Origin: Pedococcus badiiscoriae
GTDB lineage: Bacteria; Actinomycetota; Actinomycetes; Actinomycetales; Dermatophilaceae
NCBI RefSeq assembly: GCF_013408925.1
Contig: NZ_JACCAB010000001.1
Coordinates: forward strand, 2,790,001 to 2,854,000
DNA: 64,000 bases
Direction: 5' to 3'
In this document: piece after piece, positions 1-64,000 of the stretch
Layout of the letters: each line of letters starts with the position of its first letter
Numbering within the stretch: the first letter of the stretch is position 1
Translations under genes and position numbers: made by a program
The notes under the pieces: model-generated
Seen by the model: only the letters and a program-made list of their open reading frames with translations
Told to the model about the DNA's origin: nothing
Database searches by the model: none

Positions 1-258
1 CGTGATCGCCACGGCCAGCAGCAGGACGGCGACCCTGCCCAGTCGCCCGTTCATGTCCAGTGCCGGCCAGGCCAGGTAGAGCGTCCAGCCGAGGAAGGCC
101 AGGACGAGCACGAGGAACAGCCACCCCCAGCCCGGGACGAAGATCCCCGCGACCATCAGCGCCAGGACCACCAGGAACGGGACAGCCCTGGGCAGGCGGT
201 TCAAGGCGTTGACGGCGGGCAGGCTGGCTTCGGTGACGCGTTCACGCAGGGAGGGCAC
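1..258 (-). CDS. Small membrane protein, C-terminus beyond the window
   Basis: An open frame of 86 codons runs off the left edge. It starts at a GTG at 258 and opens VPSLRERVTEASLPAV. Two or three hydrophobic stretches follow (about residues 28-42, 44-60 and 75-86), so it is a small integral membrane protein. It resembles short actinobacterial membrane proteins of unknown function (possibly DUF6703), but that match is from memory. It lies 30 bases downstream of the aminotransferase on the same strand and may share its transcript. No function can be given. Confidence 0.6.
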   Translation of the reverse strand, partial: MPSLRERVTEASLPAVNALNRLPRAVPFLVVLALMVAGIFVPGWGWLFLVLVLAFLGWTLYLAWPALDMNGRLGRVAVLLLAVAIT

Positions 259-288
259 GGCGAAACCTTATGTCAGCGCCAGACCCCG

Positions 289-1485
289 TCAGGAGGAGCG
301 GGTCTGCGCCAGGACCGTCGCGAACCGGGGCAGGCTCGCCTCGATCGTCTCCATGGTGGCGGTCAGGCAGATCCGGAAGTAGCCGGGTGTCTCGAAGAGC
401 CGGCCGGGCATGACCAGGACGCCTTCGCGCGCCAGCATCTCCACGAAGGCCTCGTCGTCGGCCAGAGGGGACCTCGGGAACAGGTAGAAGGTGCCTTCGG
501 GAGTAGCGACGTCATAGCCCAGCTCGCGCAGTGCCCCGGCCATCCGGTCCCGTTTGGCCTGCAGGTGCGCCAGGTCCAGCGAGAGCGCTTCCAGCCGGGG
601 CACGGCGTACTGCATGACCGCGTTGGGGAACAGCCACCCGGCCGCGACCTGCACGCTCTCGACCGCGTCGATCAGCTGGACGGCGTCGGGCATCTGCGGC
701 GGCAGCGCGAGGTAGCCGAGGCGTTGCCCGGGAGCCAACAGGGTCTTGCCGTAGGAGTAGCAGAGCAGCGTGAAGGGGTAGAACTCTGCCGGGCTGCGGA
801 ACCGGGCCCCGTCGAACACGATCCGGTTGTAGGGCTCGTCGGAGATGAGGTAGATCCGCCGGCCGTGGCGTGCCGAGGCCGTCTCGAGCAGGTCGGCCAG
901 CGCGCGCAGCGTCGACTCCGGATAGATCCGTCCGGTCGGGTTGTTGGGCGAGTTGACGATGACGAGCCGGGTGCGATCGGTGATTGCGGCGGCGATGGCG
1001 TCGAGGTCGAGGTCGAAGGTCTGGGCATCCACCCGCACCTTGACCGGCACCAGACCCGCCTCCAGGGCCAGCGCCTCGTAGAGGAACCACGGCGGCAGGC
1101 TGTAGACGACCTCGTCGCCCGGGTCGGCCACCGACTTCAACGCCAGCGTGATCGCGCCGAAGCCCCCGGTCGTCATCCTGATCCGGTCGGCCGTCCAGGG
1201 CAGGTCCACGACCCGGCGCAGCGACTGCGCGGCAGCCTCCTGGGCCTCGACCAGGCTGAACTTGTAGGCGAACCACAGCTCGTCGCGCGGGACGACCGCC
1301 TCGCGCAGCGCCTCGACGTAGTCCGGGAGGGGCATCTCGTGGGGGTCGCCGAAGGTGAAGTCGAGCACCCCCGGTTCGAGTCTGCGCTCCTGGTAGCCGG
1401 ACTTCCTGGCGAAGTCGAACACCATCCGGAAGGGTGCCGCCGCCCCGATGCGGGCGCTGCGCTCCGAGAAGGGACGGTCGCTCAC
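289..1485 (-). CDS. PLP-dependent class I/II aminotransferase
   Basis: A 398-residue fold-type I aminotransferase. The substrate-binding NSPNNPTGRIY segment, the ISDEPYNRIVFD aspartate/tyrosine motif and the Schiff-base lysine in SYGKTLLAPGQRLGY are all present in order. The family transfers amino groups between an amino acid and a 2-oxo acid; the substrate is not evident. The frame stays open far upstream, antisense to glyS, so the start was set at GTG 1485 (VSDRPFSERSARIG), where similarity to the family begins. It is divergent from glyS with 96 bases between them. Confidence 0.88.
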   Translation of the reverse strand: MSDRPFSERSARIGAAAPFRMVFDFARKSGYQERRLEPGVLDFTFGDPHEMPLPDYVEALREAVVPRDELWFAYKFSLVEAQEAAAQSLRRVVDLPWTADRIRMTTGGFGAITLALKSVADPGDEVVYSLPPWFLYEALALEAGLVPVKVRVDAQTFDLDLDAIAAAITDRTRLVIVNSPNNPTGRIYPESTLRALADLLETASARHGRRIYLISDEPYNRIVFDGARFRSPAEFYPFTLLCYSYGKTLLAPGQRLGYLALPPQMPDAVQLIDAVESVQVAAGWLFPNAVMQYAVPRLEALSLDLAHLQAKRDRMAGALRELGYDVATPEGTFYLFPRSPLADDEAFVEMLAREGVLVMPGRLFETPGYFRICLTATMETIEASLPRFATVLAQTRSS

Positions 1486-1581
1486 GGGTGGCCCCCTGGG
1501 TGCGGGTGGGTGTGCGGTCGAGCGTAGGCGCCACGGCATACCCCGTCGAGGGGCGGGACGACGCACAGTAACCTTCTGCGC

Positions 1582-2985
1582 ATGGCCGCACCCTCCACTG
1601 TCGACACCGTCGTCTCCCTCTGCAAGCGCCGGGGCTTCGTGTTCCCGTGCGGTGAGATCTACGGAGGCACCAGGTCGGCCTGGGACTACGGCCCGCTCGG
1701 GGTCGAGCTCAAGGAGAACATCAAGCGGCAGTGGTGGAAGAGCATGGTCACCAGCCGCGAGGACGTCGTCGGGCTGGACTCCTCGGTGATCCTCCCGACG
1801 CAGACCTGGGAGGCCTCCGGCCACGTCGCGACGTTCTCCGACCCGCTCGTCGAGTGCCTGTCCTGCCACAAGCGGTTCCGGGCCGACCACCTGCAGGAGG
1901 CGGTGTTCGAGAAGTCGGGGGCCAAGCACGGCCTGACCTCGCCCGACGAGGTCAAGCTCGCCGACGTCGCCTGCACGAACTGCGGCACCCGTGGCCAGTG
2001 GACCGAGCCGCGTCAGTTCTCCGGACTGCTCAAGACCTACCTCGGCGTCGTCGAGGACGAGTCGGGGCTGCACTACCTGCGACCCGAGACCGCCCAGGGC
2101 ATCTTCCTCAACTTCCTCAACGTGATGAACACGGCCCGCAAGAAGCCGCCGTTCGGCATCGCCCAGACCGGCAAGAGCTTCCGCAACGAGATCACCCCCG
2201 GCAACTTCATCTTCCGCACGCGCGAGTTCGAGCAGATGGAGATGGAGTTCTTCGTCAAGCCCGGCGAGGACGAGGACTGGCACCAGTACTGGATCGACGA
2301 GCGCACCCGCTGGTACACCGACCTCGGCATCACCCCCGACAACCTGCGCCACTACGAGCACGCCCAGGAGAAGCTGAGCCACTACTCCAAGCGGACCGTC
2401 GACATCGAGTACCGCTTCGGGTTCACCGGCAGCGAGTGGGGCGAGCTCGAGGGGATCGCCAACCGCACCGACTTCGACCTCACGACCCACAGCAAGCACT
2501 CCGGCACGGACCTCGTCTACTTCGACCAGGCCAGCGGCGAGAAGTACACGCCCTACGTCATCGAGCCTGCGGCGGGTCTGTCGCGCTCGCTCATGACCTT
2601 CCTCGTCGACGCCTACACCGAGGACGAGGCGCCCAACACCAAGGGCGGGGTCGACAAGCGCGTGGTGCTCAGGCTCGACAAGCGGCTGGCACCGGTCAAG
2701 GCGGCGGTGCTGCCCCTGTCGCGCAACGCCGACCTGTCGCCCAAGGCCCGCGACCTGGCGGCCACGCTGCGCCAGCACTGGAACATCGACTTCGACGACG
2801 CCGGCGCGATCGGGCGTCGCTACCGCCGCCAGGACGAGATCGGGACGCCGTTCTGCATCACGGTCGACTTCGACACCCTCGAGGACCAGGCGGTGACGAT
2901 CCGCGAGCGGGACACCATGGCGCAGGAGCGCGTCGCGCTCGACCAGGTCGAGGCCTACCTGGGCGCCCGCCTGCTCGGCTGCTGA
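1582..2985 (+). CDS. glyS: Glycyl-tRNA synthetase (class II, dimeric type)
   Basis: Charges tRNA-Gly with glycine in the cytoplasm. The 467-residue length fits the alpha2-type enzyme of actinobacteria. Visible are the N-terminal [17 protein letters not shown] segment, a zinc site (C92/C95 and C131/C134), class II motif 2 around [18 protein letters not shown], and motif 3 around [21 protein letters not shown] hexamer at 1569-1574 lies seven bases before the ATG and no Shine-Dalgarno is seen, which suggests a leaderless transcript. Transcribed away from the aminotransferase. Confidence 0.96.
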
Positions 2986-3081
2986 ACCGCGCGCGCCCTC
3001 CCGCCAACCCCTCGCGCCAACCTTTCGTGCCACCCCGTGCGTTACTGGGGGGACGGGACTCGGTGAGCGGCGGGAGGTGGC

Positions 3082-3597
3082 ATGCGCAGCGACGTGGACG
3101 AGGAGTTCGCCCGCTACGTGCGGGCGCGCCAGCACCGGCTGCTGCGCGCCGCCTACCTGGTGTGTGGTGACGCCCACCTCGCCGAGGACCTGCTCCAGGG
3201 AGCCCTGACCAAGCTCGCCACCCGATGGGACAAGCTCCGGACCGAGAACCCCGACGCCTACGTGCGACGGATCCTCTACCGCGATGCGGTGTCCTCGTGG
3301 CGCAGGACGCGACGCGAGTCCCTGTCGTCGCTGCCGCTCATCGACGTCCCGGTGCGCGACCGGACGTCCCAGACCGGGCAGCGGATCGACCTCGACCGTG
3401 CCCTGGCCGAGCTCACGCCCAAGCAGCGTGCGGTGGTGGTGCTGCGCTTCTTCGAGGACCGCAGCGAGCTCGAGGCCGCGGAGGCGCTGGGCGTCTCGGT
3501 CGGCACCGTCAAGAGCCAGACCCACGCGGCCCTGGGCCGCCTCCGCGAGCTGCTACCCGACTTCGCCCCGCACCTGTCCGGGAAGGACCAGCCATGA
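3082..3597 (+). CDS. SigE-family ECF-type RNA polymerase sigma factor
   Basis: A 171-residue group IV sigma factor. The N-terminal sigma-2 region contains AAYLVCGDAHLAEDLLQ and a DAYVRRILYRDAVSSWRRTRR promoter-recognition segment. The C-terminal sigma-4 helix-turn-helix reads LTPKQRAVVVLRFFED then ALGVSVGTVKSQTHAAL. Its ATG follows a GGGAGG ribosome site. Its stop codon overlaps the next gene's start (ATGA), so the two are coupled. Members of this family are often controlled by a partner encoded next door, probably the downstream membrane protein. Confidence 0.9.
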   Translation: MRSDVDEEFARYVRARQHRLLRAAYLVCGDAHLAEDLLQGALTKLATRWDKLRTENPDAYVRRILYRDAVSSWRRTRRESLSSLPLIDVPVRDRTSQTGQRIDLDRALAELTPKQRAVVVLRFFEDRSELEAAEALGVSVGTVKSQTHAALGRLRELLPDFAPHLSGKDQP

Positions 3598-4850
3598 CCG
3601 AACGGGACCTGGGCAGCCTGCTCGAACGGGCCAGCGAGCACCTCCCCGAGGTGGACTTCGCCGAGGGGGCGTGGGCTGCCGCCGTCGCTGGACGGGCCCG
3701 TCGGCGTCGCCTGGCCATGGGTGCCGTCGCGGCCGTCGCTGCAGCAGGGCTGGGGGTCGCCGCCGTCCAGCTCGGCGGCTCGACCACGCCCCGGCCCACG
3801 CCCGCCACCTCGTCCGCCACGAGGACCGGCGCCGGGACCCTCTCCGACGGGACGCCCTACGCGGTCATGCCGTTGGAGGGCACCGAGGCGCAGCTGCCGG
3901 CCTTCGACGTGGGGCTGCCGTCGGTCATCGACGTCCGCGGACGGGCCGCCCAGTCGTATGCCGGGCCGCCCAGACCCGTGGTCGCCGTCTTCCTGCGCCC
4001 CGACGGGGCGGTCTTCCACCCGGTCCTGGTGTCGGGAGACGGCGCCGAGGTCGTCCTCGACAAGGTCGACCTGCAGTGGACCTTCGACGCCGGTGGGGAC
4101 TCCGCGTCACCGCTGGGTCCGCACGCCGTCGGTGGTGGCGGGCGCTACGTCGTCTTCCCCCAGGGCGACCACGTCGTCCGCCTCGACACCCGGACGGGCG
4201 ACACCGTGTCGTATTCCGTCCCGTCGCACCACGTGGAGTGGGTCGGCTGGACCTCGTCTGCAGGGGTGGTCGTGGCCCGGGACGCCGGTCACGCCTGGAC
4301 GATCGACACCGGACAGGCCCGACCCTCGGCCGTGCCCGTCGTCGATGGCTACGAGGGCAGGTACCGGATCACCGCCGCGGACAGTCCCTCCAGGGCATTG
4401 GGCCTGACCACCTACGACGGGGCCAAGCCCGTCGCCCGGGGCTTCGTCCGCGCGCCCATGTCCGGGGTGTGGGGGGAGACGGTGGGCACGCAGCAGTCCG
4501 CGGCGACGGGGGCGTTCTTCGACCAGAACGTGACGGCTCCGGTGATCCGTCTCGGGGACGGCCCCATCTACCAGGGGCTGGTCGCCGTGGACGTGCCCGG
4601 CTCGTCGGCCCGGGTGCTCCTCGCGCCGGAGAACCCGGACGGCCAGACCGGGCGGTTCAAGGGGTGCTGCACGGTGCTCGGCTGGGCTGATGCGACCACC
4701 GTGCTCTTCCAGTCGGTGGGGACCCACGGGCGCTGGATCCTGGCCTGGAACGTCAGGACGGGAACGGTGTACCAGGTGTCCCGTCTGGTCACCGGGGCTC
4801 CCGACGATCCGCCGACAGCCATCGCGCTCGCCGTGGGCACGCGGTCCTGA
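3594..4850 (+). CDS. Membrane-anchored protein coupled to the SigE-type sigma factor; possible anti-sigma or sensor
   Basis: A 418-residue protein starting at the ATG that overlaps the sigma factor stop. A short cytoplasmic N-terminus (MTERDLGSLLERASEHLPEV) resembles the start of anti-sigma-like partners. One transmembrane segment follows at about residues 41-60 (LAMGAVAAVAAAGLGVAAVQL). The rest is a Thr/Pro-rich linker and a large exported part, rich in beta-type sequence, with no family I recognise. The operon layout suggests it senses an envelope signal and restrains or follows the sigma factor; that is inference. Confidence 0.7.
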   Translation: MTERDLGSLLERASEHLPEVDFAEGAWAAAVAGRARRRRLAMGAVAAVAAAGLGVAAVQLGGSTTPRPTPATSSATRTGAGTLSDGTPYAVMPLEGTEAQLPAFDVGLPSVIDVRGRAAQSYAGPPRPVVAVFLRPDGAVFHPVLVSGDGAEVVLDKVDLQWTFDAGGDSASPLGPHAVGGGGRYVVFPQGDHVVRLDTRTGDTVSYSVPSHHVEWVGWTSSAGVVVARDAGHAWTIDTGQARPSAVPVVDGYEGRYRITAADSPSRALGLTTYDGAKPVARGFVRAPMSGVWGETVGTQQSAATGAFFDQNVTAPVIRLGDGPIYQGLVAVDVPGSSARVLLAPENPDGQTGRFKGCCTVLGWADATTVLFQSVGTHGRWILAWNVRTGTVYQVSRLVTGAPDDPPTAIALAVGTRS

Positions 4851-4917
4851 CCCGGCGCGCGGACCTGACCCGGCACGCAGTGACTGGGCCTGCCTCCCAC
4901 CGGCGCCACCTGACAGA

Positions 4918-4938
4918 CGTCATCGTGACCACGTGACG
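4918..4938. promoter_or_regulatory. Imperfect inverted repeat upstream of the ABC/two-component operon
   Basis: CGTCATCGTG (4918-4927) faces CACGTGACG (4930-4938). The arms match except for one extra base in the left arm. The repeat lies about 43 bases before the ATG of the ABC ATP-binding gene, in the only sizeable gap upstream of the operon. It may be the binding site of the response regulator encoded at the end of the operon. This is a weak, unproven assignment. Confidence 0.3.
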
Positions 4939-4980
4939 GCCGTCCGAGACCCACGCCGCTCATCGCGGGACAGTGGTGGC

Positions 4981-5916
4981 ATGCCACAGACCCACACCCA
5001 GGCAGCCGCGGGCGCCAGAGCGGTCGAGGTGCCCGCGATCGAGCTCCGGGGGCTCACGAAGAGCTTCGGCAGCGTGCGTGCGGTGCGGGGGATCGACCTC
5101 ACCGTGCGGCCGGGCGAGATCATCGCGTTCCTCGGCCCGAACGGAGCCGGCAAGACCACCACGATCGACATGATGCTCGGGCTGGCCCGGCCGGACGAGG
5201 GCAGTGCCCTCGTGTACGGCATGGAGCCGGCCGTCGCCGTCCGGCACGGGCTCGTCTCGGCGGTGATGCAGTCCGGGGGACTGCTGAAGGACCTGACCGT
5301 CGAGGAGACGCTGCGACTCACCGCAAGCCTGTTCGGCGACACCCGCCCCGTGGCGGAGGTGCTCGGCCGCGCCGGCATCGCCGACATCGCGGGACGGCGC
5401 GTCGTGAAGTGCTCCGGTGGCGAGCAACAGCGCCTGCGCTTCGCCATGGCCCTGCTGCCCGATCCCGAGCTGCTCGTGCTGGACGAGCCCACGACGGGCA
5501 TGGACGTCACCGGGCGCCGGGACTTCTGGGGGGCGATTCGCGAGGACGCCGCCCAGGGCCGCACGGTGCTGTTCGCGACGCACTACCTCGAGGAGGCGGA
5601 CGCCTACGCCGACCGCATCGTGCTGGTCAGCCATGGTCTGGTCGTGGCCGACGGGACGGCCGCGCAGGTCAAGGCCCTGGTGTCGGGGCGGACTGTGCGG
5701 GCCACCTTGCCGGGCGCCGATGTCGCTGCGCTGCAAGCACTTCCGGGCGTCGAGACCGTCGAGGTGAGAGGGGACTCGGTCCTCATCGCGTCCACCGACA
5801 GCGATGCCGTCGCCCGCCACCTGCTGGGGTCCACCCAGGCCCGCGACCTCGAGATCACCTCACGCGGTCTCGAGGACGCCTTCATCTCCCTGACCACCGA
5901 AGGAGAACAGTCATGA
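4981..5916 (+). CDS. ABC transporter ATP-binding protein (DrrA-like exporter type)
   Basis: A 311-residue nucleotide-binding subunit. Walker A is GPNGAGKTT, the signature CSGGEQQRLRF, Walker B LLVLDEPTTGMD, and the switch histidine lies in FATHYLEEADAYADR. A C-terminal extension (VSGRTVRATLPGADV onward) is like that of DrrA/CcmA-type exporters. It powers the permease encoded immediately downstream, whose ATG overlaps its stop codon. It is the first gene of a four-gene operon ending with a DesK/DesR-like two-component pair, which suggests membrane-stress or drug-induced export. The substrate is unknown. Confidence 0.92.
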   Translation: MPQTHTQAAAGARAVEVPAIELRGLTKSFGSVRAVRGIDLTVRPGEIIAFLGPNGAGKTTTIDMMLGLARPDEGSALVYGMEPAVAVRHGLVSAVMQSGGLLKDLTVEETLRLTASLFGDTRPVAEVLGRAGIADIAGRRVVKCSGGEQQRLRFAMALLPDPELLVLDEPTTGMDVTGRRDFWGAIREDAAQGRTVLFATHYLEEADAYADRIVLVSHGLVVADGTAAQVKALVSGRTVRATLPGADVAALQALPGVETVEVRGDSVLIASTDSDAVARHLLGSTQARDLEITSRGLEDAFISLTTEGEQS

Positions 5917-6707
5917 GCAGCGCCATCGCGTCCAGGGCGCCGCAGCGCAGGGTGCCTCGGTTCGGCGGCTTCAACGGCACGCTGCTGGGTCTGGAGGTGC
6001 GCCGCCTGACCCGCAACCGGCGGACCATGATCTTCTCGGTCGTGCTCCCGGTGGTCTTCTTCCTCCTGTTCGGCACCGGCAAGGCCTACTCGCTGCGCAG
6101 CGCGGGACCGCACGGCAACTGGGCGGCGTCCATCATGATCTCGATGGCGCTCTACGGCGCGATGCTCTCCACCACGGCCGGCGGCGCGATGGTCGCGACG
6201 GAACGCAGCCAGGGCTGGAGCCGCCAGCTGCGGCTCACCCCGCTGACCCCCGCGGCATACATCGTGGTGAAGGTGCTCGTGGCGATGCTGCTGGGCGCGG
6301 TCTCCGTCGCCGTGACGTATGCCGCCGGCGGCTTCACCCAGGCACACATGGATGGTCCGCTGTGGGTCGAGACGGCTCTGATCGCGTGGGTGGGTTCGCT
6401 CGTCTTCGCCGCGTTCGGGGTGTTCATGGGATACCTGCTGCCGAGCGAGAACGTCATGCAGATCCTGGGTCCCGGCCTGGCGCTGCTCGCCTTCCTGGGC
6501 GGACTGTTCACGCCGCTGGACCAGCTGGGCTCGACGTTCCAGACGATCGCGAAGTTCACCCCGATGTACGGCCTCAGCGAGCTGGCCCACGCCCCCATCG
6601 CCGGGACCGGGCCGGGGTGGACTGCAGTGGTCAACGTCGTCTTCTGGCTCGCACTCTTCGCGGGAGGGGCGGCATGGCGCTTCCGACGGGACACGGCACG
6701 CGTCTGA
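5913..6707 (+). CDS. ABC-2 type transporter permease
   Basis: A 264-residue membrane subunit with about six hydrophobic segments, beginning near TMIFSVVLPVVFFLLFGTG and ending near VVNVVFWLALFAGGAAW. It contains the ABC-2 feature of a conserved cytoplasmic loop around ERSQGWSRQLRLTPLTP between the second and third membrane segments. Its ATG overlaps the stop of the ATP-binding gene (ATGA), so synthesis is coupled. It forms the export channel for that ATPase. Confidence 0.9.
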   Translation: MSSAIASRAPQRRVPRFGGFNGTLLGLEVRRLTRNRRTMIFSVVLPVVFFLLFGTGKAYSLRSAGPHGNWAASIMISMALYGAMLSTTAGGAMVATERSQGWSRQLRLTPLTPAAYIVVKVLVAMLLGAVSVAVTYAAGGFTQAHMDGPLWVETALIAWVGSLVFAAFGVFMGYLLPSENVMQILGPGLALLAFLGGLFTPLDQLGSTFQTIAKFTPMYGLSELAHAPIAGTGPGWTAVVNVVFWLALFAGGAAWRFRRDTARV

Positions 6708-6766
6708 GCCCGCTTCGGACTCTGCGAGCGTTCCTGACTGCCCTCGTGTCTGAGAGGCTTGGGGCT

Positions 6767-8011
6767 GTGAGTGAACAGATCACCGAGGAGGCGGGCCCGG
6801 AGCTTCCCGGACGCGCGGCGGGCCCGGACTCCGGGCAGCCGTTCTTCGGGCACCCCGGCGAGAACACCTGGCGCGAACGCGCCGCCGGCCTGGTCTTCGC
6901 CGGGATCTGGCTGGTGTTCCTCGCCGACGCCGTGGGTGCGGCCTGGCGCCAGCGCCAGGCAGTGCGCGCCGACGGCGGCCTGGTGGTGCTGGCCCTGTTC
7001 GTCGTCCTCTACCTGCTCCACTTCTCCCACCTGCGCGCGGCCGTCTGGGGGACCCGGGGCTCGATCGCCTCCCGCTGGTACGTCACGTCGATAGGGCTCC
7101 TCTACTGGGCCGGGCTGGCCGTCCTGGCGGCGCTCGCGACCATCACCATCGGCCAAAAGGGTGCTGCCACCTGGGTGTTCCTCGCGGTCTCGGGACTGTG
7201 GACGTTCCGGGTCCGGATCGGGCTGGTCATCGGGGGAGCGCTGGTGGCGCTCTACGAGTTCCTCACCTTCCACGTCGACGGCTGGCGGCACGACGCCAGC
7301 ATCAGCATGTCGATGGTGCTCGCGATGGCCGCAGTCACCGGAGGCATGATCGCCTCGCAGCGGCAGCGGGCGCTCGCGGAGGCGCGCGAGGAGAACTCCC
7401 GACTGGCCATCCAGGACGAGCGCAACCGGATGGCTCGGGACGTCCACGACATCCTCGGACACAGCCTCACGGTCATCACCGTCAAGGCCGAGCTCGCCGC
7501 CCGGCTGATGGAGGTCGACCCCGAGCGGGCCAAGGTGGAGGTCGCCGACCTCGAGCGGCTGGCGCGCGACGCCCTCGCCGACGTGAGGCAGGCTGTCGCG
7601 GGGTTCCGTGAGACCTCGTTGCCGGCGGAGCTGGCCCGCGCCCGCTCCTCGTTGGCTGCTGCGGGGATCGAGGCGGACCTGCCGACCGCAGCGGATGCCG
7701 TGCCCAGCCACCTGCGTGAGCTCTGCGCCTGGACCCTGCGCGAGGGGGTCACCAACGTCATCCGGCACAGCGGGGCCACCAGCTGCCGCGTGACCCTCGA
7801 CGAGCGCGGGATCACGGTGGCCGACAACGGCGTCGGCTCGCGGCCGGGCAAGCCGGGCACCGGCCTGGTCGGACTCAAGGAACGGGCGGTGGGGGTCGGC
7901 GCACAGCTGCTGACCAGACCCGTCGTGCCGCACGGTTTCGAGCTGTCAGTCATCGCGTCACCGGCCCCGCGCTCGGCGGAGCCGGGCGCGCCGGAGAGGA
8001 TTGAGGTATGA
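6767..8011 (+). CDS. DesK-like sensor histidine kinase
   Basis: A membrane sensor kinase of 414 residues. After a soluble N-terminus there are about four or five membrane segments between residues 40 and 200. A HisKA_3 dimerisation domain follows with the phospho-accepting histidine in RDVHDILGHSLTV, then a HATPase domain with TLREGVTNVIRHS and ADNGVGSRPGKPGTGLVGLKER. The GTG at 6767 was chosen because GAGAGG lies nine bases upstream; the frame stays open further up inside the permease gene. Its stop overlaps the response regulator ATG. It probably senses membrane state and phosphorylates that regulator. Confidence 0.9.
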   Translation: MSEQITEEAGPELPGRAAGPDSGQPFFGHPGENTWRERAAGLVFAGIWLVFLADAVGAAWRQRQAVRADGGLVVLALFVVLYLLHFSHLRAAVWGTRGSIASRWYVTSIGLLYWAGLAVLAALATITIGQKGAATWVFLAVSGLWTFRVRIGLVIGGALVALYEFLTFHVDGWRHDASISMSMVLAMAAVTGGMIASQRQRALAEAREENSRLAIQDERNRMARDVHDILGHSLTVITVKAELAARLMEVDPERAKVEVADLERLARDALADVRQAVAGFRETSLPAELARARSSLAAAGIEADLPTAADAVPSHLRELCAWTLREGVTNVIRHSGATSCRVTLDERGITVADNGVGSRPGKPGTGLVGLKERAVGVGAQLLTRPVVPHGFELSVIASPAPRSAEPGAPERIEV

Positions 8012-8616
8012 CGATCCGCCTGCTGCTGGCCGACGACCAGGCCATGGTCCGCGGCGCCATCGCCACCCTTCTCGGGCTCGAACCAGACATGGAGGTCGTC
8101 GCCGAGGTCGGCAGCGGCGACGCGGTGGTGGCCGCGGCTCGCAGCAGCAAGCCCGACGTGGCCCTCATCGACGTCGAGATGCCCGGCCTCGACGGCATCG
8201 CCGCCACGGCTGCCCTCCACGAGGCGCTCCCCGGCGTGCGGGTGCTGATCGTCACCACGTTCGGCCGGCCGGGGTTCCTTCGCCGGGCCCTGCAGGCAGG
8301 CGCAAGCGGCTTCGTCGTGAAGGACACCCCGGCCCGTCAGCTCGCCGAGGCGGTGCGACGGGTGCACTCCGGCCTGCGGGTGGTCGACCCGGCCCTGGCC
8401 GCGGACTCGCTCGCCGGTGGTGAGTCGCCCCTCACGGCGCGCGAGACCGAGGTGCTGGTCGCCGCCCGGGAGGGTGGTTCGGTGGCCGACATCGCCCGGC
8501 ACGTGAGTCTCTCCGAGGGCACGGTGCGCAACCACCTCTCGTCGGCGATCGGCAAGACGATGGCCCGCAACCGGGCGGACGCGGTGCGGATCGCCGACGA
8601 GTACGGCTGGCTCTGA
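8008..8616 (+). CDS. NarL/LuxR-type response regulator (DesR-like)
   Basis: A 202-residue two-domain regulator. The receiver domain has the acidic pair D9-D10, the phospho-acceptor D55 in ALIDVEMPGLDG and the lysine in GFVVKDTP. The C-terminal LuxR helix-turn-helix reads LTARETEVLVAAREGGSVADIARHV followed by SEGTVRNHLSSAI. It overlaps the kinase gene by four bases. It most likely controls the ABC exporter operon that contains it. It converges with the sulfurtransferase, seven bases away. Confidence 0.92.
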   Translation: MTIRLLLADDQAMVRGAIATLLGLEPDMEVVAEVGSGDAVVAAARSSKPDVALIDVEMPGLDGIAATAALHEALPGVRVLIVTTFGRPGFLRRALQAGASGFVVKDTPARQLAEAVRRVHSGLRVVDPALAADSLAGGESPLTARETEVLVAAREGGSVADIARHVSLSEGTVRNHLSSAIGKTMARNRADAVRIADEYGWL

Positions 8617-8623
8617 GGCGCCG

Positions 8624-9464
8624 TCAGTCTCCGGTGGCCACAGGGCGGCTCGGGTCGGTGATCCAGTCGCTCCAGGACCCGGCATAGAGAGCCGCCTCGA
8701 TGCCTGTCTCGTGCAGGGCGAGCACGGTGTGCGCCGCCGTGATCCCTGAGCCACAGTAGGCCGCGACCGGCCCGGAGGTCGGAAGTCCGTTGCGGGAGAA
8801 CAGCTCCCGCAGGTCGCCGGTGGCCAGGAGCCGTCCGTCACGGCCGAGGGTGTCGGTGGCTGGGGCACTCGCCGCCCCCGGGGATCCGTCCTGCCACCGG
8901 GTCGATCGGCTCGGTCTCGCCGCGGAACCGCTCGGGAGCCCGCACATCGAGCAGGACTCCCTCCTTGGCCACCCGCTCGGCGCCGGCCGCATCGACCACG
9001 GGCATCCCGCCGGCGCGGGCCACGAAGGTCCCCGCCCCTGGATCGGGCAGCTCGCTGGTCACGGGTCCGCCCACCGACCGCCACGCGCCGAGACCACCGT
9101 CGAGGACGTGCACGTCGCTCGCCCCGAAATGGCGCAGCACCCACCAGGCCCGCGCCGCGGCATACGACTGGCCCTGGTCGTAGACGACGATGCGGGAGTC
9201 GTTGCCGGCGCCGCACCGCCGTGCGGCGGCTTCGACCGCGTGCGCCTGGGGCAACGGGTGCCGGCCTCCGCGGCCCGGGGGGCCGGCGAGCTCGGCGTCG
9301 AGGTCGACATGGTGGGCGCCGGGCAGGTGGGCCGCGGCATACAGCTGGCGGCCCGGCGGACCGGCAGCCGCGGTGAGGTTCCACTGGACGTCGACGACCA
9401 CCACGGCGCTGGGGTTGCCGGTGAGCTCCTCGAGGAGGTCGGGAGCGCTGACGAGGGCACGCAT
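8624..9464 (-). pseudogene. Two-domain sulfurtransferase (rhodanese/SseA type), frameshifted
   Basis: The N-terminal rhodanese domain (MRALVSAPDLLEELTG to GRIPG) and the C-terminal domain (SAPATDTLGRDGRLL to the end) lie in two different frames. They would join perfectly if the run of five C at 8875-8879 (G on the coding strand) were four. The active-site cysteine is in AAYCGSGITAA, in the second frame, so the upstream frame alone makes an inactive protein ending in about 20 unrelated residues. The total of 841 bases is one more than a multiple of three. This is either a genuine inactivating indel or a homopolymer sequencing error. Confidence 0.85.
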
Positions 9465-9501
9465 TCGGCCAGTCAAGCAGCAGATGGGAGACTAGGGCGT
9501 C

Positions 9502-10719
9502 ATGACCGCCACCTCCACGCACCAGAGTGCGCCGACCGCCGTGCTGCCACCACTGCAGATCGGCCGGCACACCATCGAGTCGCCGGTGGTCCTGGCGCCG
9601 ATGGCGGGCATCACCAACCGGGCGTTCCGCAAGCTGTGCCGCGAGTACGGCGACCAGGGGCTCGACCACGGCGGTGCCACCGGCGCGACCTCGCTCTATG
9701 TCAGCGAGATGATCACCTCGCGCGCGCTCGTCGAGCGGACGCCGGAGTCGATGAGGCTGATCGAGCACGACCCGCAGGAGAACCCGCGGTCCATCCAGCT
9801 CTACGGCGTGGACCCCGCCACCGTCGCGGCCGCGGTCCGGATGCTCGTCACCGAGGACCGCGCCGACCACATCGACCTGAACTTCGGCTGCCCCGTCCCC
9901 AAGGTCACCCGCAAGGGCGGCGGCGCCGCCCTGCCCTGGAAGCGCGACCTGTTCGACGCCATCGTCACCGGCGCGGTCCGCGAGGCCAGCCCGTATGACG
10001 TGCCGGTCACCGTGAAGATGCGCAAGGGCATCGACGACGACCACCTGACGTACCTGGAGGCCGGGCTCATCGCCGAGCGCGCCGGGGTCGCCGCGGTGGC
10101 GCTGCACGGTCGCACCGCGTCCCAGGCATACTCGGGCGAAGCCGACTGGAGCGCCATCGCCCGGCTCAAGGAGACCGTCCGGAGCATCCCGGTGCTCGGC
10201 AACGGCGACATCTGGTCGGCCGAGGACGCGGTCCGGATGACCCAGGAGACCGGGTGCGACGGCGTGGTCGTCGGGCGCGGCTGCCTGGGGCGCCCCTGGC
10301 TGTTCACGGACCTCGCGGCGGCCTTCGCCGGGGCGCCGGCACGCGTCGAGCCCACCCTCGGTGAGGTGACGGCGACCATGCGGCGGCACACCGAGTACCT
10401 CATCGACTTCTACGGTGACGAGTACAAGGCCTGCCGGGACATCCGCAAGCACATCGCCTGGTACCTCAAGGGTTTCCCCGCCGGGTCCACCGTCCGCCAC
10501 CACCTCGCGCTCGTCGACTCACTGGCCGCGCTGGACGCGCTGATCGCCACGATGGACGCCTCGGCACCCTGGCCCGGCGACGCCGCGGAGGGGCAACGGG
10601 GTCGGGCGGGATCGCCACGACACGTCGCACTGCCCGAGGGCTGGCTCGACAGCCGGGAGCTCAGCGAGGCCCACCGGCGCTCCGTCGCCGAGGCAGAGCT
10701 GTCCGTCTCCGGCGGCTGA
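9502..10719 (+). CDS. dusB: tRNA-dihydrouridine synthase
   Basis: A 405-residue flavoenzyme that reduces uridine to dihydrouridine in the tRNA D loop using NADPH. It shows the Dus pattern: LAPMAGITNRAFRKLC at the N-terminus, the HIDLNFGCPVPKVTRKGGG motif with the catalytic cysteine, VTVKMRKG, ALHGRTASQAYSG, and the FMN-phosphate loop VLGNGDIWSAEDA / GVVVGRGCLGRPWLF. It is longer than many family members because of a C-terminal tail. It is divergent from the frameshifted sulfurtransferase and converges with the MocR-type regulator. Confidence 0.95.
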   Translation: MTATSTHQSAPTAVLPPLQIGRHTIESPVVLAPMAGITNRAFRKLCREYGDQGLDHGGATGATSLYVSEMITSRALVERTPESMRLIEHDPQENPRSIQLYGVDPATVAAAVRMLVTEDRADHIDLNFGCPVPKVTRKGGGAALPWKRDLFDAIVTGAVREASPYDVPVTVKMRKGIDDDHLTYLEAGLIAERAGVAAVALHGRTASQAYSGEADWSAIARLKETVRSIPVLGNGDIWSAEDAVRMTQETGCDGVVVGRGCLGRPWLFTDLAAAFAGAPARVEPTLGEVTATMRRHTEYLIDFYGDEYKACRDIRKHIAWYLKGFPAGSTVRHHLALVDSLAALDALIATMDASAPWPGDAAEGQRGRAGSPRHVALPEGWLDSRELSEAHRRSVAEAELSVSGG

Positions 10720-10732
10720 GGCTGGCTGAGGG

Positions 10733-12145
10733 CTACCGGGGGAGCACGCTCGCGAGCCGGCGCATCGCCTCGGGCACCTGTTCCGCGGTGACCCGTCGGA
10801 AGCCCATCGCCAGGCCGGGACGTGGCGGCGCGTCGAGGAACCGCACCGACACCGGTTCGAGCGACACCCCGGCCTCCGACGCGGCCCTGGCCACCGCCAC
10901 GTCGTCGACCTCCGGGTCGACGAAGTAGGTGCACAGATGCAGCCCCGCCGCCGAGGGAAGCAGCTCGAGGATGCCGGCGGGCAGGCGCCCGAGGCCGCTC
11001 ACCAGGGCGGCCCGGCGCTCCGCGTAGATCCGGGAGACCCGGCGGACGTGGGCCGACAGCAGGCCCTCGGCCATGAACCTCGCGAGGGCGCCCTGGGTGA
11101 CGGCATCGCCCTGCCAGTCGGTCAGCAGCTTGGCCTGCCGCAGGGTGTCCTGCAGCGACTGCGGTGCGATGAGGTAGCCCACCCGCAGGGACGGCATCAG
11201 CGTCTTGGAGAACGAGCCCACATAGACGACCCGGCCGTCCCGGTCCAGGCTCTGCAGGGGCGCGAGCGGCCGGTCCTCGAACCTGAACTCGGAGTCGTAG
11301 TCGTCCTCCACGACCACTGCGTTGCGTCGAGAAGCCCACTCCAGCAACGCGATCCGTCGTCGCAAGGACATCACGGCGCCGGTCGGGAACTGGTGCGACG
11401 GGGTGACGTAGACCATCCGGGCGGTGGGTGGGAGCTCTGCGACGACCAGGCCCTCCGCGTCCACCCGGACCCCCCGGACCCTGGCCCCGTGGGAGGCGAA
11501 CAGGCGCGTCGCAGCCGTGTACCCGGGGTCCTCGACGACGACGACGTCACCGGGGTCGAGCACTGCCCGCGCGACGACATCGAGGCCCTGCTGGGCGCCG
11601 TTGGTGAGCAGCACGTCAGCCGGGCCCGCCACGACGGACCGGGACAGGCCGGCATACCTCGCGATCTCGCGGCGCAGCCCGGCGTCCCCCTCTCCGTCGT
11701 AGGCGGAGGCCGCCAGCAGCGACGGTCGGAGCGTGGCGGAGACGAGCCGTCGCCACACCGCGAGGGGGAACAGCGAGGTGTCCGGACCGCCGACGGACAG
11801 GTCGAGCTCGGCCACCGGGGCGTCGAGGACCGGGGGCGGCAGGGTCGTCCAGACCTCACGTGGCCGGACCTCGCCCACCAGTGCCTGCCGGGGCCGGTGG
11901 GGCACGACGTCCCCGCTGACGAAGGTGCCCGAGCCCACTCGGGTCACCAGGAAGCCCTCCGCGGTGAGCCGGTCGTATGCCGTGGTGACGGTGCCGCGGG
12001 CGACACCGAGGGATCTGGCGAGCTCGCGGCTCGGCCGGACCCGCTCACCTGCGGCAAGTCGGCCGTCGAGGATGGCCTCGAGGAGCCCGCGGTAGATGGT
12101 CGCGGAGCGGTCGCCGGTGGCGTCGGTGGAGAGGTGGAGGTCCAC
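10733..12145 (-). CDS. MocR/PdxR-family transcriptional regulator with aminotransferase-like domain
   Basis: A 470-residue fusion protein. The N-terminal GntR-type winged helix is seen in SRELARSLGVARGTVTTAYDRL and GFLVTRVGSGTFV. The rest is a fold-type I PLP domain with DDYDSEFRF and the PLP lysine in GSFSKTLMPSLRVGY. Such proteins sense PLP or an amino compound and regulate neighbouring genes. GTG 12145 is preceded by TAGGCT exactly six bases upstream (12152-12157) with no Shine-Dalgarno, so it is probably leaderless. It is divergent from a permease, and a long inverted repeat lies between them. Confidence 0.9.
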   Translation of the reverse strand: MDLHLSTDATGDRSATIYRGLLEAILDGRLAAGERVRPSRELARSLGVARGTVTTAYDRLTAEGFLVTRVGSGTFVSGDVVPHRPRQALVGEVRPREVWTTLPPPVLDAPVAELDLSVGGPDTSLFPLAVWRRLVSATLRPSLLAASAYDGEGDAGLRREIARYAGLSRSVVAGPADVLLTNGAQQGLDVVARAVLDPGDVVVVEDPGYTAATRLFASHGARVRGVRVDAEGLVVAELPPTARMVYVTPSHQFPTGAVMSLRRRIALLEWASRRNAVVVEDDYDSEFRFEDRPLAPLQSLDRDGRVVYVGSFSKTLMPSLRVGYLIAPQSLQDTLRQAKLLTDWQGDAVTQGALARFMAEGLLSAHVRRVSRIYAERRAALVSGLGRLPAGILELLPSAAGLHLCTYFVDPEVDDVAVARAASEAGVSLEPVSVRFLDAPPRPGLAMGFRRVTAEQVPEAMRRLASVLPR

Positions 12146-12169
12146 CCGGCAAGCCTAGGTCCGGGAGAG

Positions 12170-12223
12170 GACATTGGCTCAATCGAATGGACGCGGAATG
12201 GATCTTCTGGCCGAGCCAATGTC
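12170..12223. promoter_or_regulatory. Operator-like 11-bp inverted repeat between the MocR regulator and the permease
   Basis: GACATTGGCTC (12170-12180) and GAGCCAATGTC (12213-12223) are perfect reverse complements separated by 32 bases. GAATGG occurs twice inside the spacer (12185-12190 and 12196-12201), one helical turn apart. The element fills the divergent promoter region, just upstream of the regulator's TAGGCT box and of the permease ATG at 12240. It is the obvious binding site for the MocR-type regulator, which usually acts as a dimer on divergent promoters. Function is inferred from position. Confidence 0.65.
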
Positions 12224-12239
12224 AGGCCACGCTGGAGCC

Positions 12240-13592
12240 ATGACGAGGACTCCGCACGCAGGCTTGAGCATCCCGCAGGGGGCCGCCCTCTCGATCGGTG
12301 CGGTGCTGGGAACCGGCGTGATCACCCTGCCCGCCATCGCCGCGGGCATCGCCGGACCGGCCTCGCTGGTCGCCTGGGCGGCCCTGGTGGTGCTCAGCAT
12401 CCCGCTCGCGTCGACGTTCGCCGCGATGGGTGCGCGGTTCCCCGACAGCGGCGGGGTCTCGACCTACGTGGGACGGGCGTTCGGGCCCAGGGCTGCTGCC
12501 GCGGTCGGCTGGTGCTTCCTGTTCGCGGTGCCGGTGGGGGCCCCTCCGGCGTCGCTGATGGCCGGAGGCTACGTCGCCGATGCGGTGGGAGGCGGACGCA
12601 CCGTGGCCGTCGCGGTCGCCGTGTCGCTCATCGTCGGCGTCGAGCTCATGAACGCCGCGGGGCTGCGCCTGTCCGGGCGGGTCCAGCTCGGCCTCACCGC
12701 GATCCTGGCCGCCCTGATGGTGGTCACGATCGTCGCGGCCCTGCCCCGGGCGCGGTGGGACCACCTGCAGCCGTTCGCGCCGCACGGTTGGGCCGCCGTG
12801 GGGTCGGCAGCCGCGCTGCTGGTCTGGGGATTTGCCGGCTGGGAAGCCGTCGCGTCCCTCGCCGGCGACTACCGGCGACCGGGCCGCGACGTGCCGCGAG
12901 CCACGGCCATCGCCCTCGTCGTGGTCGGCACCCTCTACCTCGCGCTGGCGGCCACCAGCCTGCTGGTGCTGGGGCCCGCGACCGGTGCCAGCGAGGCGCC
13001 GCTGTCGGACCTGCTCGCGGCAGGGGTCGGTGGCCAGGTGCGGGTCGTGACCGCCGTGGTGGCCGTCCTGCTCACGGTCGGGGCGATGAACGCGTACTTC
13101 GCCGGTGGCTCCCGGTTGGGGGCGGCGCTGGCCCGCGACGGTGCGCTCCCGGCATACCTCGCCGCGGGGTCGGGCCCCGGCCAGGTGCCACGACGGAGCC
13201 TGGTCCTCATCGTCGTGCAGTCCGTGCTGTGGCTGGTCGCCGAGGAGGTGCTCCACCTCGGGCTGACCCCGTTGATGCTGCTGGCCACCGGTTGTTTCAC
13301 CCTGGTGTACGTCCTCGGCACGGCGGCCGCCGTCCGCCTCCTCCCGCGGGGGACGCGGGTGTGGTGGGCTGCCCTGGTCGCCCTCACGTCGGTCGTCGGG
13401 TTGCTGGTCATGAACGGCTGGCACGTGGTGTGGGCCGGCGGGATCGCGGCGGCCGCCGTGGGCTACCAGACGTGGCGCGGGCGTCGGACCCCCGTGGCAG
13501 GCTGCGACCATGACGCGGAAGGGAACGGCGAAGCAGATCGGCACGCCGGGCGGGACGGCGGACCGGCCCGCGACGTTCTTCTCGGGGCCTGA
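12240..13592 (+). CDS. APC-superfamily amino acid/polyamine-type permease
   Basis: A 450-residue transporter with about 12 hydrophobic segments. The N-terminus has the APC signature SIGAVLGTGVITLPAIAAG, an unwound first helix. A second family feature is LLVWGFAGWEAVASLAGDYRRPGRDVPRA around the sixth helix. The substrate is probably an amino acid or amine. It is divergently transcribed from a MocR-type regulator with a shared operator, so the regulator very likely controls it. ATG 12240 has only a closely spaced GGAG. The 3' end overlaps the next gene by 83 bases. Confidence 0.87.
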   Translation: MTRTPHAGLSIPQGAALSIGAVLGTGVITLPAIAAGIAGPASLVAWAALVVLSIPLASTFAAMGARFPDSGGVSTYVGRAFGPRAAAAVGWCFLFAVPVGAPPASLMAGGYVADAVGGGRTVAVAVAVSLIVGVELMNAAGLRLSGRVQLGLTAILAALMVVTIVAALPRARWDHLQPFAPHGWAAVGSAAALLVWGFAGWEAVASLAGDYRRPGRDVPRATAIALVVVGTLYLALAATSLLVLGPATGASEAPLSDLLAAGVGGQVRVVTAVVAVLLTVGAMNAYFAGGSRLGAALARDGALPAYLAAGSGPGQVPRRSLVLIVVQSVLWLVAEEVLHLGLTPLMLLATGCFTLVYVLGTAAAVRLLPRGTRVWWAALVALTSVVGLLVMNGWHVVWAGGIAAAAVGYQTWRGRRTPVAGCDHDAEGNGEADRHAGRDGGPARDVLLGA

Positions 13593-14193
13593 GGAGTTCG
13601 GCGCCTGGCTGGCGGCGCACCACGACACCGCCACCGAGCTGTGGATGGGCCTGTACAAGCGGCACGTGCCGCAGCGGGGGCTCACCTGGGAGCAGGCGGT
13701 CCTCGAGGCGCTGTGCTGGGGCTGGATCGACTCGGTCGCGCAGCGCGTCGACGACGACACGATCCGACAGCGGTGGACCCCACGCAAGCGCGGCAGCAAC
13801 TGGAGCTCGATCAACATCGCTGCCGTCGAGCGCCTCACGAGGGAGGGTCGCATGCAGCCATCGGGGCTGGCCGCCTTCGGGCTGCGCCGGGCCGACCGCT
13901 CCGGCATCTACTCCTACGAGACTCCGGGCGAGGTCGCGCTGGCGCCGGAGTATGCCGCCCGGCTGGGTGCCGACGCCGCGGCGAGTGCCTTCCTGGAGGT
14001 CGCCACCGCCTCGTACCGCAAGCTCGCCTTCCACTGGGTGATGACCGCCAAGCAGGAGGCCACCCGGGACAAGCGGATGGCGCAGCTGCTGGAGGACAGC
14101 GCCGCCGGCCGGCTGATCCCGAGCCAGCGGTACGGCGAGCAGCCCAGGTGGGTGGAGCGGGCTGCCGAGGCAGCCCGCGCAGCCCGGTCGTAG
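13510..14193 (+). CDS. YdeI/OmpD-associated family protein
   Basis: A 227-residue cytoplasmic protein matching the YdeI/OmpD-associated family. Recognisable are the LAAHHDTATELWMGLYK region, EALCWGWIDSVAQRVDDDTIRQRWTPRKRGSNWSS (the hallmark motif, here split at 13717-13820), and the alpha-helical C-terminus rich in Ala, Lys and Arg. Biochemical role is unknown. The ATG lies inside the permease gene. CAGGCT six bases upstream (13498-13503) resembles the leaderless promoter hexamer seen elsewhere in this window, and no ribosome site is visible. Confidence 0.8.
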   Translation: MTRKGTAKQIGTPGGTADRPATFFSGPEEFGAWLAAHHDTATELWMGLYKRHVPQRGLTWEQAVLEALCWGWIDSVAQRVDDDTIRQRWTPRKRGSNWSSINIAAVERLTREGRMQPSGLAAFGLRRADRSGIYSYETPGEVALAPEYAARLGADAAASAFLEVATASYRKLAFHWVMTAKQEATRDKRMAQLLEDSAAGRLIPSQRYGEQPRWVERAAEAARAARS

Positions 14194-14202
14194 GCTCGGC
14201 CG

Positions 14203-15432
14203 GTGGCTTACAGCTCGGTGGACCGGCAGCGCTGGGTGCGGGAGGACCCTGCCACCAAGCGCGCGGACCGCGACGACTTCGCCCGCGACCGGGCCAGGCT
14301 CGTCCACTCCGCCTCGCTGCGCCGGTTGTCGGCCAAGACCCAGGTCGTCCAGCCCGGCGACGACGACTTCGTCCGCAACCGGCTGACGCACAGTCTCGAA
14401 GTGGCGCAGATCGGTCGTGAGTTCGGAGAGGCGCTCGGGTGCAGTGCCGACGTCGTCGACTCCGCCTGCCTGGCGCACGACCTGGGGCACCCGCCGTTCG
14501 GCCACAACGGCGAGCGCGCACTTGACGAGCTCGCCCACGACATCGGCGGCTTCGAGGGCAATGCCCAGACGCTGCGCCTGCTGACCCGGCTCGAGCCCAA
14601 GCGGGTCCATCCCGACGGACGGCCCGCCGGCCTCAACCTCACCCGCGCCACCCTGGACGCCGCCACCAAGTACCCGTGGGTGCGCGGTGAAAGCAGTACT
14701 CCCACCAGGAAGTTCGGCGTCTATGCCGACGACGTGCCGGTCTTCGAGTGGTTCCGGGACGGCAGGGCGCCGGGGGAGCGCTGCATCGAAGCCGACGTCA
14801 TGGACTGGTCCGACGACGTCGCCTACTCGGTCCACGACGTCGAGGACGCGATCGCCTCGGGCCGCCTGGACGTACGACGACTGCGCGACACCACGGACGT
14901 CGACTCCGTGCTGGCCGTCGCGACGGGACTCTATGCAGCGGACCTGGGGGTCGATGCCCTCGGCGCGGCGCTCGAACGCGTCCTGGCCAGCGGCGCGGTC
15001 CCCACGGCGTACGACGGCTCGCGGGCGGATCGGGCGGCGCTCAAGGACATGACCTCGCGGCTCATCGGGCGGTTCGTCCACGGCGTCGAGGTCGCCACCC
15101 GCGAGCGACACGGGGACGGCCCGCTGACCCGGTACGCGGCCGACCTGGTGGTCCCCGACGAGACGCGTGCGGAGTGCGCGGTCCTCAAGGCCGTAGTGGC
15201 CCACTTCGTCATGCACGCCCAGGAGCGGGTGGACATGCTCAGCCGGCAGCGGGAGGTCGTGGCAGACCTGGTCGCCGGCTACCAGCAGGACCCGGTCGGA
15301 CGGCTCGACCCCGACCTGCTGGGGGACTGGAAGAGCGCCGAGTCCGACGCCGCCGCCCTGCGCGTCGTGGTCGACCAGGTGGCCTCGCTCACGGACGTGC
15401 GGGCGGAGTACCTGCACCGCGCCTGGAGCTGA
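14203..15432 (+). CDS. dgt: Deoxyguanosinetriphosphate triphosphohydrolase-like protein
   Basis: A 409-residue HD-domain dNTPase that releases triphosphate from dNTPs and so trims nucleotide pools. The metal site shows as RNRLTHSLEVAQIGRE and LAHDLGHPPFGHNGE (histidine-aspartate pair), with a further ligand region in MDWSDDVAYSVHDVEDA. GTG 14203 lies six bases after TAGGCT (14191-14196), where the TAG is the stop codon of the previous gene, so this gene may have its own leaderless promoter. dgt and dnaG are close neighbours in other actinobacteria, as here. Confidence 0.93.
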   Translation: MAYSSVDRQRWVREDPATKRADRDDFARDRARLVHSASLRRLSAKTQVVQPGDDDFVRNRLTHSLEVAQIGREFGEALGCSADVVDSACLAHDLGHPPFGHNGERALDELAHDIGGFEGNAQTLRLLTRLEPKRVHPDGRPAGLNLTRATLDAATKYPWVRGESSTPTRKFGVYADDVPVFEWFRDGRAPGERCIEADVMDWSDDVAYSVHDVEDAIASGRLDVRRLRDTTDVDSVLAVATGLYAADLGVDALGAALERVLASGAVPTAYDGSRADRAALKDMTSRLIGRFVHGVEVATRERHGDGPLTRYAADLVVPDETRAECAVLKAVVAHFVMHAQERVDMLSRQREVVADLVAGYQQDPVGRLDPDLLGDWKSAESDAAALRVVVDQVASLTDVRAEYLHRAWS

Positions 15433-15457
15433 CCGGGTCGGCTGAGTCCCGGTGAGC

Positions 15458-16495
15458 TCAGTGGGCGTCGAACGCGCGGGCCTCGCCGACCACCGAGAGG
15501 CCGACGATCGACCCCGTGTGCGGCACGTCCGAGCCGTGGACACGCGCCGTCACCACGGTGTGGTCGGCCTGCAGCCGCAGGGCCACGAGCGCGTCGTGGC
15601 CGAAGTAGGTCGTCGAGAGGACCTCGGCGCAGGGGATCCCCGGCGCCATGTCGCGAAGGACGATCTGCTCGGGGCGGATCAGCACGTCCACCGTGCCGGC
15701 CGGAGCCGGCTGGTGGACCGCGAGCCGCCCGAGTGCGGTGCTGACGTCGGTGCCGTCGGCGGTGCCACGCAGGAACACGGCGTCGCCGAGAAAAGCCGCC
15801 GCATGCCGGTCCGCGGGGGTGCCGTAGACCTCGGCGGGCGTCCCCACCTGCGAGAAGCGGCCGTCGTGCATGATCGCGACCTGGTCGGCGAAGGACAGCG
15901 CCTCGGCCTGGTCATGGGTGACGAGCACGACCGTCACGTCCTCGTGGGCCAGCGCTTGCGCGACGGCCTCGCGGGTCGAGGAGCGCAGCCCGGCGTCGAG
16001 GGAGGAGAACGGCTCGTCGAGCAGCACCAGCGTGGGGCGCCGGGCGAGGGCCCTGGCCAGGGCGACCCGCTGCTGCTGGCCACCGGAGAGCTGGTCGGGT
16101 CGGCGGCTCGCGAGGTCGGGGGAGAGCCCCACGAGCTCGAGCAGCTCGGCCACGCGTTCCCCCGTGCGGCGAGCATGCCGGTCAAGGCCGTAGGACACGT
16201 TGGCACCGACGCTCAGGTGCGGGAAGAGGTTGCCCTCCTGGGCGACGTAGCCGATGCCGCGCTTCTCCGGCGCCACCCACACCCCCGGACCCGCCACGAT
16301 CCGCTCACCCAGCTCGACGACGCCCTCGTCGGCCGGCTGGAAACCGGCTACCACGCGCAACAGGGTCGTCTTGCCGCAGCCGGAAGCGCCGAGGATCGCC
16401 GACGTGGTGCCGGACGGCACGACGAGGTCGAGACCGTGCAGGACCGGTCGTCCGTCGTAGGACGCGGCCACACCGGAGATGCGCAGCGTGGTCAC
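15458..16495 (-). CDS. fbpC: Ferric iron ABC transporter, ATP-binding protein
   Basis: A 345-residue ATPase energising ferric iron import. Walker A is GASGCGKTT, the signature [15 protein letters not shown], Walker B LVLLDEPFSSLD, and the switch histidine lies in VTHDQAEALSFAD. A C-terminal TOBE-like region (DVLIRPEQIVLRD) matches FbpC/PotA-type subunits. The stop overlaps nothing, but the start overlaps the permease stop by four bases. It is the last gene of the fbpABC operon and so falls under the iron box upstream of fbpA. Confidence 0.92.
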   Translation of the reverse strand: MTTLRISGVAASYDGRPVLHGLDLVVPSGTTSAILGASGCGKTTLLRVVAGFQPADEGVVELGERIVAGPGVWVAPEKRGIGYVAQEGNLFPHLSVGANVSYGLDRHARRTGERVAELLELVGLSPDLASRRPDQLSGGQQQRVALARALARRPTLVLLDEPFSSLDAGLRSSTREAVAQALAHEDVTVVLVTHDQAEALSFADQVAIMHDGRFSQVGTPAEVYGTPADRHAAAFLGDAVFLRGTADGTDVSTALGRLAVHQPAPAGTVDVLIRPEQIVLRDMAPGIPCAEVLSTTYFGHDALVALRLQADHTVVTARVHGSDVPHTGSIVGLSVVGEARAFDAH

Positions 16496-18048
16496 AGGGC
16501 GGGCTCCTCGTCGGGTCGGCGCAGCAACAGGTAGGTCAGCGGCGCGGACACCAGCACCAGTGCTGCGGCATAGGGCGCGGCGCCCGCGTAGTCGATGCTC
16601 TCACTCGCGCTCCAGAAGGCCGTGGCCAGTGTCTGGGTGCCGGTGGGGGCGAGCAGGAGCGTCGCGGTCAGCTCGGTCGACGTGGCGATGAAGACCATCG
16701 CGAAGCCGGCCAGCGCACCGGGCGCGGTGAGGGGGACGAGCACGCGCACGAAGGCGCGGAAAGGCCCGTCGCCCAGGGCCCGTGCCGCCTCCGTGAGCTC
16801 TCCGGGTGCGTGCGCCATGGCCGCGCGGATGGTCACCATCGCGCGCGGGATGAACAGGATCGCGTAGGCCGCGACGAGGACGACGCTGGTCTGGTAGACC
16901 GGCCGGGCGTAGCGGACCGCCAGGGTGACCAGGGCCAGGGCGATGACCACCCCGGGCAGCGACGAGGCGACATAGGTGGCGCGCTCGACCAGCACGGACA
17001 TCCAGGTGCGGCGTCGGGCGATGAGCCACGCCACCGGGAAGGCCGCCACCACCGTGACCACCCCCGCGGTGAGGGCGAGCCGCAGCGTTCCCCACAGGGT
17101 CGTGACCAGCTGGGCAGGGTCGAAGGTGCTCTCCGTCAGGCCGCCGCTGCCCGCGCGGAACCAGTAGACGAGGCTCCCGAGGGGCACCCCCAGGGCCAGC
17201 GCCGTCAGGACGCCCATGCCGAGCAGCGCCGGAGCCGTCCACCGGCCGAGCCTGGCGGGCAGGGCGCGTCGGGCCGCGCCGCGACCCAGTCGGGCATGGC
17301 GCGTCGTGCCGCGCAGCAGCAGCTCCGCGGTCAGGAGCCCCAGGCACAGCGCGATCAGGACGACGGCGAGCAGGCTGCCGGCGCTGTTGCTGAAGGCCAC
17401 CTGGAACTGCTCGAGGATCGCCGTCGTGAAGGTCGGGAAGCGCAGCATGGCGAGCACGCCGAACTCGGACAGCAGGTGGAGCGACACGAGCAGCATGCCG
17501 CCGAGGGCCGCGGGTCGCAGCTGGGGCAGGACCGCGCGGAAGAAGGACCGCCAGGGACCCAGGCCCAGCGACCGCGCGGAGTCCTCGAGGCTCTGGTCGA
17601 GCCCGCGCAGCACGGCAGCCACCGGCAGGAAGACGAACGGGAAGTACGACAGGGTCGTCACCAGCACCGCGCCGTTGAGTCCCTGCAGGTCGGGGCGCAC
17701 CGTGACCCAGGCGTAGGAGTTGACGAACGCCGGCACGGCCAGCGGGCAGACCATCAGGACGCGCCAGAACTTCGCCCCGGGCAGCGAGGTCCGTTCGACC
17801 AGCCAGGCGGTACCGATGCCGATCGCGGTGGTCAGCGTGACGGTGAGCGCCACCAGCGCAGCGGTGTTGCGCAGCAGCTCACCGACCCGGGGCCGCCAGA
17901 GCAGGTGCCAGGCGGGGCTCCAGCCGATCTCGAACGCCTTGACCGCGACGACCGCCAGGGGCAGCACGCAGACCGCCGCCACGACCAGGCTGGCCGCGAC
18001 GACCGCGGGCGGGGTGGGGCTGGACGCGCCCCGACGAGGCAGGCGCAC
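16492..18048 (-). CDS. fbpB: Ferric iron ABC transporter, permease
   Basis: A 518-residue double-length permease with about 12 membrane segments. It contains the two EAA-type loops expected of FbpB: EDSARSLGLGPWRSFFRAVLP (18 residues shown at about positions 155-175) and LTEAARALGDGPFRAFVRVL near the C-terminus. Each half resembles a single permease domain. Its GTG follows the fbpA stop codon with no gap, a sign of translational coupling, and its end overlaps fbpC by four bases. It moves Fe3+ delivered by the lipoprotein FbpA. Confidence 0.9.
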   Translation of the reverse strand: MRLPRRGASSPTPPAVVAASLVVAAVCVLPLAVVAVKAFEIGWSPAWHLLWRPRVGELLRNTAALVALTVTLTTAIGIGTAWLVERTSLPGAKFWRVLMVCPLAVPAFVNSYAWVTVRPDLQGLNGAVLVTTLSYFPFVFLPVAAVLRGLDQSLEDSARSLGLGPWRSFFRAVLPQLRPAALGGMLLVSLHLLSEFGVLAMLRFPTFTTAILEQFQVAFSNSAGSLLAVVLIALCLGLLTAELLLRGTTRHARLGRGAARRALPARLGRWTAPALLGMGVLTALALGVPLGSLVYWFRAGSGGLTESTFDPAQLVTTLWGTLRLALTAGVVTVVAAFPVAWLIARRRTWMSVLVERATYVASSLPGVVIALALVTLAVRYARPVYQTSVVLVAAYAILFIPRAMVTIRAAMAHAPGELTEAARALGDGPFRAFVRVLVPLTAPGALAGFAMVFIATSTELTATLLLAPTGTQTLATAFWSASESIDYAGAAPYAAALVLVSAPLTYLLLRRPDEEPAL

Positions 18049-19083
18049 CTAGAGGATGCCCGCCTGGGTCATCAGCTCGATGACCTTGGGGCCGTTGAGC
18101 GTGAACGGGTCCACGTGCGGCGCGTCGAGCGTGGCCAGCGGCTCGAGGGCCTTGTCGGAGGCCACGCCCTTGCCCACGGCATACTCCTTGGCGTCGCTGG
18201 TCGCGAGGATGGTCTGGCCGGTCTTGGAGGTCACGAAGGCGAGGAACTTCTGCGCCTTCGCAGCCTGCTTGCTCGACTTCAGGACGGCCCCGCCGGAGAC
18301 GCTGACGAACGCACCGGGGTCCTGGTGGCGGAAGTACAGGAGCTTGGTGTTCTTGCTGCCTGCCTTCGTGAGCGCCTGGTCGCGGTACCAGTAGTAGTGG
18401 TACATGATCCCGACCGGCACCTGCCCGGCGTTGACGGCCTTCATCACGGCGATGTTGTTCTGGTAGATCTGGGCGCCGTCCTTGAGGCCCTTGAGCCACG
18501 CGGCGGTCTTGTCCTGACCCTGGGTCTCGAGGATGGCCGAGACGATGGCCTGGAAGTCCGCACCGCCGGCGGCCGCGCCCCACCTGCCCTTCCACTTCGG
18601 GTCCTGCAGGTCCATGATCGACGTCGGCAGCTCGGCGGCGGAGATCTTGCTGGGGTTGTAGACGAGCACGGTCGAGCGGGCGGCGATCCCGACCCACTGG
18701 TGCGTCGAGGGCGCGTAGTCGGCGCCGACCTGGCTGATGGTGGCGTCGTCGACCTTCGCGAGGAGGCCGGCGTTCTGCACCGTGGTCATCGCGGGGGAGT
18801 TCTCGGTGAGGAACACGTCCGCGGGGCTCTTGGCGCCCTCCTGCACGATCTGGGCGGCCATCGAGGAGTCCGACCCGTAGCGGATCTGCACTGTGATCCC
18901 GCTGGCCTCCTGGAACTTCTTCGCCCACGCCTCGGTGAGGTTCTGGTGCTGGGCGCTGTAGATGGTCAGCTTCGTGGGGTCGAGGTTCTTGCCCGCCTCG
19001 AGGCTGCTGCCACCACCGCAGGCCGTCAGTGCCAGGGTGGCGGTGGTCGCCAGGGCGAGCAGGGCGGTCCGTCGGACGATCAC
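18049..19083 (-). CDS. fbpA: Ferric iron ABC transporter, substrate-binding lipoprotein
   Basis: A 344-residue extracytoplasmic binding protein. The signal peptide ends in the lipobox LALTACGGG with the lipidated C22. It has the FbpA-type opening KLTIYSAQHQNLTEAWAKKF, and the tyrosine-rich iron-binding strand appears in MYHYYWYRDQAL. GTG 19083 was chosen for the GGAG nine bases upstream and because the signal peptide then has normal length. The frame is open further upstream opposite dnaG, but that part is not coding. It is first in the fbpABC operon, behind an IdeR/DtxR-type box. Confidence 0.92.
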   Translation of the reverse strand: MIVRRTALLALATTATLALTACGGGSSLEAGKNLDPTKLTIYSAQHQNLTEAWAKKFQEASGITVQIRYGSDSSMAAQIVQEGAKSPADVFLTENSPAMTTVQNAGLLAKVDDATISQVGADYAPSTHQWVGIAARSTVLVYNPSKISAAELPTSIMDLQDPKWKGRWGAAAGGADFQAIVSAILETQGQDKTAAWLKGLKDGAQIYQNNIAVMKAVNAGQVPVGIMYHYYWYRDQALTKAGSKNTKLLYFRHQDPGAFVSVSGGAVLKSSKQAAKAQKFLAFVTSKTGQTILATSDAKEYAVGKGVASDKALEPLATLDAPHVDPFTLNGPKVIELMTQAGIL

Positions 19084-19113
19084 GGTGGGGAGCTCCTGAG
19101 CTGCAGGGGACGA

Positions 19114-19132
19114 GAAGGCAAGGCTTACCTTA
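19114..19132 (-). promoter_or_regulatory. IdeR/DtxR-type iron box upstream of fbpABC
   Basis: Read on the fbpA strand the 19 bases are TAAGGTAAGCCTTGCCTTC, matching the IdeR/DtxR consensus TWAGGTWAGSCTWACCTWA at 17 of 19 positions. It lies 31 bases before the fbpA start, where iron-loaded repressor would block transcription. Control of iron importers by this repressor family is well established in actinobacteria. A second box of equal quality occurs at 57081-57099. Confidence 0.8.
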
Positions 19133-19191
19133 CCTTTCTCGTCGCCGACGACCCAAGTCGAGGTATGCCGGTGGGCCGGCCACGCGGCGTA

Positions 19192-19209
19192 CCCACCTGT
19201 GGAGGTGGG
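19192..19209. other. Short hairpin between divergent fbpA and dnaG promoters
   Basis: CCCACCT (19192-19198) and AGGTGGG (19203-19209) form a perfect 7-bp stem with a 4-base loop. No T-run follows, and the element lies between divergent genes, so it is not a simple terminator. It may be a regulator site for dnaG. A possible dnaG -10 element TAGACT follows at 19233-19238, and an AAGGAGG ribosome site precedes the dnaG GTG. Nothing more can be said from sequence. Confidence 0.35.
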
Positions 19210-19260
19210 CCACGCGGGAGGGGAGGCACCGCCTAGACTCGGCCGCGACAAGGAGGGCCA

Positions 19261-21207
19261 GTGCCGGGTCGGATCAAGGCCGACGACGTCGCGCTCGTGA
19301 AGGAGCGTTCGTCGATCGAGGACGTCGTGCGCGAGCACGTGACCCTTCGACCTGCCGGGCCCGGCTCGATGAAGGGTTTGTGCCCCTTCCACGACGAGAA
19401 GACGCCGTCGTTCAACATCCGGCCCGCCGTCGGCGCCTGGCACTGCTTCGGGTGCGGCGAGGGCGGCGACGTCATCTCGTTCGTGCAGAAGGTTGAGCAC
19501 CTCACCTTCAGCGAGGCGATCGAGCGGCTGGCCCAGAAGCTGGGCATGGAGCTGCACTACGAGGAGGGCGGCAAGCCGCGCGACGGCGAGACCCTCGGGC
19601 GCCGGTCGAGGCTGGTCGAGGCCCACCGGGTGGCGCAGGAGTTCTACCACCACGCCCTGCTCAACGCGCCCGAGGCCAGGGCCGGTCGCGACTTCCTGCG
19701 CGAGCGCGGGTTCGACAGCGAGGCGGCGAAGCGGTTCGGCGTGGGGTTCGCGCCGCGAGGCGGCGAGGAGCTCTCGCGACACCTGCGGGCCAAGGGCTTC
19801 ACCGACGAGGAGCTCGTCCTGGGCGGGTTGTCCGGGCGCGGGAGCCGCGGGCTCTACGACCGGTTCCGGGGACGGCTGGTCTGGCCGATCCGGGACATCA
19901 CCGGCGACACCGTGGGGTTCGGCGCGCGACGGCTGTACGACGACGACCGGATCGCGGCGAAGTACCTCAACACGTCCGAGACCCCCATCTACAAGAAGTC
20001 GACGGTGCTCTACGGCCTCGACGCGGCGAAGAAATCCATTGCGGCAGAACGCAAGGCGGTCGTCGTCGAGGGCTACACCGACGTGATGGCCTGCCACCTG
20101 GCCGGCATCGAGGGCGCGGTGGCGACGTGTGGCACCGCGTTCGGCATCGACCACATCAAGCTGCTGCGCCGGATCATGCGCGACGAGGTGGACCTCGCCC
20201 CGGCTCGCGTCGTGTTCACGTTCGACGGGGACGCGGCGGGGCAGAAGGCCGCCATGCGGTCGTTCGCCGAGGACCAGCGCTGGGCCTCGCAGTCCTTCGT
20301 CGCCGTGGCCGGTGGCGGGATGGACCCGTGCGAGCTGCGGATCGCCAAGGGTGACGACGCCGTGCGCCACCTGATCGACGACGCCGTGCCGCTGTTCGAG
20401 TTCGCGGTCCGCACCACCATCGACCGGTTCGACATGTCGACCGCCGAGGGCCGGGTTCAGGCCATGCGCGCCGCCGCGCCGATCGTCAACTCCATCAGGG
20501 ACAGCTCGATGCGCCCCGAGTACATCCGCACCGTCGCCGGCTGGATCGGCGTCGAGGTCGAGCAGGTGCAGGCCGAGGTGTCCCGGGCCCAGCGGCTGGC
20601 CGCGCGGGACGCCAAGGAGGCCGCCGACGCGCCCCCCGGTCGCGAGCGTCGTCCCGACGCCGACAGCGTGCCGGAACCCTCCATCGAGGAGGCCCGGGCC
20701 GCGCTCCCGGCCCCGGACCTGCGCGACCCCATCGTGTTCGCCGAGCGGCAGCTGCTCCAGACGCTGTTGCAGTACCCCGACAGCTTCGACCCTGACGACG
20801 TCGACAAGGTCTCGGCAGATGCGTTCACCGCCCCGGCCCACCGCGCGGTCTTCGACGGGGTGCGCGGCGCCGGCGGACCACAGCGTGGTCTGTCGGTGCA
20901 GGCCTGGGCAGACAGGGTCACCCAGGCCGCGCCGCTGGCGGTGCACGGCCTCGTCGCCGAGCTCGCGGTCGCCTCGCTGCCGACCAGGATGGACAAGGCG
21001 ACCGGCCTGCCGGAGCGGCGTTACATCGACGCGCTGCTCATGCGGGTCCAGGAGGTCTCGCTGACCCGGCGGATCGCCGACGCGATGTCAGCGATGCGCC
21101 GGATGGCCACCGACTCGCACTCCGACCCTGCCTCCGCGCGAGCCCTCAGCGGCGAGCTGCAGGAGCTCCAGCGCGAGCTCGCCACGCTGCGCGACCGGGC
21201 TTCCTGA
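19261..21207 (+). CDS. dnaG: DNA primase
   Basis: Synthesises RNA primers for lagging-strand replication with the replicative helicase. The 648-residue protein has the N-terminal CHC2 zinc ribbon (C41, H44, C62, C65), the catalytic TOPRIM domain with VVVEGYTDVMA and the FTFDGDAAGQKA metal motif, and a C-terminal helicase-interaction region. GTG 19261 has a strong AAGGAGG ribosome site. The TGA overlaps the next gene's ATG by one base. There is no rpoD or rpsU next door, unlike the classic macromolecular synthesis operon. Confidence 0.96.
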   Translation: MPGRIKADDVALVKERSSIEDVVREHVTLRPAGPGSMKGLCPFHDEKTPSFNIRPAVGAWHCFGCGEGGDVISFVQKVEHLTFSEAIERLAQKLGMELHYEEGGKPRDGETLGRRSRLVEAHRVAQEFYHHALLNAPEARAGRDFLRERGFDSEAAKRFGVGFAPRGGEELSRHLRAKGFTDEELVLGGLSGRGSRGLYDRFRGRLVWPIRDITGDTVGFGARRLYDDDRIAAKYLNTSETPIYKKSTVLYGLDAAKKSIAAERKAVVVEGYTDVMACHLAGIEGAVATCGTAFGIDHIKLLRRIMRDEVDLAPARVVFTFDGDAAGQKAAMRSFAEDQRWASQSFVAVAGGGMDPCELRIAKGDDAVRHLIDDAVPLFEFAVRTTIDRFDMSTAEGRVQAMRAAAPIVNSIRDSSMRPEYIRTVAGWIGVEVEQVQAEVSRAQRLAARDAKEAADAPPGRERRPDADSVPEPSIEEARAALPAPDLRDPIVFAERQLLQTLLQYPDSFDPDDVDKVSADAFTAPAHRAVFDGVRGAGGPQRGLSVQAWADRVTQAAPLAVHGLVAELAVASLPTRMDKATGLPERRYIDALLMRVQEVSLTRRIADAMSAMRRMATDSHSDPASARALSGELQELQRELATLRDRAS

Positions 21208-21722
21208 TGGCGATCTCCCTGCGCCGTGGCGAGCGCCTGCCCTCCGCCGTCCGGTCGGCCATCGCGCTCGGACCAGGCGAACGGGTGCTCAGCTGGGCCC
21301 GCGAGGAAGCCAGCGGCACCACGGTCGTGGCCACCAACCACGCCCTCCACGCGGTGGGCGCGGCAGGCGACCAGATGCTGGCCCGTCCGTGGCACGAGGT
21401 GGACGGTGGCACCTGGTCGCCCGAGCTCACCCAGCTGACGGTGACGTGGGTGGACGGGTCGCGGCCGTCGCAATGGGTGCTGGGTGCCACGAACCTCCTG
21501 CCGGAGACGCTGCGCGAGCGGGTCCAGGCGAGTGTCGTCCTGGCCCAGCGGATCGAGCTCGGGCCGCGACGATCGGCGCGAGTGGTGCTGCGTCAGGACC
21601 TGGCCACCGGAGACCTCGTGGAGCAGGTGGTGCTGGGCCGCGGGGTGCGCGCCGACGACGCCGAGATGAACGCCCGCACCGACGCCGTGTTGGCCTACCT
21701 GCGCGAGCAAGTCGGCCGCTGA
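21207..21722 (+). CDS. Protein of unknown function coupled to dnaG
   Basis: A 171-residue soluble protein whose ATG shares one base with the dnaG stop codon, so it is probably translated from the same message. The sequence opens MAISLRRGERLPSAVRSAI. It is rich in beta-type sequence with conserved-looking aromatic positions (RPWHEVDGGTWSPE) and ends in a charged helix. There is no signal peptide or membrane segment. I do not recognise the family; a primase-related role would be guesswork. Confidence 0.75.
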   Translation: MAISLRRGERLPSAVRSAIALGPGERVLSWAREEASGTTVVATNHALHAVGAAGDQMLARPWHEVDGGTWSPELTQLTVTWVDGSRPSQWVLGATNLLPETLRERVQASVVLAQRIELGPRRSARVVLRQDLATGDLVEQVVLGRGVRADDAEMNARTDAVLAYLREQVGR

Positions 21723-21740
21723 CAGCACGGCCGAGCCGTT

Positions 21741-21770
21741 TTCAGAACTGCGCGGATCCTTTGCTATGGT
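21741..21770 (+). promoter_or_regulatory. Probable tRNA-Asn promoter
   Basis: TTCAGA (21741-21746) and TATGGT (21765-21770) are separated by 18 bases. They lie in an unusually AT-rich patch between the dnaG-linked gene and the tRNA. The -10-like hexamer is 37 bases before the mature tRNA 5' end, leaving room for a short leader removed by RNase P. The assignment rests on hexamer similarity alone. Confidence 0.4.
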
Positions 21771-21807
21771 TGCGCAGCGCCGAAGGCGGTTGACCGCCGA
21801 CGGACAT

Positions 21808-21880
21808 TCCCCTGTAGCTCAATTGGCAGAGCAGCCGACTGTTAATCGGCAGGTTGTTGGTTCGAGTCCAACCGGGGGAG
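21808..21880 (+). tRNA. tRNA-Asn (anticodon GTT)
   Basis: A complete 73-base cloverleaf. The acceptor TCCCCTG pairs with CGGGGGA, the anticodon stem GCCGA/TCGGC encloses loop CTGTTAA with anticodon GTT at 21841-21843, and the T loop reads TTCGAGT. The discriminator is G, as expected for tRNA-Asn. CCA is not encoded, so it must be added after transcription. A hairpin follows 16 bases downstream. Confidence 0.97.
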
Positions 21881-21895
21881 CACGCAACACCACGA

Positions 21896-21921
21896 GGCCC
21901 CAGACCACCCGGTCCGGGGCC
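21896..21921 (+). terminator. Hairpin downstream of tRNA-Asn
   Basis: GGCCCC (21896-21901) pairs with GGGGCC (21916-21921), and the inner GACC/GGTC extends the stem past one mismatch. ACGA/TCGT can extend it outward with a bulge. It ends the tRNA-Asn transcript and also faces the end of gluD from the other strand, so it may be bidirectional. There is no long T-run, only TTCGTCGT, so termination efficiency is uncertain. Confidence 0.55.
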
Positions 21922-21951
21922 TTCGTCGTGGCCGGGGCCTTCGTCGTGGCC
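21916..21951. repeat. Two 18-bp tandem repeats after tRNA-Asn
   Basis: GGGGCCTTCGTCGTGGCC occurs at 21916-21933 and again, identically, at 21934-21951. A decayed third copy starts at 21952 (GGGGTCGTCGTG). The first copy includes the right arm of the terminator-like hairpin, so the duplication repeats part of that stem. It lies in the short gap between tRNA-Asn and the gluD stop codon and probably arose by replication slippage. Confidence 0.8.
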
Positions 21952-21964
21952 GGGGTCGTCGTGA

Positions 21965-22822
21965 TCAGGCCGGGGTGGGCACCGGCGCCGCCTCGTGGAT
22001 CGTCGTGCGCCCTCGCGCGGACAGGCGCTTCTCGACCTTGCCCGCCAGGACGGTCAGGGTGAAGTTCAGGAGGATGAACAGCGCGGCCGCCACGATGTAG
22101 GCGGGCAGGGTGTTCGCGAACGCCGAGCCCAGGGTCTTCGACCAGATGAGCAGCTCGGCATAGGTGATGGAGTAGCCCAGCGCCGAGTCCTTGAGGATGA
22201 CGACGAACTGGCCGATCAGCGCGGGCAGCATGGCCGTGATCGCCTGGGGCAGCTGGACCGAACGAAGGGTCTGTGCCTGGGTGAGCCCGACCGACAGTCC
22301 AGCCTCGGCCTGTCCCTTGGGCAGCGAGAAGACGCCGGAGCGCACCAGCTCGGCGATGACCGACCCGTTGTAGAGGGTCAGGCCGGTGACCACGCCCGCG
22401 AGTGGCGCCGTCTCGCTCGAGAACAGGCCGGATCGGGAGTAGTAGCCATAGCTGGCGATCATCATGATGAGGACCGGCACGGACCGGAAGAACTCGACGA
22501 CGAGACTGGACAGCCAGCGGACGGCTCGGTTGCGGGACAACCGCCCGATGCCGAAGAGCAGCCCGAAGGCGACGGCGAGCGTGATCGAGATGACGGCGGC
22601 CTTGAGGGTGCCCCACAGGCCGAGCAGCAGGTAGTCCCGCCAGACGGAGCGGTCCGTGACGAACGGCTTCCACATCGCGCCGTGGAGCTGGCTCGCGTCC
22701 TGCATCTTGCGCACCACCACATAGCCGACGGCGATGACCACCAGGACACCGAGCACCGCCAGCACGGCATGGCGCCGGCGGGCGCGGGGCCCCGGCGCGT
22801 CGAACAGGGCCGAGGTGCTCAT
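21965..22822 (-). CDS. gluD: Glutamate ABC transporter, permease
   Basis: A 285-residue polar amino acid transporter permease. It has an N-terminal membrane anchor after MSTSALFDAPGPRARRR, about five further helices and the EAA loop around QAEAGLSVGLTQAQTLRSVQLP. The frame is open upstream through gluC, but the ATG at 22822 overlaps the gluC stop in the ATGA arrangement and fits the length of the Corynebacterium glutamicum protein. With GluC it forms the heteromeric channel for glutamate uptake. Confidence 0.9.
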   Translation of the reverse strand: MSTSALFDAPGPRARRRHAVLAVLGVLVVIAVGYVVVRKMQDASQLHGAMWKPFVTDRSVWRDYLLLGLWGTLKAAVISITLAVAFGLLFGIGRLSRNRAVRWLSSLVVEFFRSVPVLIMMIASYGYYSRSGLFSSETAPLAGVVTGLTLYNGSVIAELVRSGVFSLPKGQAEAGLSVGLTQAQTLRSVQLPQAITAMLPALIGQFVVILKDSALGYSITYAELLIWSKTLGSAFANTLPAYIVAAALFILLNFTLTVLAGKVEKRLSARGRTTIHEAAPVPTPA

Positions 22823-23490
22823 CGCTTCACCGCCAGCCGACGCGACAGCGAGGTGAAGAACACGCCGAGGGGCAGCGTCAGGATGACGAAACCGACCGCG
22901 AAGACGAGGAAGACCGAGAGGGTGCCGGTCTCGTTCTCGATGATCTTCTGCATCAGGCCACCGGCCTCCGCCGAGACGATGACGGCGGTGACCGTCGTGT
23001 TCTTGATGAGCGCGATGAAGTTGGACCCGAGCGGCGCCACGGCCCCCCGGAACGCCTGGGGCAGGATCACCTCGCGCATGCTCTGGGCGAAGGTGAGGCC
23101 GATGGACCGGGACGCCTCGGCCTGCCCCACGGGGACGGTGTTGACCCCGGCGCGCAACGCCTCGCAGACGAAGGCACCGTGGTAGACCGACAGCATCACG
23201 GCTGACCATCGCAGCGCGTTCTGGGTCACGTCGGCCTGGTCGAGACTGAGGCCGAGGATGTAGGTGAGCCCCAGGATGCTGAACACCATCAGCAGGGTCA
23301 GGGGGGTGTTGCGGACGATGTTGACGTACGACGTCCCGAGCAGACGCAGGACGCGTACCGGGGAGAGTCGCATGACGGCGACCAGCGTGCCGATGACCAG
23401 GGAACCGACACCGGCGACCAGTGCCAGCCGGATCGTGACCGAGAAGGCGCGAAGGATGTCGGTGCCGTACGTGCTCAGGATGTCACCCAT
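22819..23490 (-). CDS. gluC: Glutamate ABC transporter, permease
   Basis: A 223-residue HisM-type permease with about five membrane helices. The family EAA loop reads GQAEASRSIGLTFAQSMREV followed by ILPQAFRGAVAPLGSNF. Its start lies 97 bases after gluB; a long hairpin in that gap probably lowers expression of the membrane subunits relative to the abundant binding protein. Its TGA overlaps the gluD ATG. Confidence 0.92.
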   Translation of the reverse strand: MGDILSTYGTDILRAFSVTIRLALVAGVGSLVIGTLVAVMRLSPVRVLRLLGTSYVNIVRNTPLTLLMVFSILGLTYILGLSLDQADVTQNALRWSAVMLSVYHGAFVCEALRAGVNTVPVGQAEASRSIGLTFAQSMREVILPQAFRGAVAPLGSNFIALIKNTTVTAVIVSAEAGGLMQKIIENETGTLSVFLVFAVGFVILTLPLGVFFTSLSRRLAVKR

Positions 23491-23534
23491 GATGGGCCCC
23501 TTCCGTTGCGGTGTGTGGGGCAGGGAGAACGCCT

Positions 23535-23568
23535 CGGTATGCCGCCCACCTGGGCGGGCGGCATACCG
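23535..23568 (-). terminator. Intergenic hairpin between gluB and gluC with CGGCATAC-type arms
   Basis: CGGTATGCCGCCC (23535-23547) and GGGCGGCATACCG (23556-23568) form a perfect 13-bp stem with an 8-base loop. It starts 19 bases after the gluB stop codon on the transcribed strand. Its position between a binding-protein gene and the first permease gene is typical of an attenuating or mRNA-stabilising stem-loop. The same 12-base arm recurs in the palindrome at 37673-37710. Confidence 0.75.
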
Positions 23569-23586
23569 GTCGCGGTGCGAGACGGG

Positions 23587-24426
23587 TCAGGAGCAGGGGT
23601 CCTGCTTCGGCGGGTTGGTGGCCTTGTCCACCGTGAACCCTGCCGGGCCGAGGTTCTTGTCGACGGCCTTCTGCCAGTCGCCCGAGTCGATCATCTTCGT
23701 GAGCGCGGCGTTGATCTTCTCGCAGGTGGCGGTGTCGCCCTTCTTGATGCCGATGCCGTAGCGCTCCTGCGAGAACGTCTTGCCGACGACCTTGAGCTTG
23801 CCCTTGTACTGCGGCTGCGAGGCGTAGCCGGCCAGGATCGTGTTGTCGGTCGTCAGGGCGTCGACGCCCTTGGACACCAGCGCGGTGACGCACTCGGAAT
23901 AGGTGCCGAACTCCTGGAGCTGGACGCCCGGGTACTTGGCCGTCACCTTCTGGGCCGACGTCGACCCGGTGACCGAGCACAGCTTCTTGCCGGTCAGCGA
24001 GTCCGGGCCGGTGATCGAGGTGTCGTCGGCGCGGACGAGCAGGTCCTGACCGGCGATGAAGTACGGCCCGGCGAAGGAGACCTTCTCCTTGCGGGCATCG
24101 GTGATCGAGTAGGTCGCGACGACCATCTGCACCTGTCCGGTGGAGATCAGCGTCTCCCGCTGGGCCGACGGTGCCTGGATCCACTGGATGTCCGCGGGCT
24201 TGTGGCCGAGCTCCTTGGCGACGTAGGTCGCGACGTCGACGTCCAACCCGGTGTACGTCGAGCCCTCCTTGAGGCCGAGGCCGGGCTGGTCGAACTTGAT
24301 GCCGACCTTGAACGTGCTGCCGCCGCCGCCGCCCGACCCGTTGTCCTTCGCGCTGTCGGTACACGCGGCCAGGCCGAGCGCGAGGACCGATGCGGCGGTC
24401 GCTGCGCCAATCTGGGAGATCTTCAT
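23587..24426 (-). CDS. gluB: Glutamate ABC transporter, substrate-binding lipoprotein
   Basis: A 279-residue binding protein. The lipoprotein signal peptide ends LGLAACTD with C22 as the lipidated residue, followed by a Gly/Ser-rich tether. The mature domain has the family-3 binding-protein pattern: KVGIKFDQPGLG, GLDVDVATYVAKELG, the SAQRETLISTGQVQMVVATYSIT ligand segment (shown here at about residues 95-115), and YGIGIKKGD. It captures glutamate outside the cell for GluCD. AGGAGG precedes the ATG. Confidence 0.92.
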   Translation of the reverse strand: MKISQIGAATAASVLALGLAACTDSAKDNGSGGGGGSTFKVGIKFDQPGLGLKEGSTYTGLDVDVATYVAKELGHKPADIQWIQAPSAQRETLISTGQVQMVVATYSITDARKEKVSFAGPYFIAGQDLLVRADDTSITGPDSLTGKKLCSVTGSTSAQKVTAKYPGVQLQEFGTYSECVTALVSKGVDALTTDNTILAGYASQPQYKGKLKVVGKTFSQERYGIGIKKGDTATCEKINAALTKMIDSGDWQKAVDKNLGPAGFTVDKATNPPKQDPCS

Positions 24427-24496
24427 CCGTTTTCCTCCTGAGGTGTTGTCACTGCGGTGGTGCGCCCCGGCGGGCAGTGCGGTGCCGGTCCGGGGT

Positions 24497-24519
24497 GTCA
24501 GTGGGTGGTCAGTGGGTGG

Positions 24520-24529
<10 letters not shown>
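24497..24529. repeat. Three 11-bp tandem repeats spanning the gluA stop codon
   Basis: GTCAGTGGGTG occurs at 24497-24507 and 24508-24518, with GTCAGTGGGTC at 24519-24529. The gluA stop codon (24520-24522) lies in the third copy, so each downstream copy repeats a TGA. The array occupies the start of the gluA-gluB gap and looks like slippage-type duplication of the gene end. Confidence 0.85.
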
Positions 24530-25260
<731 letters not shown>

Positions 25261-25407
25261 GTCCGGCAACCTACCCGTTTGCGTGGATCGGCGGGGGACC
25301 CAAGTCGGGCCGTTCGGCATGGGGTGCCCATCGTCCGTTCGGCGCGACCTCGGGCACCGTGCGCGAACTGAGCGGGAACGACGGCTCGGGTTTTGTAACC
25401 TGCGTGC

Positions 25408-25530
25408 ATGACAGAGTCGAGGCAGACCGCCAGCGAGGCGAGGACGTTGTCGGCCGAGGAGCGCGCCGACCTGGTGCGGCTGCTGCGGTGCGGTTCCTGG
25501 CGTCCCTTCGGCGGCCTGCGCGACGAGTAG
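25408..25530 (+). CDS. Small ORF of 40 residues, probably leaderless
   Basis: An ATG-initiated frame of 40 residues ([19 protein letters not shown], then a segment ending [14 protein letters not shown]). TAACCT at 25396-25401 lies exactly six bases before the ATG, the same spacing as at eleven other starts in this window, and no ribosome site is present. The first half reads as an amphipathic helix and the C-terminus has one cysteine. I do not recognise it. Without the promoter signature it would not be convincing; homologues in related genomes would decide. Confidence 0.45.
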
Positions 25531-25634
25531 GACGCTGGCTGTGAGAACGCTGCCTGTGCGTTCGCGTTGCCGAAGCGGGTCCCCTCGGGTAGGTCTGGAG
25601 TCACGACAGGCCGGCAGAGCGAAGGGAGGGCGTC

Positions 25635-25904
25635 ATGCCCCGCAAGGATCCGGGTCCGAGCATCAAGGACAAGGAGATGTACGAAGCACTGCGCGAGGAC
25701 GGGGCCAGCAAGGAGAAGGCGGCGAGGGTGTCGAACGCCGCCGCGGCCTCCTCACGCAGCGCAGTGGCTCGCAAGGGCGGTGAGTCCGGAGACTACGAGG
25801 ACTGGACGAAGCACGACCTCATGCGACGCGCGGCCGAGCTGGGCATCGAGGGACGGTCCTCGATGCGCAAGGACGAGCTGATCGAGGCGCTGCGCCACGG
25901 CTGA
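25635..25904 (+). CDS. Small protein with a Rho N-terminal (SAP-like) domain
   Basis: An 89-residue protein. The N-terminal half (MPRKDPGPSIKDKEMYEALR) is basic and helical. The C-terminal 35 residues (YEDWTKHDLMRRAAELGIEG then RSSMRKDELIEALRHG) fit the Rho_N helix-extended-loop-helix fold, which binds nucleic acid. AAGGGAGGG lies five bases before the ATG. Such proteins are common in actinobacteria and unstudied; a role in RNA or DNA binding is plausible. Confidence 0.82.
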   Translation: MPRKDPGPSIKDKEMYEALREDGASKEKAARVSNAAAASSRSAVARKGGESGDYEDWTKHDLMRRAAELGIEGRSSMRKDELIEALRHG

Positions 25905-25943
25905 GGTCTCCCTGGCGCCTGCACGCGGTGACGTTGCCCTGTC

Positions 25944-26807
25944 TCAGAAAACGGGCTTGCCGCCGGTCACGCCGAGCACGGTGCCGGACACGAAGCTGGC
26001 CTCGTCGGAGGCGAGGAAGACGTAGGCAGCGGCCACCTCGATGGGGTGGCCCGCTCGACCCAGGGGAGTGTCGGAGCCGAACCCCTCGACCTTTTCCGGG
26101 GCCATCGTCGCGGGGATCAGGGGCGTCCAGATCGGTCCAGGCGCCACCGCGTTGACGCGGATGCCCTGCGGGCCGAGCTCCTGCGCGAGGTTCACCACGA
26201 GGTTGGTGAGGGCGGCCTTGGTGGCGGCATAGTCGAGCAGGTGCGTGCTGGGCGCGTACGCCTGGATGGAGGTGGTCATGATGATCGACGCGCCAGGCGC
26301 CAGCTGGGGGCTCAGTGCGTGGGCGAGCCAGAACGGGGAGAAGACGTTGGTCTCGAACGTCTGACGGATCTGCTCCGCGGGGAACTCCTCGAGCTCGTCG
26401 TGGCTCAGCTGGTATGCCGCGTTGCACACGAGCACGTCGATGCCGCCCAAGGCCTCGACGGCCTTTCGCGCCAGCTCGGCATTCGCCTCGACGCTGCGCA
26501 GGTCACCGGGGATGGCGAAACCACGTCGGCCCGCCCCCTCGACGTGGTGCAGGGTGTCCTCGGCGTCGTCCTGCTCATCAGGGAGGTGGGCGATGGCGAC
26601 GTCCGCGCCTTCCTTGGCGAAGGCGATCGCCGTGGCCCGCCCGATCCCGGAGTCGCCGCCGGTCACCAGGGCGCGCTTTCCCGCGAGCCGGTCATGGCCG
26701 GCATACGTCTGCTCGCCATGGTCTGGGGCGGGGTTCAGCTTGGCCGTTGAACCCGGCCAGGGCTGGGACTGCGCGGGAATGTTCGACAGGTCGCTTCGAG
26801 TGCTCAC
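25944..26807 (-). CDS. SDR-family oxidoreductase (YghA-like)
   Basis: A 287-residue short-chain dehydrogenase. Rossmann motif VTGGDSGIGRA, VCNAAY, catalytic serine in IIMTTSIQAY, and YxxxK in LDYAATKAA are all present. The N-terminal extension (SQPWPGSTAKLNPAPDHGEQ) is typical of the YghA/YdaD stress-associated group. GTG 26807 has GGAG six bases upstream. It lies nine bases after the FUSC gene on the same strand and is probably in its operon, under the divergent MarR regulator. Substrate unknown. Confidence 0.9.
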   Translation of the reverse strand: MSTRSDLSNIPAQSQPWPGSTAKLNPAPDHGEQTYAGHDRLAGKRALVTGGDSGIGRATAIAFAKEGADVAIAHLPDEQDDAEDTLHHVEGAGRRGFAIPGDLRSVEANAELARKAVEALGGIDVLVCNAAYQLSHDELEEFPAEQIRQTFETNVFSPFWLAHALSPQLAPGASIIMTTSIQAYAPSTHLLDYAATKAALTNLVVNLAQELGPQGIRVNAVAPGPIWTPLIPATMAPEKVEGFGSDTPLGRAGHPIEVAAAYVFLASDEASFVSGTVLGVTGGKPVF

Positions 26808-26816
26808 GCGGGTCTC

Positions 26817-27902
26817 CTACCCAACGCGCCGGCTCCCAACCACGGGCAGCCGATCGCGCGGCGGGGTTCGGCTCGGTGGGGTGCGCCTCTCGTGCGTGAC
26901 GACGGTGGCGGCGAGGGCGATGGTGAGGCCGATGACGGTCTCGACGGCGCGCTGGGCCAGCAGGGCGCCGATCGAGGCCGGCAGCATGAGGTCGCCGAGC
27001 AGGAGGGCCATCGGCGTGAAGAAGACCAGGCCGAGGCTGTAGTTGCGCCCGGTGGTCAGCTCGGTGCACGCCTGGAACGCGGCGATCACGAGGATCGCGG
27101 CATACCCGGCGGGGTGGGCGGCCAGGACGAGCGCTGCGACGCCGAGGCCCGCGGCGGTGCCGACCACCCGCTGGGCGGCGCGGGTGAGGCGGGCATGCAG
27201 GGCGGGTCCGGACATGGGCACGGACGCCGTGACGAAGGTCCAGTAGGGGTGGCCGATGCCGCTGGTCGCGACGGCAAGGCCTGCCGCGCCGATACCGAGC
27301 AGATAGCGGACGGCATGGCGGCCCACCGGGGCGGACGGGCGCAGGTCGCGCCAGGCCAGCCGCTGCGGCACCGGCTCGCTGCTGTCGCGGGCGCCGCGCC
27401 CCGGCAGGGCGAGCAGCAGCGCGAAGCCGGCGGCGCACACGACAGTGAGGGCGGCTGCGGGCACTGTGCTCAGCCGGATCGGGACCGTGGCCGAGGCGGT
27501 GAGGGCGAAGACCGGGTTGAGGGCTCCGGCCGGATGCCAGCGGCCCGACTCGGCGAGCAGCACCGCGACGGCGGCCCAGACGGCCCCGATCGGGACCAGC
27601 AGCCAGAGTCGGAACGGGACCGTCGCCACCAGCGCGCCGATGACGACGCCGACCACCAGCACGGCGCCCGCCTGCGCCTGCATGACCAGGCGCACCCGGG
27701 CCGGCTCGTGTCGGCCGTACAGGGCGGCGAAGGCGCCGATCGCCGCATAGAGCAGCAGGTCGCCGCGACCAGACGCCCAGCACGCCGCCAACGGCACGAA
27801 GATCGCCAGGCTCGCGCGCAGGGCGGTCCAATGGGCACCGGCGTGCGGGCCCAGGTCGAAGACGGCCGCCCACCAGGGCCGCGGCGGGGTGGCCTGCGTC
27901 AT
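26817..27902 (-). CDS. FUSC-family integral membrane protein
   Basis: A 361-residue protein with about ten hydrophobic segments in two halves. The first half includes LRASLAIFVPLAACWASG; the second repeats the topology and contains GTAAGLGVAALVLAAHPAG. This FUSC-type architecture is associated with efflux of aromatic acids or related compounds. It is divergent from a MarR-type regulator across an AT-rich operator region and followed by an SDR gene, which suggests an inducible detoxification unit. Confidence 0.8.
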   Translation of the reverse strand: MTQATPPRPWWAAVFDLGPHAGAHWTALRASLAIFVPLAACWASGRGDLLLYAAIGAFAALYGRHEPARVRLVMQAQAGAVLVVGVVIGALVATVPFRLWLLVPIGAVWAAVAVLLAESGRWHPAGALNPVFALTASATVPIRLSTVPAAALTVVCAAGFALLLALPGRGARDSSEPVPQRLAWRDLRPSAPVGRHAVRYLLGIGAAGLAVATSGIGHPYWTFVTASVPMSGPALHARLTRAAQRVVGTAAGLGVAALVLAAHPAGYAAILVIAAFQACTELTTGRNYSLGLVFFTPMALLLGDLMLPASIGALLAQRAVETVIGLTIALAATVVTHERRTPPSRTPPRDRLPVVGSRRVG

Positions 27903-27930
27903 TTCTCGCTCCGAGATGCTACATAAGTGA

Positions 27931-27962
27931 AGTAAGCAACGAGATTACTACAGTTCTGAACT
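27931..27962. promoter_or_regulatory. Operator-like palindromes between FUSC and MarR genes
   Basis: Within the 63-base divergent gap, AGTAA (27931-27935) faces TTACT (27945-27949) across nine bases, and AGTTCTGAACT (27952-27962) is an 11-base palindrome ending just before the marR-type ATG. The whole gap is markedly AT-rich in a GC-rich genome. MarR-family proteins usually bind such palindromes and repress both divergent genes. The assignment is positional. Confidence 0.5.
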
Positions 27963-27965
27963 ACC

Positions 27966-28499
27966 ATGGTGCCCATGGATCAGGACTCGGACGGCATGGC
28001 CGATGTCGACGACGCCGTGGACCGGATGCAGCACGAGTGGTCCCGCCTGCGCCCAGACCTGAGCTTCACCAGCCTCGGGGTGATCCACCGGGTGCTGCGC
28101 GCCTCCCGGCTCATCCTCGAAGCCAGCGACGCCTTCCTCGCCGGCTACGGGCTGACCCGCGGTGAGCTGGATATTCTGTCTGCGCTGCGCCGTTCGGACG
28201 AACCGCTGAGCCCGACGTCTCTGGCCCAGACGCTGTTGGCACCACGCTCCGCGATCACCATGCGCCTGAACGCCCTCCAGGCTCGGGGGCTGCTGAGCCG
28301 GTCGGCGAACCCGACCGACGGCCGCTCGTCCCTGCTCGTCCTCACGGACTCCGGGACGGCGTTCGTGGACGAGGTGATTCCCGCTCAGCTCGCCTTCGAA
28401 GATGCACTGCTCGCCGAAGTCCCGCCAGGGGAGATCGAGGGCCTGGCCGGCCGTCTGCGTGCGCTGACCTCCGTCTGGGAGCAAGGACGCGGCCACTAA
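27966..28499 (+). CDS. MarR-family transcriptional regulator
   Basis: A 177-residue winged-helix regulator. The helix-turn-helix and wing show as LTRGELDILSALRRSD, SPTSLAQTLLAPRSAITMRLNALQARGLL (about residues 80-108) and ANPTDGRSSLLVLTDSG. Helices at both ends would make the dimer. ATG 27966 or the in-frame ATG 27975 could be the start; the second gives MDQDSDGMADVDD. It probably represses itself and the divergent FUSC-SDR unit in response to a small phenolic or similar ligand. Confidence 0.88.
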   Translation: MVPMDQDSDGMADVDDAVDRMQHEWSRLRPDLSFTSLGVIHRVLRASRLILEASDAFLAGYGLTRGELDILSALRRSDEPLSPTSLAQTLLAPRSAITMRLNALQARGLLSRSANPTDGRSSLLVLTDSGTAFVDEVIPAQLAFEDALLAEVPPGEIEGLAGRLRALTSVWEQGRGH

Positions 28500-28528
28500 C
28501 CCGCGGTTGGGGCATCGAGCGCGGCGGG

Positions 28529-28963
28529 TCAGCCTCCTGTCAGGACGCTCACGTCGCGCTTGTCGACGACCTCGGTCGCGATGACGCTGAGCTTGCGGTT
28601 GGTGTCCATGCTCACCTTGTTCAGGAACCTGAAGGCCTCGGCCTCGTCCAGCTCGCCGGTGGCCATGACGATGCCGATCGCGGCACCGATCCTGCGCGAC
28701 CCGCGCAGGGCATGCTCGAGGTGGGCTGCGTGCTCTTCATGGAGGAGGCCCTCGGCCCGGAGCTGGGCGATGACCTCCCGGTCCAAGTCGAAGCGGGCAG
28801 CGAGGTCGTTGATCCGAGCGTCTTGCTGTGTGACTCGCTCGTCGTATGAGTCTGCTCGGGCACTCGCCGCCTCGGCGCCGGCCTGCAGCGCGTCGATGTC
28901 GGCTCGATTGCGGGCGATTGCTTCGCGCAGCTCGTCGAACGTCTCGTCCTTCATGGGGTTCAC
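28529..28963 (-). CDS. ANTAR-domain RNA-binding regulator
   Basis: A 144-residue protein. Residues 10-80 form a predicted coiled coil rich in Ala, Arg and Asp. The C-terminal 50 residues form an ANTAR domain (SRRIGAAIGIVMATGELDEA, then FRFLNKVSMDTNRKLSVIA). ANTAR proteins bind paired hairpins in nascent mRNA and prevent termination. No receiver or GAF domain is present, so its input is unclear. The GTG at 28963 or ATG at 28954 may be the start; neither has a clear ribosome site. It converges with the MarR gene. Confidence 0.8.
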   Translation of the reverse strand: MNPMKDETFDELREAIARNRADIDALQAGAEAASARADSYDERVTQQDARINDLAARFDLDREVIAQLRAEGLLHEEHAAHLEHALRGSRRIGAAIGIVMATGELDEAEAFRFLNKVSMDTNRKLSVIATEVVDKRDVSVLTGG

Positions 28964-29143
28964 TCACCCATCACTCCACGTGGCAGGCGCACCACGTCAT
29001 TCCTGCAAAGCTCCCCAGCTGGGATGGCCGCCGTTTTGACCGACGCACAGAATAAGTTGGACGGACCGCCCGTGACAAACCTTGGACACGCGTGTCTCGC
29101 GCCTCGACGCCAGGGGGCCGCGGCGCGTGACCGGAGAAGCCAC

Positions 29144-30034
29144 TCAGCTGACGAGCACCCGCTCCTGGAGCGGGGCGCGCACCAGGCGGTCAGCTGATCT
29201 CAGGCCCGGGATGGCCGCCAAGATGGCGAGAGGTCCGTAGCCCCCCAACACCGGGCAGGCAAGGAGCATGGCGGGGGCAAGCAGCCAAGCCCGATCGGTC
29301 TTGGCTGCCAGCACGACCATCGCGACCGCGAGAGCCAGTCGGCCGTACAGGACGACTCCCCCAGAGCCCGATGAGGAGTGCACGAAGGAAATCCATCTGA
29401 CCCACGCGTCGGGATCGAACGCCGCGGAGACGGCCACCACTGCGAGGGTCATGAGCACCGCCTGGGCGGCCTTGCGCCACTCCCGCCTGGCGATGAACCA
29501 CAAGCCCACGACGCCGGGGGCGATTTTCGTGAGCAACGGCAGAGCCAGTGCGCCGGAAGAGCCCCGCACCGCGAGGACCAGGGCTGCTGCGAAAAAGAAG
29601 TAGAGGTTGCCCAGCAGAAGCTCCGTGACGAACAGCGGGGCAATGCTGAGTGCATGCCGCCATCCGAGGGGAGCGAGAAGCCACGCGAGGACACCGACCT
29701 GCGCCACCAACCAGAGGAGCTGGAACGCCCGCCAGGGCAATGTCGCCAGCGGAGCGAGCACCTGAGCGAAAACCGGTGAGTAGAGATATGCATCGCGGTA
29801 CCCCGGAGGGCTGGTGTACCAGGTCTCCGGCATCCGGGCAGCCAGCCAGTACGCGTGGGAGTCGGCGCCCACCATCCCGCCACGAAAGTGAACGACGACC
29901 TGCATCGTCGCAAACAGCAGGCTGCCTGGGATGACCGCCACCCAGACGGCCCGCTGGAATGTGTGCAGCAGCTCCTCCCGAGTCATCTTGGTGACCAAAG
30001 CTCGTCTTCCCCTCACATCGGCCTCAGAGGTCAC
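29144..30034 (-). CDS. GT87-like (DUF2029) polytopic membrane glycosyltransferase
   Basis: A 296-residue protein with about eight hydrophobic segments. An aspartate near the first external loop (VGADSHAYWLAARMPETWY) and the YLYSPVFAQVLAPLATLPW motif match the GT87/DUF2029 family, which transfers mannose or arabinose from polyprenyl-phosphate donors outside the membrane. It is shorter than typical members (about 400 residues). It contains more A/T-ending codons than its neighbours, a possible sign of later acquisition. It lies just downstream of tRNA-Met on the same strand. Confidence 0.75.
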   Translation of the reverse strand: MTSEADVRGRRALVTKMTREELLHTFQRAVWVAVIPGSLLFATMQVVVHFRGGMVGADSHAYWLAARMPETWYTSPPGYRDAYLYSPVFAQVLAPLATLPWRAFQLLWLVAQVGVLAWLLAPLGWRHALSIAPLFVTELLLGNLYFFFAAALVLAVRGSSGALALPLLTKIAPGVVGLWFIARREWRKAAQAVLMTLAVVAVSAAFDPDAWVRWISFVHSSSGSGGVVLYGRLALAVAMVVLAAKTDRAWLLAPAMLLACPVLGGYGPLAILAAIPGLRSADRLVRAPLQERVLVS

Positions 30035-30099
30035 GATTCTCCACGCCCTGATGACGTCGCTCCATCGTCCGTTTGTCCACGGATGACCTGCGAAACGAG

Positions 30100-30176
30100 T
30101 GGTGGGGCAGGTCGGGCTTGAACCGACGACCGACGGATTATGAGTCCGCTGCTCTGACCGACTGAGCTACTGCCCC
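30100..30176 (-). tRNA. tRNA-Met (anticodon CAT), CCA encoded
   Basis: A full cloverleaf on the minus strand. Acceptor GGGGCAG pairs with CTGCCCC, the anticodon loop is CTCATAA with CAT (complement at 30140-30142), and the T loop is TTCAAGC. The discriminator A and CCA (30100-30102) are encoded, unlike the other two tRNAs here. A TAGGCT -10-like hexamer lies 35 bases upstream (30212-30217). The loop would also fit tRNA-Ile2 read by lysidine; I prefer elongator Met. Confidence 0.9.
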
Positions 30177-30448
30177 GGCACCAGCTCGGCGTTCACCGGC
30201 TGGGCGCCGCGAGCCTATCGCCCAGCACCTCGGGCCCAGCGCCCACGGCGGCATACCGGGAGGCGTCACGGTTGCCGCACCGTGGTGTTCCGCGGGATGT
30301 CACTGAGGTTGGTGTGGGTGCTGGTGCCTGAGTGCTTCGTGGTGCACAATGGGCCGAGCACAGCCAACTGAAGACGCGACAAGCAGCCAGGCCGGCAGGT
30401 GACGAGGTTCGTGGGGAAGACGTCCCTCGCACACCAAAGGAGGCCCGG

Positions 30449-30964
30449 ATGTCTGTCGCGATGCCGCGTGTCATGACCCGCGGGGTGGTGTTCATTCACT
30501 CCACCCCCAAAGCGCTGTGCCCGCACATCACCTGGGCGCTCGAGGCTGCACTCGACAGCCGGGTGGCCATCGACTGGACGCCGCAGCCTGCCGGTGCCGC
30601 ACTTGTCCGCGCGGAGTTCGCGTGGGCAGGGGTGCAAGGCACCGGCGCCAAGCTCGCCTCGACCCTGCGCGGCTGGGACAACCTGCGCTACGAGGTGACC
30701 GAGGAGCCCAGCGCCGGGTCGGACGGCTCGCGCTGGTCGCACACCCCGGGCCTGGGGATCCACCACACCTGGACCTCGGCCTCCGGCGACGCGGTGATCA
30801 ACGAGGACCGGCTCCGAGAGGTGCTTCGCCTGTCCCAGGGCTCGCCCGAGGCGATGCAGGAGATGATGGAGGAGCTGCTCGGCACCGAGTGGGACGCCGA
30901 GCTGGAGCCGTTCCGGTATGCCGGTGACGGGGCCCCCGTGCGCTGGTTGCACAAGGTGGGCTGA
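30449..30964 (+). CDS. DUF3145 family protein
   Basis: A 171-residue cytoplasmic protein of the actinobacterial DUF3145 family: MTRGVVFIHSTPKALCPHI, WALEAALDSRVAIDWTPQPA and WSHTPGLGIHHTWTSASGD are recognisable. Function unknown. ATG 30449 has a perfect AAAGGAGG ribosome site, so the longer open frame upstream is not used. In Streptomyces a DUF3145 gene sits next to the fatty-acid fab cluster; here it is separated from fabF by one membrane protein gene, so the association is kept. Confidence 0.9.
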   Translation: MSVAMPRVMTRGVVFIHSTPKALCPHITWALEAALDSRVAIDWTPQPAGAALVRAEFAWAGVQGTGAKLASTLRGWDNLRYEVTEEPSAGSDGSRWSHTPGLGIHHTWTSASGDAVINEDRLREVLRLSQGSPEAMQEMMEELLGTEWDAELEPFRYAGDGAPVRWLHKVG

Positions 30965-31058
30965 GGGCGTCCGGAGGGCAGCGCTGACCTGCACATTTCG
31001 AGGTTTTGGCCCCGTTTTGGGTAGTCTGTGGCGCTGACCTACGACTCTGGAGGAACGT

Positions 31059-31685
31059 GTGACCCGCCCCAACCTTCCTGTGGGGGCGCTGGCCGCAGTC
31101 TGTGGAGCAACGCTGCTGTGGTGCGCCTGGCTCATTCTCGCCGCTGATCTACCCACCGCTGCCCATGTCGCATCGTGGTGCCTGTGGGCGGTCGCAGCGG
31201 TGGCCGTCGTGACCCTGGTCGCCTATGTCCGCGAGTTCCTGCGACACCGCCAGCAGGCCGGGCGGGACGCCAGCTGGAAGCCCCTGCCGTCGCTGGTCCT
31301 GCTCTGGATCGGCGGCCTGACCGCGCTGCTGTCCTTCGCCTTCATCCTCCCGAACAAGGCTGCCGCCGCGGGCGCAGCCGCACCGGCGAGGCCCGGCACC
31401 TCGTTCGCCGCGCAGACCGTCCCGCCGACCCCGGCCACCCCCGCTGCCGCGTCGAGCACCTCCCGCCCTGCCACCTCGACGACCTCACCGCGGTCCTCGG
31501 CGTCCCGCACCGCGCTGCCCGCCCCTGCCTCGACCACGGCGTTGAACACCTCGACCGGAGGCGCACCGGCGCCCCGGCCGTCGGCGAAGACCGGCACACC
31601 GTCCACGTCCACCACGACGTCGCCCCTGATCAACATCCACATCTTCCCGACCCAGTCCCGGCGGACGAAGCCCCCCGGTCACTGA
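31059..31685 (+). CDS. Membrane protein with Ala/Pro/Ser/Thr-rich tail
   Basis: A 208-residue protein with three hydrophobic helices at about residues 8-30, 36-56 and 76-95 (LPSLVLLWIGGLTALLSFAF). A long low-complexity tail follows (TSTTSPRSSASRTALPAPAS), probably outside the cell and possibly glycosylated. GTG 31059 follows CTGGAGGAAC. A -10-like TAGTCT is at 31022-31027. I do not recognise a family. It converges with fabF. Confidence 0.65.
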   Translation: MTRPNLPVGALAAVCGATLLWCAWLILAADLPTAAHVASWCLWAVAAVAVVTLVAYVREFLRHRQQAGRDASWKPLPSLVLLWIGGLTALLSFAFILPNKAAAAGAAAPARPGTSFAAQTVPPTPATPAAASSTSRPATSTTSPRSSASRTALPAPASTTALNTSTGGAPAPRPSAKTGTPSTSTTTSPLINIHIFPTQSRRTKPPGH

Positions 31686-31733
31686 GCACGTCACCAAGCA
31701 CCGGCGGGCGGCGTCTGGTCCTCGGGCCTCGGC

Positions 31734-32978
31734 CTAGACGCTGGTGAAGACCACCGCGACGTTGTGGCCACCGAAGCCGAACGAGTTGTTGAGTGCGGCA
31801 ATGTCGCCGTCGGGCAGGGCGCGCGCCTCACCGTGCACGACGTCGAGCTTGATCGCAGGATCGAAGTCGTCCAGGTTGATCGTCGCCGGTGCGATCCGGT
31901 GGTGCAGCGCCAGGATCGTCAGGACGCCCTCGAGCGCCCCGGCCGCTCCGAGGAGGTGACCGGTCATCGACTTGGTGGCGCTGACCGGCATACCGTCGGC
32001 GTCGTCGCCGAAGGCGCGCCGGATGGCGTTGGACTCCGCCACGTCCCCGACGGGGGTGGAGGTGGCGTGGGCGTTGACGTGCACGATGTCCTTGGGGGAC
32101 AGGCCCGCCCGCTGGACCGCCTCGACCATGGCCCGGGACGCGCCCGCGCCCTCGGGTTCGGGCGCCGCGATGTGGTGGGAGTCGGCTGACATGCCCACCC
32201 CGCCGACCTCGGCGTAGATCTTGGCCCCACGTGCCTTCGCCGCCTCGTACTCCTCGAGCACGATCACGGCGGCACCCTCGCCCAGGACGAAGCCGTCGCG
32301 ACCGGTGTCATAGGGCCGGGACGCGCGCTCGGGGTCGTCGTTGCGGGTCGACAGCGCCTGCATGGCGGCGAACCCGGCGATGGGCAACGCGTGCACGGCA
32401 CCCTCGGTGCCGCCGGCGACGGCGATGTCGGCGCGTCCCGCGCGGATCATCTCGTAGGCGTAGCCCATGGCCTCCAACCCGGAGGCGCAGGCCGACACGG
32501 GGGTGTGGGCCCCCGCGCGGGCGCCGATCTCGAGCGAGACGGCGGCCGACGAGGCGTTGGGCATGAGCATCGGGACGGCCAGCGGGAAGACCCGGCGCGG
32601 GCCCTTCTCACGCAGGTTGTCCCACTGGTCGAGCAGGGTCCAGACGCCGCCGATACCCGTGCCGATGCACGCCGCGAGGCGCTCGGGGTCGACCTCCGGG
32701 GCGCCGGCGTCGGCCCAGGCCTCACGCGTGGCGATCAGGGCGTACTGCGCGCTGGGGTCGAGCCGGCGCACCTCGACCTTGGTCAGCACGTCCAGCGGCT
32801 GGGTGTGGATGGTCGCGGCGAACTTCACCGGGAGCTCGTACTTCTCCACCCAGTCGAAGGGCATGGTCTTCGCGCCCGACCGTCCGGCCAGGATGGCGTC
32901 CCACGTTTCCGGGACGGTGCCGCCCACCGGGGTGGTCGCTCCGAGGCCTGTGACGACAACACGTCGTTCGGCGGTCAT
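31734..32978 (-). CDS. fabF: 3-oxoacyl-[acyl-carrier-protein] synthase II
   Basis: Elongating condensing enzyme of type II fatty acid synthesis; it joins acyl groups to malonyl-ACP. The 414 residues show VVVTGLGATTPVGGTV at the start, the active-site cysteine in VSACASGLEAMGYAYE, and the two catalytic histidine regions VNAHATSTPVGD and MTGHLLGAAGALE. It is last in the fabD-fabH-acpP-fabF cluster, 115 bases after acpP. Confidence 0.96.
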   Translation of the reverse strand: MTAERRVVVTGLGATTPVGGTVPETWDAILAGRSGAKTMPFDWVEKYELPVKFAATIHTQPLDVLTKVEVRRLDPSAQYALIATREAWADAGAPEVDPERLAACIGTGIGGVWTLLDQWDNLREKGPRRVFPLAVPMLMPNASSAAVSLEIGARAGAHTPVSACASGLEAMGYAYEMIRAGRADIAVAGGTEGAVHALPIAGFAAMQALSTRNDDPERASRPYDTGRDGFVLGEGAAVIVLEEYEAAKARGAKIYAEVGGVGMSADSHHIAAPEPEGAGASRAMVEAVQRAGLSPKDIVHVNAHATSTPVGDVAESNAIRRAFGDDADGMPVSATKSMTGHLLGAAGALEGVLTILALHHRIAPATINLDDFDPAIKLDVVHGEARALPDGDIAALNNSFGFGGHNVAVVFTSV

Positions 32979-33093
32979 GGCTGGGTCTGCTCCTTCGTCG
33001 GGGTGGTGCGGTTGGCGAGGCGCCGGTGCGGAGTGGCGGCCGAGCAGCAGAGGTATGCCGCGTGGCCGCCACCCGCGCTGGGTTCAGCCCGGC

Positions 33094-33342
33094 TCAGCCC
33101 TGGTTCTTGGCGATGAACGACACGGCGTCGCCGACGGTCTTGAGGTTCTTGACCTCGTCGTCGGGGATCCGCACGCCGAACTTCTCCTCGGCGTTGACGA
33201 CGATGGTCATCATCGACAGCGAGTCGATGTCGAGGTCATCGGTGAAGGACTTCTCGGACTGCACCGAGTCGGTGTCCAGACCGGTCTCCTCGTTGACGAT
33301 CTCGGCCAGACCCTCGAGGATCTCCTGCTCGCTCTGCGCCAT
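33094..33342 (-). CDS. acpP: Acyl carrier protein
   Basis: An 82-residue acidic carrier protein. The phosphopantetheine attachment serine is S41 in DDLDIDSLSMM. The sequence MAQSEQEILEGLAEIVNEE begins at ATG 33342 with AAGGAGC upstream; the frame is open before it but unlike ACP. It carries growing acyl chains between FabD, FabH and FabF, which surround it in this operon. Confidence 0.96.
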   Translation of the reverse strand: MAQSEQEILEGLAEIVNEETGLDTDSVQSEKSFTDDLDIDSLSMMTIVVNAEEKFGVRIPDDEVKNLKTVGDAVSFIAKNQG

Positions 33343-33439
33343 CCGGCTCAGCTCCTTCTCTTGATGGTGTGACTGGTGGTCGTCACGTGGTGTGGTCACT
33401 GCGGTGGCCCGGATCACCCGCGGGCCAGCGGGAGTCTGG

Positions 33440-34459
33440 TCAGGGGAGGACGACGACCTGCGCGGCATACACGAGGCCGGCACCGAACCCGATCTGGAGG
33501 GCGAGCCCGCCGTGGGCCACCTCGCCCTCGCGGAGCATCCGCTCGGTGGCGAGCGGGATGGAGGCGGCGGAGGTGTTGGCCGTCTCCGCGATGTCGCGGG
33601 CGACCGGGATGTCGGCGGGCAGCTTGAGCTGCTTGATCATCGCGTCGATGATGCGCATGTTGGCCTGGTGCGGGATGAAGGCATCGAGGTCCTCCGCGCG
33701 CACCCCGGCGGCGTCCAGCGCCTTCTGGGCGACCGGCGCCATGCCCCAGACGGCCCAGCGGAACACCGACTGACCGGCCATGCCGATGGCGGGCCAGCCC
33801 AGGTCGCCGTCGCGCACCTCGACCCACGAGTCCCGCTGCGAGATGGTCTTCCACTGCGAGCCGTCCGAGCCCCACACGGTGGGGCCGATGGCGGGGGTGT
33901 CCGACGGGCCGACGATCGCGGCGCCGGCGCCGTCGCCGAAGATGAAGGCGGACCCCCGGTCCTTCGGGTCGGTGAAGTCGGAGAGCTTCTCCACCCCGAC
34001 GACCAGGACGTGGCGTGCGCTGCCCCCGCGGACCATGTCGCTGGCCAGGCTCACGGCGTGGCAGTACCCGGCGCACGCGGCGGAGATGTCGAACGCAGCA
34101 CCCCGGATGCCGAGACGGTCGGCGAGGATCGGCGCGGCAGCGGGGGTCTGGTAGGGGTGGGTGACCGTGGCCACCACGACCGCGTCGACGTCGGACGCCT
34201 CGAGCCCGGCTGCGGTGAGCGCCTCCCGCGTCGCTGCCTCGGACATGTCGACGACGCTCTCGTCCTTGGCCGCGAACCGGCGGCTCTTGATGCCGGAGCG
34301 CTCCTGGATCCACTCGTCGGAGGAGTCGATCGCCTCGACGATCTCGGAGTTCATGACGACGCGTTCGGGTCGGTAGCCGCCGACGCCCATGATGCGCGCG
34401 TAGGTCGCACCTTCCGCGGCAGTGATGGAGCCGGTGCCCTTGGGGGCGGGTGGGGTCAT
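33440..34459 (-). CDS. fabH: 3-oxoacyl-[acyl-carrier-protein] synthase III
   Basis: Starts fatty acid synthesis by condensing an acyl-CoA primer with malonyl-ACP. The 339 residues contain the active-site cysteine in DISAACAGYCHAV, the histidine in FIPHQANMRIIDAM and asparagine in ETANTSAASIPLA. ATG 34459 comes one base after the fabD stop, which argues for translational coupling. In actinobacteria FabH usually prefers branched primers, giving iso and anteiso fatty acids; that is inferred here. Confidence 0.96.
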   Translation of the reverse strand: MTPPAPKGTGSITAAEGATYARIMGVGGYRPERVVMNSEIVEAIDSSDEWIQERSGIKSRRFAAKDESVVDMSEAATREALTAAGLEASDVDAVVVATVTHPYQTPAAAPILADRLGIRGAAFDISAACAGYCHAVSLASDMVRGGSARHVLVVGVEKLSDFTDPKDRGSAFIFGDGAGAAIVGPSDTPAIGPTVWGSDGSQWKTISQRDSWVEVRDGDLGWPAIGMAGQSVFRWAVWGMAPVAQKALDAAGVRAEDLDAFIPHQANMRIIDAMIKQLKLPADIPVARDIAETANTSAASIPLATERMLREGEVAHGGLALQIGFGAGLVYAAQVVVLP

Positions 34460-34460
34460 G

Positions 34461-35429
34461 TCAGGCCTCTTGCGAGTGGGTCGGGGTGGAGCCTGGGCCG
34501 GCGGGGTCTCCGCCGTGGTCGCGAACCAGCTGCTGCGCCGCCTCGAGGTCGTCAGGCGTCTTGACAGCCAGTGTGGCAACTCCCGGCATCGCGCGCTTGG
34601 CGAGACCGACGAGGGTGCCTGCTGGAGGGAGCTCGATCATGGCCGTGACCCCCAGGTGGACCAGGGTCTGCATGCACTGGTCCCACCTCACCGGGCTGCT
34701 GACCTGGCGCACCAGCCGGGCGAGGACCTCCCTGCCGGTGGGGACTGCCTGGCCGTCGGAGTTGGACAGCAGGGTGATCCCCGGGTCGCTGACGTCGAAG
34801 TCGGCGGAGAGCTGTTCGAGCGCGTCGACCGCGGGCGCCATGTGGGTGGTGTGGAAGGCGCCAGCCACCTGCAACGGGATGACCCGGGCCTTGGCCGGCG
34901 GGTCGGCCGCCAGGGCGGCGAGCTGCTCGAGGGTGCCGGCGGCGACGGTCTGGCCGGCGCCGTTCGCATTGGCGGCGGTGAGGCCGTGGCGGCCCAGTGC
35001 CTCCGCGACCTCGGTGGGGTCGCCCCCGAGGACGGCGCTCATGCCGGTCGGGGCCAGGGCGCTGGCAGCGGCCATGCGTGCCCCGCGCTCGCGGACGAAC
35101 ACCATCGCGTCGTGGTCCGTCAGCACGCCGGCGAAGGCCGCCGCGGTGATCTCCCCGACCGAGTGGCCGGCTGTCGCTCCGACGCCGGTCGTGGGGCCGC
35201 CGGGCAGCAGGACGGCTGCGGCGGCCAGGCCCGCCGCGACGATGAGCGGCTGGGCGACGGCGGTGTCCTTGATGGTCTCGGCGTCGGAGGTCGTGCCGTG
35301 CGCGACGAGGTCGAGCCCCGCGACGTCGGACAGTGCTTCGAGGCGGTCGCGGAACGCCGGCAGCTCCAGCCAGGGGGCGAGGAAGCCGGGGGTCTGGGAG
35401 CCCTGTCCCGGGCAGACGATTGCTAGCAC
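34461..35429 (-). CDS. fabD: Malonyl-CoA:ACP transacylase
   Basis: Loads malonate onto ACP for type II fatty acid synthesis. The 322 residues show the opening AIVCPGQGSQTPGFLAPW, the nucleophilic serine in TAGHSVGEITAAA and the histidine in VAGAFHTTHM. GTG 35429 is preceded by AAGGCT six bases upstream, close to the TAGGCT leaderless hexamer, although GGGAGG also adjoins the start. It is the first gene of the fab operon, directly downstream of the FasR-type regulator. Confidence 0.95.
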   Translation of the reverse strand: MLAIVCPGQGSQTPGFLAPWLELPAFRDRLEALSDVAGLDLVAHGTTSDAETIKDTAVAQPLIVAAGLAAAAVLLPGGPTTGVGATAGHSVGEITAAAFAGVLTDHDAMVFVRERGARMAAASALAPTGMSAVLGGDPTEVAEALGRHGLTAANANGAGQTVAAGTLEQLAALAADPPAKARVIPLQVAGAFHTTHMAPAVDALEQLSADFDVSDPGITLLSNSDGQAVPTGREVLARLVRQVSSPVRWDQCMQTLVHLGVTAMIELPPAGTLVGLAKRAMPGVATLAVKTPDDLEAAQQLVRDHGGDPAGPGSTPTHSQEA

Positions 35430-35480
35430 CCTCCCAGCCTTGCGGTCCGGCCGTGACCTGAGCGTGACCGTTTGGCACGA

Positions 35481-35507
35481 ACATCCGCGACGACATTTGG
35501 AGGATGT
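35481..35507. promoter_or_regulatory. Inverted repeat in the fasR-fabD gap, candidate FasR operator
   Basis: ACATCC (35481-35486) faces GGATGT (35502-35507) across 15 bases, immediately after the fasR stop codon and about 50 bases before fabD. Related half sites ACGAACAT and ACGACAT occur in the same stretch. In Streptomyces coelicolor the PucR-type FasR activates the fab operon from the gap between fasR and fabD. The exact site here is inferred. Confidence 0.45.
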
Positions 35508-36716
35508 CTACAAACGCGATGGTGGGTTCGGGGCGGGTCTGGCCGTCGGCGTGAAGGGCCGGCTCAGGCGGCCGAGGGCCAGTGCGATCCGCACCGTGTG
35601 GGCATCGTGCGGGTCGGTGAGCTGGTAACCGGTGAGGTCGGCGATCTTGCCCAGGCGGTAGCGCACCGTGTTGGGGTGGACGAACAGCACGCGTGCAGTG
35701 CCCTCCAGGCCGCCACCGGTCTCGAGATAGGCCGACGCGGTCTCGAGCAGGCTGCCGCTGCTGGCCGACAACGGGTGCCAGATCCGGTCGAGGAGCAGGG
35801 CTCGCGCCGGTGCGTCGCCGACGAGGACCCGTTCGGCGAGCAGGTCGTCGGCCGTCACGGGTCGTGGCGCGCCCGGCCATGCGTGCGCGCACGACTGACC
35901 GGCCAGCGCCGCCCTCGCCGAACGGCCGGCTGCGAACAGGTGCGGCACGGTGGGACCCACGACCAGGGGTCCGTCGCCGAAGTGGTCGGCGAGGGCGCGG
36001 GCCGCCGCCAGGGGGTCGTCGACGTTGCCGAAGATGCACACCAGCCGCCGTCCCTGCACTGCGGCCAGCGTGCTCAGGCCGACTCGCTCCGCAGCTCGGC
36101 GCAGCCCGTCCACGACACCGGCCGAGCCCCCGGGGGGCGTGCTGCCCGCGATGACGGCCACCCGGGTCGTCGACCCCCAGCCCAGCGCGGCCGCCCGCGA
36201 CTGCATCGAGTCGTCGGCCTCGCCACGCAGCACCGCGTCGACGACCAGGCCCTCGAGCCGCGCATCCCAGGCGCCGCGTGCCTCGGCGGCGTGGGCGTAC
36301 ACCTCGGCGGCAGCGAACGCGATCTCGCGCGAGTAGCGCAGCACCGACTCGCGCAGCGCCTGTTCCTCGCCGGGCTCCGCCAGGGCCGTGGCGTCCTGCT
36401 CGACGACGTCCACGACCGACCTGACGAGGTCGAGGGTCTGGCGCAGGGTGATGGACCGGGTGAGCTCACGCGGCGCGGTGCCGAAGACGTCGGCGGTCAC
36501 CGGAGTCTGGTCGCCGCCAGCCCGCAGCCACGCGATGAACGCGGCGATTCCCGCCTGCGCCACCAGCCCCACCCACGAGCGGTCCTCGGCGGAGAGTGCG
36601 CGGTACCAGTCGTGCGCTGCCTCCATCCGCCGGGTGGCAGCGGACGAGAGCTCGCCCGCGGACCGCTCGACCCGCTGCAGGGTGGCGGTCGAGGTCCGCA
36701 CTCGGGTGTCCGGCAT
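35508..36716 (-). CDS. fasR: PucR-family activator of the fatty-acid operon (FasR-like)
   Basis: A 402-residue regulator with the C-terminal PucR helix-turn-helix (ETGGGLEGTARVLFVHPNTV, then RYRLGKIADLTGY). The central part resembles the GGDEF-like CdaR domain. Its place directly before fabD matches FasR of Streptomyces coelicolor, which activates fabDHPF, so the symbol rests on family plus context. ATG 36716 lies six bases after TAGACT (36723-36728), with no ribosome site: a leaderless start. Confidence 0.85.
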   Translation of the reverse strand: MPDTRVRTSTATLQRVERSAGELSSAATRRMEAAHDWYRALSAEDRSWVGLVAQAGIAAFIAWLRAGGDQTPVTADVFGTAPRELTRSITLRQTLDLVRSVVDVVEQDATALAEPGEEQALRESVLRYSREIAFAAAEVYAHAAEARGAWDARLEGLVVDAVLRGEADDSMQSRAAALGWGSTTRVAVIAGSTPPGGSAGVVDGLRRAAERVGLSTLAAVQGRRLVCIFGNVDDPLAAARALADHFGDGPLVVGPTVPHLFAAGRSARAALAGQSCAHAWPGAPRPVTADDLLAERVLVGDAPARALLLDRIWHPLSASSGSLLETASAYLETGGGLEGTARVLFVHPNTVRYRLGKIADLTGYQLTDPHDAHTVRIALALGRLSRPFTPTARPAPNPPSRL

Positions 36717-36762
36717 ACCCGGAGTCTATTTGTATGCCGCCCACAACAGGGGCCATGCCAGA

Positions 36763-37650
36763 TCAGGGCGCGTGGTCGCGCCACGAGTGCTCGGGCTCGT
36801 AGCCCAGCAGGCGCCGGGCCTTGTCGATGCCGAGCAGCGTCTCGTGCTCGCCGAGGGTCTTGCGCACCTCGACCCCCGGGAAGACCTGCGCCATGAGCTC
36901 CGCGCTGGAGCGGCTCATCACCGTGTCGGCGTTGGCGATCACGAAGACCTCGCACCCCGGCTCGGTCCGCTCGAGACCGAGGCGCACCGCCTGGGCTCCG
37001 TCACGGCCGTCGATGTAGCCCCACAGGTTCCACTGGCGCAGGGAGGGATCGGCGTCGAACGACGGGAAGGCGGCGTAGTCCTCGGGGTCCATGACGTTCG
37101 AGAAACGCAGACCCGTCATCGTCAGCTCGGGGTCCCAGCGACAGAAGTGCCTGGCCATCTCCTCCTCGAGCGCCTTGGTCAACGAGTAGGTCGACTCGGG
37201 CCGCGGGTGGTACTCCTCGTCGACGGGGACGTACGGCGGGGGAGTGTCGAAGGGCAGGCCGAGGACGGTCTCGCTCGAGGCCCAGACGACGTTGCGGACC
37301 TTGAGGGCGCGGGCCGCGGCGAAGACGTTGTAGGTCGCGGCGGAGTTGTTGGCGAAGGTCGACGCGTTGGTGGTCAGGCCCGGCGCCGGGATCGCTGCGA
37401 GGTGCACCACCGCGTCCACCGGCGTCGAGTGCTCGTCCACGCCTCCCGAGAGCGCCTCGATGACCTGGCCGTAGTCCGTGAGGTCGAGGGCGATGAACGG
37501 CGTCGACGGGGACGCGGGCCGGGTCCGGTCGAGGGCGAGCACGTCGTACCCGCGCTCGGCCAGGTGGGCGACGACGTGGCGGCCGAGTTTGCCGGCGGCA
37601 CCGGTGACGGCGACGCGACGCCGTGTCGTGGATGCGGGATCAGAGGTCAC
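36763..37650 (-). CDS. NAD(P)-dependent epimerase/dehydratase family oxidoreductase
   Basis: A 295-residue extended-SDR protein. Rossmann motif AVTGAAGKLGRHVV, the VVHLAAIPAPG segment, a serine/threonine region WASSETVLG and the YxxxK motif in STYSLTKALEEE are present. The substrate is likely a nucleotide sugar or uronate, not determinable here. GTG 37650 (VTSDPASTTRRR) was preferred for AGGA seven bases upstream; GTG 37668 is possible. It lies between fasR and aceE, after the large palindrome. Confidence 0.85.
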   Translation of the reverse strand: MTSDPASTTRRRVAVTGAAGKLGRHVVAHLAERGYDVLALDRTRPASPSTPFIALDLTDYGQVIEALSGGVDEHSTPVDAVVHLAAIPAPGLTTNASTFANNSAATYNVFAAARALKVRNVVWASSETVLGLPFDTPPPYVPVDEEYHPRPESTYSLTKALEEEMARHFCRWDPELTMTGLRFSNVMDPEDYAAFPSFDADPSLRQWNLWGYIDGRDGAQAVRLGLERTEPGCEVFVIANADTVMSRSSAELMAQVFPGVEVRKTLGEHETLLGIDKARRLLGYEPEHSWRDHAP

Positions 37651-37672
37651 CCGGTCATCCTGCCCCACGACC

Positions 37673-37710
37673 AGGTATGCCGCCCGCTCAGCTGAGCGGG
37701 CGGCATACCT
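37673..37710 (-). terminator. 38-bp perfect palindrome downstream of aceE
   Basis: AGGTATGCCGCCCGCTCAG (37673-37691) is followed at once by its exact reverse complement (37692-37710), an uninterrupted 19+19 palindrome. It lies 44 bases after the aceE stop on the transcribed strand and 22 bases before the next gene, which fits a transcription terminator. The outer 12 bases of each arm equal those of the gluB-gluC hairpin at 23535-23568. No T-run follows, so it may instead act as an mRNA-end protector or protein-binding site. Confidence 0.75.
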
Positions 37711-37754
37711 TGTCGGGCAAGGGGTTTCATCAACCGGGCACGGTCAGGCCCGGG

Positions 37755-40520
37755 TCAGCTGTCCCCGCCCGCGTTGCCGGACGTGCCGGCGGTGACGTCG
37801 AGCAGGCGGTAGCGCGCTGCGGCCTCGCGGGCCACGCCACCGTCCACCTCGCCGCGCTGGACGAGCATCTGCAGCGCACGCACCGCCACGGACGGGCCGT
37901 CGATGTGGAAGAACCGCCGCGCGGCCGGGCGGGTGTCGGAGAACCCGAACCCGTCGGCGCCGAGCGAGGCGAAGTCTCCCGGGACCCACGGCTGGATCTG
38001 GTCCTGCACCTGGCGCATGTAGTCGGACACCGCCACCACCGGACCGCGGGTGTCGCGGAGCCGCTCGGTGACGTACGGGGTGCGGGCCTCGCCCTCCGGG
38101 TGCAGGAACCGCTGCTCGTCGCAGGCCATCCCGTCGCGACGCAGCTCGCTCCACGACGTCACCGACCACACGTCGGCGACGACGCCCCAGTCGTTGCGCA
38201 GGAGCTCCTGGGCCTCCAGCGCCCACGGGACGCCGACGCCCGAGGCGAGCAGCTGCACGCGAGGCGCGTCGTCGGGCAGGCCGTCGGCGATGCCCGGGGC
38301 GAACAGGTGCATGCCCCGCAGGATCCCCTCGTGGTCGACGTTCTCCGGCTCCTGCGGCTGGCTCATCGGCTCGTTGTAGACCGTGATGTAGTAGATGACG
38401 TTCTCGGGGTCGTCGCCGTACATCCGGCGCAGCCCGTCCTCCATGATGTGCCCGATCTCGAACCCGAACGCCGGGTCGTAGGACACCACGGCGGGGTTGG
38501 TCGCCGCCATCAACGGGCTGTGCCCGTCTGCGTGCTGCAGGCCCTCGCCGGTGAGGGTGGTCCGACCGGCCGTGGCACCGATGAGGAAGCCACGCGCCAT
38601 CTGGTCGGCAGCCGCCCAGATCGAGTCGGCGGTGCGCTGGAAGCCGAACATCGAGTAGAACACGTAGATCGGCACCATCGGCTCGCCGTGGGTGGCGTAG
38701 GACGTGCCGGCCGCGGTGAACGCCGCCATCGAGCCCGCCTCGTTGATGCCGAGGTGCAGGATCTGGCCGTCCTTGGCCTCCTTGTAGGCCAGCATCAGCT
38801 CCGCGTCGACGGACGTGTACTTCTGGCCGTGCGGGTTGTAGATCTTGATCGTCGGGAAGAACGAGTCCATGCCGAAGGTGCGGGCCTCGTCCGGGATGAT
38901 CGGCACGACGCGCTTGCCGAACTCCTTGTCGCGCATGAGCTCCTTGAGCAGCCGGACGAACGCCATGGTCGTGGCGATCTGCTGCTTGCCGGTGCCCTTC
39001 TTGACGACGTCGTAGGCCGAGTGGTCCGGCAGCTTGAGCGGCTCGTGCTGCACTCGGCGCACCGGCAGCGGGCCGCCGAGCTTCTCGCGTCGCTCGAGCA
39101 GGTACTTGATGCTGGGGTCGTCGGGGCCCGGGTGGAAGTAGGGCGGGGCGTACGGGTCCTTCTCCAGCGCCTCGTCCGAGATCGGGAGCTTGAGGCTGTC
39201 GCGCAGTCCCTTGAGGTCGTCGAGGGTGAGCTTCTTCATCTGGTGCGTGGCGTTGCGGCCGGCGAAGTGGCTGCCCAGGCCGTAGCCCTTGATCGTCTTG
39301 GCCAGGATCACGGTCGGCTGACCCGTGTGGTTCATCGCCGCCTGGTAGGCCGCGAACACCTTGCGGTAGTCGTGGCCGCCGCGCTTGAGCCGCCACCACA
39401 CGTCATCGTCGGACCAGTCCTTGACCATCTCGCGGGTGCGCGGGTCGCGGCCGAAGAACTGCTCGCGGACGAACTTGCCGTCGTTGGCGCGGAAGGTCTG
39501 GTAGTCGCCGTCGCTCGTGGTGTTCATCAGGTGCACGAGCGCGCCGTCGCGGTCCTGGGCCAGCAGCGGGTCCCAGCCGCGGCCCCAGATGACCTTGATG
39601 ACGTTCCAGCCCGCGCCGCGGAAGAAGGCCTCGAGCTCCTGGACGATCTTGCCGTTGCCCCGGACCGGCCCGTCGAGCCGCTGCAGGTTGCAGTTGACGA
39701 CGAAGGTGAGGTTGTCGAGCTCCTCGCCGGCGGCCAGCTGGAGCAGGCCGCGCGACTCCGGCTCGTCCATCTCCCCGTCGCCGAGGAAGGCCCAGACGTG
39801 CTGCTGGCTGGTGTCCTTGACACCGCGGTTGTGCAGGTACTTGTTGAACTGTGCCTGGTAGATGGCGTTCATCGGGCCGATGCCCATCGACACCGTGGGG
39901 AACTGCCAGAAGTCAGGCATCAGGCGGGGGTGCGGGTAGGACGGCAGGCCGACCGGCTGTCCTGCGACGAGGTGGCTCTTCTCCTGGCGGAACCCGTCGA
40001 GCTGGTCCTCGGAGAGGCGTCCCTCGAGGAAGGCCCGGGCATACATGCCGGGGGAGGCGTGTCCCTGGAAGAAGACCTGGTCGCCGCCGCCGGGGTGGTC
40101 GGCCCCGCGCCAGAAGTGGTTGAAGCCGACCTCGTAGAGGGTCGCCGCCGAGGCGTACGTGGAGATGTGGCCGCCGACCCCGATGCCGGGACGCTGCGCA
40201 CGGTGCACCATCACGGCGGCGTTCCAGCGCAGGTAGGCGCGGTAGCGGCGCTCGACCTCCTCGTCCCCGGGGAACCACGGCTCCTGCTCGGGCGAGATCG
40301 TGTTGATGTAGTCGGTCGCCGTCAGCGACGGGACCCCGACCTGCATCTCGCGGGCACGCTCGAGCAGCTTGAGCATGACGTATCGAGCGCGTTGCCGACC
40401 GCCCTCCTCGATGACCCCGTCGAGGGAGTCGAGCCACTCCTTGGTCTCCTCGGGGTCGATGTCCGGGAGCTGGCTGGGGATGCCGTTCAGAATCGGTCCG
40501 GCTTCCTCGCGTGCGGCCAC
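37755..40520 (-). CDS. aceE: Pyruvate dehydrogenase E1 component, homodimeric type
   Basis: Decarboxylates pyruvate with thiamine diphosphate and passes the acetyl group to the E2 lipoyl domain. The 921 residues are the full length of homodimeric E1. The ThDP motif runs from [17 protein letters not shown] to [19 protein letters not shown]. The pyrimidine-binding region ([20 protein letters not shown]) is also clear. GTG 40520 ([13 protein letters not shown]) has AAAGGA nine bases upstream; the frame is open beyond it. The E2 and E3 genes are not in this window. Confidence 0.96.
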
Positions 40521-40629
40521 GGTCGTGGGTCCTTTCTCGCGCCAGTGTTGACGAGGGGTCGCGAGGTTGGCTGCGACCACCTCGTCCATCTTCCACCCCC
40601 GGGAGGCGCAGGTCACAACCGGACCGGCC

Positions 40630-40641
40630 TACTGGCCAGTA
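40630..40641. promoter_or_regulatory. Palindrome TACTGGCCAGTA upstream of aceE
   Basis: TACTGGCCAGTA is a perfect 12-base palindrome about 110 bases before the aceE start, in the 149-base gap after fdhD. ACTGG...CCAGT arms resemble operators of the FadR/PdhR branch of GntR regulators, which often control pyruvate dehydrogenase. That resemblance is loose, and no such regulator is encoded nearby. Confidence 0.35.
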
Positions 40642-40669
40642 TGCGGAGTGGTGCGAAACCCCCCTCGGA

Positions 40670-41506
40670 TCACAGCCCGAGCCGGTGCGCTCCGGCGTAG
40701 ACGGTCAGCCGCGGCGGCCGGGCGAACCCCACCAGTGTCAGCCCGGACTCGACCGCCAGCTCGACGGCCAGCGAGGAGGGCGCGGAGACCGCCACGAGCG
40801 CGGGCAGTCCGGCCATCACCGCCTTCTGCACGAGCTCGAAGCTGGCCCGTCCGCTGACGACGAGGACGTGTCCCGCCAACGGCAACAGCCCCTCGCGAGC
40901 GGCCCAGCCGACCACCTTGTCGACCGCGTTGTGCCGGCCGACGTCCTCGCGCACCACCAGGGCCTCGCCGTCCGGCCCGAAGATCGCGGCCGCATGCAGA
41001 CCACCGGTCTTGTCGAACACCTTCTGGTGGGCCCGCATGGCGTCGGGCAGCCCGGCGACCACGGCAGGGGAGAGCCGCAGCGGGTCGCCGGCCACGGCAT
41101 ACGGGCTCGTCGCGGTGATGGCGTCGATGCTCGTCTTGCCGCACACCCCGCAGGCGCTGGTCTGGTACCCGCTGCGCGCGCTGCGCCCCAGGTCGGGCAC
41201 CACCCCGGGGGCGAGGGTGACGTCGACGACGTTGTAGGTGGGGGAACCGGTCTCGTCCTCGTCGAGGCAGTGCATCAGCTGCGCCACGTCGTCGCCCCGG
41301 CGCAGCACTCCCTCGGTCAGGAGGTTGCCCAGCGCCAGGTCGAAGTCGTCGCCGGGGGTGCGCATCGTGACGGTGACCGCGGTGCCGCCCACGCGGATCT
41401 CCAGGGGCTCCTCCACGGCAAGCGTGTCCGGTCGGGAGGTCGACCGGACATCGTCCGTGGCCACCTCGACCCGGATCGCCGGCGTCCGTCTCGTCACCAG
41501 TCCCAC
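40670..41506 (-). CDS. fdhD: Formate dehydrogenase accessory sulfurtransferase
   Basis: A 278-residue protein that passes sulfur from IscS to the molybdenum cofactor of formate dehydrogenase. The two catalytic cysteines lie in TSACGVCGKTSID. Other family segments are DDFDLALGNLLTEGVL, VREDVGRHNAVDKVVG and VVSGRASFELVQKAVMAG. GTG 41506 (VGLVTRRTPAIRV) is preceded by TACATT exactly six bases upstream (41513-41518), so it looks leaderless. No formate dehydrogenase gene is in the window. Divergent from the PH-domain pair. Confidence 0.93.
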   Translation of the reverse strand: MGLVTRRTPAIRVEVATDDVRSTSRPDTLAVEEPLEIRVGGTAVTVTMRTPGDDFDLALGNLLTEGVLRRGDDVAQLMHCLDEDETGSPTYNVVDVTLAPGVVPDLGRSARSGYQTSACGVCGKTSIDAITATSPYAVAGDPLRLSPAVVAGLPDAMRAHQKVFDKTGGLHAAAIFGPDGEALVVREDVGRHNAVDKVVGWAAREGLLPLAGHVLVVSGRASFELVQKAVMAGLPALVAVSAPSSLAVELAVESGLTLVGFARPPRLTVYAGAHRLGL

Positions 41507-41512
41507 GCGAGC

Positions 41513-41554
41513 AATGTATGTCGCGGGCTCACCGGATCGCTCGGCGGATAGGTT
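41513..41554. promoter_or_regulatory. Back-to-back leaderless promoters of fdhD and the PH-domain operon
   Basis: TACATT (minus strand, 41513-41518) and TAGGTT (plus strand, 41549-41554) each lie exactly six bases from their own start codon. The start codons are only 54 bases apart. With normal spacing, each -35 region would fall between the two -10 boxes and the polymerase footprints would overlap. The promoters should therefore exclude each other. Assignment rests on hexamers and spacing. Confidence 0.55.
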
Positions 41555-41560
41555 GGGGAC

Positions 41561-42082
41561 GTGAGCGACGCCCCCCTTCATCCGGTCCCTGCTCCCGACG
41601 AGGTCCGCCTCTTCGGCGACACCGGTATGGCGTGGCGTCGCGTCTCCCCGAGGCTCGCGACAGCGCGACTCCTCGTCCTGTCGTTGCTGCTGGTGCCGCC
41701 ACTGCTGGGGCTGCTCGCGCTCGCGGTGTTCGTGTGGGCCTGGTTCTGGGTGGGGGTCGTGCTCGTCGCGGTGGCCCTCGCCGCCGGGACGTGGGTGATC
41801 CGCAGGCAGGTCCCGGCGATCACCTGGGCGGAGGGGGCCGAGGAGCTGGTGGTCCGTCGCGGACGGATGTTCAGGACCCTGGTGAGCGTGCCGTACGGCC
41901 GGCTGCAGTTCGTCGACGTGCAGTCCGGTCCGCTGGAGCGACGCTTCGACATGGCCACCGTCGAGCTGCACACGGCCTCGCCGCAGAGCCGTGGCGTGAT
42001 CCCCGGACTGCCGACGGCCGAGGCCGAGGCGCTGCGCGAGCGACTGGCCGCCCGCGGCGAGTCCCAGCGGGCTGGCCTGTGA
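41561..42082 (+). CDS. Bacterial PH-domain membrane protein (YdbS-like)
   Basis: A 173-residue protein with two adjacent membrane helices (about residues 36-52 and 54-75), followed by a YdbS-type bPH domain (ELVVRRGRMFRTLVSVPYGR then LQFVDVQSGPLERRFDMATV). GTG 41561 lies six bases after TAGGTT, without a ribosome site. The GTG of the larger PH protein overlaps its stop codon. Homologous pairs in other bacteria have been linked to antibiotic or envelope-stress tolerance; the function here is unknown. Confidence 0.85.
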   Translation: MSDAPLHPVPAPDEVRLFGDTGMAWRRVSPRLATARLLVLSLLLVPPLLGLLALAVFVWAWFWVGVVLVAVALAAGTWVIRRQVPAITWAEGAEELVVRRGRMFRTLVSVPYGRLQFVDVQSGPLERRFDMATVELHTASPQSRGVIPGLPTAEAEALRERLAARGESQRAGL

Positions 42083-43524
42083 GTGCTGTCGAGCCGACGC
42101 CGGGCCCTGTGACGGGCTCGGTGACGGACTCGGCTGCCGAGCCCGAGTGGCGGCACCTGCACCCCCTCTCGCCGCTGCTGCGGGGTGGCATCGCGTTCGT
42201 CGCCGTCCTGGCCTATGTCGTCTCGCAGCAGGCGGACTCGATCTTCGGCGCTCGTGCCGACGACCCGACCCAGGGACACTGGGGGCTGGCGGCCCTCGGC
42301 GTGGTCGTCGTCCTGCTGGGGATCATCGCCGGGGCGTGGGTGTCCTGGCGCTTCTCCCGGTTCCGGGTCGCTGACACCCTCATCGAGCTCCGGACCGGAG
42401 TGCTGTTCCGCCAGCACCGACAGGTCCGGTTCGACCGGATCCAGGCCGTCGACCTCGGACGACCACTGCTGGCGCGCCTCACGGGGCTCTCGGAGGTGGT
42501 GGTCCAGTCCGCCGGTGGCAAGGACTCGCACCTCAAGCTGTCCTTCCTGACCGACGCCCAGGCACAGCAGGTGCGCGAGCAGCTGATGGCGCTCGCGGGA
42601 CGCAGTGACGAGGTCGCCGGGGGAGCGCTGGCTGGGGCTGCGGAGGATGTCTCGGGCCACGCCGACCGGCCCGGGACCGCGCCCGTCGGTCAGCGCGTCC
42701 TGGCCATCCCCAACGCACGCATCCTGCAGTCCGTGCTCTACACCGGTCCCGGGCTGGTCATCCTGCTCGCCGTCCCCGCCCTGCTCGTGTCCGTGGCGCT
42801 GGGCGTGCCACAGATGGTCGCCTGGCTCGGCCCGATGACCTTGGCCGTGGGCAGCTCGCACCTCAAGCGGCTCGTCCAGGAGTGCAACTTCGAGCTGCTC
42901 CACCAGGGCGACCGGCTGCGGATCCGGCACGGCCTCACCGACCTGCGCACGACGACCGTGCCCGTGCACCGCATCCAGGCCGTCGAGGTGAGCCAGTCGC
43001 TGCCGTGGCGGCTGACCGGCTGGTGGCGGATCTCGGTCAACGTCGCCGGGGCGGCCAGCGGTGACGAAGACACCCAGACCGTGCTGATGCCCGTCGGCAA
43101 CCGCGAGGAAGCGCTCGCGGTACTCGCCCTGGTGAACGCGGGCATACCTCGGGGTGCGGCCGTCGCCGCACTGGAAGGGACCGGGCCGGCCGAGGGCTTC
43201 ACCACCACCAGCCGGCGTGCCAGGGCGCTCGACCCCCTCAGCTGGCGACGACAGGGGTATGCCGTCCTGTCCGGCGGCCTGCTCGCGCGCCGCGGTGCGT
43301 GGTACCGCGCAGCGCAGTTCGTGCCCCACGCGCGCATCCAGTCGCTCAAGGTCGAGCAGGGCCCGGTCCAACGCCGGCTCGGCGTCGCGACGGTCCGGGT
43401 GCTCTCGACGGTCGGCCCCGTCTCCCCGGTGGTCGCGCACCTCGACGAGTCCGAGGCCCTGCGTCTGCTCGCCGACCAGGTGGTCCGCTCGAGCCGTGCC
43501 CGCCAGCGGGCCCAGGTGTCCTGA
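42079..43524 (+). CDS. Large bacterial PH-domain membrane protein (YdbT-like)
   Basis: A 481-residue protein with three bPH units, seen in repeated motifs such as VRFDRIQAVDLGRPLLARLTG, TVPVHRIQAVEVSQSLPWRLTG (42957-43022) and FVPHARIQSLKVEQGPVQRR. Membrane helices lie near residues 36-54 and 73-92, with another pair in the middle. GTG 42079 overlaps the stop of the small PH gene. YdbS/YdbT-type pairs probably form one membrane complex. Confidence 0.88.
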   Translation: MSAVEPTPGPVTGSVTDSAAEPEWRHLHPLSPLLRGGIAFVAVLAYVVSQQADSIFGARADDPTQGHWGLAALGVVVVLLGIIAGAWVSWRFSRFRVADTLIELRTGVLFRQHRQVRFDRIQAVDLGRPLLARLTGLSEVVVQSAGGKDSHLKLSFLTDAQAQQVREQLMALAGRSDEVAGGALAGAAEDVSGHADRPGTAPVGQRVLAIPNARILQSVLYTGPGLVILLAVPALLVSVALGVPQMVAWLGPMTLAVGSSHLKRLVQECNFELLHQGDRLRIRHGLTDLRTTTVPVHRIQAVEVSQSLPWRLTGWWRISVNVAGAASGDEDTQTVLMPVGNREEALAVLALVNAGIPRGAAVAALEGTGPAEGFTTTSRRARALDPLSWRRQGYAVLSGGLLARRGAWYRAAQFVPHARIQSLKVEQGPVQRRLGVATVRVLSTVGPVSPVVAHLDESEALRLLADQVVRSSRARQRAQVS

Positions 43525-43639
43525 CACCCAGGCCTCGGGGCCGCTCCCGCGGGGAGGGCTGGATGGGTGCTGGTCGGCCAGACGCCCGATTCCCACCCTG
43601 TCCACGCGGTGGGAAAGTCTGCGTATTCCACGGACTCAG

Positions 43640-43668
43640 TTGAAAATCCGGGCACAACCCGATGGACT
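43640..43668 (+). promoter_or_regulatory. Candidate promoter for the DUF3052-peroxiredoxin pair
   Basis: TTGAAA (43640-43645) and TGGACT (43663-43668) are separated by 17 bases in a locally AT-rich stretch of the 181-base gap, 38 bases before the DUF3052 start. The -35 matches the consensus at five of six bases; the -10 is weaker. The remainder of the gap holds only a GC-rich stretch after the PH gene. Confidence 0.35.
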
Positions 43669-43705
43669 AACCCGCAACTAACCGCCTCGAGAGATGGAGA
43701 AGGGT

Positions 43706-44131
43706 GTGACCACGCCAGCGCAGTCTGCGCTGCAAGCATCGGTGGGCCGACTGGGCCTCACCGCAGGACAGGTGATCCAGGAGTTCGGCTACGACTCCGA
43801 CGTCGACGACGACTTCCGCTTCGCCGTCGAGGACCACACCGGCACCGAGCTCGAGGACGAGGAGTACCAGGACGTCGCCGACGCCGCCTTCATCTGGTGG
43901 CGGCAGGACGACGGAGACCTCGTCGACGCCGTCGTCGACGCCCTCACGAACCTCGGTGAAGGCGGTTCCGTCATCGTCCTCACGCTGAAGTCGGGTCGCC
44001 CGGGACACGTCGAGGCGAGCGACATCGAGGAGGCCGCGACGACCGCTGGTCTGCACACCTCGGGCACGGTCAACGCCTGCGACGACTGGACTGCCACCCG
44101 GTTGGTCGCCCCCAAGACAGGCCGGCGTTGA
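43706..44131 (+). CDS. DUF3052 family protein
   Basis: A 141-residue acidic protein of an actinobacterial family of unknown function: LGLTAGQVIQEFGYDSDVDD, FIWWRQDDGDLVDAVVDALT and GHVEASDIEEAATTAGLHTS. GTG 43706 (VTTPAQSALQ) follows GGAGAAGG. In other actinobacteria it neighbours aceE and a peroxiredoxin; here the peroxiredoxin is 22 bases downstream and aceE lies 3 kb away on the other strand, so that association is partly kept. Confidence 0.88.
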   Translation: MTTPAQSALQASVGRLGLTAGQVIQEFGYDSDVDDDFRFAVEDHTGTELEDEEYQDVADAAFIWWRQDDGDLVDAVVDALTNLGEGGSVIVLTLKSGRPGHVEASDIEEAATTAGLHTSGTVNACDDWTATRLVAPKTGRR

Positions 44132-44153
44132 CGTCGCTGGCAGACTGCCGAGC

Positions 44154-44624
44154 ATGACGTCACCCTTGGCCGTCGGGGCCGTGGCACCGGAGTTCGCCCT
44201 CAGGGACCAGAACGGGCAGGAGTTCTCCCTGGCCCAGTTCCGTGGCGCCAAGAACGTCGTCCTGGTGTTCTACCCGTTCGCCTTCTCCGGCATCTGCACC
44301 GGCGAGCTGTGCGAGATCCGTGACGACCTCGGCGGCTTCGTCGCTGACGACGTGCAGGTGCTCGCCGTGTCGTGCGACCACATGTTCAGCCAGCGTGCCT
44401 GGGCGGACAAGGAGGGCTACTTCTTTCCCCTCCTGTCGGACTTCTGGCCGCACGGCGGCGTCGCGAAGAGCTACGGCGTGTTCAACGAGCAGGCCGGCGC
44501 GGCGATCCGCGGCACGTTCCTCCTCGACGTCGACGGCGTGGTCCGGTGGTCACTGGTCAACGAGATCGGCCAGCCGCGGGACTTCACCGGCTACCACGAG
44601 GCATTGGCCGAGCTGCGTCGCTGA
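44154..44624 (+). CDS. AhpE-type peroxiredoxin
   Basis: A 156-residue thiol peroxidase that reduces hydrogen and organic peroxides. The peroxidatic cysteine is C48 in YPFAFSGICTGELCEIRDDL; C53 may be a resolving cysteine. Further family motifs are GAVAPEFALRDQNG and FPLLSDFWPHGGVAKSYGV. It follows DUF3052 closely and is probably co-transcribed. Confidence 0.93.
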   Translation: MTSPLAVGAVAPEFALRDQNGQEFSLAQFRGAKNVVLVFYPFAFSGICTGELCEIRDDLGGFVADDVQVLAVSCDHMFSQRAWADKEGYFFPLLSDFWPHGGVAKSYGVFNEQAGAAIRGTFLLDVDGVVRWSLVNEIGQPRDFTGYHEALAELRR

Positions 44625-44779
44625 CGGGCGCCAGCGCCCCATCGGAACCGCGGGTCCCTCGTCCCAACGGATGGACTCGCCGGGCAAACGTGGAGAAACG
44701 GGCGAATTCGTGGTCCCCTGGGGGTTAACCTGCCGCGATACTGGGGAGCAACGACAAATGATTCAGGGGTGAGCGGTCG

Positions 44780-46597
44780 GTGGTCTTGACCTCGACGGGG
44801 ATGCAGGCGTTGCGCGGCCTGTCGGAGCTGATGAACCGTGCCAGCGGTCAGGAGAACCTGCAGGACGTGCTCGACCTGATCGTCGAGGGCGCGGCAGACG
44901 TCGTGGGTTTCCGGGTGGCCGCGGTCAGCCTCGTGCAGCCCGACGGTGACCTGGAGGTCGTCGCGGTGGGGGGCGACCCCGGGGCACGTCGAGAGCTGAT
45001 GGGGCGCCGCACCCCTCGCGCCATGGTCGAGGCCGAGTTCGCCATCGCGGAGCAGTGGGGCACGCTGCGGTTCGTCCCGGCGGACCGGCTTCCGTCGACG
45101 TCCCAGGCCGGCTGGGTGGCGGAGGGCTGGGAAGCCTCCGCGTCCGGCGACCCGGACTCCTGGGACAGCCTCGACACCCTGCACGCGCCCTTCTACGACG
45201 TCGCCGGCATCTGGCTGGGCATGATCTCCGTCGACCTCCCGCTCAGTGGCAAGCGCCCGGACGAGGTCCAGCAGGGACTGCTCGAGGTCTTCGCCAACCA
45301 GGCGGGCATCGCGATCAACGGCGCGCGGCAGCGAGTGGCCCTGGCGGAGCAGGCCCGTCTCGCCGCCGCCGTGCACACAGTCGCCCGCATCTCGCAGGAG
45401 ATCCTGGACCCCGCCCGTGCCGTGGAAGTCGTCGTCGAGCCTGTGCTGGAGGGCTTGCGGGGTTCCGCCATCTGGGTGCGCACGTTCGGTCATGAGACCG
45501 ACCCTTCCGACGGCAGCGTCGTCGCCCACTCCGGCCGCGGCGCGGCGGATGCCCCGGCCGAGGTCGTGAACCTGGTGCGCCGCGTGGCCCAACAGTGCTG
45601 GCGGGGCAGGACCGCGGCCCTGGTGCGTGAGGGATCCACCCACCCAGCGGGCCTGCTGACCGACGACGAGGTCGGCACGATGCTCGCGTTCACCGCTCCC
45701 TTCGGGGGCGGGGCCTGGATGCTCGCACCCATCGGGGCGGCCAACGAGTGCCTGGGACACCTCGTCATCACCCGCTCGGCGCAGGAACCCACCTGGAGTG
45801 ACGCGGAGGCGGCCTCCGCGCTGGAGATGGGCCGCGACATCGGGCGCGCCATCGTCAACGCGCGGCTCCTGGAGCTCGAGCGCCGCCTCGTCGACCAGTT
45901 CCGCGAGTCCGACCGGGCCAAGACCTCGCTGTTCGCCACCGTGGCGCACGAGCTGAAGAACCCCCTCAGCTCCATCGTCGGCCACCTGGAGCTGTTGCGC
46001 GACGACCCCACGTCGGACCCCGACTGGTCGCTGTCGGTCATGGATCGCAACACGCACCGGCTGCAGGACCTGGTCAACGACCTGCTCACCCTGGCGAAGG
46101 TCAGTGACCCGGACCGGCCGCTGGTCAGCTCCCGCGTCGACCTCGCCGACCTTGCCCAGGACGCCATCGACATGTTCCGGCCCGGCGCCGAGCAGCGCGG
46201 CATCTCCCTGAGCAGCGACCTCGTCGAGGGCGCCCAGGTGGTGGCAGGCAACGCCGACGAGCTGGCGCAGGTGGTCGACAACCTGGTGAGCAATGCCGTG
46301 AAGTTCAGCCCCGACCACGGCGTGGTGCGGCTGACCACGCGCCGGGAGGCCGACACGGTTGTCCTGCGGTGCTCCGACGAAGGGATGGGGATCTCCGAGC
46401 AGGACCAGCAGCTGCTGTTCACCGAGTTCTTCCGCAGCACCAACCCCGCCGCGCTCCAAGTGCCCGGTACTGGACTGGGACTGAGCATCGTCGCCCGGAT
46501 CATCGTGCGCCACGGCGGCGCGATCAGGGTGGAGTCCGAGCTGGGCAGTGGCACGACCTTCGAGGTCACCCTCCCGGTGCCCACGGACGCGACCTGA
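44780..46597 (+). CDS. GAF-domain sensor histidine kinase, orphan
   Basis: A 605-residue soluble kinase with no membrane segment. Two GAF-like sensor domains (about residues 20-180 and 200-360; FANQAGIAINGARQRVALAE ends the first) precede a HisKA helix with the phospho-histidine in FATVAHELKNPLSS near residue 394. A HATPase domain follows (DNLVSNAVKFSPDHG, DEGMGISEQD, GTGLGLSIVARIIVRHGG). No response regulator gene is adjacent, so its partner is elsewhere. GTG 44780 has little ribosome-site support. Confidence 0.9.
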   Translation: MVLTSTGMQALRGLSELMNRASGQENLQDVLDLIVEGAADVVGFRVAAVSLVQPDGDLEVVAVGGDPGARRELMGRRTPRAMVEAEFAIAEQWGTLRFVPADRLPSTSQAGWVAEGWEASASGDPDSWDSLDTLHAPFYDVAGIWLGMISVDLPLSGKRPDEVQQGLLEVFANQAGIAINGARQRVALAEQARLAAAVHTVARISQEILDPARAVEVVVEPVLEGLRGSAIWVRTFGHETDPSDGSVVAHSGRGAADAPAEVVNLVRRVAQQCWRGRTAALVREGSTHPAGLLTDDEVGTMLAFTAPFGGGAWMLAPIGAANECLGHLVITRSAQEPTWSDAEAASALEMGRDIGRAIVNARLLELERRLVDQFRESDRAKTSLFATVAHELKNPLSSIVGHLELLRDDPTSDPDWSLSVMDRNTHRLQDLVNDLLTLAKVSDPDRPLVSSRVDLADLAQDAIDMFRPGAEQRGISLSSDLVEGAQVVAGNADELAQVVDNLVSNAVKFSPDHGVVRLTTRREADTVVLRCSDEGMGISEQDQQLLFTEFFRSTNPAALQVPGTGLGLSIVARIIVRHGGAIRVESELGSGTTFEVTLPVPTDAT

Positions 46598-46649
46598 CAG
46601 AATGTCGCACGCAGTCCGAACGCGGCGCCAGCGCCGACCGTGACGACGC

Positions 46650-46722
46650 GGGCCTGTAGCTCAGTTGGTAGAGCGCCACGTTTACACCGTGGATGTCGTC
46701 GGTTCGAGCCCGGCCGGGCCCA
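46650..46722 (+). tRNA. tRNA-Val (anticodon TAC)
   Basis: A complete 73-base tRNA. Acceptor GGGCCTG pairs with CGGGCCC, the anticodon stem CCACG/CGTGG encloses loop TTTACAC with anticodon TAC at 46683-46685, and the T loop is TTCGAGC. The discriminator is A. CCA is not encoded; the next bases are C and then the ATG of the Nif3 gene. It must therefore be cut out of a transcript that continues into the protein gene. Confidence 0.97.
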
Positions 46723-46723
46723 C

Positions 46724-47584
46724 ATGCACCCCACCCTGGCTGACGTCGTCCTTGTGCTGGAGGACCTCTACCCGCCGTCGACGGCCCAGTCCTGGGACCA
46801 GGTCGGGCTGGTGGCCGGGGACCTCGCCCAGCCGGTGCGACGCATCCACTTCGCCGTCGACCCCACCCTGGCGGTCATCGAGGAGGCGCGCGCCCTCGGC
46901 GCGGACCTCGTGGTGACGCACCACCCCCTGCTGCTGCGCGGCATACACAGCGTGGCCACAACCGGAGCCAAGGGCGCCACGGTCACGGCGCTGCTCGTCC
47001 ACGACATCGCGCTCTACGTCGCGCACACCAACGCCGACGTCGCGTCGCCCGGGGTCAACGACGCCCTCGCCCTGGCGTGCGGGCTCGTCGACGTCGAGCC
47101 GCTCGCCGTCGTCGAGGGTCAGCCGCTGGGTCGGGTCGGGCGCCTGACTGAACCACGGTCGCTGGCCGACTTCACCACGTCCCTGTATGCCGCCCTGCCG
47201 CCCTCCGCGGGTGGTCTGCGGGTGGCCGGCCCGGCAGACGCGCGGGTCGAGCGCGTCGCCGTGATGGGCGGCGCCGGGGACGACCTGTTCGACCACGTCC
47301 GGGCGAGCGGCGCCGACGTGTACGTCACCGCCGACCTGCGGCACCACCCGGTCCTCGAGGCCCGTGAGGAGTCACGGGGAGGTCCGCCGTACCTCGTCGA
47401 CGCAGGTCACTGGGCCACCGAGTCGCTCTGGCTCGAGGGCGCCGCGGACCGGGTCCGGACCGCGATTGCGGGTGGCGGCGACGGGGCCCCTAAGGTGGAG
47501 ACCCACATCTCGACACTGCGCACCGACCCCTGGGACTTCGTCGTCGGTGCCGAACCGCCCGCTGGTCCTGGAGGTACGTCCTGA
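46724..47584 (+). CDS. Nif3-like dinuclear metal centre protein
   Basis: A 286-residue protein of the Nif3/YbgI/YqfO family with a two-metal site: LVVTHHPLLLRG, VAHTNADVASPG and C-terminal DAGHWATESLWLE carry the ligands. Its role is unsettled (GTP cyclohydrolase I type 2 has been proposed for relatives). MHPTLADVVLVLEDLYP matches the family N-terminus, so the ATG at 46724 is secure although it lies one base after tRNA-Val. It heads an operon with the zinc-ribbon and RNase H/phosphatase genes, as in mycobacteria. Confidence 0.9.
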   Translation: MHPTLADVVLVLEDLYPPSTAQSWDQVGLVAGDLAQPVRRIHFAVDPTLAVIEEARALGADLVVTHHPLLLRGIHSVATTGAKGATVTALLVHDIALYVAHTNADVASPGVNDALALACGLVDVEPLAVVEGQPLGRVGRLTEPRSLADFTTSLYAALPPSAGGLRVAGPADARVERVAVMGGAGDDLFDHVRASGADVYVTADLRHHPVLEAREESRGGPPYLVDAGHWATESLWLEGAADRVRTAIAGGGDGAPKVETHISTLRTDPWDFVVGAEPPAGPGGTS

Positions 47585-48321
47585 AAGCCGACCCGTCCCG
47601 TCAGTGGCGACTGCTCGACCTGCAGGCGATCGACACCCGTCTGGACCAGCTCGAGCACGCCCGCAAGACCCTGCCCGAGCACGCCGTGCTGGCCGACCTC
47701 CAGACCAAGGCGGCCGGTCTCGACTCCCTGCTGGTGCGAGCCCGGACCGAGCTCGGCGACATCCAGCGTGAGGTCGCCAAGGCAGAGGCCGACGTGCAGC
47801 TCGTCCGCGACCGGGCGGCGCGCGACCAGGCCCGGCTGGACTCCGGCGCGGGGTCGGCCAAGGACCTGCAGGCGATCCAGCACGAGCTCGCCTCCCTGGT
47901 CCGACGCCAGTCCGAGCTCGAGGACGTCGAGATCGAGGTGATGGAGCGGGCCGAGGACGCCGAGTCCGCCGTCGCCCAGCTCGAGGTCGAGCACACGACG
48001 CTGGCCGCTCAGCTCACCGCGGCGACGGAGGCGAGGGACGCGGCGCTGGCCGACCTCGAGCTCGAGGCCACCAAGGTCGCTGCGCCTCGCGCCGACATCG
48101 TCGCCGGCGTGGGGGAGGACCTCGTCGCGCTGTACGAGAAGATCCGCGTGCAGAGCGGGGGTCTCGCTGCGGCAGCCCTGCGGCAGCGTCGCTGCGGTGG
48201 GTGCCAGCTCGAGCTCAACAACGTCGACATGAACCGCATCAAGGCGGCTCCTGCAGACGAGCTGCTGCGCTGCGAGGAGTGCCGCCGCATCCTCGTGCGT
48301 ACCGCCGAGTCCGGCCTCTGA
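47581..48321 (+). CDS. C4-type zinc-ribbon coiled-coil protein, CTG start
   Basis: A 246-residue protein. Residues 1-180 form a long coiled coil (KADPSRQWRLLDLQAIDTRL near the start). A C-terminal zinc ribbon has CGGCQLELN and CEECRRILV, so the metal ligands are four cysteines. Conservation of the KADPS...QAIDTRLDQLE opening requires starting at CTG 47581, which has GGAGG six bases upstream and overlaps the Nif3 stop as CTGA. The next in-frame GTG (47674) would remove about 31 conserved residues. Related to CdsZ/Rv2229c-type proteins of uncertain role. Confidence 0.88.
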   Translation: MKADPSRQWRLLDLQAIDTRLDQLEHARKTLPEHAVLADLQTKAAGLDSLLVRARTELGDIQREVAKAEADVQLVRDRAARDQARLDSGAGSAKDLQAIQHELASLVRRQSELEDVEIEVMERAEDAESAVAQLEVEHTTLAAQLTAATEARDAALADLELEATKVAAPRADIVAGVGEDLVALYEKIRVQSGGLAAAALRQRRCGGCQLELNNVDMNRIKAAPADELLRCEECRRILVRTAESGL

Positions 48322-48324
48322 GCC

Positions 48325-49533
48325 GTGCCGCCGAGTGGCCAGATGACTGGACGCGCGCTCGTCGTCGAGGCTGACGGTGGTTCTCGCGGCAACCCCGGGG
48401 TCGCCGGGTACGGCGCCCTGGTGCGTGACGCCGTCACGGGGCGGGTGCTCTGGGAGGGCGCCGAGCCGCTGGGCAAGGAGTCCAACAACGTCGCGGAGTA
48501 CTCCGGTCTCATCGCCGGCCTGAGGGCGGTCCTACGGATCGACGCCGGCGCGGATGTCGAGGCGCGGATGGACTCCAAGCTCGTCGTCGAGCAGATGGCG
48601 GGGCGCTGGAAGATCAAGCACCCGGACATGCGCACGCTCGCCCTCGAGGCCCGCGACCTGGCGGCCAGGATCAGCGCGGCGGGTGGGTCGGTGACGTTCA
48701 CGTGGATCCCGCGCGAGCAGAACAAGGACGCCGACGCCCTGTCGAACGCCGGCATGGACGGACGGACGATCGACCGCATGCTGGGCGGCAGCGCGACCGG
48801 GGACGCGATCGGCGGCAGCGCGAGCGGGGACGCGACCGATCCGACCAACGGCGAGGTGGTCGACGAGGTGGTCGACGAGCTCATCGACCCCCAGCCCAGC
48901 CCGCCGGCCGCCGGCCCGTGGGAGGGGACGCCGACCCGGATCGTGCTGGTGCGCCACGGGATCACCGACTTCACTGTCGCGTCGCGCCTCGACGGTCGCG
49001 GTGGCGCCGACCCGTCGCTCAACACCGCCGGTCAGGCCCAGGCTGCCGCCGCCGGGCGCGCCACCGCGCACCTCCTCGGCGGCTCGTCCGCCCGCGTCGT
49101 CACCTCCTCACTGGCCCGGGCGCGCGAGACCGGCGCCGCGGTGGCCGAGGCGATCGGGGCCGCTCCTGTCGTCGACGCCGACTGGGACGAGCAGGACTTC
49201 GGCGACTGGGACGGCGCGGCCATCCCCGACCTGGTCCGCGACCACCCGGCCGAGCTGACCGCGATGCGCGAGGACCCGGCATACCGTCGTCCGGGCGGGG
49301 AGTCGCACGAGGAGCTGGCGGCACGGGTCGTCGCCGCGTTCGAGCGGGTGGTGGCCGCCGGCGGCACGTCGGTCGTGGTCTGCCACCGCAAGCCGATCAT
49401 GTGCGTGCTCGCCCATGTCCTGGGGATCCCGCACGACAAGGTGTGGCGCCTCGCTGCGGCCCCTGGCTCGCTGACGGCGCTCGAGGTCTGGCCGGACGGC
49501 AACGTCTCGGTCGCGTTCACCAACCGCACCTGA
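48325..49533 (+). CDS. Bifunctional RNase HI / CobC-like phosphatase
   Basis: A 402-residue fusion. The RNase HI domain (residues 5-140) has VVEADGGSRGNPGVAGYG, the ESNNVAEYSGLIAGL glutamate, the DSKLVVEQM aspartate and IPREQNKDADALSNAGMD. A linker holds two GGSAxGDA repeats. The C-terminal histidine-phosphatase domain has IVLVRHGITDF and VVVCHRKPIM. The arrangement is that of Mycobacterium tuberculosis Rv2228c. It removes RNA from RNA-DNA hybrids and may dephosphorylate alpha-ribazole phosphate. Start is GTG 48325 or ATG 48343. Confidence 0.93.
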   Translation: MPPSGQMTGRALVVEADGGSRGNPGVAGYGALVRDAVTGRVLWEGAEPLGKESNNVAEYSGLIAGLRAVLRIDAGADVEARMDSKLVVEQMAGRWKIKHPDMRTLALEARDLAARISAAGGSVTFTWIPREQNKDADALSNAGMDGRTIDRMLGGSATGDAIGGSASGDATDPTNGEVVDEVVDELIDPQPSPPAAGPWEGTPTRIVLVRHGITDFTVASRLDGRGGADPSLNTAGQAQAAAAGRATAHLLGGSSARVVTSSLARARETGAAVAEAIGAAPVVDADWDEQDFGDWDGAAIPDLVRDHPAELTAMREDPAYRRPGGESHEELAARVVAAFERVVAAGGTSVVVCHRKPIMCVLAHVLGIPHDKVWRLAAAPGSLTALEVWPDGNVSVAFTNRT

Positions 49534-49621
49534 CGTCGCGAGGGGTGCTCTGGGTGGGAGCGTCCAGTCCACGACGTGGGCCCCTCGTCTCGCCATGTGG
49601 CGGGAGTTCTACGCTGGCGCC

Positions 49622-50044
49622 ATGAGTGCTGAGTCATACGCCGGAGACGTCGGCCCCCAGGAGGCGTATGCCGCGCTGGCGGCCGAGGAGGACGCCGTCC
49701 TGGTCGACGTGCGGACCGCCGCGGAGTGGAGCTATGTCGGCCTCCCGGACCTGTCGCCGATCGGCAAGCGCGTGGTCTGTGTCGAGTGGCAGCGCTTTCC
49801 CGACGGTGCGGTCAACGGTGACTTCGTCGAGCAGCTCCAGGACGCCGGGCTCCCCGACGGGGCGCCGATCTACTTCATCTGCCGTTCCGGCGTGCGGTCG
49901 GTCGCCGCGGCACAGGCCGCGTCGAGGGCTGGCCTCGGTCCGGCCTACAACGTGCTGGAAGGCTTCGAAGGTCCCCACGACGAGCACGGCCACCGGGCCG
50001 TGGCCGGGTGGAAGAACGCCGGTCTTCCGTGGCGGCAGGGGTGA
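49622..50044 (+). CDS. Single-domain rhodanese
   Basis: A 140-residue rhodanese with the persulfide-forming cysteine in YFICRSGVRSVAAAQAA and the family segment AVLVDVRTAAEWSYVGLPDL. It is fused to metZ at the level of translation: the metZ GTG overlaps its TGA. The same pairing exists in mycobacteria (Rv0390-metZ), which suggests it supplies sulfane sulfur for homocysteine formation; that is inference. ATG 49622 lies six bases after TACGCT (49610-49615) and lacks a ribosome site. Confidence 0.93.
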   Translation: MSAESYAGDVGPQEAYAALAAEEDAVLVDVRTAAEWSYVGLPDLSPIGKRVVCVEWQRFPDGAVNGDFVEQLQDAGLPDGAPIYFICRSGVRSVAAAQAASRAGLGPAYNVLEGFEGPHDEHGHRAVAGWKNAGLPWRQG

Positions 50045-51240
50045 GCGACGTGACGCCGGAACCCAGGTCCCAGCACAGGTTTCGCCCCGACACCATCGCG
50101 GTGCGCGGCGGCCTGAACCGCAGCAACTTCGACGAGACGGCCGAGGCGCTCTACCTCACGTCCGGGTTCGTCTACGAGAGCGCCGAGCAGGCCGAGGCGG
50201 CCTTCAAGGACGAGGTCGACCACTTCATCTACTCGCGCTACGGCAACCCCACCGTGACCATGTTCGAGCAGCGGCTGCGCGAGCTCGAGGGGGCGGAGGC
50301 CTGTTTTGCCACGGCATCCGGGATGTCCGCGGTGTTCGTGGCCCTCGCCGCCCTGCTGGGCCAGGGCGACCGGGTCGTGTCGTCGCGCGGCCTGTTCGGC
50401 TCGTGCTTCGTCATCCTCGACGAGATCCTGCCGCGGTGGGGCGTCGAGACCGTCTTCGTCGACGGCCCCGACCTCGACCAGTGGCGTGAGGCGCTGTCGG
50501 AGCCGACCCAGGCCGTCTTCTTCGAGACCCCCAGCAACCCGATGCAGGAGCTCGTCGACATGCGCGCCGTGTCCGACCTCGCCCACGCCGCAGGGGCGCA
50601 GGTCGTGGTCGACAACGTCTTCGGGACCCCGGTGTTCTCCAAGCCGCTGGAGCACGGCGCCGACGTGGTCGTGTACTCGGCCACCAAGCACATCGACGGC
50701 CAGGGCCGCACCCTCGGGGGCGCCGTGCTGGGCACCGCCGAGTTCATCGACGGACCCGTGAAGAACCTGATGCGCCACACCGGCCCGTCGATGTCGCCGT
50801 TCAACGCCTGGGTGCTCGTCAAGGGCCTGGAGACGCTGTCCCTGCGGGTCGAGAAGCAGGCCGCCAACGCCCTGGCGGTGGCGGAGGCGCTGGAGGGGCA
50901 CCCCTCGGTGACCAAGGTGCTCTACCCCTGGCTGCCCTCCTTCCCCCAGCACGACCTCGCGCGTCGCCAGATGCTCGGGGGCGGGACCGTGGTGACCTTC
51001 GAGCTCGACGGAGGCAAGGCCGAGGCGTTCGCCCTGCTGAACGCGCTGCGGGTCGTCGACATCAGCAACAACCTCGGTGACGCGAAGTCCATGGTCACGC
51101 ACCCGGCCACCACGACCCACCGCCGGCTCACCCCGGAGGCGCGCGCCGCCGTCGGGATCACCGACGGCACCGTGCGCATCTCGGTCGGGCTCGAGCACGT
51201 CCAGGACGTCATCGAGGACCTCGTCCGCGGGCTCGGCTGA
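50041..51240 (+). CDS. metZ: O-succinylhomoserine sulfhydrylase
   Basis: A 399-residue PLP enzyme of the Cys/Met family making homocysteine from an O-acylhomoserine and sulfide. It shows IAVRGGLNRSNFDETAEALY, the FIYSRYGNPTVTMFEQRL motif, CFATASGMSAVF, and the PLP lysine in VVYSATKHIDGQGRTLGG. The start at GTG 50041 overlaps the rhodanese stop (GTGA). Assignment to MetZ rather than MetB or MetY rests on the ALYLTSGFVY opening and the rhodanese partner. Confidence 0.92.
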   Translation: MSDVTPEPRSQHRFRPDTIAVRGGLNRSNFDETAEALYLTSGFVYESAEQAEAAFKDEVDHFIYSRYGNPTVTMFEQRLRELEGAEACFATASGMSAVFVALAALLGQGDRVVSSRGLFGSCFVILDEILPRWGVETVFVDGPDLDQWREALSEPTQAVFFETPSNPMQELVDMRAVSDLAHAAGAQVVVDNVFGTPVFSKPLEHGADVVVYSATKHIDGQGRTLGGAVLGTAEFIDGPVKNLMRHTGPSMSPFNAWVLVKGLETLSLRVEKQAANALAVAEALEGHPSVTKVLYPWLPSFPQHDLARRQMLGGGTVVTFELDGGKAEAFALLNALRVVDISNNLGDAKSMVTHPATTTHRRLTPEARAAVGITDGTVRISVGLEHVQDVIEDLVRGLG

Positions 51241-51285
51241 CCCTCGCCCGGACGACCGCGAGCTGGCCGCACCGGGGTCAGCGGG

Positions 51286-52116
51286 TCAGTGACGCCGGAA
51301 GTGGGGTTCGAGCTGTGGCCAGGTGGCCTCGAACCTCGTGAGCGCCCGCTCCCTGGCGGTTGCCTCCACGTCGAACAGCAGCAGGTAGCTCGCGATCCGC
51401 GCCGGGTCCCGCTCGTGGGCGGCCAGTGCGCGGAGCAGGCCGATGCTGACCACCGCGTCGTGGTGCTCACCCAGCGCCTCCTGCACCGCCCCGGCCTGGG
51501 CCGCACCCGCCACGACCCGCTTGCCGCAGGACGTACCGAGGGCGTCGCAGGCGTACCGCAGCCTGCGCAGCGACTTGCGCAGCTCGTGCAGGGCCTCGTC
51601 GCGCAGCTGGTCGTCGGCGGCGGCCAGGTAGGCCGCGTGGCGCGCACGGGTGCGCTTCCACACGCGTCGGACGGCGCGGCGCAGCTCGCGTCGCGGGGGC
51701 CGCGCGGTCGCCGAGGCGCCCGCCGCGAGCAGGGCCGGTGAGAGTGCCTCGAACCGAGGTGAGCCCAGGGCGGTGCGCAGGTTGGTCGTCGCCTGCTCGA
51801 GCGCCTCGGTCAGGGCCTGCTCGACCCGGGCGGGCGCCTCGTGGCTCGCGGTCAGCCTGGACTCCAGCACCTCGGCGTCCCGGAAGGTGCCCAGCTGCCC
51901 GCCGAGCCAGGACAGCTCACCGACCACGGCCTCTGCGTCGGGGAGGTCCAGCACACCGCCGAACGAGGTGAGGCAGGCAGACGCGCGCCGGGCCGTGGTG
52001 CGCATCTGGTGGGCGGCATCCGGGGCTCCCGCCAGCACGGTCGGTGCGAGCTCCTCCAGCCGAGTCGCCAGGTCGCGCAGGTAGCGGCCGACGTCGCGAC
52101 CTGCCCGCGGGTTCAT
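51286..52116 (-). CDS. CHAD-domain protein
   Basis: A 276-residue helical protein rich in Arg and Ala. It has the conserved histidines and basic residues of CHAD domains: DAAHQMRTTARRASACLTSF, the DEALHELRKSLRRLRYACDA motif and QEALGEHHDAVVSIGLLRAL. CHAD domains bind polyphosphate. No CYTH (triphosphatase) domain is fused. ATG 52116 is preceded by TAGAAC six bases upstream, a near match to the leaderless hexamer. It lies on the same strand as the permease. Confidence 0.88.
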   Translation of the reverse strand: MNPRAGRDVGRYLRDLATRLEELAPTVLAGAPDAAHQMRTTARRASACLTSFGGVLDLPDAEAVVGELSWLGGQLGTFRDAEVLESRLTASHEAPARVEQALTEALEQATTNLRTALGSPRFEALSPALLAAGASATARPPRRELRRAVRRVWKRTRARHAAYLAAADDQLRDEALHELRKSLRRLRYACDALGTSCGKRVVAGAAQAGAVQEALGEHHDAVVSIGLLRALAAHERDPARIASYLLLFDVEATARERALTRFEATWPQLEPHFRRH

Positions 52117-52171
52117 GGCCCCGTTCTACCGGACGGGGAGTGAGCGGGCGCCCAGCTCGACCGGGGCGGCC

Positions 52172-53299
52172 TCACGAGGCCACCGCGAGCGCCGCGAGCG
52201 CGAGTCCCGCGGCCGCGACGGCGCAGAGCAGTCCCTGCACCGCGAGCGCCCCGATCGAGATGTGGATGCCGCGTGCCCGGCAGCGCTGCGCCCACAGCAG
52301 GGTGGCGAGGGAGGCCCAGGGGGTGACGAGGGGCGCGACGTTCACGCCGATCAGGAGCGCCATCAGACGGGAAGGCGCATCCGAGGTCACCGACTCGAGG
52401 GCGATGTAGGCGGGCAGGTTGTTGACCGTGTTGGCGGCCAGGGCCCCCACCCCCGCCACCCGGACGAGGTCCACGGACGTCGTGCCCTGGCCGGCGAGAG
52501 ACGCCAGGGCGGGTTGGAGCCCGACCTGGAGGGCCGCGTCGATGACGACGAACAGCGCCGCGACGGCAAGGGCCATCCGCCACGGCACCTTCAGGTCGCG
52601 CACCAGGTCGCGGTCGCGGGCCCACGCGGCGGCGACCAGCACCCCGGCCGCGATCGACGACACCCAGGCCGGGGACAGTCCCACCGCGAAGAGGGGACCG
52701 ACGGCGAGGCAGACCGCACCCGCCACCCGCAGCAGGACCTGGTCGTGCGGGTCGGGCGGCGCGTCCGGCAGGTACCGTCCGCCCAGCTCCCGACGGTGCA
52801 GCACGGCGAGGACCACCACGGTGCCGACCACTGCGCCCACGGCGGGGAGGGCGGCGAGCCGTACGTAGCCGGCGTGCCCGACCCCCAGCAGGGCGAAGTG
52901 GTTGAGGGCCAACAGGTTGGTGAGGTTCGAGACGGGCAGCAGCAGGCTGGCGGTGTTGGCGATCCACAGGGTGGTGAGGGCGAACGGGACCGGTGAGATG
53001 TTGAGCTGGGCCGCGATGGCCAGGCCGACCGGGGTCAACAGCACGGCCGTCGTGTCGAGGCTGAGCACGACCGTGCAGGCCACCGCGACGAGCACGAACA
53101 GCAGCCACAGCAGGGGAGTGCGGTGCCGCCCGGCGCGAGTGGCCCAGTGGCCAGCGACGTCGAAAACCCCTGCTGCGTCAGCGATCTCGGCGACCACGGT
53201 GATCGCGACGAAGAAGACGAGCACGGGCAGCACCCGCACGAGGACGTCGCCGAGCTGGGAGACGTTCACTGCGGAGACGTTCACTGCGCAGACGTTCAC
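52172..53299 (-). CDS. ArsB/SLC13-type anion permease
   Basis: A 375-residue transporter with about eleven hydrophobic segments. Ion-transporter-superfamily hallmarks are LSLDTTAVLLTPVGLAIAA, IANTASLLLPVSNLTNLLAL and the mirrored ANTVNNLPAYIALESV. The substrate may be arsenite, sulfate or a dicarboxylate. The N-terminus holds a 5-residue repeat VNVCA-VNVSA-VNVSQ encoded by 15-bp DNA repeats, so starts at GTG 53299, 53284 or 53269 are equally possible. It follows yaaA on the same strand. Confidence 0.82.
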   Translation of the reverse strand: MNVCAVNVSAVNVSQLGDVLVRVLPVLVFFVAITVVAEIADAAGVFDVAGHWATRAGRHRTPLLWLLFVLVAVACTVVLSLDTTAVLLTPVGLAIAAQLNISPVPFALTTLWIANTASLLLPVSNLTNLLALNHFALLGVGHAGYVRLAALPAVGAVVGTVVVLAVLHRRELGGRYLPDAPPDPHDQVLLRVAGAVCLAVGPLFAVGLSPAWVSSIAAGVLVAAAWARDRDLVRDLKVPWRMALAVAALFVVIDAALQVGLQPALASLAGQGTTSVDLVRVAGVGALAANTVNNLPAYIALESVTSDAPSRLMALLIGVNVAPLVTPWASLATLLWAQRCRARGIHISIGALAVQGLLCAVAAAGLALAALAVAS

Positions 53300-53306
53300 A
53301 GCGCAG
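53262..53306. repeat. Three 15-bp tandem repeats at the permease start
   Basis: GACGTTCACTGCGGA (53262-53276), GACGTTCACTGCGCA (53277-53291) and GACGTTCACAGCGCA (53292-53306) differ at one or two positions. On the minus strand each copy holds a GTG codon in frame with the permease, so copy number sets how many alternative starts exist. It is a likely site of length variation between strains. Confidence 0.85.
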
Positions 53307-53315
53307 CGGGGGTGG

Positions 53316-54065
53316 TCACGAGCGCACGGTGGTGTCGATGATCCACGGTCGACCGGGCCGGGTCGGCTCGTGCACCGTCACGGAGAACGCGTCCCGGAGC
53401 ACGTCGGCGAGCTGGGGCACCCGCCGGACGTCCCTGCCGACCCGGCACAGCTCGCGAGCCACGAGCCCGCGGGTGTGCTTGGCCAGGTGGGTGGCTCCCG
53501 GCACGCGGACCTGCACCCAGCGCTGCGCCAGGTCGCCCTGCGGAGTCCAGGCTGCGGCATACGTGCTGGAGCGGCAGTCGACCACGAGCCCACGCCCCGC
53601 TGCCTGGGCGAGCACGGGTCCCAGCTCCGGCTTCCATGCGCTGGCGAGGGGGCCCAGGCCGGGCAGGTTCACGGCCATGGAGAGGCGGTAGGGGGCGATC
53701 GCGTCGGTCGGCCGCACCGCGCCGTAGAGCGCCGAGACGACGACGAGCCAGCGGTTGGCCCGCCGTTTCGCTGCGCTGTCGAGGGTGGCGAAGTCGAGTG
53801 CGTCGTAGAGCACGCCGGAGTAGACCCGCGAGGCCGCCATGGCGGGCGCGGTGTGCAGGACCAGGTTGCGCGCGATCTCGGCCGTGAGGTTGGGGCTCAC
53901 CCCGAGCGTGACCGCGGCGTCCGGGTGGGCGCTGACCTTCGCCACGGCCTCCGCGACTGCCTGCCTGGTCGCGGCGAGCTCCGGGAACGAGAGGTGCTCC
54001 GCGACGACCGGCCGCCCGCGGGTCCGTCCCGTCTTCGACTCGGACGGCGGCAGCAGGATCAGCAC
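53316..54065 (-). CDS. yaaA: UPF0246 / YaaA family peroxide-stress protein
   Basis: A 249-residue protein with the family opening LILLPPSESKTGRTRG and segments RVYSGVLYDALDFATL, VSALYGAVRPTDAIAPYRL and DCRSSTYAAAW. In Escherichia coli YaaA limits intracellular iron and protects DNA during peroxide stress. GTG 54065 is preceded by TAGGCT exactly six bases upstream (54072-54077) and no ribosome site. It is divergent from an RNB ribonuclease gene across a repeat array. Confidence 0.9.
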   Translation of the reverse strand: MLILLPPSESKTGRTRGRPVVAEHLSFPELAATRQAVAEAVAKVSAHPDAAVTLGVSPNLTAEIARNLVLHTAPAMAASRVYSGVLYDALDFATLDSAAKRRANRWLVVVSALYGAVRPTDAIAPYRLSMAVNLPGLGPLASAWKPELGPVLAQAAGRGLVVDCRSSTYAAAWTPQGDLAQRWVQVRVPGATHLAKHTRGLVARELCRVGRDVRRVPQLADVLRDAFSVTVHEPTRPGRPWIIDTTVRS

Positions 54066-54096
54066 GGGCCCAGCCTAGGTGGCCAGGTGCCTGCTC

Positions 54097-54166
54097 GCGT
54101 GAAGGTGGTCGCGTGAAGGTGGTCGCGTGAAGGTGGTCGCGTGGAGGCGGTCGCGTGAAGGTCGTC
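54097..54166. repeat. Array of five 14-bp repeats between yaaA and the RNB ribonuclease
   Basis: GCGTGAAGGTGGTC occurs exactly at 54097-54110, 54111-54124 and 54125-54138. A copy with two changes (GCGTGGAGGCGGTC, 54139-54152) and one with a single change (GCGTGAAGGTCGTC, 54153-54166) follow. The array fills the space between two divergent leaderless promoters (hexamers at 54072-54077 and 54184-54189), reaching both expected -35 regions. It could be a cooperative operator array or a variable minisatellite. Confidence 0.9.
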
Positions 54167-54195
54167 GGCGGGGTTCGTCTGGATAGGTTGACCCC

Positions 54196-55644
54196 ATGCC
54201 CACGCGCCGCATCCACGTCCAGGAACCCCGAGCCGACAAGGCCATCGCGCAGTCCGCGGAGCTGGCCGCCCGGTTCGAGGCGATCCGCCGCGAGCTCGGG
54301 GTGCCGGAGGCTTTCCCGGCCGAGGTGGAAGCCGAGGCCGCGGCGGCCGCCGCCTCACCTGCGCTGCCGGACCGGGACGAGACCGGGGTCGCCTTCCTCA
54401 CCATCGACCCGCCGGGTTCGATGGACCTCGACCAGGCCATGCACCTCGAGCGGGACGGCGACGGCTACCACGTGCGGTATGCCATCGCCGACGTGCCCGC
54501 GTTCGTCAGCCCGGGTGGGGCGCTCGATGCCGAGACGCGCAAGCGGGGTCAGACGGTGTACGCCCCCGACAAGCGAACTCCCTTGCACCCCACCGTGGTG
54601 AGCGAAGGGGCAGCCAGCCTGCTGGCCGGGCAGACGCGACCGGCGTTCGTGTGGGACCTGCGGCTCGACGGCAACGGCGAGTGCACCGCGTCCGAGGTCT
54701 ACCGGGCCCTGGTGAAGAGCACGGACCGGCTGGACTACGAGGGCGTGCAGCAGGCCATCGACGACGGTTCGGCGGACGACCGGCTGCTGCTGCTCAAGGA
54801 GGTCGGGCGCAAGCGCCTCGAGCTCGAGCGCCGCCGCGGGGGAGCGAGCCTGCCGATGCCCGAGCAGGAGGTCAAGGAGGACGCCGACGGGCATTACCGG
54901 CTCGACTTTCGCCCGCCGCTGGAGGTCGAGGACTGGAACGCCCAGATCTCGCTGATGACCGGCATGGTGGCCGCCGAGATGATGCTCAAGGCCAAGGTCG
55001 GCATCCTGCGCACCATGCCGGCACCCGACCAGCAGGCCGAGGACCGGTTCCGCCATGCGAGCCGTGCCCTGGGCATCGACTGGCCGCAGGGGTTGACCTA
55101 CGGCGAGTTCCTGCGCACGCTCGACCGCACCAACCCCAAGCACCTGGCCCTCATCCACGAGGCGACCACGCTGTTCCGCGGCGCCGGCTACACGCCGTTC
55201 GACGGCGGCCTGCCGCAGCAGTCGGAGCATGCTGCGGTGGCTGCTCCCTACGCCCACGTCACCGCTCCGCTGCGCCGGCTGGTGGACCGGTTCGGGCTGG
55301 CCGTCTGCGAGGCGCTGAGCACTGGCGACGAGGTGCCCGCCTGGGCCCGGGAGGCGCTCCCGTCGCTGCCCGAGATCATGACCGCTTCCGACAAGGTCGC
55401 CAACGGGGTCGAGCGGGCCTGCGCCGACGCCGTCGAGGCTGCCGCCCTGGAGGACAGGGTCGGCCAGGTGTTCGACGCGATGGTGGTCGACAAGCGCGAC
55501 AAGGGTGGGGCCGTCGTGCAGGTCCAGGACCCGGCCGTGCTCGCCAACGCCGAGGGCCAGAGCGAGCTCGGGACGTCGGTGAAGGTCCGGCTCACCGAGG
55601 CCACCGTCGCCACCGGCACCGTCCGCTTCGAGATCGTGTCCTAG
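54196..55644 (+). CDS. RNB-domain ribonuclease (RNase II/R family, short form)
   Basis: A 482-residue 3'-5' exoribonuclease. The catalytic RNB region opens with FLTIDPPGSMDLDQAMHLER, carrying the metal-binding aspartates, followed by YAIADVPAFVSPGG. YAHVTAPLRRLVDRFGLAV is the C-terminal end of the domain, and a short S1-like part closes the protein. N-terminal cold-shock domains of RNase R are absent, as in other actinobacterial short forms. ATG 54196 lies six bases after TAGGTT (54184-54189), without a ribosome site. It is followed closely by rnpB. Confidence 0.92.
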   Translation: MPTRRIHVQEPRADKAIAQSAELAARFEAIRRELGVPEAFPAEVEAEAAAAAASPALPDRDETGVAFLTIDPPGSMDLDQAMHLERDGDGYHVRYAIADVPAFVSPGGALDAETRKRGQTVYAPDKRTPLHPTVVSEGAASLLAGQTRPAFVWDLRLDGNGECTASEVYRALVKSTDRLDYEGVQQAIDDGSADDRLLLLKEVGRKRLELERRRGGASLPMPEQEVKEDADGHYRLDFRPPLEVEDWNAQISLMTGMVAAEMMLKAKVGILRTMPAPDQQAEDRFRHASRALGIDWPQGLTYGEFLRTLDRTNPKHLALIHEATTLFRGAGYTPFDGGLPQQSEHAAVAAPYAHVTAPLRRLVDRFGLAVCEALSTGDEVPAWAREALPSLPEIMTASDKVANGVERACADAVEAAALEDRVGQVFDAMVVDKRDKGGAVVQVQDPAVLANAEGQSELGTSVKVRLTEATVATGTVRFEIVS

Positions 55645-55661
55645 CCGCGGCATACCTGCCC

Positions 55662-55667
55662 TATCCT
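55662..55667 (+). promoter_or_regulatory. -10 element of the RNase P RNA gene
   Basis: TATCCT at 55662-55667 lies seven or eight bases before the first paired base of the RNase P RNA, the spacing expected between a -10 box and a transcription start. No convincing -35 was seen in the upstream ribonuclease gene end. Confidence 0.5.
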
Positions 55668-55675
55668 TGGCGACG

Positions 55676-56074
55676 GATGAGTCGGTCAGGCGGTCGCGTC
55701 GGTGAGCAATCACCGCCGAGGAACGTCCGGGCTCCACAGGGCAAGGTGGTGGCTAACGGCCACCCGGGGTGACCCGCGGGACAGTGCCACAGAGAACAGA
55801 CCGCCACGGTGGACCACTCGGCCTCGGCCGGGCAGGCACCGCGGTAAGGGTGAAACGGTGGTGTAAGAGACCACCAGCGGTGTGGGTGACCACATCGGCT
55901 AGGTAAACCCCACCTGGAGCAAGCTCAGACAGTGCGCGTTCGAGGGCTGCCCGCCCGAGCGCACGGGTAGAGCGCTGGAGGCAGTCGGCAACGGCTGTCC
56001 TAGATGGATGACCGTCTCCCGCTGGCCGGTAACGACCAGCGGTGACAGAACCCGGCGTATCGACCGACTCATCC
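55676..56074 (+). ncRNA. rnpB: RNase P RNA, class A
   Basis: The catalytic RNA that removes tRNA 5' leaders. Its ends pair exactly (GATGAGTCGGTC with GACCGACTCATC, helix P1). Conserved core segments are present: GAGGAACGTCCGGGCTCCAC near the 5' side, the CAGTGCCACAGAGAACA region, GGTGAAACGGTGGTGTAAGA and the 3' ACAGAACCCGGCGTATCG. The length of about 399 bases is normal for actinobacteria. No protein gene overlaps it. Confidence 0.96.
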
Positions 56075-56138
56075 ACCCACCCGTCCGGAGCGGTCTTCCG
56101 GGGGCGCGACCCGAGGGGAGTCAGTAGCCTCGCCTGTC

Positions 56139-56318
56139 ATGGACAGTCCCGTCACGGTGCGCAACTTCCTCGCCGACATCGAGACCGCGAGGCAGGCGCT
56201 GGCCGAAGCCCTCCGGGAGGCCGATCCGGAGCGACAGCGCAACCTGGCGCTCGTGGCCCAGGCCGCCGGGCAGATCGCCCACGCCGAGGCCGTCTGGTTG
56301 CGCGGCACGATCAGCTAG
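56139..56318 (+). CDS. Small helical protein of 59 residues
   Basis: An ATG-initiated frame opening MDSPVTVRNFLADIETAR and ending QAAGQIAHAEAVWLRGTIS. The whole chain is predicted helical, acidic and Ala-rich, with no signal peptide. TAGCCT lies eight bases before the ATG, similar to the leaderless hexamers nearby but with longer spacing. I do not recognise it. Codon usage has the strong third-position GC of real genes here. Confidence 0.6.
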   Translation: MDSPVTVRNFLADIETARQALAEALREADPERQRNLALVAQAAGQIAHAEAVWLRGTIS

Positions 56319-56394
56319 GCCCTCCGAAGACCTCCTCGCGCAGGTGCGCGCCGTCCCGGTGCGGGCCTGACGTCTGCCTCCTACGGTGGGAGGC

Positions 56395-57084
56395 ATGCGA
56401 ATCACCCACCTCGGCCACGCCAGCCTGCTCGTCGAGATCGCCGACGCGCGCATCCTGATCGATCCTGGGGGCTGGTCGCCGGGTGCCCACGCCCAGCGCG
56501 GCCTCGACGCCGTGCTGGTGACCCACCAGCACCCTGACCACCTCGACCAGGAGCGCTTTCCCGAGCTCCTTCGGGCCAACCCCGCCGCCGCGGTCTACAC
56601 CGATCCCGACACCGCGACCCTGTTGCGGGACAAGGGGTTCGAGGCCCATGCCCTGGGGCCGGGCGACGCCGTCAGGGTCGGGACGGCGACCGTGACGGGA
56701 GTGGGCGAGCTGCACGCCCTGATCCACGACGACCTACCGCGCATCCACAACACCGGCATGCGGATCAGCGCGGACGCAGAACCCACCTTCTTCCACCCGG
56801 GCGACGCGCTGGACGCCGAGCCGGAGGGGATCGACGTCCTCGCCTTCCCCCTCAACGCGCCGTGGCAGCGCAGCCGGGAGATGACGGGGTTCCTCCGGCG
56901 CCTGGCCGCGCCCCACGCCATCCCGGTCCACGACGCCCTGCTGAGCGACGCCGGCCGCACTCTCTACCTGAACCAGGCGACCTCCCTCGGGTCGAAGGAC
57001 ACCCGGATCCACGACCTCTCCGGCGGCGTGCCCGAGACGTTCGAGGCCGCCCGTCCGGACACTGGACCGAAATTGGACAGTTAG
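56395..57084 (+). CDS. Metallo-beta-lactamase-fold hydrolase (UlaG/L-ascorbate-lactonase-like)
   Basis: A 229-residue MBL-fold protein: MRITHLGHASLLVEIADARI at the start and the metal motif VTHQHPDHLDQER (HxHxDH). FFHPGDALDAEPEGIDVLAF and the final HDALLSD histidine supply the remaining ligands. The family hydrolyses esters, lactones or nucleotides; substrate unknown. ATG 56395 lies seven bases after TACGGT. It ends 24 bases before a small iron-regulated gene but is probably not in its operon, since the promoter lies between them. Confidence 0.9.
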   Translation: MRITHLGHASLLVEIADARILIDPGGWSPGAHAQRGLDAVLVTHQHPDHLDQERFPELLRANPAAAVYTDPDTATLLRDKGFEAHALGPGDAVRVGTATVTGVGELHALIHDDLPRIHNTGMRISADAEPTFFHPGDALDAEPEGIDVLAFPLNAPWQRSREMTGFLRRLAAPHAIPVHDALLSDAGRTLYLNQATSLGSKDTRIHDLSGGVPETFEAARPDTGPKLDS

Positions 57085-57102
57085 GTAAGGCTCACCTACT
57101 CT
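57073..57102 (+). promoter_or_regulatory. Promoter with overlapping IdeR/DtxR-type iron box
   Basis: TTGGAC (57073-57078) and TACTCT (57097-57102) form a promoter with an 18-base spacer, and TACTCT lies exactly six bases before GTG 57109. The 19-base box TTAGGTAAGGCTCACCTAC (57081-57099) matches the IdeR/DtxR consensus at 17 of 19 positions and covers the spacer and the start of the -10 box. Iron-loaded repressor bound here would exclude RNA polymerase. Confidence 0.8.
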
Positions 57103-57108
57103 CCTGGC

Positions 57109-57387
57109 GTGCCCAAGAACCCGAAGGCCGCCAAGGGGACCAAGCTCGCCAAGGCGAAGAAGAAGTGCTGCAAGGACAGGCCGCGCTGCGCGCAGTGTCC
57201 TGTGGTGCTCATGCGCCTGGCGAAGATGGGCTACGCCGAACAGGACCCCGACAAGCCGCGCCGCTACACCGTCGACACGAGCGTGCCCAAGAAGGCCTGG
57301 CTCATCGCGAGGCAGCTGACGCTAGCGTCGGCTCCATGCCGGATCCCGACGCCACACCCCAGATCGCGCTGCGCCTGCGTGGCCTGA
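57109..57387 (+). CDS. Small basic CCx5CxxC protein under an iron box
   Basis: A 92-residue protein starting at GTG. The first 19 residues are nine lysines among small residues (MPKNPKAAKGTKLAKAKKK). A cysteine cluster C20-C21, C27, C30 follows (CCKDRPRCAQCPVV), then YAEQDPDKPRRYTVDTSVPK. Four cysteines in this spacing could hold zinc, iron or an Fe-S cluster. The last 17 codons overlap the ABC gene in another frame. Similar short proteins occur across actinobacteria without known function, from memory. Iron repression is inferred from the box. Confidence 0.75.
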   Translation: MPKNPKAAKGTKLAKAKKKCCKDRPRCAQCPVVLMRLAKMGYAEQDPDKPRRYTVDTSVPKKAWLIARQLTLASAPCRIPTPHPRSRCACVA

Positions 57388-58118
57388 CCAAGCGCTTCGG
57401 TCCGACGACCGCGGTCGACCGCCTCGGCCTCGACGTGCCGCGCGGCTCCTTCTACGGGCTCGTCGGTCCCAACGGTGCGGGCAAGACCACGACCCTGTCG
57501 ATGGCCACCGGGCTGCTGCGGCCCGATGCCGGCAGCGCGCAGGTGCTCGGCACCGACGTGTGGAGCGACCCCGTCGGTGCCAAGTCGCAGATCGGCATCC
57601 TCCCGGACGGGCTGCGGCTGTTCGACCGTCTCACCGGCCAGCAGCTGGTGACGTATGCCGGCCTGCTGCGGGGGATGGACCGGGACCTCGTCGTCGAGCG
57701 CACGGGCGAGCTGCTCGCCGCGCTGGGCCTGACCGACGCCGCCAGCAAGCTCGTCATCGACTACTCCGCGGGCATGACCAAGAAGATCACCCTCGCGTGC
57801 GCGCTGGTCCACGCGCCACGGCTGCTCGTGCTGGACGAGCCGTTCGAGGCCGTGGACCCGGTGTCGGCCCGCACCATCCGTCGCATCCTCGAGGACTTCG
57901 CGGCCAACGGTGGCACCGTGGTGCTCTCGAGCCACGTCATGGACCTCGTCGAGCGGATCTGCACCGACGTGGCGATCATCGCGGCGGGGACGGTCCGGTC
58001 CGCCGGGACCCTCGACGACGTCCGCGCGGGCATGAGCCTCGAGGACCGTTTCCTCGACCTCGTCGGGGGAACGACGGACGTGGAGGGCCTGGCATGGTTG
58101 CGCACCTCCTCCGACTGA
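57336..58118 (+). CDS. ABC transporter ATP-binding protein
   Basis: A 260-residue ATPase. Walker A is GPNGAGKTT, Walker B LLVLDEPFEAVDP, and the switch histidine lies in SSHVMDLVERI. The signature is degenerate, DYSAGMTKKITLACAL in place of LSGGQ, as in several exporter ATPases. ATG 57336 lies inside the small cysteine-protein gene, seven bases after a TAGCGT hexamer (57323-57328), so it may be read from either that promoter or the iron-controlled one. It overlaps the permease gene by 25 bases. Confidence 0.9.
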   Translation: MPDPDATPQIALRLRGLTKRFGPTTAVDRLGLDVPRGSFYGLVGPNGAGKTTTLSMATGLLRPDAGSAQVLGTDVWSDPVGAKSQIGILPDGLRLFDRLTGQQLVTYAGLLRGMDRDLVVERTGELLAALGLTDAASKLVIDYSAGMTKKITLACALVHAPRLLVLDEPFEAVDPVSARTIRRILEDFAANGGTVVLSSHVMDLVERICTDVAIIAAGTVRSAGTLDDVRAGMSLEDRFLDLVGGTTDVEGLAWLRTSSD

Positions 58119-59665
58119 AGCTGCACCTGCTGCGCAACGGCCTGCGCCGCAGCGTCGCGGCCATCGTGGGGATGGTGTTCGGTGTGCTCTACGGGGGCGG
58201 CTTCGTCGTCCTCGTGCTGGCGGGGATGATCGCGCTCCGCGCCCAGGGCGATCTCGGGCTGGCCCGGACGGGCGTCGTCCTGGCGGGGGCGGGGCTCGTC
58301 GCGGGATGGGCACTCCTGCCGATCCTGCTGTTCGGTGTCGACCCGACGCTCGACCCCACCCGGTTCGCCACCTTCGCCGTGAGGGAACGCACGCTGGCCC
58401 TCGGGCTGGTGCTGAGCGCCCTGGTCGGCCTGCCCGGCGTCGCCACGATCCTCCTGGTGCTGGGCACCGTCGTGGCGGGGTCGCGCTCAGTGGCGACCAC
58501 CCTGCTGGCCCTCGTCGGAGGGGTCCTCGGGCTGCTGACCTGTGTCCTGCTCAGCCGGATCGTCACCGCGGCGGCGTCGGCGGTGCTCGGCACGCGTCGT
58601 GGCCGGGACGTCGCAGGCGTGGGTGGGCTGGCCCTGCTCGTCTGTGTCGGCCCGATCGTCGGTGGGCTCAGCGGCGGCGGTCTCGACCGGGCCACCGTGG
58701 ACCGGGTCGCCGAGGTGCTGGCGTGGACGCCTCTCGGCTGGGCGTGGGCGGCCGCTGGTGACGTCTCCCTGGGTCACTGGGGTGCAGGACTGGCGCGGCT
58801 GCTCCTCGCGGCCGTCCTGTGCGTCGTCCTGCTGGTGGTCTGGGAACGGCTGCTCGTGTCGGTCCTGCGCAACCCGCGGTCGACCTCCGGAGACGGCGGC
58901 ACGGTGCGCAGTGGCCTCGGGCTGTTCGGCCGGCTGCCCGGCACGCCGATGGGTGCCATCGCCGCGCGAGCCGGCACCTACTGGGTGCGCGACCCCCGCT
59001 TCAACATGCCGGCGGTGATGACGGTCCTGCTGCCTGCGGGTCTGCTCATCCCGGGCATCGGATCGGGGTCCGACCTGGCGCTGGTCGCCATGCCGCTCGC
59101 CTCGGCATACCTGATCGGGTGGGGACAGCACAACGACGTCGGGTACGACTCGACGGCGTTCTGGATGCACGTCGCCTCGGGCGTCGACGGGGTCAGCGAC
59201 CGGCTGGGGCGGCTGTTCCCCTCGGGGTTGATGGCCGTCGTCTGCGTCCCCACGTATGCCGTGCTGGGACCGGCGCTCGGTGCACCCTGGTGGCTGCTGC
59301 CAGCCACCCTCGGCGTGGGCTGTGCGGTGGCGCTCAACGGCTTCGCGGTGGCGTGCGTGACCAGCGCGGTGAAGCAGTACGCCGTCCCCGCACCGGGGGA
59401 GAACCCCTTCACGAGCCGTCCGGGGGCGGCCGGGGTCACCCTGGGCGTCCAAGCGGTGTGCGGGGCAGCCGTCTTCGCGCTGTCCACCCCCGCACTCGGG
59501 CTGGGCGTCCTGGCCTACCTCGGCATGCGGTGGGCGGCGTGGACGGCGCTGGCGGTCGGCCCGGCCTTGGGGGTGCTGGCGCTGGTCATCGGCACCCGGC
59601 TGGGTGCCGACCTGTTCCGACGCCGCCAGGCGATCCTGCTGCAGGACCTCGTCTCCATGCGCTGA
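58094..59665 (+). CDS. ABC transporter permease
   Basis: A 523-residue membrane subunit with about twelve hydrophobic segments in two halves, joined by a cytoplasmic region with RNPRSTSGDGGTVRSGLGLF and ARAGTYWVRDPRFNMP. It resembles large actinobacterial ABC-2-like exporter permeases. ATG 58094 lies within the ATPase gene and has GGAGG seven bases upstream. Substrate unknown; the upstream iron box raises the possibility of a role in iron or haem homeostasis, which is inference only. Confidence 0.85.
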   Translation: MVAHLLRLKLHLLRNGLRRSVAAIVGMVFGVLYGGGFVVLVLAGMIALRAQGDLGLARTGVVLAGAGLVAGWALLPILLFGVDPTLDPTRFATFAVRERTLALGLVLSALVGLPGVATILLVLGTVVAGSRSVATTLLALVGGVLGLLTCVLLSRIVTAAASAVLGTRRGRDVAGVGGLALLVCVGPIVGGLSGGGLDRATVDRVAEVLAWTPLGWAWAAAGDVSLGHWGAGLARLLLAAVLCVVLLVVWERLLVSVLRNPRSTSGDGGTVRSGLGLFGRLPGTPMGAIAARAGTYWVRDPRFNMPAVMTVLLPAGLLIPGIGSGSDLALVAMPLASAYLIGWGQHNDVGYDSTAFWMHVASGVDGVSDRLGRLFPSGLMAVVCVPTYAVLGPALGAPWWLLPATLGVGCAVALNGFAVACVTSAVKQYAVPAPGENPFTSRPGAAGVTLGVQAVCGAAVFALSTPALGLGVLAYLGMRWAAWTALAVGPALGVLALVIGTRLGADLFRRRQAILLQDLVSMR

Positions 59666-59682
59666 CGGCAGGCGGTCCGGCG

Positions 59683-60456
59683 CTACTTGTGCGCCGCGAG
59701 GTGGGCCGCGCCGATGATGCCGGCCTTGTTCTCCAGCTGGGCGGCCACGATCGGGGTCTTCAGCGTGAGCAGGGGGAGGAACTGGGCGGCATCCTTCGAG
59801 ACGCCGCCCCCGACCACGATGAGGTCCGGCCACAGGAGCGCCTCGAGGTGGCTGTAGTAGCGCTGCAGCCGCTTCGCCCACTCCGGATAGCTGAGCCCCT
59901 CCTTCTCCTTGATCGAGGAGGCCGCGCGCGTCTCGGCGTCGTGGCCGTCGATCTCGAGGTGCCCCAGCTCGGCGTTGGGGATCAGCACGCCGTCGTAGAT
60001 GAGCGCGGACCCGATCCCGGTGCCCAGGGTGGTCATCACCACGAGGCCCTTCTGGCCCTTGGCCGCGCCGTAGTGCATCTCCGCGACGCCTGCCGCGTCC
60101 GCGTCGTTGACGAGCACGATGTCGTGGCCGAGGATCTTCTCCAGCATCGGCTCGGCGTCGAAGTCGAGCCACGCCTTGTCGATGTTGGCGGCCGAACGCA
60201 CCATGCCGTGAGTCACGACGCCGGGGATGGTCACGCCGATGGGGGAGTCTCCGCGGACGTCGTCGAAGTGGTCGACGATCTGGTCGATGACCTTGGCCAC
60301 CGCCTCGGGCGTGGACGGCACCGGGGTGTCGATCCGCATCCGCTTGGCCGCGAAGGCCCCCTTGGACAGGTCGACGGGCGCGCCCTTGATGCCGCTGCCT
60401 CCCACGTCGATCCCCAACGGGAGCCCGTGCTTGGTATGCGTGCCTTCCTTGGCCAT
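59683..60456 (-). CDS. ppgK: Polyphosphate glucokinase
   Basis: A 257-residue ROK-family kinase phosphorylating glucose with polyphosphate or ATP. Visible are [19 protein letters not shown] (phosphate loop), [20 protein letters not shown] (catalytic aspartate), [20 protein letters not shown] and the SYPEWAKRL region typical of PpgK rather than of ATP-only glucokinases. Such kinases are frequent in actinobacteria. It lies 43 bases after map on the same strand. Confidence 0.93.
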
Positions 60457-60499
60457 CGTCCGCCTCCTTGCGGTTGCCCCGGCCCTGAGGGTTCCGACC

Positions 60500-61363
60500 T
60501 CAGGCCAGGGTCAGGATCTCGTTGCCGGTCTCGGTGATGAGGATGGTGTGCTCGAACTGCGCAGACCGGCGCCGGTCTGCGCTGACGACGGTCCACCCGT
60601 CGTCCCACATCTCCCACTCGTGCGTCCCCAGGTTGAGCATCGGCTCGATCGTGAACGTCATGCCGGGCTCGATGAGGGTGTTGTACGAGGGAGCCGCGTC
60701 GTAGTGCGGGATGACCAGCCCGCTGTGGAACGTCCGCCCGATGCCGTGACCGGTGAAGTCGCGGACGACGCCGTAGCCGAACCGGCGCGCGTAGCTCTGG
60801 ATCACCCGGCCGATCACGTTGATCTCGCGACCCGGGATAGCTGCCTTGATGCCCCGCATCATGGCCTCGTGGGTGCGCTCCACGAGCAGGCGTGACTCCT
60901 CGTCGACGTCACCGCACAGGTACGTCGCGTCGGTGTCGCCGTGGACACCCCCGATGTAGGCCGTGATGTCGATGTTGACGATGTCACCGTCCTCGAGGGG
61001 GCGGTCGTCGGGGATGCCGTGGCAGATCACCTCGTTCACCGAGGTGCACAGGGACTTGGGGAAGCCCTTGTAGCCCAGCGTCGAGGGGTAGGCGCCGTGG
61101 TCCATGAGGAACTCGTGGCCGACCCGGTCGATCTCGTCCGTGGTGACGCCCGGCGCGATGACCGCCGCGGCCGCGGCCATGGCCTGCGCGGCGATGCGCC
61201 CGGCGACCCGCATCTTCTCGATCGTCTCGGCGTCTTTGACCTCCGAGGCGTTGTCGCGGGCCGGAGCCGGGCGGTCGACGTACTCCGGCCGCTCGATCGA
61301 CGCGGGCACCGGGCGACGCGGCGACACCACGCCGGGGGCCACGCTTGCGTAGGTCAACGGCAT
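60500..61363 (-). CDS. map: Methionine aminopeptidase, type I with N-terminal extension
   Basis: A 287-residue peptidase removing initiator methionine. The metal ligands are seen in [50 protein letters not shown] and [11 protein letters not shown]. An extension of about 40 residues carries proline motifs ([13 protein letters not shown]) like the MAP1c group of actinobacteria. ATG 61363 lies seven bases after TAGACT and lacks a ribosome site. The gene is divergent from a small 62-residue gene. Confidence 0.95.
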
Positions 61364-61413
61364 ACGGTGGAGTCTAGGGACGTATGCAGATCCGTCGAGT
61401 TGGAGGGCACCCC

Positions 61414-61602
61414 ATGGCTTACTGGTACAACGTCAGCAGCGGTCAGGTCGAGAGCGACGACAACAAGAGCCAGGGCGAGGACCTCATGGGTCCCTACGAC
61501 ACCCAGGCGGAGGCTGCGAACGCGCTCCAGACCGCGCATGAGCGCACGGAGAAGTGGGACGCCGAGGACAAGGCGTGGGAGGAAGGCCGGTCCGAGGACT
61601 GA
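61414..61602 (+). CDS. Small SPOR-like actinobacterial protein
   Basis: A 62-residue acidic protein opening [20 protein letters not shown] with [20 protein letters not shown]. The MGPYDTxxEAxxAL pattern is that of short actinobacterial proteins annotated as SPOR-domain-like; similar ones occur beside map genes. TTGGAGG lies eight bases before ATG 61414, so the earlier in-frame ATG 61384 is less likely. Function unknown. Confidence 0.8.
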
Positions 61603-61641
61603 GCTGAGGCGCTTGGGCGGCTCAGCCGCCGTTCGGGCAGC

Positions 61642-62268
61642 TCAGCCGCCGGAACGGTGGACCGAGACCGCGTAGCCCGACTCCGGTCGCCACGTGTCGC
61701 GGCCCCAGGTGCTGAACCGTCGCGTCAGGGTCAGACCGGCGACCTCGCAGGCCCGGTCGTAGTCCTCCAGGGGTGTCACCGGGCACCCTTGGGGCAGGTG
61801 CGAGGGGTCGAGCCCGAAGCCGGCGACCACGAGGCCGCCGGGTTGCAGGTGTGCGGACACCCGCGCCATGGCGTCGAGCAGGGTCCCGGGTGCCAGCAGC
61901 GGGATCACGTTGCCCGCCAGCACGGCGAGCTCGAACGCCTGCGAGCGCAGCTGTAGTCGGCTCAGGTCCTGACGCACCCAGGTCGTGGCCGGGTCGCGCT
62001 GCTCGGCCACCTCGATCATCGCCGCGTCCGCGTCGACGCCGACGCAGTGGTAGCCCAGGGCGGTCAGCTGGGTCGCGACCCGACCGGTGCCGCAGCCGGC
62101 ATCCAGCACGCGGGCGGGGGGAGTCAGCAGCGAGGCGACGAAGGCGGCTTCGCCGTGGATGTCCATGCCCTTGGCGGCCAGGTCGTCGAACCGCTGCTGG
62201 TAGGCGGTGGCCGCGCCCGGACCGCCGGACACCTCGGACCACCGGGTGCGGGGCTCCATCTCGGTCAC
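61642..62268 (-). CDS. SAM-dependent methyltransferase (class I)
   Basis: A 208-residue Rossmann-type methyltransferase. SAM motif I is RVLDAGCGTGRVATQL, the acidic residue after strand 2 is in HCVGVDADAAMIEVAEQ, and LAVLAGNVIPLLAPGT corresponds to motif IV. The substrate is unknown. GTG 62268 is preceded by TAGGCT exactly six bases upstream (62275-62280), so it is probably leaderless. A GGCGGCTGAGC sequence including the stop codon is duplicated just downstream. Confidence 0.88.
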   Translation of the reverse strand: MTEMEPRTRWSEVSGGPGAATAYQQRFDDLAAKGMDIHGEAAFVASLLTPPARVLDAGCGTGRVATQLTALGYHCVGVDADAAMIEVAEQRDPATTWVRQDLSRLQLRSQAFELAVLAGNVIPLLAPGTLLDAMARVSAHLQPGGLVVAGFGLDPSHLPQGCPVTPLEDYDRACEVAGLTLTRRFSTWGRDTWRPESGYAVSVHRSGG

Positions 62269-62307
62269 CCCTCCAGCCTAGATTCGGTTCGGGCGCAGGG
62301 GAACCCG

Positions 62308-63321
62308 TCAGCCGAGCTCGCGCAGCCCCGGCAGGACGCGGTCGGCGAACGTGCTCAGGAACCGGGCCTGGTCGTCACCGGGACCGTGGAAGACGAGGTG
62401 GTTGAAACCCCAGTCGACGTACGGTCTCACCGCGGCGACGACCTCCTCCGGGTCGTCCGACACGATCCACCGCGAGGCGACCTGCTCGTCCGGGAGGGCG
62501 TCACCGAGCCGCTCCATCTCCAGCGGGTCGCTGGTGCCGTGCTTCTGCTCGGCGGTCAGGGACAGCGGCGCCCAGAACCGGCAGTTGGTCACGGCCTGCT
62601 CACGGTCAGGATCCCAGGACAGCTTGATCTCGATCATCCTGTCGATGTCCTCGCGGGTGCGGCCCGACTTGTCGAGCCCCTCGTCCACGGCCGGCAGGAG
62701 CTTGTCGCGGTAGAGCTCCTCGCCCTTGCCGGAGGTGCAGATGAACCCGTCACCGGCCCGCCCGGCATACCGCGCCACGAGGGGGCCGCCGGCGGCGACG
62801 TAGACCGGCACCGGCTGGTCGGGCCGGTCGTAGACGGTCGCATCGACGACGCGGTAGTAGTCGCCCTCGAAGGTCACCCGATCCTCGGTCCACAGCCTGC
62901 GCATCAGGCTGACGGCCTCCCGCAGCCGGCCGAACCGCTCCTTGAACTCGGGCCACTCGTCGCCACCGACGGAGCCGACGACGACCTCGTTGAGGGCCTC
63001 CCCGGTGCCGACCCCCAGCACCACCCGGCCCGGGTACAGGGACCCGAGAGTGCCGAAGGCCTGCGCCACGACGGCGGGGTTGTAGCGGAAGGTCGGGGTC
63101 ATGACGGACGTCCCGAGCTGCACCCGCTCGGTCCGCTCGCCCAGCGCCGCCAGCCACGCGAGCGAGAAGGGGGCGTGACCCCCGTGGTGACGCCACGGCT
63201 GGAAGTGGTCGGAGATCAGCACGGTGTCCAGGCCGACCTGCTCGGCCAGCACGCCGAACTCCAGCAGGTCCCGGGGGGCGAACTGCTCGGCGGAGGCCTT
63301 GTATCCGATCCTCAGGGTCAT
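62308..63321 (-). CDS. fgd: F420-dependent glucose-6-phosphate dehydrogenase
   Basis: A 337-residue LLM-class enzyme oxidising glucose-6-phosphate with coenzyme F420. It follows mycobacterial Fgd1 nearly throughout: [91 protein letters not shown] and [18 protein letters not shown] 63321 lies six bases after TAGGGT (63328-63333) with no ribosome site. The gene implies that the organism makes F420 and uses it to feed reductases. Confidence 0.95.
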
Positions 63322-63343
63322 GCCCTCACCCTAGGGCGGCCGG

Positions 63344-64000
63344 CTACTCGAGGAATGAGTTCTCGGGCGACGGGAAGGTGCCCGACGCGACATCGGCGGC
63401 GTAGGCGGACGCAGCGGCGCTGAGGGCTGCGCGCAGATCGGCGTACTTCTTCACGAAGCGAGGGGCCTTGCCACCGCGCAGGCCGGCCATGTCCTGCCAC
63501 ACGAGCACCTGCGCGTCGCAGTCCGGGCCCGCGCCGATGCCAATGGTCGGGATCCGCAGGACCTCGGTGACCCGGGCGGCCAGGGGAGCGGGCACCATCT
63601 CCATCACCACGGCGAAGCAGCCGGCCTTCTCCAGGGCGACCGCGTCCTCCACGAGCCGGTCGGCGCTGTCGCCACGGCCCTGCACCCGGTAGCCGCCGAG
63701 CACGTGCTCGCTCTGCGGCGTGAACCCGATGTGTCCCATCACCGGGATGCCGGCCCGGACGAGGAGCTCGACCTCGGGCACCATCGGCTTGCCACCCTCG
63801 AGCTTGACGGCGTGCGCCATGCCCTCCTTCATGAACCGGGTGGCCGTGGCGAGGGCCTGCTGCGGGCTGGCCTGGTACGAGCCGAAGGGAAGGTCTGCCA
63901 CCACCATGGCGTGCTTGGCGGCCGAGGTGACGGCGCGCACCAGCGGGACGAGGTGGTCCACCGTGACGGGGACGGTCGTCTCGAACCCGTAGACGTTGTT
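63344..64000 (-). CDS. panB: 3-methyl-2-oxobutanoate hydroxymethyltransferase, N-terminus beyond the window
   Basis: The last 218 residues of PanB, first step of pantothenate (CoA) synthesis; it adds a hydroxymethyl group from methylene-tetrahydrofolate. The frame is open to the right edge ([20 protein letters not shown]). Visible are [58 protein letters not shown], the catalytic glutamate in [15 protein letters not shown], and [19 protein letters not shown]. It lies 22 bases upstream of fgd on the same strand. Confidence 0.95.

Follow-up and report, generated by a model that had tools for sequence, protein, structure and literature searches.

A small four-cysteine protein behind an iron box as a candidate partner of non-haem ferritin

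A small gene with a four-cysteine cluster (CC-x5-C-x2-C) lies behind an IdeR/DtxR-type iron box in the window, the 64-kb stretch of DNA analysed here, and is followed by two genes for an ABC transporter. What does its product do, and does the transporter belong with it? The first-pass annotation of this DNA had placed the small protein, and perhaps the transporter, in iron, haem or Fe-S homeostasis. For the small protein the direction was right, and gene adjacency and co-occurrence now sharpen it to non-haem ferritin (Ftn).

The small protein, its family and its neighbours

The cysteine cluster pointed out by the first-pass annotation is present in the small protein (Table 1) and was found in 53 of 53 aligned sequences, in a search whose words had included part of the motif and from which the best 80 of 88 relatives were retained. 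The protein is strongly basic, with 19 K+R and 5 D+E in 69 residues. Its relatives end with ...ARQR-stop; the window copy is 2 bp short at this point and reads 23 codons further. The overlap reported between the small gene and the ABC genes is thus present in the window, but is due to this 2-bp difference from the relatives.

Table 1. Features of the small-gene locus, in window positions.
Feature	Position	Strand	Remarks
Metallo-beta-lactamase-fold hydrolase gene	56395..57084	+	PF13483; its 3' end (57084) falls within the box; often lies upstream of the small gene in the bacterial family
-35-like TTGGAC	57073..57078	+	Read in the sequence; close relatives have TTTGG or TTGG here
IdeR/DtxR-type iron box TTAGGTAAGGCTCACCTAC	57081..57099	+	16/19 to consensus; 23.5 on the matrix of 31 C. 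glutamicum DtxR sites; conserved before homologues
-10-like TACTCT	57097..57102	+	Overlaps the box, 6 bp 5' of the start codon; relatives have TACTCT, TACCCT, TACGCT or TATGAT here
Small CC-x5-C-x2-C protein	57109..57387	+	GTG start, probably leaderless; homologous part to 57315, last 23 codons a frame-shifted tail
ABC transporter ATPase	57336..58118	+	PF00005; lineage-specific neighbour outside the conserved unit; adjoins the small gene in 10/95 loci
ABC permease-like membrane protein	58094..59665	+	Lineage-specific neighbour; no Pfam/NCBIfam match up to E 0.1

The family has no Pfam or NCBIfam entry, and we know of no Fe-S motif with the cysteine spacing CC-x5-C-x2-C. Structure and fold searches returned no solved relative and no usable structural match, the best Foldseek match being a non-significant winged helix (E 0.46). 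Comparison of the C-terminal helix-hairpin with winged-helix regulators also gave weak, non-significant values (TrmB, best E 0.0073 in 2 of 53 members; FeoC, E 0.84 in 1 of 53). No title or abstract describing the small protein was found in a literature search whose coverage mostly excluded subscription journals. The spread of the family in the phylum is patchy, with at least 8 of 296 sampled genomes positive (the window genome included), a lower bound obtained with a search model that lacked the divergent subfamily. An early homologue count of 16 in 58 includes at least one false match, the weak one in G023 (L171), which is not a homologue.

The overlap noted earlier between the ATPase and permease genes is there. 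The ABC pair itself, however, adjoins the small gene only in the window's genus (the 95 homologous loci contain repeats, some genomes appearing twice, and the 10 positive loci come from six genomes). Conservation of the pair with the small gene, one of the checks that the first-pass annotation had proposed, is confined to that genus, and the inclusion of the transporter in an iron unit was not borne out. Two further neighbours were examined and discarded. A seemingly conserved minus-strand open reading frame (55753-56076) is antisense to RNase P RNA, and the siderophore transporter suspected, from gene sizes, beside Mycobacterium-type homologues turned out to be TypA/BipA and a solute-binding protein.

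The iron box and promoter

The box TTAGGTAAGGCTCACCTAC was the top-scoring site across the window in a scan with the matrix built from 31 printed DtxR sites, whose own scores range from 12.6 to 25.5, and its motif occurs with up to two mismatches at three places only in the 3.39-Mb genome. The box had been credited with 17 of 19 positions; it is present as described, but the figure becomes 16 when counted against TTAGGTTAGGCTAACCTAA. A DtxR-family repressor is encoded in the window genome (one PF02742 match, 4.7e-26). The -35, the -10 and the GTG start codon at 57109 read by the first-pass annotation are all in place. A simple sigma-70 scan did not call this promoter, which therefore rests on conservation.

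A DtxR-like site at least as strong as the weakest of the 31 printed sites was found within 75 bp 5' of the start in 54 of 80 homologous loci, against 24 of 4000 random windows, and the site was the best of its own locus in 60 of the 80. In the 80-locus scan, a site of threshold strength was missing before the small gene at all three Mycobacterium-type loci and at 19 of the 21 Thermoleophilia-type loci; the same was seen for 6 of the 14 ferritin-linked small genes. The box and its spacing from the start codon are conserved across several families, in agreement with the iron control that had been proposed for the small gene; conservation of the box was a check for which the first-pass annotation had called. 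Judged from these sequence features, apparent iron control of the gene, on at low iron and putatively repressed by IdeR, is supported.

Association with ferritin

The bacterial family was sampled with 186 genomes; 68 of them have the small protein and 134 a ferritin-family gene. The latter was present in all 68 genomes with the small protein, against 66 of the 118 without it (Fisher test, 3.7e-13, uncorrected for kinship). With the ferritin of the window genome as typing seed, Ftn was detected in 64 of 68 genomes with the small protein and in 20 of 118 without a detected homologue (six of these 20 belonging to genus g261); the four remaining positive genomes comprise three with untyped ferritins (G409, G450 and G457) and one, with four ferritin-family matches, that gave Bfr (G362), and of the 66 ferritin-positive genomes without a homologue 7 were not sampled for typing and 3 gave no type. 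The association persisted within the nine genera holding both states (CMH z 6.6, or 6.4 if G409 is not counted with Ftn); for this value six genera were first chosen for both states and g261, g8 and g263 were then added, the size of g261 (31) being inferred and its unsampled members counted as lacking Ftn. The link between the small protein and ferritin is well supported.

Gene order pointed to one type of ferritin. A ferritin gene directly downstream of the small gene encoded haem-free Ftn in 14 of 14 loci, which were picked because their coordinates showed adjacency (most genomes contributed just their best ferritin), whereas a ferritin directly downstream of Bfd was of the haem type, Bfr, in 28 of 28. 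The haem-ligand motif EM[KR][DH][AS]D was accordingly found in 0 of 14 small-gene-linked and in 27 of 27 Bfd-linked ferritins (the 28th, L161, lay outside the scan). Direct adjacency of small gene and ferritin spans three genera of the bacterial family, and both pairs, small gene-Ftn and Bfd-Bfr, occur together in three genomes (G391, G399 and G401). Thermoleophilia-type loci had the small gene beside Ftn in 9 of 21 cases, 8 of them divergent. A box of this kind also precedes the Bfd genes of the bacterial family, as the best of the locus in 28 of 28 scanned, a set with L207 in place of L161. L207, whose ferritin is Bfr, had been missed by the Bfd pattern of the adjacency count and was found in the box scan.

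Adjacency is not general. Neither partner gene was seen at 50 of the loci with Ftn or at 14 of those with Bfr, and three of the 109 ferritin loci gave no ferritin frame. The small gene was not seen beside a ferritin in 54 of the 68 family genomes, the window genome included, and the Kribbella and Jiangellaceae loci had no adjacent ferritin within up to 5 kb per side. At one locus (L163, in G359) the small gene and the ferritin share one open frame, and no iron box is found there; a gene fusion was considered and set aside, since the ferritin start is preceded by AGGAGG, which resembles a ribosome-binding site and favours separate starts. A swap at a single spot between G359 and G012, of one genus, was likewise considered and dropped.

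Known systems, alternatives and proposed role

Several known proteins resemble the small protein in part. The [4Fe-4S] loop of the MutY/EndoIII glycosylases is C-x6-C-x2-C-x5-C, and C-x6-C-x2-C-P is common to this loop and the small protein; the latter is, however, tiny, and its consensus has no fourth cysteine after five further residues in the alignments. MutY models matched 2 of 53 members with E 0.085-0.1. One homologue (P0098) carries a glycosylase name in a source. FeoC, a small winged-helix protein with a cysteine cluster, is similar in size class, iron link and the weak winged-helix hint, but the order and position of its cysteines differ, and with the single weak match to the FeoC model given above the small protein falls outside that family. 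FbpA/B/C of Bacillus, small basic Fur-controlled proteins, are alike by description (small, basic, under iron-starvation control) but are not known to have a cysteine cluster.

The closest parallel is with Bfd, the bacterioferritin-associated ferredoxin (PF04324), which binds a [2Fe-2S] cluster and reduces the core of its ferritin: both proteins are small, with four cysteines, a gene directly upstream of a ferritin and an IdeR-type box. They differ in the arrangement of the cysteines, C-x-C ... C-x2-C in Bfd, and in the partner, since Bfd goes with haem-containing Bfr and none of the 14 ferritins adjacent to the small gene is a Bfr. No PF04324 match was obtained in the window protein, anywhere in the window genome, or among the families listed for the homologue members of A2 and A4. 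In the literature, Bfd is described as IdeR-regulated in M. tuberculosis (PMC5218490), bfd of S. coelicolor as having a putative DmdR1 site (PMC12161575), and Bfd as binding Bfr and not FtnA (PMC8945002).

The small protein recurs together with the haem-free ferritin in one genome after another, which suggests that it is the missing helper for iron exit from that ferritin, as Bfd is for the haem type. We consider it somewhat probable that it is an iron-starvation partner of Ftn, Bfd-like in action but unrelated to Bfd. With iron present, IdeR bound to the box would block the overlapping -10 of the leaderless promoter; as iron drops, the small protein would be made and would bind Ftn. Its four cysteines may hold a metal or Fe-S centre, and it would aid the exit of the stored ferric core, either by passing electrons in or by accepting the released iron, so that its predicted direction of action is release and not loading.

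The same co-occurrence would also fit a regulator of ferritin. Such an iron-sparing protein, comparable to the Fbp proteins of Bacillus, would be made when iron is scarce and, in its metal-free form, attach to RNA or DNA and lower the expression of ferritin or of iron-using genes, its cysteines sensing iron or Fe-S. The very basic composition could also serve nucleic acid binding, and the winged-helix resemblance of the helix-hairpin (TrmB, FeoC, Foldseek) points the same way, but no fold match was significant, and a regulator leaves unexplained why Bfd goes only with Bfr and the small protein only with Ftn despite a like box and gene position; we regard it as unlikely. An iron chaperone or metal-loading factor, taking Fe(II) from Ftn or giving it to Ftn without electron transfer, draws on the same adjacency and co-occurrence, and a 2016 review (PMC4771812) states that no prokaryotic iron chaperone had yet been reported. 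A gene expressed at low iron would nevertheless be an odd loading factor, and four clustered cysteines seem soft ligands for Fe(II) transport, and this reading is slightly less probable still.

Kinship might also bring the two genes together, the same lineages keeping both and their adjacency being accidental. Related genomes are not independent, and the 20 genomes with Ftn alone, those of g261 among them, would fit; the association nevertheless holds within genera, and direct adjacency recurs in three family genera and, in another orientation, in Thermoleophilia-type loci, so that we consider an artefact of this kind very improbable. Least probable of all, to the point of being nearly discounted, is a single iron or haem transport unit formed by the small protein and the ABC pair: the tight spacing in the window and possible read-through from the iron promoter would suit it, but the pair is restricted to one genus and other genes follow the small gene elsewhere.

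On the widest reading, to which we give an even chance, the small protein represents an undescribed family that serves non-haem bacterial ferritin specifically, as its partner in iron release. The family would be a second, independently evolved answer to the problem solved by Bfd, with a separate partner for each of the two ferritin types and one kind of iron box before both partner genes, in some cases within a single genome. The 2016 review describes iron release as less well understood and diverse, and names Bfd, which serves Bfr, as the earliest partner to be identified (PMC4771812). FtnA is not bound by Bfd. For the question of how iron leaves haem-free bacterial ferritins, the small protein offers a specific candidate partner, apparently under iron control, and a direct test would need no more than two small proteins in purified form. 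For one of the main iron stores of soil actinobacteria, it would be the electron donor, the iron acceptor or the regulator.

Iron box, promoter and gene neighbourhood

In the promoter of the small gene, TTGGAC is followed after 18 bp by TACTCT and, 6 bp further on, by the GTG start codon. The iron box lies where the first-pass annotation had placed it, but is identical to the DtxR consensus of C. glutamicum, the comparison standard (as printed in PMC1382209), at 16 of 19 positions rather than 17. On a matrix built from 31 printed sites, which range from 12.6 to 25.5, it scored 23.5, the highest value of the whole window. Judged by eye, the second-best box precedes a gene pair resembling a lipoprotein that binds ferric iron and a permease. 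A single DtxR-family match was found in the genome.

Features of the window and of related loci (window coordinates unless a locus or contig is named)
Feature	Position	Strand	Remarks
Small CC-x5-C-x2-C gene	57109 (GTG start)		Between MBL-fold gene and ABC ATPase gene
Metallo-beta-lactamase-fold (MBL) gene	56395-57084		5' neighbour of small gene
ABC ATPase gene	57336-58118		3' neighbour of small gene
Iron box TTAGGTAAGGCTCACCTAC	57081-57099		Occupies most of promoter spacer, overlaps -10
Second-best iron box of window	19114-19132		Upstream of minus-strand gene pair
Third strong iron box of genome	G000:C1:3159620-3159638 (L006 1501-1519)		Beyond the window
RNase P RNA, bacterial class A	55678-56075	+	RF00010, 313 bits
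Open reading frame	55753-56076	-	Antisense to RNase P RNA
Small protein plus ferritin, one open frame	L163 1063-1839 (genome G359)

Homologues were collected in one scan of named genomes (88 relatives, best 80 loci kept). With the score of the weakest of the 31 printed sites as threshold, 54 of the 80 loci had a site in the 75 bp preceding the start codon, vs. 24 of 4000 random windows from the same loci; in 60 loci the upstream site was the highest-scoring of its locus. The frequency of such sites varied by group: Intrasporangiaceae-type genera (15 of 16 loci), Kribbella-type (21/21), Jiangellaceae (7/10), Actinomycetospora (6/6), Williamsia (2/2), an unplaced MAG (1/1), Thermoleophilia-type and other MAGs (2/21) and Mycobacterium-type genomes (0/3). 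The spacing from site to start codon was 9 bp for 32 of these 54 loci and -1 for all six Actinomycetospora, as would be expected for leaderless starts. The predicted iron control of the small gene is conserved, and the box of the first-pass annotation recurs at most of the homologues compared. The Mycobacterium-type homologues (L096, L099, L103) have a shortened C-terminal part, carry no iron box and adjoin a typA-cluster gene (cluster 23; the Pfam run covers L096 only); their control may differ from the box type.

A palindrome shorter than the 19-bp DtxR box, TTAGG-N4-CCTAA, occupied the box position in 4 of the 21 Thermoleophilia-type loci. It occurred 1, 14, 4 and 5 times in Paraconexibacter and three other gene-carrying genomes of the phylum, vs. 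0, 1, 0 and 0 times for the reversed pattern. Fifteen sites (L115-L129) were inspected: two were near FTR1 permeases, two near Peripla_BP_2 binding proteins, two near ABC ATPases, one near a NicO transporter, and one near a small-protein gene with a Fur-family gene close by; no iron gene was recognized by eye near the other seven. We infer that this palindrome is likely an iron box of these lineages.

The overlap of the small gene with the ABC gene, described in the first-pass annotation, is present but is a local accident: DNA alignment showed 2 bp missing in the window copy beside the homologues' ...ARQR end, and 23 codons extending into the ABC gene replace the last arginine and stop. Conservation of the ABC pair beside the small gene was not borne out (10 of 95 compared loci, from six genomes, all of the window's genus). 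Within the bacterial family, many loci have an MBL gene 5' of the small gene; none was found upstream in Kribbella, Jiangellaceae, Actinomycetospora, Williamsia, Mycobacterium-type or Thermoleophilia-type loci.

The small-protein family

The window copy has 92 residues; 66 of 69 first-search homologues have 56-76, and all 18 homologues read out end in ...ARQR. A profile search gave 3225 database proteins with E 1e-3 or better, with no Pfam domain among the 120 matches listed. Scanned singly, 53 members gave a strongest Pfam match of E 0.0036 (one member) and a strongest NCBIfam match of E 0.078. K7, C10, C11, R16, C17, C20, P21, V22 and R56 (Kribbella member numbering) were unchanged in all 53, and K7, C10, C11, C17, C20 and P21 stayed invariant when divergent members were included (33 sequences). 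The AlphaFold model (pLDDT 81.5, pTM 0.62) comprised the cysteines, then a helix, a hairpin and a final helix; structure comparison gave no useful match among solved structures.

Association with haem-free ferritin

In the window's bacterial family, ferritin genes were found immediately preceded, in the same orientation, by a gene of a divergent subfamily with identical cysteines. With this subfamily added to the search model, the small protein was found in 68 of 186 family genomes and a ferritin-family gene in 134: in all 68 genomes with the small protein vs. 66 of the 118 without. For most of these genomes the ferritins were assigned a type by comparison with that of the window's genome and with a bacterioferritin; haem-free ferritin (Ftn) was seen in 64/68 vs. 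20/118. Within the window's genus, the ferritin-family gene was present in 7/7 genomes with the small protein and 0/4 without. The stratified z was 6.6 over nine genera holding both states (4.8 without genera g1 and g255). The window's genome has one ferritin-family match, distant from the window and without the haem motif, and no match to PF04324, the domain of the bacterioferritin-associated ferredoxin (Bfd). Linkage was loose in genera g17, g248 and g266, with 12-17 kb between small gene and ferritin (L170, G026, G379, G380, G485-G488, G490, G491). No small gene was detected before the Ftn gene of L194 (G393, genus g255); sister species carry one. In Thermoleophilia-type loci, ferritin adjoined the small gene in 9 of 21 (8 divergent, 1 following), all nine nearer Ftn than haem-containing bacterioferritin (Bfr), with Pfam Ferritin confirmed for five.

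Like some of the small genes, Bfd genes were found upstream of a ferritin and with a DtxR-type site; the ferritin beside Bfd was Bfr and that beside the small gene Ftn. The downstream ferritin was Ftn in 14/14 small-gene loci and Bfr in 28/28 Bfd loci, and the haem-ligand methionine motif was present in 0/14 and 27/27 tested, respectively; three genomes (G391, G399, G401) contained both pairs at separate sites. Of three ferritins tested with NCBIfam, the Bfd partner of L162 scored above the bacterioferritin cut-off, and those of the window's genome and of a Thermoleophilia genome were closest to non-heme ferritin, both below cut-off (by just 31 vs. 23 bits in the window's genome). A DtxR-type site topped its locus in 28/28 scanned Bfd genes, some touching the start codon, and in 11/14 Ftn-linked small genes (8 reaching the weakest printed site's score). 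The small protein was itself considered as a Bfd, but it is not one: it disagreed in the PF04324 domain, in the spacing of its cysteines and in the type of its partner. The single frame of L163 could be a natural fusion, although the start of its ferritin has a ribosome-binding-like site before it.

A putative release partner

According to PMC7760384, Bfd sits over the haem of Bfr, and electrons from the [2Fe-2S] cluster of Bfd reach the core via this haem; FtnA is not bound by Bfd (PMC8945002, section 17). Since the small protein, apparently made under starvation, accompanies Ftn as Bfd does Bfr, it is best explained, by this analogy, as Ftn's own release partner: produced under iron starvation, it would help to release iron from Ftn. 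A ferritin partnership is probable; release by electron transfer is a more tentative proposal. The protein may pass electrons, accept iron or, as apo-protein, regulate the ferritin. Its four close cysteines could hold an Fe-S cluster; C-x6-C-x2-C-P resembles the glycosylase Fe-S loop, but the fourth ligand that the loop has beyond this part is lacking in the small protein. The Bfd/Bfr pairing was already known; the small protein would add a ferritin partner from a new family, serving the other ferritin type.
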